The translations under genes and the position numbers were made by a program. From an uncultured Gammaproteobacteria bacterium (GTDB lineage Bacteria > Pseudomonadota > Gammaproteobacteria > JAADHQ01): a stretch of 36,890 nt of DNA. Positions 1 through 36,890 of the stretch are shown piece after piece. The notes under the pieces are model-generated. The model did no database searches. It was not told the origin of the DNA and saw only the letters and a list, made by a program, of their open reading frames with translations. The stretch covers positions 1 through 36,890 of the forward strand of contig CAMYJD010000025.1 in NCBI GenBank assembly GCA_947258655.1. The letters are read 5' to 3'. Position 1 is the stretch's first letter. The number at the start of each line of letters is the position of its first letter.

Positions 1-813
1 GGTGGCCTGAACCTGAACTGGCTGCGCCTGACCGCAGCCGGTGGCAACCTGCCGCCGGTGCTGGATCCGATCGGTAACCAGACCGTCGAAGAAGGCCAGT
101 TGTTGAGCTTCCCGCTTGGTGCCAGCGATGACGGCCCACTGACCGAACTGCGCTTCAGCGAGAGTGGTCTGCCTGCAGCTGCAACCCTGACCGATAATCT
201 CGATGGTACCGCCAGCGTCAGCTGGACCCCAGGTGCCGGTACGGCCGGGGTATATGATGTCACGTTCACGGTCACCGATATCACCGGCACCGGCCTGTCT
301 GACAGTGAAGCGATCCAGATCACGGTCAACCCGCCCGGCGGCGGCCAATCACCGTTCGGCGGCATACCATGGGCAATCCCGGGCCAGATCGAGATGGAGG
401 ATTATGACCTTGGTGGCCAGGGTATTGCCTACAACGACAGCACGGCCGGCAACAAAGGCGGCCAGTATCGCTCCGATGATGTCGACATCTACACCAGTGC
501 GACCGAGGGTAACTATGTCGGTGCCAATGCCAGTGGTGAATGGCGTGAATACAGCGTCGATGTCGCCAGTCCCGGATTGCATACGTTGCGGTTACGCGTG
601 GCGACACCGAAAGACGGCAGGCAGGTGCACATCGAAATGAACGGTGTCGATGTCAGTGGCCCGATCGCGATCCTGAACAGCGGTGGCTGGCAGGCCTGGC
701 AGACCATTACAGTGCCGGTCACGCTCAGTGCCGGACCGCAGATCATGCGTGTTGTCGTCGATAATGGTGGGCTGAATATGAACTGGGTCAGTCTAACAAA
801 CGGCGGTCCTTAA
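1..813 (+). CDS. Secreted Ig-like/CBM6 protein, C-terminal part (5' truncated by window edge)
   Basis: The frame is open from base 1, so the gene starts upstream of the window. The first residues (GGLNLNWLRL) are the last strand of a carbohydrate-binding module family 6 (CBM6) domain. An Ig-like putative domain (He_PIG type) follows from about residue 20 to 113, with LDPIGNQTVEEG at its start and TFTVTD near its end. A complete CBM6 then runs from about residue 117 to the stop, with IPGQIEMEDYDLGGQG, AYNDSTAGN and a final NMNWVSL. The CBM6 fold binds polysaccharide, so the protein probably acts outside the cell or on its surface. The same Ig-CBM6 tail, close in DNA sequence, ends the next gene, so the two are likely paralogues. 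No catalytic domain is visible in the part present. Confidence 0.85.
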   Translation, partial: GGLNLNWLRLTAAGGNLPPVLDPIGNQTVEEGQLLSFPLGASDDGPLTELRFSESGLPAAATLTDNLDGTASVSWTPGAGTAGVYDVTFTVTDITGTGLSDSEAIQITVNPPGGGQSPFGGIPWAIPGQIEMEDYDLGGQGIAYNDSTAGNKGGQYRSDDVDIYTSATEGNYVGANASGEWREYSVDVASPGLHTLRLRVATPKDGRQVHIEMNGVDVSGPIAILNSGGWQAWQTITVPVTLSAGPQIMRVVVDNGGLNMNWVSLTNGGP

Positions 814-828
814 ATAAGAAAGGTGTAA

Positions 829-921
829 ATGCAGTCAGTGACAATCCGGCATATCTGGATTGGTCGCTGGCTGCGTTGTGCTGTTATCGGTTGTGCCACA
901 GGTGTATTTGATGCCATGTAA
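829..921 (+). CDS. Possible 30-aa small protein or remnant signal peptide
   Basis: A short frame begins with ATG 15 bases after the preceding stop, with an AAAGGTG ribosome-site-like stretch (819-825) just upstream. It encodes 30 residues, MQSVTIRHIWIGRWLRC and on to GVFDAM. The positive then hydrophobic layout resembles the start of a signal peptide. It could be a real small protein, or the stump of a deleted secreted-protein gene like its neighbours. There is no homology evidence, and chance is a serious alternative. Confidence 0.2.
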   Translation: MQSVTIRHIWIGRWLRCAVIGCATGVFDAM

Positions 922-940
922 AAATGGTGCATGGCGATAA

Positions 941-1165
941 CATAATAATGTTAGTTATTGCGAACGATAGTGAAGCAATCTATTCAATTGCGTATCAAGA
1001 TCAAAATTAGGGCTGGACATAAAACCCGGGAGATCGCCGCAGTCACTACCGTTCCTTCGCGATGACATAATAATTATAGTCATTGCGAACGGTAGTGAAG
1101 CAATCTATTCAATTGTGTATCAGGATCATGATTCGTGCTGGATATAAACTCCGGGAGATCGCCGC
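941..1165. repeat. Dispersed inverted intergenic repeat, cluster 1 (about 1.8 units)
   Basis: Two consecutive units begin with CATAATAAT near 941 and 1065. Each has a left arm, ATTGCGAAC(G)GTAGTGAAGCAATCT, and a central AT-rich part with TATCAxGATCA. The right arm, AGATCGCCGCAGTCACTACCG and CTTCGCGATGAC, is approximately the reverse complement of the left. The second unit loses its right end after GATCGCCGC at 1165. This resembles a widespread family of palindromic repeats that carry an ATTGCGA-AAGCAATCT arm and lie between genes. The segment 1031-1165 matches 4511-4645 with one mismatch (A/T at 1076 versus 4556). Confidence 0.85.
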
Positions 1166-1578
1166 ATCGCAAAAAAACAGCGGCCGTTTATATGAGTCAT
1201 TAATTATTACCGTTTTGTTACAATCACCGGTTTAAATCACGACTCCCATGCAAAACCACTCCATGAAAGGTGGAGGTGTCTATGACCTGTGAATTGAATC
1301 TTGTAATTCATGCCTTCGTAGTGAAAATAGAGCTCATGTAATTAAACAGAGGCTGACACAAAATCAATAGTAAATGAAACTGTAAACCGGTCTAAATCAT
1401 TTTGTCTACTTTTTCGTCATTATTCAGTGTTATTGATCTATGTCAGTAGTATTTTGAGAAATAGTGTCTACGATTTGATGTAAAAATAATATTTGAAGGG
1501 AAGTCTCCACATAAAACCCTGTTTCCATCAGTTCCATGGTCAGATGCAAGTCCAAATGCGTAACGCAAGGAGTCAGAG
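1166..1578. other. AT-rich upstream region of the ELWxxDGT gene; possible structured leader
   Basis: No gene is seen here. Two adjacent imperfect hairpins can be drawn. One has CACTCCA pairing with TGGAGGTG around 1249-1279. The next has TGAATT pairing with AATTCA around 1288-1310. No good sigma-70 promoter stands out. The ribosome site AAGGAG at 1567-1572 precedes the ATG at 1579 by six bases and sets the start of the next gene. Confidence 0.35.
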
Positions 1579-4221
1579 ATGGAGTTTCTACAGCACTTTC
1601 GTGATCAACACACCCATCAATTCGGTTCATCAATACAGCGAGGGTGCAAGCTTGTTGCCTGGCTGCATGCATTGCTTGTTTGTCTGTGTGTTATTGCGCC
1701 ATTGTCGGTGCAGGCCGGTCCGGCCAATCTGGTCAAGGATATCTGGCCCGGTATCAGCGGTTCGGAACCAAGCGAGCTTACTAGCGTCAACGACACGCTG
1801 TATTTCTATGCCGATGACGGCACCAACGGCCAGGAGTTGTGGAAGAGTGATGGCACCGCGGGCGGCACCGTAATAGTCAAGGACATCTGGCCTGGTAGCT
1901 CCTCGCAGCCTAGAGGTCTCACCAACGTTAACGGCACGCTATACTTTTTTGCCAATGACGGCATCCACGGCCGAGAGTTGTGGAAGAGCGATGGCACCGC
2001 GGCCGGCACCGTGCTGGTCAAGGACATCAACCCCAGTAGCGGCAGCTCGCATGTAGGAATATTTCCCATCAACGTCAACGGCACGCTGTATTTCGCTGCC
2101 GATGACGGCACCCATGGGGCTGAGCTATGGAAGAGTGACGGCACCGCAGCCGGCACCTTGCTGGTCAAGGATATCAATCCCGGTAGTGGTGACTCGGGAC
2201 CACTCAACTTCGCCGCCGTCAACGGCACGCTATTTTTTGTCGCCGAAGATGTCCAGTACAACAAAGAGTTGTGGAAGACCGACGGCACCGCGACCGGCAC
2301 CGTGCTGGTCAAGGACATCAACCCCGGTTGCTTTCCTTTAGGGGTGGGTCCAGAAGGTCTTACTAACGGCAACGGTACACTGTATTTTACTCACATAGAT
2401 TGCATCAACGGCCGAGAGTTGTGGAAGAGCGATGGCACCGAGGCCGGTACTATGCTGGTCAAGGATATCAACCCCGGTAGTGGCAGCTCGGTCTCCTTCC
2501 TCTCCACCGCCAATGGCACGCTGTATTTTGGTGCCGATGACGGCACCAACGGCGAAGAGTTGTGGAAGAGTGACGGTACCGCGGCCGGTACCGTGCTGGT
2601 CAAGGAAATCTGGCCCGGTAGTAACGGTGGCCTACAATCTACGATCACCAACGTCGACGGCATGCTGTATTTCATTGGCAATGACGGCATCCGTGGTAGA
2701 GAGCTGTGGAAGAGCGATGGCACCGCGGCTGGCACCGTGATGGTCAAGGATATCTTGCCTGGTAGTGACGGCTCGAACCCAGGAAACTTCACCAACGTCA
2801 ACGGCACGCTATATTTCACGGCCGATGACGGTATCAGCATAGGGTTATGGAATAGTGATGGCACCGCAGTCGGTACCGTGCGGGTGCAGGTTATTAAACC
2901 AGGAGGAAATCAATTGACCACATACTTAACAGTAGCTGGAACACGATTGTTTTTTGATGCAGATGATGGTGTACACGGTAGTGAATTATGGTCGCTGGAT
3001 ACTCTTCAAAGCCCCTTTGGCAGCACTCCGTGGCCGATCCCGGGCCAGATCGAAATGGAAGATTATGATCTCGGAGGTCAGGGCATCGCCTATAACGATA
3101 ATACTGCGGGCAATAAAGGCGGCCAGTATCGCACCGATGATGTCGACATCTGGTTGAGCGGTTCGGAAGGCCATTATGCCGGCACCAACAGCGCGGGCGA
3201 GTGGCTGGAGTTCACCGTGGATGTGGCCACCAGCGGCAACTATCAGCTTGAACTGCGTTTTGCGACACCCAAGACCGGTCGTCAGGTGCATGTCGAGTTT
3301 GGTGGCGTGAATGTCAGCGGCCCGATCACGTTACCCAACACCGGCGGTTGGCAGGCGTGGCAGACCCTGACTGTCCCGGTTGCACTGACGGCCGGTGAGC
3401 AGGTCATGCGCGTCGTGATCGATGGCAACGGCATGAACCTGAACTGGGTACGCCTGAGCCTGATCAGTGTTAATCTGCCGCCAGAGTTGAATCCAATCGG
3501 TCCGCAGAGTATCGAGGAAGGCCTGACCCTGAGCTTCCCGGTTACGGCTTCCGATGATGGCCCGGCCGCGGAGCTGCAATTGACTACCAGTGTTCTGCCA
3601 ACCGGTGCGACGTTTACCGACAACGGTGACGGCACGGGTGAATTCAACTGGACCCCGGGTAGCGGCACGGCCGGCACCTATAACGTGACCTTCACGGTCA
3701 CGGACACCGATGGTACCGGTCTGAGCGACAGTGAAGTGGTTGAGATCACGGTCAACCCGCCAGGGGGTGGTCAATCACCGTTCGGCGGTGTTCCATGGGC
3801 GCTCCCGGGCAAGGTCGAGATGGAGGACTATGACCTCGGTGGTGAAGGCATTGCCTATCACGATACGACTGCGGGCAATAAATTTGGCCAGTATCGCACG
3901 GATGATGTCGACATCAAGTTTAAGGCTGCCATAGGCCATTTTGTAGGCGCCGTCAGAAAGGGCGAGTGGCTCGAATTCACGGTGGATGTCGCCAGTAGCG
4001 GTAATTATAAACTAAGGCTACGCGTGGCGACGAAGAAAGACGGCAGGCGTGTGCATGTCGAATTCAACGGGGTTGATGTTACGGGTAAGATTAACATCCC
4101 CAATACCGGCGGTAGCTGGAAGACCATCGGTGTGCCGGTGACATTGACTGCCGGTCAGCAGATCATGCGCGTGTTTATGGATACGGGTGGTCAGAACCTG
4201 AATTGGATAAAAATCAAGTAA
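1579..4221 (+). CDS. Secreted ELWxxDGT-repeat protein with CBM6, Ig-like and CBM6 domains
   Basis: 880 residues. A signal peptide with a long n-region and a hydrophobic stretch near LLVCLCVIAPLSVQA predicts cleavage near residue 46-48. The ELWKSDGTxxGT motif then appears at residues 86, 133, 182, 230, 280, 327, 375 and 422 (GLWNSDGT), with a decayed ninth at 469. The spacing is 47-50 residues, as in a beta-propeller-like array. Each repeat also carries VKDIxPG and NGTLYFxAxDG. CBM6 follows at about 478-628 (IPGQIEMEDYDLGGQG), an Ig-like domain at about 632-728, and a second CBM6 at about 733-880. ELWxxDGT proteins are a named but functionally unknown exported family; sugar binding is inferred from CBM6. 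The AAGGAG at 1567 supports this start. Confidence 0.92.
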   Translation: MEFLQHFRDQHTHQFGSSIQRGCKLVAWLHALLVCLCVIAPLSVQAGPANLVKDIWPGISGSEPSELTSVNDTLYFYADDGTNGQELWKSDGTAGGTVIVKDIWPGSSSQPRGLTNVNGTLYFFANDGIHGRELWKSDGTAAGTVLVKDINPSSGSSHVGIFPINVNGTLYFAADDGTHGAELWKSDGTAAGTLLVKDINPGSGDSGPLNFAAVNGTLFFVAEDVQYNKELWKTDGTATGTVLVKDINPGCFPLGVGPEGLTNGNGTLYFTHIDCINGRELWKSDGTEAGTMLVKDINPGSGSSVSFLSTANGTLYFGADDGTNGEELWKSDGTAAGTVLVKEIWPGSNGGLQSTITNVDGMLYFIGNDGIRGRELWKSDGTAAGTVMVKDILPGSDGSNPGNFTNVNGTLYFTADDGISIGLWNSDGTAVGTVRVQVIKPGGNQLTTYLTVAGTRLFFDADDGVHGSELWSLDTLQSPFGSTPWPIPGQIEMEDYDLGGQGIAYNDNTAGNKGGQYRTDDVDIWLSGSEGHYAGTNSAGEWLEFTVDVATSGNYQLELRFATPKTGRQVHVEFGGVNVSGPITLPNTGGWQAWQTLTVPVALTAGEQVMRVVIDGNGMNLNWVRLSLISVNLPPELNPIGPQSIEEGLTLSFPVTASDDGPAAELQLTTSVLPTGATFTDNGDGTGEFNWTPGSGTAGTYNVTFTVTDTDGTGLSDSEVVEITVNPPGGGQSPFGGVPWALPGKVEMEDYDLGGEGIAYHDTTAGNKFGQYRTDDVDIKFKAAIGHFVGAVRKGEWLEFTVDVASSGNYKLRLRVATKKDGRRVHVEFNGVDVTGKINIPNTGGSWKTIGVPVTLTAGQQIMRVFMDTGGQNLNWIKIK

Positions 4222-4236
4222 TGTGCGAGCACGGAT

Positions 4237-4258
4237 AGGCGTTGCACGCCTGTTTCTT
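4237..4258 (+). terminator. Intrinsic terminator after the ELWxxDGT gene
   Basis: AGGCGT, a TGC loop and ACGCCT form a perfect six-pair stem 16 bases after the stop codon. It is followed by GTTTCTT, a short and imperfect T tract. The position and orientation fit the end of transcription for the upstream gene. Confidence 0.6.
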
Positions 4259-4340
4259 CAGTAGGGCAGGGAGGTTTGTGATGATCGGCCCGGAGTGGGG
4301 TGACGCTTCGGGCTATCATTTGACGGGACTGCCCAGGCTA

Positions 4341-4674
4341 TTAAATTGCGTATCAACCAAATATTCGAGCCGGACATAAAACCCGGGAGATCGCCGCAGT
4401 CACTACCGTTCCTTCGCGAGGACATAATAATTTTAGTCATTGCGAATGGAATGAAGCAATCTGTTGAATGCGTATCAGGTTCACTATTCGAGCTGGACAT
4501 AAAACCCTGGAGATCGCCGCAGTCACTACCGTTCCTTCGCGATGACATAATAATTTTAGTCATTGCGAACGGTAGTGAAGCAATCTATTCAATTGTGTAT
4601 CAGGATCATGATTCGTGCTGGATATAAACTCCGGGAGATCGCCGCGCCGCAAACCACGCGGCTCGCGATGACAT
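4341..4674. repeat. Dispersed inverted intergenic repeat, cluster 2 (about 2.7 units)
   Basis: This is the same family as 941-1165. A left-truncated unit ends near 4423, one complete unit spans about 4424-4544, and another spans about 4545-4674. Arms are GAAGCAATCT and ATTGCGAAxGG on one side, with GATCGCCGCAGTCACTACCG and TTCGCGATGAC on the other. The last unit is close to the second unit of cluster 1, and it keeps a right end (GCGGCTCGCGATGAC) that cluster 1 has lost. The cluster fills the gap between the ELWxxDGT gene and lipA, which run towards each other. Confidence 0.87.
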
Positions 4675-4731
4675 GTCTTGCTATCATTATCAATCAGCAG
4701 TCAGAGTTCATTGTTTGAATATGCAGACAGT

Positions 4732-5709
4732 TCAGGCATCGTCCTGCTGCCTGATGATCTCCGCCGCCTGCAGGTCGGCATGATAGGACGAGCGCACCAT
4801 CGGCCCGCTGGCGACCTGCGTGAATCCCATGGCCTTGCCGATCTCGGCCAGTTGATCGAATTCCTCCGGCGTGACAAAGCGCTCGACCGGCAAATGGTCC
4901 AGACTCGGTTGCAGGTACTGCCCGAGTGTGAGCATGTCGCAATCGTGGTCACGCAGGTCTCGCATGACCTGTTGGACCTCTTCCAGCGTTTCACCGAGAC
5001 CCAGCATCAGACCGGACTTGGTCGGTACGTCTGGATACAGGGCCTTGAATGACTTGATCAGGTTTAGTGACCACTGATAGTCGGCACCGGGGCGGGCCTT
5101 TTTATACAGGTGCGGGATGGTTTCGAGGTTATGATTGAACACATCGGGCGGTTCCCGGTTCATGATGTCGAGCGCGACCTCCATGCGTCCGCGAAAATCC
5201 GGTACCAGGATCTCGATGTTGATGTCCGGATTCTTGCTGCGGACCTCACGAATACATTCAACAAAATGACCGGCACCGCCATCACGCAGGTCATCGCGAT
5301 CGACCGACGTGATGACGACGTAGCGCAGGCCCATGGCCTGGATCGTATTGGCCAGGTTAAGCGGTTCCTCTGTATCCAGCGGCAGCGGTTTGCCATGGGC
5401 AACGTCGCAGAACGGGCAACGGCGCGTACAGATATCGCCCATGATCATGAACGTGGCCGTGCCATGCCCAAAGCATTCACCGAGGTTCGGGCACGAGGCC
5501 TCTTCGCAGACGGTATGCAGGCGTTGTTCGCGCAGGATCTTTTTCAGGCGTTGTACCTCCGGGTGTGCCGGTGATTTGGCCCGGATCCAGGCAGGCTTGC
5601 GCTTTAACGTGACCGTCGGCTCGACCTTGATCGGGATGCGCGCAACCTTGTCCGCCCCACGCTGATGCTGCCCCGGTATTTTCTTACCATTCGAAGAATG
5701 TTCTGCCAT
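4732..5709 (-). CDS. lipA: Lipoyl synthase
   Basis: A 325-residue radical SAM enzyme that inserts two sulfurs into protein-bound octanoyl groups to make lipoyl cofactors for the pyruvate and 2-oxoglutarate dehydrogenases and glycine cleavage. The auxiliary cluster motif [12 protein letters not shown] (Cx4-Cx5-C), which is specific to LipA, is followed by the radical SAM motif [18 protein letters not shown] near the C-terminus supplies the serine that ligates the auxiliary cluster. The length is normal. It lies 12 bases downstream of lipB, so octanoyl transfer and sulfur insertion are made together at the end of the wall-lipoate cluster. Confidence 0.97.
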
Positions 5710-5721
5710 AGCTTGTATCTT

Positions 5722-6357
5722 TTATCTTGTATTTTGTACCTGATCCGAATTGTATCCCAGATTCCGTTGCAGGTGTTTGATTAAAGCCTCATTGATCGCG
5801 ATTATATCCTTATGGATCCCAAGGTCTTTGAGCTGGGTGACCTGTTGATCGGCATAACCGCAGGGGTTGATGTCGGCAAATGGCGACAGATCCATGTCGA
5901 CATTGAGGCTGAGGCCATGGTAGCTGCGCCCGCGTTTGATGCGCAGCCCGAGCGCGGCAATCTTGCTGTCATTGACATAGACACCCGGTGCGCCGGCCTT
6001 GCGATGGGCGCCGATTCGGTAACCGTCGAGCAGGTCGATGATGCTTTGTTCCAGGCGCTGGACAAATTCATTGACACCGAGGCCGAGACGCTGGATATCG
6101 CACAGGATATAGGCGACGGCCTGTCCGGGACCATGATAGGTTACCTGGCCACCGCGATCGACCGCGATGACCGGGATGGCGCTGGCCCTGAGCAGGTGTT
6201 CGCGTTTGCCATTCAGGCCCAGTGTATACACGGGCGGGTGCTCGACCAGCCAGATTTCATCTGCGCTGTGTTCATCACGTTCCAGGGTCATGGACTGCAT
6301 CCGTTGCCATACGGATTCATAATCCTGAACACCGAGATTGCGGATAATGAGAGACAT
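5722..6357 (-). CDS. lipB: Octanoyltransferase
   Basis: 211 residues. It moves octanoate from acyl carrier protein to lipoyl domains, the first committed step of lipoate synthesis. Family signatures are visible: the RGGQVTYHGPGQ block, the SKIAALGLRI block with the catalytic lysine, and INPCGYAD with the acyl-carrying cysteine. The length is typical of the cytoplasmic LipB family. It lies 30 bases after ybeD and 12 before lipA, the usual gammaproteobacterial order. Confidence 0.96.
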   Translation of the reverse strand: MSLIIRNLGVQDYESVWQRMQSMTLERDEHSADEIWLVEHPPVYTLGLNGKREHLLRASAIPVIAVDRGGQVTYHGPGQAVAYILCDIQRLGLGVNEFVQRLEQSIIDLLDGYRIGAHRKAGAPGVYVNDSKIAALGLRIKRGRSYHGLSLNVDMDLSPFADINPCGYADQQVTQLKDLGIHKDIIAINEALIKHLQRNLGYNSDQVQNTR

Positions 6358-6387
6358 GTCTGTGCTGTGTTTGTTGAAGCGTTGGAC

Positions 6388-6657
6388 CTACAAGGCCATC
6401 AGGATTTTGTCATGGGCGCTGAGTTCGCGATAGACATTATCGAGCTGTTCACGGTTTTGTGCCTCGAGGATAATCGTGATGGAGATGTATTTGCCGTTCT
6501 TGCTGTCCTTGCGTTTGATCTGCAAGCCCTGCTGATGCGGCAGATGACGACGCACGATCCCGGTGAAGATGGCCTCGATGTCTTCGCTGGCCAGGCCCAT
6601 GGCCTTGATCGGGAAGTCGCAGGGGTATTCAATCAGTGACTCGTCGGAATGTGTCAT
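6388..6657 (-). CDS. ybeD: YbeD family protein (DUF493)
   Basis: I choose the ATG at 6657, giving 89 residues starting MTHSDESLIEYPCDFPIKAMG, the usual start and length of this family. The frame stays open upstream to 6768, but that extension has no family character. The protein has an ACT-like fold with the conserved PxxFPIKxMG start and YISITIILEAQNREQLDNVY. Its function is not established; it is often found just upstream of lipB, as here. No clear ribosome site precedes the ATG. A perfect TATAAT preceded by TGG ends six bases before it, so initiation may be leaderless from an internal promoter. Confidence 0.88.
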   Translation of the reverse strand: MTHSDESLIEYPCDFPIKAMGLASEDIEAIFTGIVRRHLPHQQGLQIKRKDSKNGKYISITIILEAQNREQLDNVYRELSAHDKILMAL

Positions 6658-6672
6658 GCGCTCATTATACCA
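6658..6672 (-). promoter_or_regulatory. Extended -10 element next to the ybeD start
   Basis: On the minus strand TGGTATAAT spans 6672-6664 and is followed by GAGCGC and the ybeD ATG. It matches an extended -10 box (TGn-TATAAT), while no -35 match is visible at 17-18 bases. The predicted transcript start falls on or beside the A of the ATG. It could also be a chance match, since ybeD may simply be read from the upstream operon. Confidence 0.4.
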
Positions 6673-6718
6673 GACACGAATAGAAAAATGTGCTGGCAGG
6701 GCGAGGGTGTAGTGGCGC

Positions 6719-7573
6719 CTATTCGGCGCCGTTGCGAAGTTGTTGTTTGTATTGTCGATACAGGTCAATCATCCGGTGCCAGACCAGGCCCGGTTTGCCA
6801 TCGCCGACCGCCTGCTGGTTCAGGGTCGTGACCGGTAATATCTCTTTGGTTGAGCTGGTCAACCATATCTCGGATGCCTGTGACAGTTCCTGCTCCGGGA
6901 TTGCGCGCTCGGCGTATTCGAGCCCATGTTGTGCGGCCAGTTCGAGGACCAGGTCACGGGTGACACCGGGTAACAGATGACTGCTTTTGGGTGGGGTGAT
7001 GATAGTGCCGTTGCTGACGATAAACAGGTTGCTGGCAGCACCCTCGATGGCATGGCCATCCTTGATCAGGATCGCCTCGGCGGCGCCTTCGTCATGGGCC
7101 TGCTGGCGTAACATGGCATTGGCCAGCAGCGTGATCGCCTTGATGTCACAGCGCTGCCAGCGAATATCGTCAAGCGTGATCGCGGCTATTCCTTGTAACA
7201 ACAGTTCATCTGTCAGCGGCGGAATCGGATTGCTCATCGCGAATACCGTGGGTTTCACCTCGTGCGGAAAGGCATGGTCGCGTTTGGCCGCAACGCCTCG
7301 CGTGACCTGCAGGTAGACAGACTGGTCCGCGTTGCCACCCTGGGCAATGAGTTCGCTCAGTATCCGTGTCCATTCGTCATTGGTATAGGGGTTGTCGATG
7401 CGGATCGCATCGAGGCTGTTTTGCAGACGTTGCAGGTGTTGTTCGAGACGAAACAGCCTGCCGCCATAGGCGGGGATCACTTCATAGACCCCGTCACCGA
7501 GCAGAAAACCGCGGTCGAGAACAGAGATTTTTGCCTCCTCGAGAGGAAGCATCAGGCCATTCAGGAATACCAT
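6719..7573 (-). CDS. dat: D-amino acid aminotransferase (PLP fold type IV)
   Basis: 284 residues of the class IV aminotransferase family, which also holds branched-chain aminotransferase and aminodeoxychorismate lyase. The start VFLNGLMLPLEEAKISVLDRGFLLGDGVYE is typical. CDIKAITLLANAM holds the PLP-binding lysine, and EGAASNLFIVxNGxIITPP is the family C-terminal signature. The likely reaction is D-alanine plus 2-oxoglutarate to pyruvate plus D-glutamate. It starts 18 bases after dacA, whose product releases D-alanine from peptidoglycan, which fits use of D-amino acids in wall metabolism. Exact substrate preference cannot be read from sequence. Confidence 0.88.
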   Translation of the reverse strand: MVFLNGLMLPLEEAKISVLDRGFLLGDGVYEVIPAYGGRLFRLEQHLQRLQNSLDAIRIDNPYTNDEWTRILSELIAQGGNADQSVYLQVTRGVAAKRDHAFPHEVKPTVFAMSNPIPPLTDELLLQGIAAITLDDIRWQRCDIKAITLLANAMLRQQAHDEGAAEAILIKDGHAIEGAASNLFIVSNGTIITPPKSSHLLPGVTRDLVLELAAQHGLEYAERAIPEQELSQASEIWLTSSTKEILPVTTLNQQAVGDGKPGLVWHRMIDLYRQYKQQLRNGAE

Positions 7574-7591
7574 ATCAGCAACGGCTCCGGA

Positions 7592-8743
7592 TCATTTGAA
7601 CCAGAGCTTGATGCCGTCAATACTGCGGCTCCATAAACCGCCTTCTGCAACAGCCTGCAGCGCAACCATTGGCGCCTCGGCAATAATGGCATTGTCCAGG
7701 GAAATATTCAGCGTGCCGAGCTGTTGCCCCTTGGTTACCGGTGCGGTGATATCCGGGCGGATATCGATTGTGGCTTTCAGTTTCTTGTAGCTGCCGGAAG
7801 GGTAGGTGATATGCAAGTCTTCGCTGAGACCGAGGGCGAGATTTTCCAGCTCACCCTTCCATACGCGGATGTTTTTCAGTGTCTGTCCCGCCTTGTACAG
7901 CTTGCGCCCCTCGAAGAAACGGAAGCCATAGTTTAACAAGGCGCGACTGCTGTTGGCGCGCGCTTCCTCGGACCTGTCGCCAAGGACCACGGCAATCAGG
8001 CGCATGTCGTCGCGCTTGGCGGAGGAGGCCAGGCAATAACCGGCCGAGTCGGTATGCCCGGTCTTGATGCCATCGACGCTCTTGTCGCGCCACAGCAATT
8101 TATTGCGGTTATATTGTGGAATACCGTTGTAGACGAACTTCTTCATGGCGTAGTACTTGTAAAACTCCGGGTGTTCGCGGATCACATAGCGTGACAGCGT
8201 GGCGATATCCTGCGCAGTACTGTAATGCTGGGGGTCAGGCAGACCGGTACTATTGGCGAAGTGTGTTCCGCTCATCCCCATCTTCTGTGCATACTGGTTC
8301 ATCAGCGATACGAAGGTGTCCTCACTGCCGGCCACGTGTTCGGCCAGGGCCACCGTGGCATCATTACCCGACTGCACGATAATACCTTTCAGTAATATCT
8401 CCACCGGCACCTTGCTGTTGACTTCGACAAAGGTGCGCGAACCCGGCATGCGCCAGGCCTTCTTGCTGATGATGACCTCATCGGTCAGTTTCAGGCGCCC
8501 GGCCTGGATTTCGCCGAAGATCACATACGCGGACATCAGCTTGGTAATGCTGGCGGGTTCGACACGACTGCTGGCATTGTTCTGGGCAAGAATATTGCCG
8601 CTGGCATAATCCTGCAATATATAGCTCTTGGCGCTCACCTTGGGTGCAGCCGGCACCGGTAATTCTGATGCCAAGGTATTGTTTTGTATTAGAAAAGCGA
8701 AAAAGAAAAGAATAGTCCAGGCGCTGCGGTAGACGTTGCTCAT
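7592..8743 (-). CDS. dacA: D-alanyl-D-alanine carboxypeptidase (PBP5/6 family)
   Basis: 383 residues. An N-terminal signal peptide (TILFFFAFLIQNNTLA) exports it, and a C-terminal amphipathic segment ending SIDGIKLWFK anchors it to the outer face of the inner membrane. The serine peptidase motifs are present: SITK (SxxK), SGN in VQSGNDATVALAEHVAG, and KTG in DGIKTGHTDSAGYC. It removes the terminal D-alanine from pentapeptides and so limits cross-linking. The second, beta-rich PBP5-type domain follows the catalytic one. It lies between rlpA and dat in the wall cluster. Confidence 0.95.
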   Translation of the reverse strand: MSNVYRSAWTILFFFAFLIQNNTLASELPVPAAPKVSAKSYILQDYASGNILAQNNASSRVEPASITKLMSAYVIFGEIQAGRLKLTDEVIISKKAWRMPGSRTFVEVNSKVPVEILLKGIIVQSGNDATVALAEHVAGSEDTFVSLMNQYAQKMGMSGTHFANSTGLPDPQHYSTAQDIATLSRYVIREHPEFYKYYAMKKFVYNGIPQYNRNKLLWRDKSVDGIKTGHTDSAGYCLASSAKRDDMRLIAVVLGDRSEEARANSSRALLNYGFRFFEGRKLYKAGQTLKNIRVWKGELENLALGLSEDLHITYPSGSYKKLKATIDIRPDITAPVTKGQQLGTLNISLDNAIIAEAPMVALQAVAEGGLWSRSIDGIKLWFK

Positions 8744-8830
8744 GATCAGGTCTTTCTGTCCTTTGTTGTTTGACGGTTGGAGACGTATGTGGGCGTTATT
8801 GTAGCGTGGACAGGGGGATAAAAATAGCGC

Positions 8831-9679
8831 TTAATCCACACGAATGCGGAAGCCTCGATGTCCTTCACTGGCCAGCCTCTCGATGAGCTGTTCGGCCTCG
8901 GCCTCGGCGCTGAGCGGGCCGATGCGTACCCGATACAGGGTTTGTGCCGCACTGGTATCCGTGCTGACATGAATGGCGGGCAGTGTCATCGCCGCCAGCT
9001 TGTTGCGCAATTGTTCTGCATTGCCGCGGTCCCTGAACAGACCAACCTGCAGATACAGGTTGCTTGCTGTGTCCGTGGCGGCGGTAGTGATGTTGGCTGG
9101 TGCCTGCGGTTTTACCGGCACGGATGTATTGGCGCCGACGCTAATGGTTCTGACTTCGACCCGACCGGTCCCGCGTGCGGTGATACCCAGTTTGCGCGCA
9201 GCAACATAGGACAGGTCTATCAGGCGATTCTTGACGAACGGACCGCGATCATTGATCTTGACGACAATGCGTTTGCCATTGTCGAGATTGGTGATTTCGG
9301 CATAAGTCGGAATCGGCAGGGTTTTGTGCGCCGCGGTCATCGCGTACATGTCATAGGCCTCGCCGCTGGAGGTGCGCCGACCATGGAACTTGGTTCCATA
9401 CCACGAGGCGACACCACGCGCTACATAGCCCTCACTGCTGTCGAGGAGATGATAACGCTGACCATATACGACATAGGATTCCGGATTGCCGTAGCGGCTG
9501 GGTGCTTCATAACGGGGCGTGGCATCGGCAATCTTGCTGATATCGACATCGTGGGCGGGTGCGGAGTCCTGGATATCGGGAAAGCCCGGCCCATGGACAC
9601 TGCAGGCCCCGAGCATCAACGACAGCATGCCGGCAGTTAACAGTGACAGTGTCGTCTGCTTCCGTTGTCGAAGTAACAT
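8831..9679 (-). CDS. rlpA: RlpA septal lipoprotein / lytic transglycosylase with SPOR domain
   Basis: 282 residues. A lipoprotein signal with lipobox LGAC places the acylated cysteine near residue 26. The double-psi beta-barrel domain spans about 75-165, with GVASWYGTKFHGRRTSSGE, MTAAHKTLP and VKINDRGPFV. The SPOR domain, which binds denuded glycan at the septum, is C-terminal (about 205-282; YLQVGLFRDRGNAEQLRNKL). In Pseudomonas, RlpA cleaves naked glycan strands during cell separation. The RNDRGPF-type motif with its aspartate is kept, so activity is likely. It begins 4 bases after mltB ends. Confidence 0.94.
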   Translation of the reverse strand: MLLRQRKQTTLSLLTAGMLSLMLGACSVHGPGFPDIQDSAPAHDVDISKIADATPRYEAPSRYGNPESYVVYGQRYHLLDSSEGYVARGVASWYGTKFHGRRTSSGEAYDMYAMTAAHKTLPIPTYAEITNLDNGKRIVVKINDRGPFVKNRLIDLSYVAARKLGITARGTGRVEVRTISVGANTSVPVKPQAPANITTAATDTASNLYLQVGLFRDRGNAEQLRNKLAAMTLPAIHVSTDTSAAQTLYRVRIGPLSAEAEAEQLIERLASEGHRGFRIRVD

Positions 9680-9683
9680 ACTG

Positions 9684-10694
9684 CTAGTTTACCTTCATTC
9701 GTGCTGCAATTTCTTCGCTGAGCTGATAGACGGCCATCGCATATAACGCGCTGTGGTTATAGCGCGTAATGACATAAAAGTTCTGCAGGCCGATCCAGTA
9801 TTCCGCTCCGTCGAGCTGGTCGAGGCGAATCAGCGCGGCCCTGGCAGCGGGATTTGTATGCTCATTATTGTAATGATGAACGCCCATTTCCGCCAGTTGC
9901 TTTATAGAATAGTAGGGTTTGATACCCTTGTCGACGGCAACCTGATGGCGGGAGCCATTGGCAGAGGCGAGGAATGTGATGGGCTGGTCCTGTTTCCAGC
10001 CATGCACCTTGAAATAATTGGCAACACTGCCGATCATGTCTGCCGGGTTGTTCCAGATATCGCGCTTGCCGTCATTGTCGAAGTCAATGGCATAGCGACG
10101 GAAGCTGCTGGAAATGAATTGTGGACCGCCCATGGCGCCCGCGTAGGAGCCCTTCAGTGCTAACGGATCGACCTTTTCCTCACGTGCCAGCAGCAGGAAT
10201 TGTTCAAGCTCACTGCGGAAGAAACGCGCACGCTTGGGGTAGTCGAAAGACAATGTGACCAGTGACTCGAAGACGTCATGACGACCCTTGTAGGTGTTAT
10301 ATAATGTTTCCACGCCGAGGATGGCAACGATAATCCTCGCCGGTACCCCAGTTTTCTGTTCGGCCTGTTGTAACAGTGCGCGGTGCGTGTTCCAGAAGTC
10401 CACACCACCTTTGATACGCTTTTCCTTGATAAAGATTTTGCGGTACTGGTGCCAGGGTTTGGCCTCGGCGGGGTTGGATATGGCCTCGATAATATCCGGT
10501 CGCGGGCGGATGGCACGGAACCATGACTGCAATTGGTTCTCGTCAAAGCCGTGCCGGGTGACCATGTTGTCGACAAAGCCCTGTACCTCCTTGCGCTGGA
10601 GGAAATCATGTTTGGCTGTTGGGTCTGCCGCAAGCGGCCCGCTAGCGGAAATCAGTAGAGATAATATTACTATGGCAAATCGCAGTGTGTTCAT
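9684..10694 (-). CDS. mltB: Membrane-bound lytic murein transglycosylase B
   Basis: 336 residues of the MltB family (GH103), which cuts the MurNAc-GlcNAc bond with formation of 1,6-anhydroMurNAc. A short signal peptide (IVILSLLISASGPLA) is present, but no lipobox cysteine is visible, so this copy may be periplasmic and soluble rather than lipid-anchored. The catalytic glutamate is in ILGVETLYNTYKG. Other family blocks are GSYAGAMGGPQFIxSSFRRYAIDFD and NYFKVHGW. It sits between rodA (20-base gap) and rlpA. Confidence 0.94.
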   Translation of the reverse strand: MNTLRFAIVILSLLISASGPLAADPTAKHDFLQRKEVQGFVDNMVTRHGFDENQLQSWFRAIRPRPDIIEAISNPAEAKPWHQYRKIFIKEKRIKGGVDFWNTHRALLQQAEQKTGVPARIIVAILGVETLYNTYKGRHDVFESLVTLSFDYPKRARFFRSELEQFLLLAREEKVDPLALKGSYAGAMGGPQFISSSFRRYAIDFDNDGKRDIWNNPADMIGSVANYFKVHGWKQDQPITFLASANGSRHQVAVDKGIKPYYSIKQLAEMGVHHYNNEHTNPAARAALIRLDQLDGAEYWIGLQNFYVITRYNHSALYAMAVYQLSEEIAARMKVN

Positions 10695-10714
10695 AAAAGT
10701 TAATACTTTCTGTC

Positions 10715-11857
10715 CTAGGGTGATAGCATTTTCCTGTGTGTATGGATAGACATTAAAATACCGAATCCGGCCAACAAGGTCACAATCGACGTGCCTCCAT
10801 AACTCATCAAGGGTAAGGGTACCCCGACTACAGGCAGCAGTCCAGAAACCATGCCCATGTTAACGAAAATATAAACAAAGAACGTCAGGCTGATACTGCC
10901 CGCGAGTAATCGGGAAAAGCTGTCCTTTGCCTGCGCGGCGATAAACATTCCGCGCAGAACGATAAACAGGTATAGCATCAACAACATGATGGCACCGATC
11001 ATGCCGAATTCCTCGCTGAATACGGCAAAAATAAAATCGGTATGACGCTCGGGCAGAAAGTCTAGTTGTGATTGTGTGCCGTTAAGCCAACCCTTACCAA
11101 ACAGGCCGCCGGAACCGATCGCTATTTTCGATTGAATAATGTGGTAGCCAGCCCCCAACGGGTCGCTTTCCGGATTCAGAAACGTCAGTACACGCCTGCG
11201 TTGATAATCACGCAATACGTATTCCCAGATAGGCCACGCGAAAATGACCAGGAGTAATGATGCGCCACCCAGTATGCGCCAGCGCAGACCCGCCATGAAC
11301 AGCACAAAGAAACCCGAGCTTGCTATCAATAATGAGGTGCCCAGGTCCGGTTGGACCGCGACCAGTACGACCGGTATGGCGAGCAGTATCAGGCTTGCCA
11401 ACAGGCGCACAAATCTCGGCGGTAGTGCAGTCTCGGCCAGAAACCATGCCAGCGCCATCGGTGCAACCAGTTTCATCAATTCCGATGGCTGGAAACGAAA
11501 CAGATACAGATCCAGCCAGCGCTGTGCCCCCTTGACCTGTACACCGGCCACGAGCACCAGGATTAGCAGTATGATCGCCAGCATGAACAGGTACGGAGAC
11601 CAGCGTTGCAGTGTTTGAGGTGTTAGTTGCGCCAGAAACACCATCAGTACAAAGCCGACTCCGAGGCGCATAGCCTGTTTCTGCACCTCGGCAACATCCT
11701 GACCTGTGGCGCTGTACAGCACAAACAGGCCGGTCAGTGAGAGAATAAACACCGATGCCAGCAACGGAAAATCCAGATGCAATTGCTGCATCCATTGCTG
11801 TAGCAGTGGCATCTCGCGATTGCTGGCCTGCAGTGCCGAACGATTGGTGGAGTTCAT
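10715..11857 (-). CDS. rodA: Rod-shape determining glycosyltransferase RodA
   Basis: 380 residues with about ten membrane helices, a SEDS-family polymerase that extends glycan strands from lipid II for lateral wall growth with PBP2. Signatures include FQPSELMKL, QPDLGTSLL, the RxRVLTFLNPExDPLGAGYHIIQSKIAIGSGG region and the C-terminal PLPLMSYGGTSI. Its start overlaps the end of mrdA by four bases, so the two partners are translationally coupled. Confidence 0.96.
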   Translation of the reverse strand: MNSTNRSALQASNREMPLLQQWMQQLHLDFPLLASVFILSLTGLFVLYSATGQDVAEVQKQAMRLGVGFVLMVFLAQLTPQTLQRWSPYLFMLAIILLILVLVAGVQVKGAQRWLDLYLFRFQPSELMKLVAPMALAWFLAETALPPRFVRLLASLILLAIPVVLVAVQPDLGTSLLIASSGFFVLFMAGLRWRILGGASLLLVIFAWPIWEYVLRDYQRRRVLTFLNPESDPLGAGYHIIQSKIAIGSGGLFGKGWLNGTQSQLDFLPERHTDFIFAVFSEEFGMIGAIMLLMLYLFIVLRGMFIAAQAKDSFSRLLAGSISLTFFVYIFVNMGMVSGLLPVVGVPLPLMSYGGTSIVTLLAGFGILMSIHTHRKMLSP

Positions 11858-13683
11858 GATGAACCCTTGCTCATATAATGCTTGATGACTTTTGCTGCAA
11901 TAGGGGCGGCAACAGCGCCGCCACTACCGCCATTCTCGACGACGACGGCGATTGCAATACGTGGCTTGACTGCCGGGGCGAAGGCAATGAACAGGGCATG
12001 GTCGCGCAATTTTATATCGATAGCCTCGGCATCATATTTTTCTTCCTGTTTGATACCGAATACCTGAGCAGTACCGGTCTTGCCGGCGATTTTGAATTTA
12101 TCGCTGGCGATACGTCTGGCCGTACCCTTGTGTTTATGTACGACATGAGTCATCGACTTGATAATATAGTCCCAGTGATGCTCTTCCACACTGGCGAGCA
12201 GCGGGTCTTTCGAGGTCTGTTCTGTGCTTATGTCCTTGTCCAGAGACAGGTAGGGTTGCACGGCTGTGCCACGATTGGCGAGCGTCGCAGTTGCGTGCGC
12301 CAGCTGCAGCGGGGTGGCCAGTAAAAATCCCTGGCCAATGCCTGTGTTAAGGGTTTCACCCGGAAACCAGGGCTGGCGTCTGTTTTGCCGCTTCCAGTCC
12401 CGCGACGGTAGTAATCCGGCATTTTCCACCGGCATGTCGATAGCGGTTTTGTGTCCGAAGCCAAAACTGTTCAGGAAAGGTGATATACGATCGATGGACA
12501 GATTGAGCGCAAGGTCATAAAAATACACATCACAGGATTCGGTGATCGAGTCATCCAGGTCAACAATACCATGACCACTGCGTTTCCAGTCACGGAACTT
12601 GCGCTCTTCACCAAACGGGATGATGTAGTAACCCGGGCAATAGACCTCGTAATGTTCATTTGTGATCCCATATTTGAGGCCGGCCAGGCCGATAAATGGC
12701 TTGATCGTTGATCCTGGTGGATACCTTCCGAGCAAGGCGCGATTGTACAATGGTTGCGAGTCACTGCTGTTCAGTGCCTGGTATTCCTTGTAGCCAATGC
12801 CGTTGACGAACAGGTTTGGATCGAAGCCCGGATTGCTGACCAGTGTCAGTATCTGGCCATTACGTGGATCGATCGTAACAATGGAACCATTGAACTCGCC
12901 CAGTGCCTGTTCGGCGATGGCCTGTAACGGTGCATCGATAGTCAAGTGCATGTCCTTGCCCGCGGTGGGCTGGGTCTGTTGCAACACGCGCAATATCCTA
13001 CCCTGGGCATTGGTCTCGACCTGTTGATAGCCAACACTGCCATGCAGATGGGTTTCATAAAATTTTTCGATGCCGGATTTGCCGATATGGCTGGTGCTGA
13101 TGTAATTGGTCCTGTCGATCAGTTTCAGGTCCTGGACATCCTTGCGGCCGACATAACCGATGACATGGGCAAAGGTCTTGCCCTGCGGGTAATGGCGACT
13201 CAGGCCGGCTACAATCTGTACGCCGGGTAATCGATGCTGGATGGCAGATATCCTCGCCACCTCATGGTCATCGAGGCGGAAACGTAACGGAATATGCTCA
13301 AAGGTACGTTTCTGGCTCAGTGCCTTGCGGAATTGTTTGAGGTCATGCTCGCGGATATCGACCAGTGTTGCGAGTTGTTGCAGCAAGGCCTCCATGTCGT
13401 CGACATTCTCGGGGATTATCTCGAGGCGGTAAGCGGCCAGATTTTCCGCCAGTACAATGCCATTGCGATCATAGATCAGGCCACGGGTAGGGCCAATCGG
13501 GACCAATTTGACGCGGTTATCATTGGACAGGGTCGTATAATACTTGTGGTCAATCACTTGCAGGTAAACCAGGCGCGTCAGCAGCAGAGTGATCAGTATC
13601 AGGATCATGATGATACTGACAATGGCGCGGTTGCTGAATAAACGGGCCTCGGAATGATGGTCTTTCAGTTGTTCGCGGCGCAT
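11854..13683 (-). CDS. mrdA: Penicillin-binding protein 2 (elongasome transpeptidase)
   Basis: 609 residues, close to the usual PBP2 length. One N-terminal membrane anchor (IVSIIMILILITLLLTRLVYL) is followed by the pedestal domain (about 60-230) and the transpeptidase. The active-site motifs are PGSTIKPF (SxxK), ITESCDVYFYDLA (SxN position occupied by SCD, as is common in PBP2) and AGKTGTAQVF (KTG). It cross-links peptidoglycan made by RodA. It lies 6 bases after mreD and overlaps rodA by four bases, so transcription as one unit is very likely. Confidence 0.96.
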   Translation of the reverse strand: MRREQLKDHHSEARLFSNRAIVSIIMILILITLLLTRLVYLQVIDHKYYTTLSNDNRVKLVPIGPTRGLIYDRNGIVLAENLAAYRLEIIPENVDDMEALLQQLATLVDIREHDLKQFRKALSQKRTFEHIPLRFRLDDHEVARISAIQHRLPGVQIVAGLSRHYPQGKTFAHVIGYVGRKDVQDLKLIDRTNYISTSHIGKSGIEKFYETHLHGSVGYQQVETNAQGRILRVLQQTQPTAGKDMHLTIDAPLQAIAEQALGEFNGSIVTIDPRNGQILTLVSNPGFDPNLFVNGIGYKEYQALNSSDSQPLYNRALLGRYPPGSTIKPFIGLAGLKYGITNEHYEVYCPGYYIIPFGEERKFRDWKRSGHGIVDLDDSITESCDVYFYDLALNLSIDRISPFLNSFGFGHKTAIDMPVENAGLLPSRDWKRQNRRQPWFPGETLNTGIGQGFLLATPLQLAHATATLANRGTAVQPYLSLDKDISTEQTSKDPLLASVEEHHWDYIIKSMTHVVHKHKGTARRIASDKFKIAGKTGTAQVFGIKQEEKYDAEAIDIKLRDHALFIAFAPAVKPRIAIAVVVENGGSGGAVAAPIAAKVIKHYMSKGSS

Positions 13684-13689
13684 GTCTGT

Positions 13690-14178
13690 TCAGGTGACCT
13701 TGTAGCGACGTCTGAGGTCACGCAGAATCAGGAAAATACCTGGCCACAGAATCATGCCTACCAATGGAGGAAGCCAGAAACCCAGTCCCTTCGAAGGCTG
13801 GCCGGTAATGCCGTCAAACCAGAGCAGTAACAACTGATACAGGTTCAGCAGCATCCACACGATGAACGCCTGTTGCCAAAGCGGAAACAGGCGAATACGC
13901 TGGTGCAGGTTGATGACGAGGTAGGCGATGATCGTCATGCCCAGGGCATGTTGACCCAGTAGTGAGCCGGTCAGCACATCCAGAAACAGACCCGTCATCC
14001 AGCCGATACCGATGCCGATCCGATGGGGCAGGGCCATGCACCAGTATATGAATACCAGTGCCGACCATTCGGGTCTGAGCGTGCGTACCAGGTCCGGCAA
14101 CGGCACTATCGTCAACATCATCGCCGCGACAAAGGTCAGCAGGATGAGCCAGCCGCCTTCACGGTTCTCGGTTTTCAC
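13690..14178 (-). CDS. mreD: Rod-shape determining protein MreD
   Basis: 162 residues with about five hydrophobic helices, the small integral membrane subunit of the Mre complex. Typical features are VPLPDLVRTLRPEWSALVFIYWCMALPHRIGIG, GWMTGLFLDVLTGSLLGQHAL and a basic C-terminus (LRDLRRRYKV). The start overlaps the end of mreC by 20 bases, which indicates coupling. The sequence is weakly conserved in general, and the position between mreC and mrdA makes the call secure. Confidence 0.94.
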   Translation of the reverse strand: MKTENREGGWLILLTFVAAMMLTIVPLPDLVRTLRPEWSALVFIYWCMALPHRIGIGIGWMTGLFLDVLTGSLLGQHALGMTIIAYLVINLHQRIRLFPLWQQAFIVWMLLNLYQLLLLWFDGITGQPSKGLGFWLPPLVGMILWPGIFLILRDLRRRYKVT

Positions 14179-15070
14179 TGTCTTTATCCTCTGCTGCCGT
14201 GGTGCTGAGCTGGCGGGTTTTCATGTGCTTGATCCTGTCACCCGACCATACCAGCAATACCTCGCGACTGCGGTTCAGTTGTGCAGTTGGCTCGGCCTTG
14301 ATACGGGCAAATTCCAGTTCCGGGGCGCGCTCGATTTCGGTGACATGGGCGAGCGGGTAGCCCGGAGGGTAGACGCCCCCCAAACCCGAAGTGACCAGCA
14401 GGTCACCAACCTGGATATCGGTGTTGTTTGGCAGATAGGGCAAATCAATCTGGTTGATCTTGCCAGAGCCGGTAGCGATGGTGCGCAGGCCATTGCGGCT
14501 GACCTGGATCGGAATACTGTGTCCCGGATCGGTTATCAATCTGGCCGTTGAATAGGCAGGCATGGTTTCAATGACCTGTCCCATAATTCCGTGCGCATCG
14601 AGTAGTGGTTGGTCGATGTAGACCCCATGACGTGCTGTCTTGTTGATGCGAATAAGATGTTTGTAGGGGTCGAGATCGACTTTGTAAATTTCTGCGATCA
14701 GGACGCGGTCAGCAACCTTGACGGACGATTCCAGTAACTCGCGCAGACGCTGATTTTCACTTTCGAGGTCGGCATTTTTCAGGGAACGAGCCTGCATCAG
14801 CAGGTTTTGTGAATGCAGGCGCGCATTCTCTTCCATCAATTGCTGTCTGCTGGCCAGACTGTCTGCGATCCAGTGACCGATATCCACGGGCAGGTCGACG
14901 AGGAATTCAATCGGTGCGACAAGCAGGGACAGTCCTTCACGCAGGGTTTGCAGGTGCTGACGTCGATGATCCAGTGTCATCAGTGTAATGGAAATAAGAA
15001 CCAGTAGTACTGCGCGTGCAGTGGTAGAAGGTCCCTGTGTAAATAACAGCTTGATCGGTGTTTCCTCCAA
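14159..15070 (-). CDS. mreC: Rod-shape determining protein MreC
   Basis: 303 residues. A short cytoplasmic start and one membrane helix (AVLLVLISITLMTL) are followed by a coiled coil at about 72-115 (QLMEENARLHSQNLLMQARSL) and the periplasmic beta-rich MreC domain. That domain has KTARHGVYIDQPLLDAHGIMG and ITDPGHSIPIQVSRNG, then GDLLVTSGLGGVYPPGYPLAHV. It links MreB filaments with PBP2. The last residues after about 280 are charged and variable and overlap the mreD start. It lies 149 bases from mreB. Confidence 0.95.
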   Translation of the reverse strand: MEETPIKLLFTQGPSTTARAVLLVLISITLMTLDHRRQHLQTLREGLSLLVAPIEFLVDLPVDIGHWIADSLASRQQLMEENARLHSQNLLMQARSLKNADLESENQRLRELLESSVKVADRVLIAEIYKVDLDPYKHLIRINKTARHGVYIDQPLLDAHGIMGQVIETMPAYSTARLITDPGHSIPIQVSRNGLRTIATGSGKINQIDLPYLPNNTDIQVGDLLVTSGLGGVYPPGYPLAHVTEIERAPELEFARIKAEPTAQLNRSREVLLVWSGDRIKHMKTRQLSTTAAEDKDSENREP

Positions 15071-15219
15071 CCCGGATTCATCTGTTGGGCAGTCAGTTCA
15101 CCTGCATTGCCCGACAGTGGGTGTTTTCGACTGCCGGCCTGGACGGCCTTCGCTATGACCGGCCAATATTCAGATAATGACGTAGATTATAACTTACTAG
15201 TACCGGACCATAGCGGTGA

Positions 15220-16356
<1,137 letters not shown>

Positions 16357-16399
16357 TTACACTTTTTTAACAACGAGTAACAACGGACAGGAGAGTAGA

Positions 16400-16687
16400 A
16401 TGTCACTGGATGCAGATGAAGTTGACAAGATCGCCCATCTGGCCAGGTTGGCGATTGACGACAAAGACGTACCTGAGTACGCCACCAACCTGTCAAATAT
16501 TCTCGAACTGGTTGAGCAGATGAGCGCGGTCGATACCACTGGGGTCGAGCCGATGGCCCATCCTCTTGAGCTGGCCCAACGCCTGCGCGAAGATGAAGTC
16601 AGCGAAAGCAACCAGCGTGAGCATTTCCAGGAGTGTGCCCCCAAGGTCGAGCGCGGGCTTTATCTTGTCCCCAAAGTTATTGAATAA
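16400..16687 (+). CDS. gatC: Asp-tRNA(Asn)/Glu-tRNA(Gln) amidotransferase subunit C
   Basis: The ATG at 16400 is chosen because AGGAG lies at 16389-16393, six bases before it, and the product then starts [19 protein letters not shown] as in the family. An upstream in-frame start at 16319 gives an unlikely extension. 95 residues. GatC wraps around and stabilises GatA in the GatCAB complex, which amidates mischarged Glu-tRNA(Gln) or Asp-tRNA(Asn). [19 protein letters not shown] and the C-terminal LYLVPKVIE are typical. It is the first gene of gatCAB. Confidence 0.96.
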
Positions 16688-16734
16688 TAAAATATTTTTA
16701 CTTTTCGCGAAGAAAAAACTAACGTGGATTAAAT

Positions 16735-18189
16735 ATGCATAACAAGAGCGTTGCCGAGCTGTCTGCCGGCCTGCAAAAAGGTGAGTTTTCCAGTGAAGAA
16801 TTGACCCAGGCCTACCTGGAGCGGATTGAAACACTGGATAAGAATCTGAACAGCTTCATCACGGTTACGGCCGAACAGGCACTGACTGCGGCACGCAATG
16901 CGGACCAGATGCGCCAGGCGGGTAAGGCCGGCTCATTGACCGGTATCCCGGTTGCGCAGAAAGATATATTTTGTACCGAGGGGGTCAGGACCAGCTGTGG
17001 TTCCAAAATGCTGGATAATTTTATCTCACCCTATAATGCCACGGTTGTGGAACGCCTGAATGCGGCCGGCATGGTCATGCTGGGTAAGACTAACATGGAT
17101 GAGTTTGCGATGGGCTCGTCGAACGAGAACAGTTATTACGGTCCGGTCAGGAATCCGTGGGACCAGAAGGCCGTGCCGGGCGGTTCATCCGGTGGTTCGG
17201 CAGCCGCGGTTGCGGCACAGATTGCGCCGTTAGCGACCGGCACCGATACCGGCGGTTCCATTCGCCAGCCGGCATCGCTATGCGGCGTTACCGGCCTGAA
17301 ACCGACCTATGGTCGTATATCGCGCTATGGCATGATTGCATTCGCATCGAGCCTGGATCAGGCTGGGCCGTTGGCGCGTAGTGCCGAGGACGCGGCCATG
17401 GTGCTGAACGCGATGGCCGGTTTCGATCCCCATGATTCCACCAGTGTTGACCGGGAAGTGCCTGATTATACAGCTAATTTGACCGAATCCATCGAGGGCC
17501 TGCGAATCGGTCTGCCGGCAGAGTTCTTCGCCGAAGGCCTCGATGACGGAATTGCGAATGTTATTCAGGCGGCATTGAAGGAATACGAGAAAATGGGCGC
17601 AAAACTGGTCGATATCAGTCTGCCCAACAGCGGCCTGTCCGTTCCGACCTACTATGTCGTCGCGCCGGCCGAATGCTCATCGAATCTGTCGCGTTTTGAC
17701 GGTGTGCGCTTCGGTTATCGTTGCGATGATCCGCTTGACCTCGAGGACCTGTACAAGCGTTCGCGTGGCGAGGGATTTGGCGCCGAAGTCAAACGGCGTA
17801 TCATGATTGGGACCTATGCGCTGTCAGCCGGGTATTACGATGCCTATTACCTGAAGGCGCAACAATTGCGCCGCCTGATCAGTGATGATTTCAGGCAGGC
17901 GTTTGAGCAAGTGGACGTGATTATGGGGCCAACGGCACCATCGGTGGCATTTGATATCGGTGAGAAGAGCGATGACCCGGTCAGCATGTATTTATCGGAC
18001 ATATACACCATCGCGGTCAATCTGGCGGGCCTGCCGGGCATGTCGATACCGGCCGGCTTTGTTGACAACCGTCCCGTGGGTCTACAGGTCATCGGTAATT
18101 ATTTTACCGAATCACGCCTGCTGAATGTCGCGCACCAGTATCAACTGGCGACAAACTGGCATCGGCAGGTTCCGCCGGGTTATGAATAA
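16735..18189 (+). CDS. gatA: Asp-tRNA(Asn)/Glu-tRNA(Gln) amidotransferase subunit A
   Basis: 484 residues of the amidase signature family, normal length. The catalytic Lys-cisSer-Ser triad is visible in PVAQKDIF (Lys), the [12 protein letters not shown] block, and [15 protein letters not shown] (nucleophile Ser and oxyanion residues). It hydrolyses glutamine and passes ammonia to Gat[26 protein letters not shown] and the C-terminal [13 protein letters not shown] are also typical. It lies 47 bases after gatC; the ribosome site is weak (GTGGA). Confidence 0.97.
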
Positions 18190-18190
18190 T

Positions 18191-18220
18191 AGTAGCGGGT
18201 GACGAGTAGCTAGTAGCTAG
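18191..18220. repeat. 30-nt short dispersed repeat, copy 1
   Basis: AGTAGCGGGTGACGAGTAGC and the following TAGTAGCTAG start two bases after the gatA stop. A second copy with four mismatches is at 21445-21474, just after another gene's stop. Both are internally redundant (GTAGCTAGTAGCTAG), so they look like a small 3'-flank-associated repeat family. Confidence 0.65.
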
Positions 18221-18238
18221 GGCTGGATAGAACAAAGC

Positions 18239-18261
18239 ACCCTCTCCCTCAGGGAGAGGGT
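18239..18261. repeat. REP-like perfect hairpin between gatA and gatB
   Basis: ACCCTCTCCCT and AGGGAGAGGGT form an 11-pair stem around a single C, followed by TGGGGTGTGGGG. This CCCTCTCCCT-AGGGAGAGGG arrangement is a very common intergenic palindrome in gammaproteobacteria. There is no T tract on either side, so it is not a classic terminator, though it may affect RNA stability between gatA and gatB. Confidence 0.75.
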
Positions 18262-18430
18262 TGGGGTGTGGGGATATAATCAGGTTTTTGCCACATTTCA
18301 TTATTTGTAATATCAGCCAGCTTTGAATAGATATAGATTTTATTTGATAGAGTCCCGGTAATAACGTCACAATATTAATTGTATGTAGTTCAGTATGACG
18401 AACTGAATAAGCAAACGAGGTATCACAACA

Positions 18431-19864
18431 ATGCAATGGGAAGTAGTCATCGGTCTGGAAATACATGCCCAGCTTGCCACGACGAGCAAGATTTTTTCCG
18501 GGGCATCGACGGCCTATGGGGCCGAGCCCAATACCCAGGCCTGTGCCGTTGACCTCGGTTTGCCGGGTGTACTGCCGGTGCTGAACAAGGACGTTGTGCG
18601 CATGGCGGCCAGTTTTGGTCTGGCCATCGGCGCGAATGTTTCGCGGCGTTCGGTATTTGCACGCAAGAATTATTTTTATCCGGACCTGCCCAAGGGTTAT
18701 CAGATCTCGCAGTTCGAACTGCCGATCGTTGAACAAGGCAGCCTCGATATCGAACTGGAAGATGGGACTACGAAAACCATCGGTGTGACCCGCGCGCATC
18801 TGGAAGAAGATGCGGGCAAGTCCTTGCATGAGGATTTTCATGGCATGACCGGTGTCGACCTGAACCGAGCCGGTACACCACTGCTGGAAATTGTCTCCGA
18901 ACCGGATATGCGTTCGGCCAAAGAGGCCGTTGCCTATATGAAAAAAATCCATTCGCTGGTGACCTATCTGGGTATTTGTGATGGCAATATGCAGGAGGGT
19001 TCGTTTCGTTGCGATGCCAATGTATCGGTGCGACCTCAAGGGCAACAGGAATACGGTACGCGTGCCGAGTTGAAAAACATCAACTCGTTCCGCTTTGTTG
19101 AACGTGCTATCAACATAGAGATCGAACGTCAGATCGATGTTCTCGAAGGCGGTGGTGAAGTGGTCCAGGAAACCCGCCTTTACGACGCCGATAAAAATGA
19201 GACCCGATCCATGCGCAGCAAGGAAGAGGCCAATGATTATCGTTACTTTCCCGATCCCGACCTGTTACCGGTTGAATTGACCGAGGAATTTCTGCAGCAG
19301 GTCAGGGAGAGCCTGCCCGAGCTTCCACAACAGAAAAAGGCGCGTTTCATTGATGAATACGGCCTCAAGGCGGACGATGCCGAAGTGCTTACCGCGACAC
19401 GCGCACAGGCCGATTATTTCGAGGAACTGGTTGCTGCATGCACCGATACCCGCCTGGCGGCTAACTGGGTTGTCGGTACCCTGGCGGGTATGCTGAACAA
19501 GGAAAGCCTGGATATTACAGATAGCAAGGTCGGTGCCGCGCAGCTCGGCGGTCTGCTGAAAAGAATTATCGACAACACCATTTCAGGTAAAATCGCCAAG
19601 GAAGTGTTCGAGGCCATGTGGCAGGGCGAGGGCAGCGCCGATGATATTATCGATGCACGTGGTCTGAAGCAGATTACCGATAGCGGCGCGATAGAAAAGA
19701 TCATAGACGATATCATTGCAGCCAATCCCGAGCAGGTTGAACAGTTCAGGGCGGGCAAGGAGAAGGTGCTTGGCTTCTTTGTCGGTCAGGTCATGAAGGC
19801 CTCGGGCGGTAAGGCCAACCCGGGTCAGGTTAACCAGTTACTGAGACAAAAACTGGCGTCATAA
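18431..19864 (+). CDS. gatB: Asp-tRNA(Asn)/Glu-tRNA(Gln) amidotransferase subunit B
   Basis: 477 residues, usual length. The N-terminal GatB cradle domain begins [22 protein letters not shown]. It has [16 protein letters not shown] and [11 protein letters not shown] for transamidation with ATP, with [13 protein letters not shown] and [21 protein letters not shown] following. The C-terminal helical YqeY-like tail (about 330-477) binds the tRNA and ends [23 protein letters not shown]. It is unusually separated from gatA by 241 bases that contain repeats, so it may have its own promoter. An AACGAGG stretch at 18414-18420 serves as ribosome site. Confidence 0.97.
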
Positions 19865-19904
19865 CTAAGGCGATGAATCCAGTATAGCAGGCAGGTACAG
19901 GCGC

Positions 19905-20789
19905 ATGAAAGAGAAAGACCAGCTCCATCGATTTATTTTTGAAAATGCACCTGTGCGTGGTGAAGTAGTGCAATTGCAGCAATCATGGCAAGCAATACTT
20001 GAGCGGCATGAGTATCCACCGATCGTGCGCGAAGTGCTGGGTGAGGCCATGGCAGCGACGGTACTCCTCAGTGCGACAATCAAATTCCTTGGTTCGATTA
20101 CGTTTCAGATTCAGGGGGATGGACCGGTTTCAATGCTGGTGGTCCAGGTCAAGACAGACAAGACTGTCAGGGCTATGGCCAGTTATGAGGATGAAGACCT
20201 GCAGGGCGGCCTGAAAAACCTGTTTGGGGATGCGCGCCTGGTGATTACGATCGAAATGGAAAATGCCGCTGAGCGCTATCAGGGCATTGTCGAGCTGGGT
20301 GACGAAGGTATAGCCGAGGCCATCCAAGAGTATTTCCGTCGCTCCGAGCAACTGGAGACACGTTTGTGGTTGTCGGCAGATGAACAAATGGCGGGAGGTT
20401 TTTTACTGCAACAGATGCCTGGAGATACAGCGGCTGATATTGAAGAGGATGATGACTGGAATCGTCTGGTATTGCTTGCGGACACGCTACAGAAGGAAGA
20501 ACTAATGAGCTTGTCTGCACGGGAAATTCTGCAGCGTCTGTATCATGAAGATGATGTACGTCTGTTTACACCCGACTTGGTCGAGTTTGCCTGTAGTTGT
20601 TCACGCGAGAAGATCGAAAAGACCTTGCTTGGATTGGGTTACAAGGAAGTGCAGGAAATCCTGACAGAGCAGGGCGCGGTCGGCGTCGATTGTAATTTCT
20701 GTAACCTTCACTATGAATTTGACCCGATCGACGTGGAGACCATATTCAGCGATGGACTGATGGTGCGGGCTCCGGACACCCGTCAATAA
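19905..20789 (+). CDS. hslO: Redox-regulated chaperone Hsp33
   Basis: 294 residues. Hsp33 is a holdase that unfolds and binds clients after oxidation. The N-terminal domain is followed by the linker and the C-terminal zinc switch, with all four cysteines visible as FACSCSREK (CxC) and VDCNFCNLHYEF (CxxC). It starts 40 bases after gatB and 19 bases before the next gene, so co-transcription with either is possible. The length is normal and no residue seems lost. Confidence 0.96.
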   Translation: MKEKDQLHRFIFENAPVRGEVVQLQQSWQAILERHEYPPIVREVLGEAMAATVLLSATIKFLGSITFQIQGDGPVSMLVVQVKTDKTVRAMASYEDEDLQGGLKNLFGDARLVITIEMENAAERYQGIVELGDEGIAEAIQEYFRRSEQLETRLWLSADEQMAGGFLLQQMPGDTAADIEEDDDWNRLVLLADTLQKEELMSLSAREILQRLYHEDDVRLFTPDLVEFACSCSREKIEKTLLGLGYKEVQEILTEQGAVGVDCNFCNLHYEFDPIDVETIFSDGLMVRAPDTRQ

Positions 20790-20808
20790 GTCGAATTATT
20801 GCCAGATA

Positions 20809-21441
20809 ATGTCCGTAACCAGAATCCTGCTTGCCTTGTTCGTATTCCCTGTTGTCATTGCCTGTCTACTGATTACAGGCTGTTCGACATCGCCACCGAA
20901 AGACATCAAAGATGGTTGCGCGATCTTTAATGAAAAAGATGACTGGTACAAGGAATCCTATGCCAGTTACAAGAAATGGGGTGTGCCGGTGCATGTGCAA
21001 CTGGCGATTATATACCAGGAGTCGCGTTTTGTAGATGATGCCAAGCCGCCGCGCGATACCTTGCTGTGGGTGATCCCGTGGTTCAGGAAATCCTCGGCCT
21101 ATGGCTATGCACAGGTCAAGGACAGTACCTGGGACTGGTATCGTAAATCGAGCGGAAATCGCTGGGCCGATCGCGATGATTATGATGATGCCGTCGATTT
21201 CATTGGCTGGTATGTCAATGTCAGCCATCAGAAGCTGGGAATCTCGAAATGGGATACCTACAATCAGTACCTGGCCTATCACGAAGGGCATGGCGGCTAT
21301 AAACGCAAGACCTGGCGCAAGAAACCGTGGCTGATTAAGGTCGCTCGCAAGGTCGATGCCCGTGCCAAGATTTATCGTGCCCAGCTCGCGCGTTGCGCCG
21401 ATCAGCTCGATAAGGGCGGCTGGAGTTTGTGGCCTTTTTAA
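20809..21441 (+). CDS. Small lipoprotein with lysozyme-like (SLT-type) transglycosylase domain
   Basis: 210 residues. A hydrophobic start (ILLALFVFPVVIACLLITGCS) with lipobox ITGC puts the acylated cysteine near residue 25. The mature part resembles a compact lytic transglycosylase. AIIYQESRFVDDA has the likely catalytic glutamate, SSAYGYAQVKDSTWDWY matches the GxxQ block, and YLAYHEGHGGYKR the C-terminal block. The substrate is presumably peptidoglycan, from the outer membrane. No strong ribosome site lies in the 19 bases after hslO, so translation may depend on coupling. No experimentally named homologue is recognised. Confidence 0.75.
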   Translation: MSVTRILLALFVFPVVIACLLITGCSTSPPKDIKDGCAIFNEKDDWYKESYASYKKWGVPVHVQLAIIYQESRFVDDAKPPRDTLLWVIPWFRKSSAYGYAQVKDSTWDWYRKSSGNRWADRDDYDDAVDFIGWYVNVSHQKLGISKWDTYNQYLAYHEGHGGYKRKTWRKKPWLIKVARKVDARAKIYRAQLARCADQLDKGGWSLWPF

Positions 21442-21444
21442 GGC

Positions 21445-21474
21445 AGTAGCGAGTGGCGAGTTGCTGGTAGCTAG
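21445..21474. repeat. 30-nt short dispersed repeat, copy 2
   Basis: AGTAGCGAGTGGCGAGTTGC and TGGTAGCTAG differ at four positions from the copy at 18191-18220. It starts three bases after the stop of the transglycosylase-like lipoprotein, between two convergent genes. Confidence 0.65.
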
Positions 21475-21489
21475 AGGGTGCCTGGATTG

Positions 21490-22044
21490 TTACTTTTTTG
21501 TTTGGTAGCAGGATTGTAAAACAGAGCGCAATTTTTCTAAACCGGTTTTTGTTGCCATTTTAATGTTGTTTTCCGGAATCGATTCCGGATCGTCGTAATT
21601 CAGCAGAGCTGCCTCGATACTGCGTTCGCGCAACAGGTGCAGCATCGGGTAGGGCGAGCGATTGGTGTAGTTGGCAGGATCTTCATCCATGCTATCGGCG
21701 AAGCGGTAGCGAGGATGGAAACTGGCGAGCTGGTATATGCCTCCGTAACCCTGTTCGATCAACAGGCGTTCCGCTATTGCGACGAGGTCGAGAAATTTAT
21801 CGAAATCAGTAAAGCCGTCAGCAAGGATTAGTAATGTGGTCTCGATCGTATTTGTCGCATCAAGGCGCCTGCATTCCTCGATTACATCAACAAGACAATC
21901 CTCGATGGTGCTTGAGCGGCTTACCTGGAAGTGGATGCTGTTGCGCTTCAGTTCGCGTGCCGCAAACGGGCAAAAGTTATAAGCGACAACAACGTTCTCT
22001 ATCCAGCAACGGGTCGCGGCGGTGATTTGCGCATCATCGGTCAT
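21490..22044 (-). CDS. DUF1415 family protein
   Basis: 184 residues. It matches the DUF1415 family by WIENVVVAYNFCPFA near the start, LLILADGFTDFDKFLDLVAIAERLL in the middle, and YQLASFHPRYRFADSMDEDPANYTNRSPYPMLHLLRE. The function is not known. Its ATG overlaps the stop of the Na/Pi cotransporter gene in an ATGA arrangement, so the two are translationally coupled and may act in one process. No signal peptide or membrane helix is present. Confidence 0.88.
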   Translation of the reverse strand: MTDDAQITAATRCWIENVVVAYNFCPFAARELKRNSIHFQVSRSSTIEDCLVDVIEECRRLDATNTIETTLLILADGFTDFDKFLDLVAIAERLLIEQGYGGIYQLASFHPRYRFADSMDEDPANYTNRSPYPMLHLLRERSIEAALLNYDDPESIPENNIKMATKTGLEKLRSVLQSCYQTKK

Positions 22045-23648
22045 GAATGATTGGTGCCACTGGCGATCAGGGCGCGGCTGTAATGATGCGTGATGCGGGC
22101 AATATGCCTGCTGACACGCTGGAGCCAGCGAACTGCCTCAAGATAGCGCGTGCCTTCAGGTGCATTTATGTCGCTATTGGCGATCTTGATCATAATGTTT
22201 TCCCTTAATTGCGCAACATGTTTATCCATCCATGTCTCTGTTTTCTTCGCCCGTTGCGAGGCCTTGACCCAATGCTGGTCCTTTATATCAGTGCTAATAT
22301 CCACGATCATCGAGTTGAGTTGTGCGCGTGCCTCGCCGAGGAAAGGCGTGACCCTGACCGTGTTGGCGCGGTCCTCCTCTTCTTCGCAGCGTTCAAGCAG
22401 CCTGCGCAGATGATCGAGTGTATGAATGATGCTAATCAGGCGCTCCCAGTCAGTACCCTCCCGGGTGCTGAGCTGGATACGGTCGGTATAAACCTGGGTC
22501 TTGTCCAGTGCCTGATGTAATTCATTCAGGTTGACCCGATATGCTGCGGACGTGTCGCCAAGGATGAAGCGGGAATGTGCCAGCAAAGCCAGCAGTTCCG
22601 AGCTGATGCTTGTTTGTACTACATTCAATGCCAGATCGGGCTGTGCGTACAGGGACTTGTCGAGTTTCTGTGTATAGACCAGCGGTTTTTCGGGGACAAG
22701 CCTTTCCATAAAATACGCAATACGATTAAAGAAGGGCAGTATTATAATAACGCCAAGCGTGTTATAGATCGTATGGAAGCTGATCAGGGCGACCCCGGAG
22801 TGATCTATGGACGCATCCGGAAACAGGTTCTTTAGTAGAAGAATATACGGCGTCATCACCAACAGTGCGCCCACACCGGCGAACAGATTATACGCGACAT
22901 GTGAGTAGCCCGTACGTTTTGCATTGACGGTACCACCGATGGTGGCCAGCACAGCCGTTACTGTCGTGCCAATGTCCATGCCGATAATCAGCGCGATACC
23001 CTGATCCAGGTTGATTGCACCCGCATATAATGCAGCGACCGACGCAGCAACTCCTGCGCTGGATGATTGCGTGATCAACGTGGTGACGATGCCAATCGCA
23101 ACCAGCAGCAAACGCCCGCCGAGACTGTCGGCCGGCAGGTCTTCAGGGCTGATAATATTTTCCAGGCCGCTCATACCCTGCTGCATCATCGTGATGCCGA
23201 CAAAGATAAGGCCGAAGCCGGCGATTGCATAGCCGCTGGCAGCCAGTCGGCCACTGCCAAACAGGCGTAACACAGCACCTGCAAAGACCAGTGGCAGAAC
23301 TATCGAGCCCAGTTTCAGTTTGAAGCCCAGCATAACAACAAACCATCCCGTTATCGTTGTACCGATATTGGCGCCAAGGATAATTCCGAGGGCTTCCTGG
23401 AATGTGATAATGGCTACGCCAACGAAGCCGACTGCGGCCACGGTAGTCGCACTGGAAGACTGCAGCATTGCAGTGCTGAGCGCGCCGGTCATGACTCCTG
23501 ACACCGGGCTGCGGGTAAAGCGCATCAATGCGGCGCGAATCGAATCGCCCGCCAGTTCCTTGAGGCCATCGGTCATAATAATCATGCCGATCAGGAACAG
23601 TCCAAGTCCGCCTGCGGTCTCGATGATGATGTTCAGGTTTTCGATAAT
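22041..23648 (-). CDS. Na/Pi cotransporter family protein with C-terminal PhoU-like domain
   Basis: NptA/YjbB-type transporter. The paired QSSSATT (in TAMLQSSSATTVAAVGF) and QSSSA (in ITQSSSAGVAASVAAL) repeats with GANIGTT and GMDIGTT define the family. A PhoU-like helical region follows from about residue 330. The first in-frame ATG (23585) cuts into the first conserved block. The open frame continues upstream with ETAGGLGLFLIGM, which belongs to the family, but has no ATG, GTG or TTG. AAGGA (23660-23656) lies seven bases before an ATT at 23648, which I take as the likely start (535 residues). It probably imports or exports phosphate. A sequencing error is the alternative. Confidence 0.82.
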   Translation of the reverse strand: MIENLNIIIETAGGLGLFLIGMIIMTDGLKELAGDSIRAALMRFTRSPVSGVMTGALSTAMLQSSSATTVAAVGFVGVAIITFQEALGIILGANIGTTITGWFVVMLGFKLKLGSIVLPLVFAGAVLRLFGSGRLAASGYAIAGFGLIFVGITMMQQGMSGLENIISPEDLPADSLGGRLLLVAIGIVTTLITQSSSAGVAASVAALYAGAINLDQGIALIIGMDIGTTVTAVLATIGGTVNAKRTGYSHVAYNLFAGVGALLVMTPYILLLKNLFPDASIDHSGVALISFHTIYNTLGVIIILPFFNRIAYFMERLVPEKPLVYTQKLDKSLYAQPDLALNVVQTSISSELLALLAHSRFILGDTSAAYRVNLNELHQALDKTQVYTDRIQLSTREGTDWERLISIIHTLDHLRRLLERCEEEEDRANTVRVTPFLGEARAQLNSMIVDISTDIKDQHWVKASQRAKKTETWMDKHVAQLRENIMIKIANSDINAPEGTRYLEAVRWLQRVSRHIARITHHYSRALIASGTNHS

Positions 23649-23812
23649 ACTTGATTCCTTGAGTATAAGCCTAAAACCAATATAACGCCGCGCATCGACG
23701 AGGTCAAAAGAGCGGGCCTGTTATAGTAATGGTCTCAGCTGTTTGTTTTCATTCGTCTGCTATATCCATTAGAATAGCTGTCACCGTTCATATCGCATAA
23801 ATCAGATATACC

Positions 23813-24448
23813 ATGAAAAAGAAATTACTCGTCATCGTCATGCTTGTGGGTATAGTGATATCCATACCATTCTGGTCAAGCCAGTCCGACAGACCTGCTG
23901 GTGCATATCCGTGGCAGATCGATGTACATGCGGATGGTTTGTCCACTGTTTTTGGGCTGACTCTCGGTCGTACGACAATGGCCCAGGCACGAAGCGAGCT
24001 GGGTGAGGGTATGAAGCTGGCGTTGTTCAGTAGCGATAATGGTGATGATAGTGTAGAGATGTATTATTCGCATTTTAGCGCAGGACGCCTGTCAGGCCGG
24101 CTGGTTATTGTCGCCGATCTTGCTGCTGACACCATCGCCACGATGCGGCAACGGGCTGTGCGCTCGGGTGGTGTGCACAGTTTTCGTCTGCACAGGGATG
24201 ACCTGCCCGTGGTATTCCAGGCACCGGTGAAAACACTCACCTTTATCCCGGTCGTTGATCTTGACAGGGACATCGTTATCCAGCGCTTCGGTGAGCCGCA
24301 GGAGATTGTCAGCAGCAATGACAAGCTCAGTCATTATCTCTATCCGCAACAAGGTCTGGATTTGATCCTGGATAGTGATGGTAAAGAGGTCCTGCAATAT
24401 ATTGCACCGCGTGACTTTGCACAATTACGTGATCCGTTACGGCACTGA
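23813..24448 (+). CDS. Membrane-anchored protein of unknown function
   Basis: 211 residues. One N-terminal hydrophobic helix (LLVIVMLVGIVISIPFW) suggests an anchor or uncleaved signal, with the rest in the periplasm. Two similar halves can be seen. VFGLTLGRTTMAQARSELGEG and, later, VIQRFGEPQEIVSSNDKLSHYLYPQQGLDL both look like SmpA/BamE-like strand-turn elements with G-x-T/E patterns. I do not recognise a named family. It stands alone, divergent from the transporter gene. Confidence 0.7.
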   Translation: MKKKLLVIVMLVGIVISIPFWSSQSDRPAGAYPWQIDVHADGLSTVFGLTLGRTTMAQARSELGEGMKLALFSSDNGDDSVEMYYSHFSAGRLSGRLVIVADLAADTIATMRQRAVRSGGVHSFRLHRDDLPVVFQAPVKTLTFIPVVDLDRDIVIQRFGEPQEIVSSNDKLSHYLYPQQGLDLILDSDGKEVLQYIAPRDFAQLRDPLRH

Positions 24449-24609
24449 ACAGGTCGATCTATGAGTATTTGCATCACGGTTTTGTTGCATTAGCGTCGTC
24501 CGTTTGCCCGTAATTAGAACGCTCCTTTCATTCGACCGCAGATGCATGCCGCGGCCGACAGCATTAAGCCTTACGGCCCTTCCATGTGAGAATTATTGGC
24601 AGCGCTGTC

Positions 24610-24638
24610 TTGACATATGTGACTGCCACTACTATTGT
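24610..24638 (+). promoter_or_regulatory. Promoter of the arsR-type/SRPBCC operon
   Basis: TTGACA at 24610-24615 is a perfect -35 box. It is followed after exactly 17 bases by TATTGT (24633-24638), four of six matches to -10. The -10 lies in the left arm of the 38-bp palindrome. The predicted transcript start is near 24645-24646, at the ATG. Confidence 0.65.
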
Positions 24639-24664
24639 TAACCATATGGTTAACAATAGTAGTG
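24627..24664. promoter_or_regulatory. Perfect 38-bp palindrome, likely autoregulatory operator
   Basis: The arms CACTACTATTGTTAACCAT (24627-24645) and ATGGTTAACAATAGTAGTG (24646-24664) are exact reverse complements with no loop. The centre is CCATATGG. The operator covers the -10 box, the expected transcript start and the first six codons of the repressor gene. Binding of the ArsR-family product here would block both initiation and elongation. Confidence 0.8.
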
Positions 24665-24987
24665 AACATCTAGATATCTTGTTTCATGCCCTGGCCGATG
24701 CCACGCGGCGGGGTATTTTGTCACGCCTGGCCAATGGGGTCATGTCAGTGAAGGAACTGGCTGAGCCCTTTGATATGTCAGCACCTGCTATCACCAAGCA
24801 TCTGAAAGTACTGGAAAAAGCGGGACTATTGAAAAGAGCGGTGGAGGGTCGGGTGCACCGCTGTTATCTGGTTCCCGAGGCTATTAACGATGCTGCCCGG
24901 TGGATTGAGTATTATCAGGAGTTCTGGAATAACAAACTGGATTCACTGGATCAGTACCTTAAGAATCAACCAACAAGGAGAGACTAA
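24646..24987 (+). CDS. ArsR-family helix-turn-helix repressor
   Basis: 113 residues from the ATG at 24646. The frame runs upstream to 24586, but that start would lie before the promoter, so the palindrome-centre ATG is preferred. The winged helix is typical: ILFHALADATRRGILSRLANG, VKELAEPFDMSAPAITKHLKVLEKAGLLKR and the wing VEGRVHRCYLVPEA. No metal-binding ELCVCDL-like cysteines are present, so it is not a classical arsenic sensor. It belongs to the subgroup paired with SRPBCC proteins. The signal is unknown. Its stop overlaps the next ATG (TAATG). Confidence 0.92.
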   Translation: MVNNSSEHLDILFHALADATRRGILSRLANGVMSVKELAEPFDMSAPAITKHLKVLEKAGLLKRAVEGRVHRCYLVPEAINDAARWIEYYQEFWNNKLDSLDQYLKNQPTRRD

Positions 24988-25457
24988 TGAATAATTGTGC
25001 GATTAAAGATGATTTCGCCACGCTGACCATCAGTCGGGTTTTTGCTGCCGATATCGAAACCGTATTCAAGGCATGGACGGACCCGGCGATGGTAGCAAGA
25101 TGGTTTGGGCCAGAAGGTGTGGAGACCAGTAGTACAAAAATTGATCTGCAAAAAGGCGGCAAATACGAGTTTATTTTACAGACTCCGGATGGAGAGGTCA
25201 GGCATTATGGTGAATATGTACTGATAGAGCCACCGGAAAAACTGGTGTTTACGTGGGTGCTGGATGTTGACAATCAGGCTTGTACCGGTAGTACCAGTCA
25301 GTTAACGGATACATTGGTAAGCGTTGATTTCAGAAGGGTTGGGGATTCGACTGAAATTGTCCTGACACATGAGCAATTACCTGACAGGAAGGCCTGTGAG
25401 GGACACCAGTTTGGCTGGACGGGCTGCTTTGATTCACTGTCTAAACTGTTGGTGTGA
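24987..25457 (+). CDS. SRPBCC / AHSA1-family protein
   Basis: 156 residues with the START-like fold of the Aha1 C-terminal family: LTISRVFAADIETVFKAWTDPAMVARWFGPEG at the start, the YGEYVLIEPPEKLVFTW strand pair, VSVDFR and a C-terminal helix with GWTGCFDSLSKLL. Such proteins bind hydrophobic small ligands; the substrate is unknown. An AAGGAGAG ribosome site precedes the ATG, and the overlap with the arsR-type gene means one operon under that repressor. Confidence 0.92.
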   Translation: MNNCAIKDDFATLTISRVFAADIETVFKAWTDPAMVARWFGPEGVETSSTKIDLQKGGKYEFILQTPDGEVRHYGEYVLIEPPEKLVFTWVLDVDNQACTGSTSQLTDTLVSVDFRRVGDSTEIVLTHEQLPDRKACEGHQFGWTGCFDSLSKLLV

Positions 25458-25515
25458 ACTTTAGTCACCTGCCCTGTGGATGACATTCAGCGTTGCATGA
25501 GTACGCCATGATACG

Positions 25516-25540
25516 CCGAGTTTTGTCTCGGTCTTTCGTT
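25516..25540 (+). terminator. Possible intrinsic terminator after the SRPBCC gene
   Basis: CCGAG, loop TTTTGT and CTCGG (25516-25531) form a short stem followed by TCTTTCGTT. It is located 58 bases after the stop. The stem is short, so the call is modest. Confidence 0.45.
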
Positions 25541-25543
25541 AAG

Positions 25544-25577
25544 ACATGATTGCCTGATATGTAGCAGGCAATCATGT
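25544..25577. terminator. Long perfect hairpin between convergent genes
   Basis: ACATGATTGCCTG and CAGGCAATCATGT pair over 13 bases around an eight-base loop. It lies between the SRPBCC gene (plus strand) and the DsrE-like gene (minus strand), the usual place for a two-way terminator, though T tracts are weak on both sides. Confidence 0.55.
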
Positions 25578-25582
25578 TCACA

Positions 25583-25921
25583 TTAAAGCGTGATCACCTG
25601 GTCCGGCATATTGCCGGCCAGCGCGCCATACAGGTTAGGGAAACAGCCAATTGTCGCGCCATCGACCAGCTTGCCATCAATTTCCCGTTCATAGCAACAC
25701 TGGTCACAACCCATCAGTAGCATGCCTTTTTCCTTCGCAACTTTTGCCAGACGTTCGCCGAGTGGGTCGCCCTTGACCAGTACATAATTATTATCCTCAA
25801 AGAAAAACATTCCGACGACTTCAACGCCATGCGCATCTTCTTCGAGTTGAGGAAGGATCATTTTTCCCAGCTTGTATGAAACGGTGTGACCTTGGCTTGA
25901 AAAGATATAGGCTACTTTCAT
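25583..25921 (-). CDS. DsrE-like small protein with a cysteine cluster
   Basis: 112 residues with the DsrE/F fold pattern: VAYIFSSQGHTVSYKLGKMILPQLEEDAHG, VVGMFFFEDNNYVLVKG, then LGERLAKVAKEKGMLLMGCDQCCYERE and a C-terminal GATIGCFPNLYGALAG. DsrE relatives carry or sense sulfur on a cysteine; here GCDQCC and GCF offer four candidates. An AAGGAA ribosome site precedes the start. The partner and substrate cannot be told from the neighbourhood. The upstream bcp is on the same strand 72 bases away. Confidence 0.8.
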   Translation of the reverse strand: MKVAYIFSSQGHTVSYKLGKMILPQLEEDAHGVEVVGMFFFEDNNYVLVKGDPLGERLAKVAKEKGMLLMGCDQCCYEREIDGKLVDGATIGCFPNLYGALAGNMPDQVITL

Positions 25922-25993
25922 TTATTGATTCCTTTATTGTTGTTGGTAAAGATTGAGCTGTTGACATTAATGCCTGTTGTTCGAAAATAAGGC

Positions 25994-26458
25994 CTATAAC
26001 TGTCTGACCAGGTTCAGGACATCCTGTGCATGGCCGTCAGCGCCAACACCATAGGCCGCCATTTCCAGCATACCCTGTTTGTTGATGACGAAGGTCGATC
26101 TGACGATGCCCATTTTCTTGACGCCTTTTTTTTCCTTTTCCTGCCATACACCGTAGCGCTCGCAGATCTCGCCAGAGGTGTCGGCGAGTAAATCGAGCTT
26201 GAGGCCGTATTTATCGATAAAGGCCCTGTGACTGTCGCAGGGATCCTTGCTGACGCCGATCACGACGGTGTCACTGGCGGAAAATTCGCTCGCCAGTTCG
26301 GTGAACTGGTTGGCCTCGATCGTACAGCCGGGGGTGTCGTCCTTGGGATAAAAATACAGCACGACATTTTTTGCACCGGCATAATCGGCGAGGGACAAGG
26401 TTTGCTTGTCCTGGTTCATAGCAGTGAAAGTGGGTGCGCTCTGTTTTTCCTGTAACAT
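25994..26458 (-). CDS. bcp: Thioredoxin-dependent peroxiredoxin (Bcp/PrxQ)
   Basis: 154 residues. It reduces hydrogen peroxide and organic peroxides. YPKDDTPGCTIEANQF holds the peroxidatic cysteine and its threonine. The resolving cysteine found five residues later in many PrxQ enzymes is replaced by asparagine. Other cysteines are in SKDPCDSH and EICERYG, so a different resolving residue or a 1-Cys mechanism is possible. The ribosome site is GAGGAA. It is on the same strand as the DsrE-like gene and may share its transcript. Confidence 0.94.
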   Translation of the reverse strand: MLQEKQSAPTFTAMNQDKQTLSLADYAGAKNVVLYFYPKDDTPGCTIEANQFTELASEFSASDTVVIGVSKDPCDSHRAFIDKYGLKLDLLADTSGEICERYGVWQEKEKKGVKKMGIVRSTFVINKQGMLEMAAYGVGADGHAQDVLNLVRQL

Positions 26459-26748
26459 GTATTTCCTCTAGCATGTAATGGTTAATGTTGGATAAATTAA
26501 TGATTACAGTTTAACAGTTTTGTGGGAATGTGCATTTTTTACAACGCATGACCGCACTTCGCGTTGACACTGTAAAAGCATGTCTATGCATGGACTGTGA
26601 TTGTTTGAATACAGGTAATTGTATTAATTATAATATCCATGTCATCTGTGAGTTAGATTTTACCCGGGACTTATAAGATATGTGGACTCGTCGAAACTCA
26701 TGCACTTTACAAGTTATATTTCACCACCTGATGATTGAATATAAAACT

Positions 26749-27504
26749 TTAGCCTGGGCAATTATGCAGCAACGGGTATATCTCGCTCCATAGGTCATGA
26801 TATGCCTTGCCGGCCCTGCTGGCAGATGCATATTCTGATAATGGTGCCCGCTGGATTCCCATTTGTTCGATCTCGCTGGCATAGGGTATATGGGTCTGCA
26901 GGAATTGAGGTAATACTTTTGGTGGATTTTGAATGATGATTTTATGTAGTGATTTTCTCAGATCAACCATTGAGAAAAATGGCAGTATTGCCGATTCGTC
27001 CAGATCTTCCTTTTTATAGAACTTGAGCAGTTGTTGCAGTGTCCGCAGAGACAGGGTTGTCGGTATCGTTGGTACCAGCAGGTAATCCGCAGTATAGAAT
27101 ACATTTTCGGTAAATAGTGAAATACTCGGCGGACAATCGAGGATGACCAGGTCATAGTCGTCGGCAAGTGGCTTCAGCAATTTATGGATTTTGCGTTCAG
27201 GCTTTTTCCAGTCCTCCAGTAGCAGGTCCATATTGCGATAGGAGAAATCTGCCGGCACCAGGTCAAGCAGTTCGAAATCCGTGCCCTTGATCGCATCATC
27301 CAGGGTCCTTTTACCCTGTATCAGGCCTCTGCTGCCTTTTTTTACCTTGGCCTTGACGCGAAAATAATAACTGGCCGCCGCTTGCGGATCGAGATCCCAC
27401 ACCAGCGTCCTGATACCGGCCTGTGCAGCCAGATAAGCAAGGTTGACAGCGGTAGCTGTCTTGCCGACGCCACCTTTTATATTGTAACAGGCCACTGTCT
27501 TCAT
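26749..27504 (-). CDS. Orphan ParA/MinD-type ATPase
   Basis: 251 residues. The deviant Walker A KGGVGKTATAVN with its signature lysine, switch I near WDLDPQAAAS, and Walker B LVILDCPPS are intact, so it should bind ATP and dimerise. ParA proteins of this group use ATP-driven nucleoid binding to place plasmids, chromosomes or protein cargoes. No parB gene or parS-like cluster is seen nearby. Its ATG overlaps the stop of the CHAD gene by one base (TAATG), with AAAGGAG just upstream. The tight link makes the CHAD protein or its polyphosphate the likely cargo adaptor. It is not at the chromosomal parAB locus as far as the window shows. Confidence 0.93.
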   Translation of the reverse strand: MKTVACYNIKGGVGKTATAVNLAYLAAQAGIRTLVWDLDPQAAASYYFRVKAKVKKGSRGLIQGKRTLDDAIKGTDFELLDLVPADFSYRNMDLLLEDWKKPERKIHKLLKPLADDYDLVILDCPPSISLFTENVFYTADYLLVPTIPTTLSLRTLQQLLKFYKKEDLDESAILPFFSMVDLRKSLHKIIIQNPPKVLPQFLQTHIPYASEIEQMGIQRAPLSEYASASRAGKAYHDLWSEIYPLLHNCPG

Positions 27505-29063
27505 TAGCCTGCCTCTCCTTTAGCGGGTTTGAAGATACGTTTGAATAATCGGCGGTTGTTATCAGCGCTGAATGCAGCAAAATGTTCCGAGAACTCTGCC
27601 ATCACGGATAGGCGTTCCTGTCTGAGCCGTTCGATCAGCACACCCATGGCCAGCAGTGTCCCGCTCTGGACATCGTCGCGTTCCATCAATTGGTCAGCGA
27701 AACGATGGAATACATGTTCCTGTACCTCAAGGTCCTGGAATTGTCCCAATTGGTCCTGTATATCCTCGAGCGCCCTGATCAGGTTGCGTAACTCCTTTTT
27801 CGGATACAATGGGCGGAAAAATTCCAGCAAATAGCGTAATTTCTTACAGGCCTTTCTTTCGTCATGAAAAGCCTCGGGCGATGCTTTTGCATCTAATTGT
27901 GAGCCCTTCTTGAGCGCATGTTTATATGTGCGCCATATACTAATGTTAGCAATATTTCTGATCGTGAGGTCAGGGTTCTCGGCTTTGCTCTTAGAGTCAG
28001 ATTGGTGCAGAAAAGCACGCCAGTCGTTCTTTAGTTTACGATAACGCTGTGATTTGATCGCCTTTATAAGTGCCTCATAGGCGCTACGGCGCTCTTCGAC
28101 CATCAGATCTCGCAACGGCTTGATATCGTCACACAAGTTTTCAGGTAACATGTCACAATAATGCCGGAAATCAAGTAAATGCACGTCCAGGTCCCGGGCC
28201 GGACCTGTGATACTGCCGAGCCATGCGAAATCGGTTTTGAATCGCATTATTGCTTCGGTATCGAAGACATTCTTTATCGAGCCGATGATAGAGCGGGTGC
28301 GTCGTACAGCGATTCGAAAATCATGCAGAAATTCAGTGTCAATTTCCCTAATGATGCCGTCTTCATTCATTTCCATAATCTGCAACAGACTCGAGAGTAT
28401 CGCTTTTAAGGCAAGCTCAGCGTGCATATCTGCTTGCAGGTCAAGTTTGATATTGGAGGAATATTCATTGGTCGACCGGCCCACTGCGGCCAGTGCTGAC
28501 TCGAGCAGGGAAGTCTCCTCAGTATGTATGCTGTCGTCCTGCATCAGAATAGATGCAATCCTTAGTGTCTTTTTTTCATAGCCTTTGACTGGCATTACAT
28601 ACAAACGCTCAATGGTGGAGACAGAAGAGCGTGATTTCCCCTTTAGTATGTTGCAGCTACGCAAGCTCAGTCGGGCAATGGTCTTCTCATTCTTGTTCAG
28701 TATGTTCCACTGCCTGACGTCACATTTCATCCTCAGTTGTGGTATTAGTGCGCGTTTATTATTACAACGGATACATTGTCTTAGTGTGCACTCAGGCAGT
28801 TCATGTACAAAATTAAAGGCCCCCGGATCTGCCATCCTTACATAAGGGCTCTCATCCGAAAGTCTTGACAACTGAAGCTCGGTTCGATTGTCTGTTGTGA
28901 CCCTGGTTAGTGTCTGACCTTTTTTGAAAACAGACCAGTCAAAGCTGTCCAGATAGTTGATATCATATTTGAGATGTTGCAGATTTGTGACGGTATAATG
29001 CTGGCGCAGATTGTCCACTACCTGTGAGAGCGCATCCTGACTAATTTGAAAGGCTCGATTCAT
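27504..29063 (-). CDS. CYTH-like/CHAD domain protein (likely polyphosphate-binding)
   Basis: 519 residues. The N-terminal half (1 to about 190) looks like a decayed CYTH domain. YLDSFDWSVFKKGQTLTR matches the family, but the acidic ExExK start needed for catalysis is absent, so it is probably not a triphosphatase. The CHAD domain spans about 215-510, with the paired helices FRIAVRRTRS (preceded by HD) and FHDERKACKKLRYLLEFF carrying the conserved histidines and basic residues. CHAD proteins bind polyphosphate and several locate on polyphosphate granules. No signal peptide. It is the first gene of the operon with the ParA ATPase. No good ribosome site precedes the ATG. Confidence 0.9.
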   Translation of the reverse strand: MNRAFQISQDALSQVVDNLRQHYTVTNLQHLKYDINYLDSFDWSVFKKGQTLTRVTTDNRTELQLSRLSDESPYVRMADPGAFNFVHELPECTLRQCIRCNNKRALIPQLRMKCDVRQWNILNKNEKTIARLSLRSCNILKGKSRSSVSTIERLYVMPVKGYEKKTLRIASILMQDDSIHTEETSLLESALAAVGRSTNEYSSNIKLDLQADMHAELALKAILSSLLQIMEMNEDGIIREIDTEFLHDFRIAVRRTRSIIGSIKNVFDTEAIMRFKTDFAWLGSITGPARDLDVHLLDFRHYCDMLPENLCDDIKPLRDLMVEERRSAYEALIKAIKSQRYRKLKNDWRAFLHQSDSKSKAENPDLTIRNIANISIWRTYKHALKKGSQLDAKASPEAFHDERKACKKLRYLLEFFRPLYPKKELRNLIRALEDIQDQLGQFQDLEVQEHVFHRFADQLMERDDVQSGTLLAMGVLIERLRQERLSVMAEFSEHFAAFSADNNRRLFKRIFKPAKGEAG

Positions 29064-29410
29064 GCGTAGAACTGTGTCAGGTCGCGGTGTCCCGGCATGT
29101 ACTGGCGTACGTGTAAAAACATGTGACTAATAAGTGTGAGGTTTATACACATTGGTGGCTGCTAATGACAATAACTGAAGTATGATCATATCCTATTTAT
29201 GGCAGGAACGCCAAATCTGCTGTTATATCAGTGTGGTAATCCTATCATTAATATCCCTTGTTTGTATTCCTATCATAAAGCATGACTGCTGCATGGGCTG
29301 TTATCGTATATTGTTGTAATAGTGCAGGTTTAAAAAGGCCAGTTTTTCATAAATTTGTCATACAGCTTGGATAGATTAGTTACGGGAAAATTACTGAAAA
29401 GTATGATCAC
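29064..29410. other. Intergenic region between the CHAD operon and the broken psd gene
   Basis: AT-rich DNA with no supported gene. Apart from the candidate promoter at 29142-29171, I see no terminator, repeat or RNA gene in it. Confidence 0.5.
29142..29171 (-). promoter_or_regulatory. Candidate promoter of the CHAD-ParA operon
   Basis: On the minus strand TTGTCA (29171-29166, five of six) is followed after 18 bases by TATAAA (29147-29142, five of six). Transcription would start near 29135 and give a leader of about 72 bases before the CHAD start. Confidence 0.5.
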
Positions 29411-29800
29411 TTGTCGAGCCTGATATCTATACAAGGTCTGACCCGTATAGAACGTATTAATTTTTTACTAACCAAGCGGATACCATGCAGGTATGCCACG
29501 CAGTCCATTGGCTGGTGGAGCCGGATACAACACCCGCTGGTACGTCGTGTATCAATTGCCTTGTGGAAGAAGTTTGCCGATGACCTGGATTTGAGTGATA
29601 CAAAAAAGCAGCGGTTTGACAGTCACAAGACTGTTTTATCTGCGAGTTCAAGGATGGTGTATGCAGCATTTTCTATTTTATAGATTTATTGGTCCATGTC
29701 ACATCATGCCTTCAACAGTCGCCGGTTTGCATTGTACGGGCGGACTGTACTATACGCTGTTTGGCATATTGAAAGTCTTCATCTGTATAGTTGTGACTCA
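29411..29800 (+). pseudogene. psd: Broken phosphatidylserine decarboxylase-like gene
   Basis: The first 71 codons, starting at TTG 29411, read like the N-terminus of a phosphatidylserine decarboxylase, with LTKRIPCRYATQSIGWWSRI, QHPLVRRVSIALWKKFADD and KKQRFDS. At 29624-29629 the frame breaks. Another frame continues with DCFICEFKDGV, matching the family's HDCFxRELKxG block. A third frame later has HIMPSTVAGLH, which may be a remnant of the histidine loop before a large deletion. The catalytic LGST region is absent. The fragment cannot make an enzyme that converts phosphatidylserine to phosphatidylethanolamine. An intact copy is presumably elsewhere. The identification rests on memory of the family and the right boundary is approximate. 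Confidence 0.6.
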
Positions 29801-29834
29801 TAATAAAGCGTCCGCTACCGATCCAGCTTTGGTG

Positions 29835-30380
29835 CTATTTAGTTAAGTTCAATACTATATTTAGAATATCCGGGTGGTCGAATTCTCGCCCACCTACAGC
29901 TCGATAGGCTATCTTGCCATTTGTGTCGATGATGTAGGTTGTAGGTAGTCCTCGAACTTTCCAATCCTCCATTGAGGAGCCTTCAGGATCAAATAGCATG
30001 TGAAAGCTCGGTGATGGATCAACAGAACCCATGAAAGAGAAAACCGTGTCTATATCCTCACCAATATTGACCGCAAGTATTTCAATCCCTTTATGCTTTG
30101 TTGACTGATACAAGCGTTCAAGTGATCCCATTTCACGACGGCAAGGCGGGCACCAAGTGGCCCAAAAATTAACAACAACAACCTTGCCTTTCAAATCCTT
30201 GATATTGATAATATCTTCATCGAGATTATGCAGTTCAAGTTTAGGGGCTTGTCCCCCACCATCTATAACTGTCAGCTTGTGAGTCAATGGGGGGAGTTGT
30301 TCAGCATTGCTGACGCCTGTAACTATCGACGTAGCAGCAATATATAGAGTCAGCAAACAGGTTATCTTTTTACTTTGCAC
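29835..30380 (-). CDS. TlpA/ResA-like periplasmic thioredoxin
   Basis: I choose GTG at 30380, with GGAG six bases upstream. This gives 181 residues and a clean signal peptide, QSKKITCLLTLYIAATSIV then SNA. An ATG at 30407 would add nine residues and a longer overlap. The thioredoxin fold follows: LKGKVVVVNFWATWCPPC with the CPPC active site, and a cis-proline segment GLPTTYIIDTNGKIAYRAVGG. TlpA-like proteins reduce or oxidise cysteines of exported proteins, often in cytochrome c or copper-centre assembly. It overlaps the preceding gene by 11 bases, so they form one operon. Confidence 0.9.
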   Translation of the reverse strand: MQSKKITCLLTLYIAATSIVTGVSNAEQLPPLTHKLTVIDGGGQAPKLELHNLDEDIINIKDLKGKVVVVNFWATWCPPCRREMGSLERLYQSTKHKGIEILAVNIGEDIDTVFSFMGSVDPSPSFHMLFDPEGSSMEDWKVRGLPTTYIIDTNGKIAYRAVGGREFDHPDILNIVLNLTK

Positions 30381-30933
30381 ATTGTACTCCGACAAGTTTC
30401 GACTCATAGGCCTTGCCCTTGATATCCCACCGGGCTATAAGATCAAATTGACTATTTGGCGGTAGGCCTATAGATAACATGCCTTGATTCCAGTCGCCTC
30501 CGGGCTGGTAGACCTGTTCAGGTGGAAACTGGGCCCAGCGAAAGGCGACAATTGCAGATTTTTTAATACCAATATTTTCCCAACGCCTGATCCATTCGTC
30601 CACGGATTTGAGGCGATGGGTATTTCCTGCAGACAGAACAGACCATTCGTTACTTACAAAATGTATTGCATCAGGTGCGCTGTCATTTCGTAATACTGTC
30701 ATATAAACACATGATGAAGAATAGGGCTCTATTTGCTTTAATGTAAAGCCTCGGTTCACATAAAATGCCTGCAATTGTTCAGGTAAGATTTGTGTTAGAG
30801 AAAAATAGACGCCATTAGTGGATATTTCCCATGTGCTGGCCCCGGTTATTGAGTTTATACGGTTTATTTGCTTTGATTCAGCGAAGCAAGGCAGTGTCAT
30901 GGTAATAATCAGTGTGGCAATAATTTCTTTCAT
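30370..30933 (-). CDS. Exported protein of unknown function
   Basis: 187 residues. A signal peptide is clear (IIATLIITMTLPCFA). The mature protein has YFSLTQILPEQLQAFYVNRGFT, SSCVYMTVLRNDS, a central WIRRWENIGIKKSAIVAFRWAQFPPEQVY and GDWNQGMLSIGLPPNSQFDL. It has two cysteines (SSCVYM and VGVQCAK), which the neighbouring TlpA-like thioredoxin could act on. I do not recognise the family. It is the first gene of a two-gene operon. Confidence 0.8.
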   Translation of the reverse strand: MKEIIATLIITMTLPCFAESKQINRINSITGASTWEISTNGVYFSLTQILPEQLQAFYVNRGFTLKQIEPYSSSCVYMTVLRNDSAPDAIHFVSNEWSVLSAGNTHRLKSVDEWIRRWENIGIKKSAIVAFRWAQFPPEQVYQPGGDWNQGMLSIGLPPNSQFDLIARWDIKGKAYESKLVGVQCAK

Positions 30934-31170
30934 AGCGTTCCAGTGACAAGGGCTTTATTTGTTTGTAGAACTTCGAAATAAACCGGGTGATAGAATAAAA
31001 TTCTATAATAGTTGCATCAATTGTTCATTAATCCCTTTTTTCTTATTGCTTCTTAAAATATGAATATTTGACCTCAAATATTCAGGATTAGGTAAATCCA
31101 TTGCAACGGTGAGGGTGTAGTCAGGTCTCATTGATTCATGGTAGACGCAATCTCAGTAATCTCTAAGCAG
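30934..31170. other. AT-rich intergenic region
   Basis: Between the exported-protein gene and the REP-like element I see no gene, RNA or clear terminator. It should hold the promoter of the minus-strand TlpA operon, but no box is convincing. Confidence 0.4.
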
Positions 31171-31235
31171 CAATGAATAGGGTCAGAGAACAAAATGGCT
31201 CTACTGTTAGTAGCAAATGTTCTCTGACCCCATTG
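31171..31235. repeat. REP-like inverted repeat, GGGTCAGAGAACA type
   Basis: GGGTCAGAGAACA (31180-31192) and TGTTCTCTGACCC (31218-31230) pair over 13 bases. CAATG and CATTG also pair outside them. The GGGTCAGAG head is like that of repeats moved by REP-associated tyrosine transposases in gammaproteobacteria. No transposase gene is in the window. Confidence 0.8.
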
Positions 31236-31259
31236 TTTTGTGGCGCAAGTTCTAGTCCG

Positions 31260-31547
31260 TTACCAGTTAACCCGGATCCACTGCTGAAACTCAATTCCTG
31301 TATGAGGGTAATTACCACAACCTTTTTTGTAAAACTCAATCAGGCTAATCAGCTGAGCTTCGCTTAAAACATTGCCATCGGGGGTACCCCAGACACTACC
31401 GTCGGGTGTAGACAGGGTGCCGCCATCAGGTGTGGAACAGTGGCTAGTGCCTGTCTCAGGAATGCCGATAAAGGCTCCCGCGTCACCCTGTGCCATTCTG
31501 TCCCATACATCACCCATTTCGCTGATCCACTCTCGTATTAGTCCCAT
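31260..31547 (-). CDS. Small TPDG-repeat protein of unknown function
   Basis: 95 residues with AAAAGGAA as ribosome site seven bases before the ATG. The N-terminal part (1-33) is helical and acidic, MGLIREWISEMGDVWDRMAQ. The centre has three tandem copies of an eight-residue unit, STPDGGTL, STPDGSVW and GTPDGNVL. The C-terminal part (about 62-95) is another helix plus KKGCGNYPHTGIEFQQWIRVNW. No signal peptide or membrane helix. It lies alone between two unrelated REP-like hairpins, 24 bases from one and 40 from the other. The TPDG turns could bind calcium or form a small beta solenoid, but this is a guess. I recognise no family. Confidence 0.6.
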   Translation of the reverse strand: MGLIREWISEMGDVWDRMAQGDAGAFIGIPETGTSHCSTPDGGTLSTPDGSVWGTPDGNVLSEAQLISLIEFYKKGCGNYPHTGIEFQQWIRVNW

Positions 31548-31587
31548 AATGAGTTCCTTTTATTTTACTGGCTTACATGATTTTAAT

Positions 31588-31638
31588 GGGGTCGGTGACA
31601 AATCATAATACGAATGATTCGTATTTGTCACCGACCCC
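31588..31638. repeat. REP-like inverted repeat, GGGGTCGGTGACAAAT type
   Basis: GGGGTCGGTGACAAAT (31588-31603) and ATTTGTCACCGACCCC (31623-31638) are perfect 16-base complements. An inner ACGAAT-G-ATTCGT hairpin sits in the loop. It differs from the GGGTCAGAGAACA element 350 bases away, so two repeat subfamilies have landed on either side of one gene. With the CCCC-TTTATT edge it could also act as a terminator. Confidence 0.8.
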
Positions 31639-31717
31639 TTTATTGCTTTATTGTCAGGGCTTTGTCTTGTTATTTCAGTCGGTTATCTTGGTGCGATCCA
31701 ATTTAATGCAGTGATTA

Positions 31718-32311
31718 TCAGAAATGAGATACGGCATGACTGATTATTTGTTTGAGCCTATCATGCTTTACTCCGTTTCTGGCCATGACAGCCAGACCGA
31801 ATTGTAGTGTTAGCAAAAAATCTGCTAATGCTTCTGGTGTACTCGTTAAAGATATATTTTCTTTTTCCTGTTCATTCTTAAAAAAATTAATGAAAGCGTT
31901 GATTGATGCTTCGTTGATATGTGCTACCGCATGTACTGCATCTGCTGGTAAACAGTCGCTTCCTGCTTCGCAGGTGCTAGTAGTAACAAAACAACCACCC
32001 GGTAATTTGCTATTCGATACCATTTTAGCAATTGACTCTAAATAGGTTTGTACTCTTTCCTGCAAACTTAGATGCTTATCAAACAGTTTGTCAAAATGGG
32101 GAACACCATGTTTAGTTACATACTGATTCAATGCACTGATGAATAGTTCTTCCTTGTTGCCGAAGGCAGCATACAAACTAGGCTTGTTTATGCCCATTGC
32201 CTCGGTCAATTCACTTAAAGACGTCCCGCTGTAGCCATTGCGCCAAAATACTTCCATAGCCTTGGACAGGGCTTCTTCTTTATCAAATGTTCGTTGTCTA
32301 CCTGCGCTCAT
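31718..32311 (-). CDS. TetR-family transcriptional regulator
   Basis: I choose ATG 32311, giving 197 residues beginning MSAGRQRTFDKEEALSKAMEVFW, the standard TetR start. An ATG at 32347 overlaps a perfect TATAAT box, so it would lie upstream of the expected transcript start. The N-terminal helix-turn-helix is clear (SLSELTEAMGINKPSLYAAFGNKEELF). The ligand domain has CFVTTSTCEAGSDC. It is divergent from the SDR gene with two operator-like sites between them, so it probably represses both that gene and itself in the absence of an unknown small molecule. Confidence 0.92.
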   Translation of the reverse strand: MSAGRQRTFDKEEALSKAMEVFWRNGYSGTSLSELTEAMGINKPSLYAAFGNKEELFISALNQYVTKHGVPHFDKLFDKHLSLQERVQTYLESIAKMVSNSKLPGGCFVTTSTCEAGSDCLPADAVHAVAHINEASINAFINFFKNEQEKENISLTSTPEALADFLLTLQFGLAVMARNGVKHDRLKQIISHAVSHF

Positions 32312-32345
32312 ATGGTCGATAAAATATTCGTACTGAATGCTTGAC

Positions 32346-32393
32346 ATTATATACCGACCGGTACAATATGCAAATATGTACTGATCGGTACAT
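32346..32393. promoter_or_regulatory. Paired TetR operators in the divergent tetR/SDR control region
   Basis: TACCGACCGGTA (32352-32363) and TACTGATCGGTA (32379-32390) are two near-palindromic 12-base sites whose centres lie 27 bases apart. Minus-strand TATAAT (32351-32346), 16 bases from a TTGCAT, gives the regulator's promoter with the first site in the spacer. On the plus strand TTGACA (32341-32346) lies 15 bases before TACAAT (32362-32367). Binding would block both directions. Confidence 0.65.
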
Positions 32394-32423
32394 ATTTTTC
32401 AATTATTCATTAGGAGGTTAGCT

Positions 32424-33179
32424 ATGAGTCATCTGCAGGGAAAAACGGTTGTTGTGACAGGCGGTAATAGCGGTATTGGCTATGCTGCGGCTAAAAAATT
32501 CAGAGACCTGGAGGCCAATGTGGTTATTACCGGCCGAAACAACGAGGCGGTTGCTGATGCAGCGGAGGTGCTTGGTGTAACAGGGATAATGGCTGACCAG
32601 GCGAATTTACAAGATATCGACGAAGTGGTCAGGCAAGTAAACGAGAGCTTTGGTAGTGTCGATGTGCTTTTCATAAATGCCGGCGTAGCAGCGTTTGCAC
32701 CTGTCGAGCATATGGAGGAAGAGCAGTTCGATAACATAATGAATATTAATTTCAAAGGCGCGTTCTTCACATTACAAAAATTTGTGCCGATTTTACGCGA
32801 AGGTGCATCGGTTATTAATTTATCTTCAATCAATGCCTATACAGGGATGCCAAATACTGCGGTTTATGCAGCAAGTAAAGCGGCGATGAATGCACTGACT
32901 CGAACTGCAGCCTCTGAATTGGCGCCACGCGGAATTAGAGTGAACTCGGTGAATCCAGGTCCGGTGAATACCGCGATTTTTTCTAAACTTGGTATGCCTG
33001 AAGAAGCAATAGCGGAGTTTGCCGCAGCGATGCAGGACAGGATTCCACTTAAACGATTCGGCGAACCGGAAGATATTGCGAATTTGGTCGCGTTTCTTGC
33101 ATCCGATGAAGCCAGTTTTATTACTGGTGCGGAATATACTATCGATGGTGGGATTAATGTAAATCCGCTTTTGCAGTAG
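32424..33179 (+). CDS. SDR-family NAD(P)-dependent oxidoreductase
   Basis: 251 residues, a classical short-chain dehydrogenase. TGGNSGIGYAAAKKF binds the dinucleotide. NAGVAAF, the catalytic serine in NLSSINAYTG, and YAASK with the catalytic tyrosine and lysine follow, and the C-terminus has VNPGPVNTAIF and ITGAEYTIDGG. TGRNNE after the second strand favours NADP. A strong AGGAGGT (32412-32418) lies five bases before the ATG. It is under the divergent TetR regulator. The substrate is unknown. Confidence 0.94.
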   Translation: MSHLQGKTVVVTGGNSGIGYAAAKKFRDLEANVVITGRNNEAVADAAEVLGVTGIMADQANLQDIDEVVRQVNESFGSVDVLFINAGVAAFAPVEHMEEEQFDNIMNINFKGAFFTLQKFVPILREGASVINLSSINAYTGMPNTAVYAASKAAMNALTRTAASELAPRGIRVNSVNPGPVNTAIFSKLGMPEEAIAEFAAAMQDRIPLKRFGEPEDIANLVAFLASDEASFITGAEYTIDGGINVNPLLQ

Positions 33180-33239
33180 CTAATATAAATGACGGTAATT
33201 ATTTAATATTGTTACAATACATGCAGATGCGAGAAAAAT

Positions 33240-33848
33240 ATGAAAGAATTCTGGAACGAACGTTATGCAGGTGACGAATTTGCATATGGTAAAAAGGCAA
33301 ATGAATTCCTGGTTACTGAATGCCATCGTATCAAGTCTGGGAGAGTATTATGCCTGGCCGAAGGTGAGGGGAGGAATGCCGCTTTTTTGGCCTCGAAGGG
33401 ACTTGCTGTCACTGCAGTAGATCAGTCGGAACTAGGCTTGAGAAAAACCAAAGAACTATGCGGAGAACTTGGTGTTGAGGTTACAACTATCGAGGCTGAT
33501 TTGGACAATTTTGAAATTATCCCTTCATATTGGGATGGTATCGTTTCAATATCAGCCCATCTGCCCCCATCAATACGAAAAAAAGTTCATCGCCAGGTAG
33601 TCAGTGGAATTAAACCTGGTGGGTTCTTAATTTTAGAAGCTTACACAGCAAAACAACTTGATCTGCCTGGCATCGGCGGGCCACCGGCTGATCAGAAAGG
33701 GATGTTTATGTCATTATCAGAGCTTAAGATCGAGCTGGCAGGTTTGAATTTTGTCATAGCACAAGAAACAGAACGCACATTTGATGAGGGTATCTATCAT
33801 CAAGGTCTTAGCGCAGTAGTACAAGTGGTTGCGGAACGTGCTGAGTAG
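33240..33848 (+). CDS. Class I SAM-dependent methyltransferase (TehB-like)
   Basis: 202 residues. FWNERYAGDEFAYGKKANEFL is the typical start, followed by VLCLAEGEGRNAAFLASKG (SAM-binding motif I) and VTAVDQSELGL (motif II acid). Late LEAYTAKQL and GGPPADQKGMFMS fit the TehB-like group, which methylates metalloids or small thiols. The target here is unknown. It starts 60 bases after the SDR gene and is likely co-transcribed with it. Confidence 0.88.
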   Translation: MKEFWNERYAGDEFAYGKKANEFLVTECHRIKSGRVLCLAEGEGRNAAFLASKGLAVTAVDQSELGLRKTKELCGELGVEVTTIEADLDNFEIIPSYWDGIVSISAHLPPSIRKKVHRQVVSGIKPGGFLILEAYTAKQLDLPGIGGPPADQKGMFMSLSELKIELAGLNFVIAQETERTFDEGIYHQGLSAVVQVVAERAE

Positions 33849-33949
33849 TAAACGTTACCGGTTACAAATCGCTGGATACATTGTAATTAGTGCTATATTG
33901 TAAGTAATCAATATAAATATAGATCTTCATTAATGTTAAAGGTGAGTGT

Positions 33950-34546
33950 ATGGCGAAAGTCTTGGTGGTTAATTCAAGCGTACGTTTTGAAGACTCGATA
34001 TCTCGCGAGCTGACAAGAATTTTATCAGACAAAATAATAACGGATCCAATTGAGATTACCCGTAGAGATTTGACTCAAGATATTCATTTTATTAGTGAGA
34101 AGTCACTCAATGCAGTTGAAAAGTCATTGGATGAGCGGACCGTAGAAGAAATTACTTTGGCTTCACTATCTGACTCGTTAATAGAAGAGCTCGAGGTGGC
34201 TGATTATCTTATTATCGGTTCTCCTATGTATAATTTTGGACCTCCTGCGAGTTTGAAAGCGTGGGCAGATTTGGTGGCCAGAGCAAAAAGAACATTTGCA
34301 TACACCGATAATGGTCCTGTAGGGCTGCTCAAGAATAAAAAAGCTTTCATCATCGCCGTAACGGGTGGGACAGGTGTGAACAGTAATGTTGATTTTATGA
34401 CGCCTTGGTTGCGCCATTTCCTGGCCTTCATAGGGATTACGAATGCTGAGGTTATTACAGTCGATGGTATTTACGGAAATGATGGGCCAGAAAAAATCAA
34501 GTTCGCCAAAGAAAAAATAGACAAGCTAGTATTGCAGGAAACCTAG
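33950..34546 (+). CDS. azoR: FMN-dependent NADH:quinone reductase / azoreductase
   Basis: 198 residues with the flavodoxin-like fold. VLVVNSSVRFEDSISREL begins it, GSPMYNFGPPASLKAWADLVARAKRTFAYT forms the FMN-binding and dimer region, and AVTGGTG follows. AzoR uses NADH to reduce quinones (two electrons) and azo dyes, which protects against thiol stress. It lies 101 bases after the methyltransferase gene and before a convergent LysR gene. Confidence 0.93.
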   Translation: MAKVLVVNSSVRFEDSISRELTRILSDKIITDPIEITRRDLTQDIHFISEKSLNAVEKSLDERTVEEITLASLSDSLIEELEVADYLIIGSPMYNFGPPASLKAWADLVARAKRTFAYTDNGPVGLLKNKKAFIIAVTGGTGVNSNVDFMTPWLRHFLAFIGITNAEVITVDGIYGNDGPEKIKFAKEKIDKLVLQET

Positions 34547-34641
34547 TAGACAGTATTTGCTGCTTTATTAGCCGGCCTCTTAAAGTTGCAGCGTGAATAT
34601 TGGTCATTTATGTGGGTCTAATGAAAGACCGTATGTTTTAT

Positions 34642-34674
34642 TAAAGTAAGGCTAGTCTGTTTTTACTTTATTAT
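34642..34674. terminator. Possible terminator between convergent azoR and lysR-type genes
   Basis: TAAAGTAA (34642-34649) and TTACTTTA (34663-34670) pair over eight bases with a 13-base loop that ends in TTTT. The stem is AT-rich, so it is weak. A smaller GGTCT-AGACC stem lies just before. Confidence 0.4.
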
Positions 34675-34683
34675 ATGTGTTAT

Positions 34684-35574
34684 TTAAGAATGTCGACCTT
34701 CTATTAAATCTCTTTTTTGTCCTAATTCTTCAACGATGAAATCACGTAATATTCTCACGCGCGCAGTAGTACGAAGATCAACATGTGATAATACCCACAG
34801 TCCTGTTCCAGGTTCGACATGCTTTGTCGGAATGCGTTGTAGTAAGGGTTCCGTATCGCCAAGTATGCAAGCTAATTGTGCAACACCCATGCCTTCACGC
34901 GCCAAGCTGAGTATCGCAGACATTGAACTGGCGCGATATATATGGTGCGAGTTTGAAAAATCTTTCTCAATCCACTGAGGGCGTGAATGGCCATCGCCTA
35001 TCCAGGTAATGCAGGGAATGTCATCTGCGTCTGGATTTAATTTAACCTGGCTTGCCAGCTCTTGTGTGCCATATATGGCATAGCCAATGTGAGCAATGCA
35101 TTTACCAACAAGATTGGGTGGTGGTTCGTTCGTTCCTCGTAATGCAATATCCGCTTCTCGAGCTGCAAGATTGAGTTCATCGGGAGAGGCTAGCACTTCA
35201 AGATTTATTTCTGGATAACGCTTGATGAATTTGCTAATTACTGGCGCAATAAGTTTTTCAATGCAGTGATCCGCTGCGGTAATGCGTAACGAACCGCTTA
35301 GTTCCAGACTATCGGCCATAATTTGACGCTCAATGTTGTTAGCGTCTTCAGCCATAGATTCCGCGTAGCCAATAATACGCTCTCCTAATGGTGTAATAAC
35401 CCATCGGTTGCTCGATCTTTCAAACAAAGTCTTGCCCAGGCGACTTTCCAGTGCCGAGATACGCCGATAAACCGTTGAGTGGTTTACACCCAGACGAGCA
35501 GCGGCTTGTGTGGCAGAACCTGACTGCACTACCTCAATAAAGTGTCGTATATCATCCCAATCTAATGTGTGCAT
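34684..35574 (-). CDS. LysR-family transcriptional regulator
   Basis: 296 residues. The N-terminal helix-turn-helix is typical (DDIRHFIEVVQSGSATQAAARLGVNHSTVYRRISALESRLGKTLF). The effector domain runs from about residue 90. It is of the subgroup with HSTVYRRI, often next to oxidoreductase genes. It faces azoR and diverges from the epimerase-like gene, 97 bases away, so that gene is the likeliest target. Confidence 0.93.
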   Translation of the reverse strand: MHTLDWDDIRHFIEVVQSGSATQAAARLGVNHSTVYRRISALESRLGKTLFERSSNRWVITPLGERIIGYAESMAEDANNIERQIMADSLELSGSLRITAADHCIEKLIAPVISKFIKRYPEINLEVLASPDELNLAAREADIALRGTNEPPPNLVGKCIAHIGYAIYGTQELASQVKLNPDADDIPCITWIGDGHSRPQWIEKDFSNSHHIYRASSMSAILSLAREGMGVAQLACILGDTEPLLQRIPTKHVEPGTGLWVLSHVDLRTTARVRILRDFIVEELGQKRDLIEGRHS

Positions 35575-35594
35575 AATTGCAAATCTCTAATGCA

Positions 35595-35608
35595 TAAATA
35601 AGTATTTA
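35595..35608. promoter_or_regulatory. Possible LysR-type binding box
   Basis: TAAATA-AG-TATTTA is an inverted repeat 21 bases upstream of the lysR-type start, in the divergent region. LysR sites are often T-N11-A palindromes; this one has the related T-N12-A spacing. It is AT-rich, so chance is possible. Confidence 0.3.
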
Positions 35609-35671
35609 CTTGCGTATTCGCACACTATATCGTGATCCAGAATCGATTACAAACACAGCGATGGGATATAT

Positions 35672-36700
35672 ATGAAGACTGTACTTGTTACCGGGGCGAC
35701 CGGTTTTCTGGGTAGTCATATTCTGGATGTGCTCAAGCAGGACAGGAGTATCAAGCTGATAGCAGCCTGTCGTAACCCCAAAAATCTATTACCAGATTTC
35801 AACGGTGAGGTGCGACAAGGAGACTTGGCTGATAGCGCATATGTCCAGCAGTTAACACAAGGGGTGGATGTTATTTGTCATGCAGCAGCATGGACTAGCT
35901 TATGGGCGCATAGGAAAGAAGAGCAACGTTTTTATCGCGAGCCTACCAAAGCGCTGATTGACGCGGCTATCATATCAGGCGTTGAACGTTTTATTTTTGA
36001 CAGCAGTGTTGTGGCTGTAGGGCCGCACCGTGATGGCACGCCCATTGATGATCTTGAACCGGGTCGGCATCCGAAACTCTGGCCGCATATGGATATTGTC
36101 GTGGATATTGAGAATCACATGCGTAAGCAATCGGGCCAGGGTGTTACGATGGTGTCGCTGCGTTGCGGGCATTTCGTCGGTGAGCGATACAATCTTGGTC
36201 TACTGTCATTACTAATACCGAGATTGAAAACGCATCTGGTCCCCTGGGTAGCGGGTGGCAAGGCGCGCGTACCGCTGGTTGATGGCCGTGACCTGGGCAC
36301 TGCCTATGCTTTAGCGACAGCTGCAGAAGGATTGAAGGGTTTTGAGTCATTTAATATATGTGGGCCGTCTTTTCCGACTATACGCGAAATCGTAGATTTT
36401 CTGCATGCCGAAATTGGTGTGCCGCGTCCACATTTTGGTGTGCCACTTACCGGTGCATACATATTCGCTTGGTTAATGGAAAAAATCAATCCGCTATTAC
36501 CTGGCGATCCCTTCCTTACGCGCGCCATTGTGTATCTGGGAGAGGATTGGTATGCGCCCAGTGACCTGGCCGCAGAACGTCTTGGTTATAAACCGAAGTT
36601 CAATTGGCAAGACGCGATTCGATGTCAGCTCAAAGACATGGAGCGTCATGGTTATGCCAGCACACCGCTTGTGGATGGGCGTCGATGGTGGGCGCGATAA
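35672..36700 (+). CDS. NAD(P)-binding epimerase/dehydratase-like protein (extended SDR)
   Basis: 342 residues. VLVTGATGFLGSHILDVLKQ is the GxxGxxG nucleotide motif. VICHAAAWTSLW and RFIFDSSVVAVGP follow the order of extended SDR proteins (dihydroflavonol reductase / 3-beta-hydroxysteroid dehydrogenase type). The place where YxxxK is expected reads KLWPHMDIVVDIENHMRK, with no tyrosine four before a lysine. It is therefore either an unusual active site or a non-classical member. Late PLVDGRDLGTAYALA and FNICGPSF are typical. It is divergent from the LysR gene. Confidence 0.85.
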   Translation: MKTVLVTGATGFLGSHILDVLKQDRSIKLIAACRNPKNLLPDFNGEVRQGDLADSAYVQQLTQGVDVICHAAAWTSLWAHRKEEQRFYREPTKALIDAAIISGVERFIFDSSVVAVGPHRDGTPIDDLEPGRHPKLWPHMDIVVDIENHMRKQSGQGVTMVSLRCGHFVGERYNLGLLSLLIPRLKTHLVPWVAGGKARVPLVDGRDLGTAYALATAAEGLKGFESFNICGPSFPTIREIVDFLHAEIGVPRPHFGVPLTGAYIFAWLMEKINPLLPGDPFLTRAIVYLGEDWYAPSDLAAERLGYKPKFNWQDAIRCQLKDMERHGYASTPLVDGRRWWAR

Positions 36701-36890
36701 AATTCACGTACACATTGCGATCAATAGGGTCAGGTTCGTTTGATTCGTGATTCTATTGGATCCACTGTTCACAATTCAATCGAGTCTGGCCCACTGCTGT
36801 CCCATAAACTTTCACACCAAACACAACTGCCGGATTTCTCGTGCATTTTGTTTTGGAGGATCGCCTCGTAGCAGTGCCATAAGGTCTCTT
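36701..36890. other. Right edge: partial REP-like head and an open minus-strand frame
   Basis: AATAGGGTCAGG near 36724 resembles the GGGTCAG head of the element at 31171, but no second arm is found. A minus-strand frame is open from the window edge to a stop at 36769-36771 (40 codons). It includes SGSCVWCESLW with a CxxC pair. It could be the end of a gene beginning outside the window; nothing more can be supported. Confidence 0.25.

Follow-up and report, generated by a model that had tools for sequence, protein, structure and literature searches.

AcuR, a repressor of the TetR family, controls its own operon acuR-acuI-dddL in Rhodobacter sphaeroides and is made from a leaderless message with its 5' end at the AUG; translation of an acuR fusion reached about 7.5% of that measured for acuI (PMC3017554). 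A leaderless autorepressor hence works in a proteobacterium, translated weakly compared with the next gene. Leaderless repressor messages are also reported for lambda cI and for tetR of Tn1721 (PMC3017554), and in Cupriavidus metallidurans, genes for transcription, an arsR among them, are over-represented among the leaderless messages (PMC7563307). Rv2034 of Mycobacterium tuberculosis is an ArsR-like autorepressor with a palindromic footprint that the paper numbers as -30 to +3 / -26 to +8 (PMC3338718).

The locus described here lies in a window of 36,890 nucleotides (the whole stretch of DNA that was analyzed) from an uncultured Gammaproteobacteria bacterium. We consider it highly probable, from the sequence and its relatives, that this is an autorepressed two-gene ArsR-SRPBCC operon with a leaderless message, and that its operator extends from the -10 element across the start of transcription into the first codons. 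The coordinates are collected in Table 1.

Table 1. Features of the repressor locus, in window coordinates.
Feature	Position	Strand	Basis
-35 element TTGACA	24610..24615	+	sequence, promoter scan; TTGAC spacing in relatives
Left palindrome arm, non-coding	24627..24645		palindrome search
-10 element TATTGT, within left arm	24633..24638	+	sequence, promoter scan; TAnnnT spacing in relatives
Proposed operator (symmetry kept in relatives, ±13)	24633..24658		per-position match rates, 70 loci
Operator half-sites TTAACC and GGTTAA; 4-nt center ATAT	24638..24643 and 24648..24653		sequence
Right palindrome arm, codons 1-6 (MVNNSS) plus one base	24646..24664		palindrome search, sequence
arsR-type repressor gene, 113 aa, proposed leaderless	24646..24987	+	Pfam HTH_20/HTH_5, NCBIfam NF033788, AlphaFold, Foldseek
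Ribosome site AAGGAG of the SRPBCC partner gene	24975..24980	+	sequence
SRPBCC / AHSA1 partner gene, 156 aa	24987..25457	+	Pfam PF08327, E 3.4e-26, 92.3 bits

The Repressor and Its Partner

The assignment of the repressor to the ArsR family, made at first from the sequence alone, agrees with the Pfam, NCBIfam and fold matches. Its ArsR-type helix-turn-helix scores above the curated cut-offs, as for ArsR/SmtB members: 47.4 bits for PF01022 (cut-off 22), 52.6 for PF12840 (27) and 74.3 for NF033788 (55). The AlphaFold model is a winged helix with a mean pLDDT of 92 and matches ArsR structures. The best Foldseek match, PDB 3f6o (RHA00566), is the best solved relative both in sequence and in fold; it is described by a structure entry only. 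SdpR (NF033789) is an autorepressor family with an ArsR fold. The repressor is not filed under it because its 59.1 bits remain under the family cut-off of 100. A cysteine-pair metal site is the mark of the classical ArsR/SmtB metal sensors and is not required for the wider family. No such pair is present in the repressor, which has a single cysteine (residue 73); it is therefore not filed as a classical metal sensor.

An AHSA1-domain gene directly follows the repressor, the stop of one and the start of the other overlapping as TAATG (24985-24989). The locus hence belongs to the AHSA1/SRPBCC-linked ArsR pairs. That the partner takes part in sensing is a guess from gene linkage. A link with defense systems was considered and set aside. 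The 12 PADLOC matches of the repressor cover its helix-turn-helix region, in Csa3, CasR, CARF and similar profiles, and the partner has no PADLOC match. Upstream, an open reading frame of 211 aa (23813-24448) matches nothing in Pfam or NCBIfam at E 0.001. Downstream, a second inverted repeat (25544-25577; 16-bp arms, 94%, 2-nt gap) sits between the SRPBCC gene and a convergent gene (25583-25921), with no T run after it.

Palindrome at the Start Codon

The longest perfect even palindrome of the window extends over 24627-24664. It is 38 bp long, with two arms of 19 nt, 100% complementary and without a gap, and the repressor ATG (24646) stands at its center. The next-longest has arms of 9 nt. From base composition, arms of at least 19 nt are expected 1.3e-7 times in the window and 1.3e-5 times in 3.48 Mb; a chance origin was rejected. 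The sequence-only reading had quoted the range 24610-24664. The perfect repeat around the start codon holds, as does the identity of the first codons with the right arm; the left part of that range is the -35 element and the spacer. The longest open reading frame of the repressor starts at a GTG, 60 nt 5' of the proposed ATG.

Promoter and Predicted Transcript Start

The two promoter elements are separated by a spacer of 17 nt, and the -10 element, located in the left arm as first read, ends 7 nt before the A of the ATG. This is the usual distance for a transcription start at that A. Judged by its consensus match, the promoter is weak (10/12, with 1.7 such sites expected in the 1251-bp stretch scanned); it carries weight because it is conserved in relatives, and not for the consensus match alone. 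No AGGA, GGAG or GAGG was read 5' of the repressor ATG. By geometry, that is, a promoter spaced for +1 at the ATG and no Shine-Dalgarno (SD) motif, the operon fits the leaderless autorepressor type, AcuR-like in its working. We propose that the transcript starts at or next to 24646 and that the message is leaderless; it may carry a leader of a few bases.

Homologues Selected by Protein Similarity

Relatives were picked by protein similarity only, because a choice by DNA was to be avoided. The set of 155 comprises 28 class loci, 27 phylum loci and 100 further places of the phylum list. These are the best-scoring listed places of two protein searches, and all are Pseudomonadota by the scope of the searches. 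Six matches without a locus, the window itself, one decayed copy and the lower part of the phylum list were left out. Dropping six entries without an ATG candidate and one duplicate gave 148. The last in-frame ATG before the domain was taken as the start, which is wrong in some rows (e.g., L199). Ten bases on each side of the 4-nt center were compared, and genes with at least 7 matches out of 10 were called symmetric.

Start-codon-centered symmetry is present in 58 of the 148 homologues, and in 0-4 of them at each of 18 centers displaced by 1-9 nt; the other 90 do not reach it at the chosen start. On these sequences, the ATG-centered design belongs to a large subfamily and not to the window gene alone. 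TTGAC is found 34 to 38 nt before the ATG in 45/58 symmetric homologues vs. 31/90 others (Fisher p 3e-7), and TAnnnT starting 13 nt 5' of the ATG in 32/58 vs. 5/90. The promoter spacing for +1 at the ATG, proposed by the sequence-only reading, is kept in relatives. The absence of a ribosome site before the repressor, claimed there as well, extends from the window to all 58 symmetric homologues; a motif precedes the gene in 10/90 others. For the symmetric pairs with a placeable partner start, the SD motif stands before the partner in 24/47 and before arsR in 0/47. The corresponding values for other pairs are 42/65 and 6/65, and random positions give 295/2960. An AHSA1 relative adjoins 54 of the 57 informative symmetric homologues and 67/89 others.

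These spacings bear on a reading in which the operator is as proposed, but the transcript starts upstream, so that the message holds the entire palindrome and a hairpin in the RNA masks the start codon as a further, translational level of control. The 38-mer indeed folds, as single-stranded DNA, into one perfect hairpin (-15.3 kcal/mol, z -8.6). Against this, the fixed spacing of TTGAC and TAnnnT to the ATG makes the left arm look like promoter, not transcript, and Rfam gives only sub-threshold hairpin look-alikes (best 32.6 bits vs. a cut-off of 80). With the -10 element inside the left arm at a conserved distance, an RNA hairpin or attenuator is unlikely, and we give an upstream start little credence.

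An inverted repeat further upstream (at least 7/8 matches) was found in 23 of the 90 non-symmetric homologues, compared with 1/90 after base shuffling. Since the start lies outside the repeat in these 23, the family has at least two layouts. L134, L138, L172, L186, L194 and L220 are of the other layout, with one or two like inverted repeats upstream and the ATG outside. Besides, a second operator-like repeat, AACCnnnnGGTTGAC, overlaps the -35 element (about -40 to -30 from the ATG) in L063, L067, L146, L150, L161 and L192; from this overlap, two sites may be occupied together.

Of six annotated plasmid relatives, those of Methylophaga (10), Azospirillum (9) and Croceibacterium (7) reach at least 7/10 around their annotated starts. 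The others score 6 (haloarchaeal) and 3 and 2 (two Nostoc). On the haloarchaeal plasmid (Natrinema; L292, start at 1001), the repressor of an ArsR-SRPBCC pair begins with MVEQ and shows this partial symmetry. In a genus-mate of the window organism (G043), a repressor homologue is 74% identical over residues 12-105 (L008, about 1600-1850). This is the decayed copy mentioned above: it has an internal TAA, no palindrome at its start and the same neighbor gene as the window. The 16-bp core of the palindrome is absent from the G043 genome.

The Proposed Operator Pattern in Other Genomes

Among 229 genomes of the class, four contain the 16-bp core, each a single time, and all four copies are at ATG-centered ArsR-type starts with TTGAC upstream. 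IMG/VR viral contigs served as a control and gave 20 stretches with this 16-mer; 16 have no symmetry beyond the query, and neither an ArsR start nor a match to the family HMM was found in the 20.

The pattern TATNNTTAACCATATGGTTAA, which consists of the promoter plus the core and leaves the right arm free beyond the core, was scanned in the genomes of 84,980 species. It returned 97 stretches. The family HMM places the start of an ArsR relative in 73 of them, in frame with the ATG in 71. One more (L035), missed by the HMM rule, was read by eye as an in-frame ArsR start, which brings the count to 72/97. The 71 HMM loci fall in 15 named phyla (3 loci unassigned), mainly Pseudomonadota (29), Bacillota (13) and Planctomycetota (8), and single assignments may be wrong because many of these loci are metagenome bins. 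An exact TTGAC lies 34-37 nt 5' of the ATG in 51/71. Between -16 and -4, not one of the 71 has an SD motif; with the range widened to -18, the motif is found in 4/50. A search for the same palindrome at arsR/SRPBCC loci had been suggested; the answer is its presence in many phyla. L034 (113) has TTGAC and, around an ATG, a palindrome with 15-bp arms, but an ArsR reading frame follows in neither direction. This may be a remnant or a target site.

In its own genome, the operator is single-copy at up to 3 mismatches of 26, with no further site beyond the operon. The regulon may therefore be the ArsR-SRPBCC operon alone. This single site also counts against the idea that the palindrome is the site of another regulator while the ArsR protein acts elsewhere. 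The pairing of site and repressor does come from comparison, and two more proteins of the genome match the repressor weakly (E about 1e-3). The site stands, though, on the start of this very gene family in the 72 stretches and in all four class genomes, and the half-site of symmetric genes is associated with the recognition helix of the repressor itself, as described below. We regard another regulator as very improbable and keep the repressor's own site as our reading.

Half-Sites and the Recognition Helix

Several half-sites occur among the symmetric genes. The largest classes are GGTTGA (21 genes, MVE/MVD), GGTTAA (14, MVK/MVN) and GGCTAA (7, MAN), followed by GGTTCA (4, MVQ), GCCTTA (2, MPY) and ten singles, including GCTTAA (MLN) and GGCTAT (MAI). 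The same half-site is found in the non-coding left arm, exactly or with few changes. Half-sites differ between subclades, and residues 2-4 differ along with them.

Covariation of the two arms was rejected as proof of constraint. It is strong in permutation: among 61 promoter-defined genes, the arms match at 6.52 of 10 positions, vs. 5.00 (sd 0.15) once they are exchanged between genes, a difference inflated because relatives share both arms. Once relatedness is controlled, it is not secured. Independent pairs on the tree give 29 for vs. 14 against over all 149 rows (p 0.03) and 10 vs. 5 over the 77 promoter-defined rows (p 0.3), and several controls with a shifted center are as high as the true center or higher (e.g., 12 to 3 at -3, 15 to 6 at +3); at single positions, the independent pairs were too few. 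The safe claim, from these sequences, is that several different half-sites exist and that the ATG-centered symmetry recurs among them.

Residues 1-3 of the repressor model have a pLDDT below 50, and the first helix begins at residue 6; the first residues may, thus, well be free to vary. In the reading preferred here, they (MVNNSS in the window) would for the most part follow from the operator sequence, and they lie in a tail predicted to be disordered.

The recognition helix predicted from the AlphaFold model extends over residues 46-58 and includes residue 51. With the window repressor added, the symmetric genes number 59. Among them, a C at +4, the first base of codon 2, goes with Q51 in 6/6, and other bases go with K or R in 53/53. 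Noticed after the fact and resting on two changes on the tree, this association is suggestive and not proof. When promoter-defined rows are taken regardless of symmetry, there are 5 exceptions to the K/Q rule, all with symmetry below 7, and the remaining rows pair a C at +4 with K 13 times and with Q 8 times. Such a failure outside the symmetric genes is expected if the codon there is not part of the operator. Two new patterns for the Q/C rule returned 25 stretches with 4 ArsR starts, all Q, and no new cases: the four were already in the set (L294=L224, L307=L213, L308=L175, L313=L247).

The association agrees with published contacts. Helix 4 of NolR has Gln56 at its N-terminal end, and this residue contacts specific bases; its counterpart in RexT, Lys50, is important for binding and presumed to touch guanine (PMC8960804). 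Residue 51 probably occupies this same position.

Length of the Arms

Match rates per arm position were taken from 70 loci with complete flanks, in which the search pattern had itself fixed the inner 8 positions and the left TAT. Beyond them, the two arms match in 59-81% of the loci at arm positions 9-12, in 43% at position 13 and in 20-39% from 14 to 30. Family symmetry hence ends near ±13, and the further six matching bases in each arm of the window are not required by the family. Arms of 21 bp are present in 2 of 71 loci.

One of these two loci, L112, was set against L110, a near relative. Between them, the promoter (-36 to -21) is 14/15 identical, the codons before the differing part 11/12 and those after it 48/51. 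Codons 5-8 share only 2/12 bases with L110 and mirror the left arm. This pattern looks like template switching between the arms, which would, by analogy, be a reasonable, unproven origin of the long arms of the window.

It could be supposed, further, that the symmetry is mostly mutational, produced by template switching at an imperfect repeat and without a regulatory role. Arm bases 14-19 of the window do lie outside the symmetry conserved in relatives, and the difference between L112 and L110 suggests a copying of one arm onto the other. Such a process accounts for the extra length, but not for the recurrence at one gene family in many phyla with a fixed promoter spacing. We consider it most improbable as a full explanation and retain an operator at the start codon.

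Proposed Mechanism

The palindrome, the promoter geometry, the lack of an SD motif, the gene pairing and the conservation of this anatomy across phyla are results of computation; around them, we infer repressor binding, autorepression, a leaderless transcript, weak translation and an inducer. An ArsR-fold dimer would bind the inverted repeat (core TTAACC-ATAT-GGTTAA, about 26 bp); conservation and the association with the recognition helix speak for binding and repression indirectly. The bound repeat would take in the -10 element, the point where transcription starts and the opening codons, and RNA polymerase would be shut out. On a signal, perhaps something met by the SRPBCC partner, the repressor would be released, and transcription would begin at or beside the A of the ATG, giving a leaderless message. 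The repressor would be translated without a Shine-Dalgarno sequence, probably poorly; the SRPBCC gene behind it has its AAGGAG.

A more general view, which has about an even chance of being right, is that of a widespread design where an autoregulatory operator dictates the N-terminus of its repressor. A change in the helix (e.g., residue 51 from K to Q) would alter both arms and rewrite residues 2-4 (V/A to L/P), template switching could copy non-coding promoter sequence into the codons or the reverse, and the second residue would label the operator.

If this holds, operator, start codon and N-terminus are one sequence, and the start of the gene would reveal which DNA is recognized by the members of a large and scarcely studied subfamily of repressors. 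Regulator-operator pairs would become predictable in many genomes and could serve as compact biosensor parts. The palindrome would also aid in placing gene starts, as here, where the longest frame opens upstream. It would, moreover, be a clear case of the first residues of a protein being set by the needs of the DNA.

Comparison with Known Systems

Lambda cI and the TetR protein of Tn1721 belong to other protein families, and their operators are not known to be centered on the start codon. The AcuR operon is similar to the present one in that the autorepressor comes first, the operator overlaps the promoter, and SD motifs precede the next genes but not the repressor. It differs by its TetR-family protein and by inverted repeats that lie in the 36 bp before the ATG and are not centered on the start codon, and no mention of an operator writing the N-terminus was found there (PMC3017554). 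The Rv2034 operator is likewise palindromic, with two 8-bp repeats and a 4-nt spacer (PMC3338718). Its half-site is another one, CCGTAAGT, and its palindrome lies before the start codon, if the paper's numbering runs from there.

In the open-licence literature, judged by titles, abstracts and passages, no account was found of a repressor family with an operator centered on its own start codon, nor an experiment on the window repressor gene or any symmetric relative. Leaderless repressors are already known, and so is an ArsR operator at the edge of the start codon. The combination of both, its spread and an N-terminus set by the operator look new.
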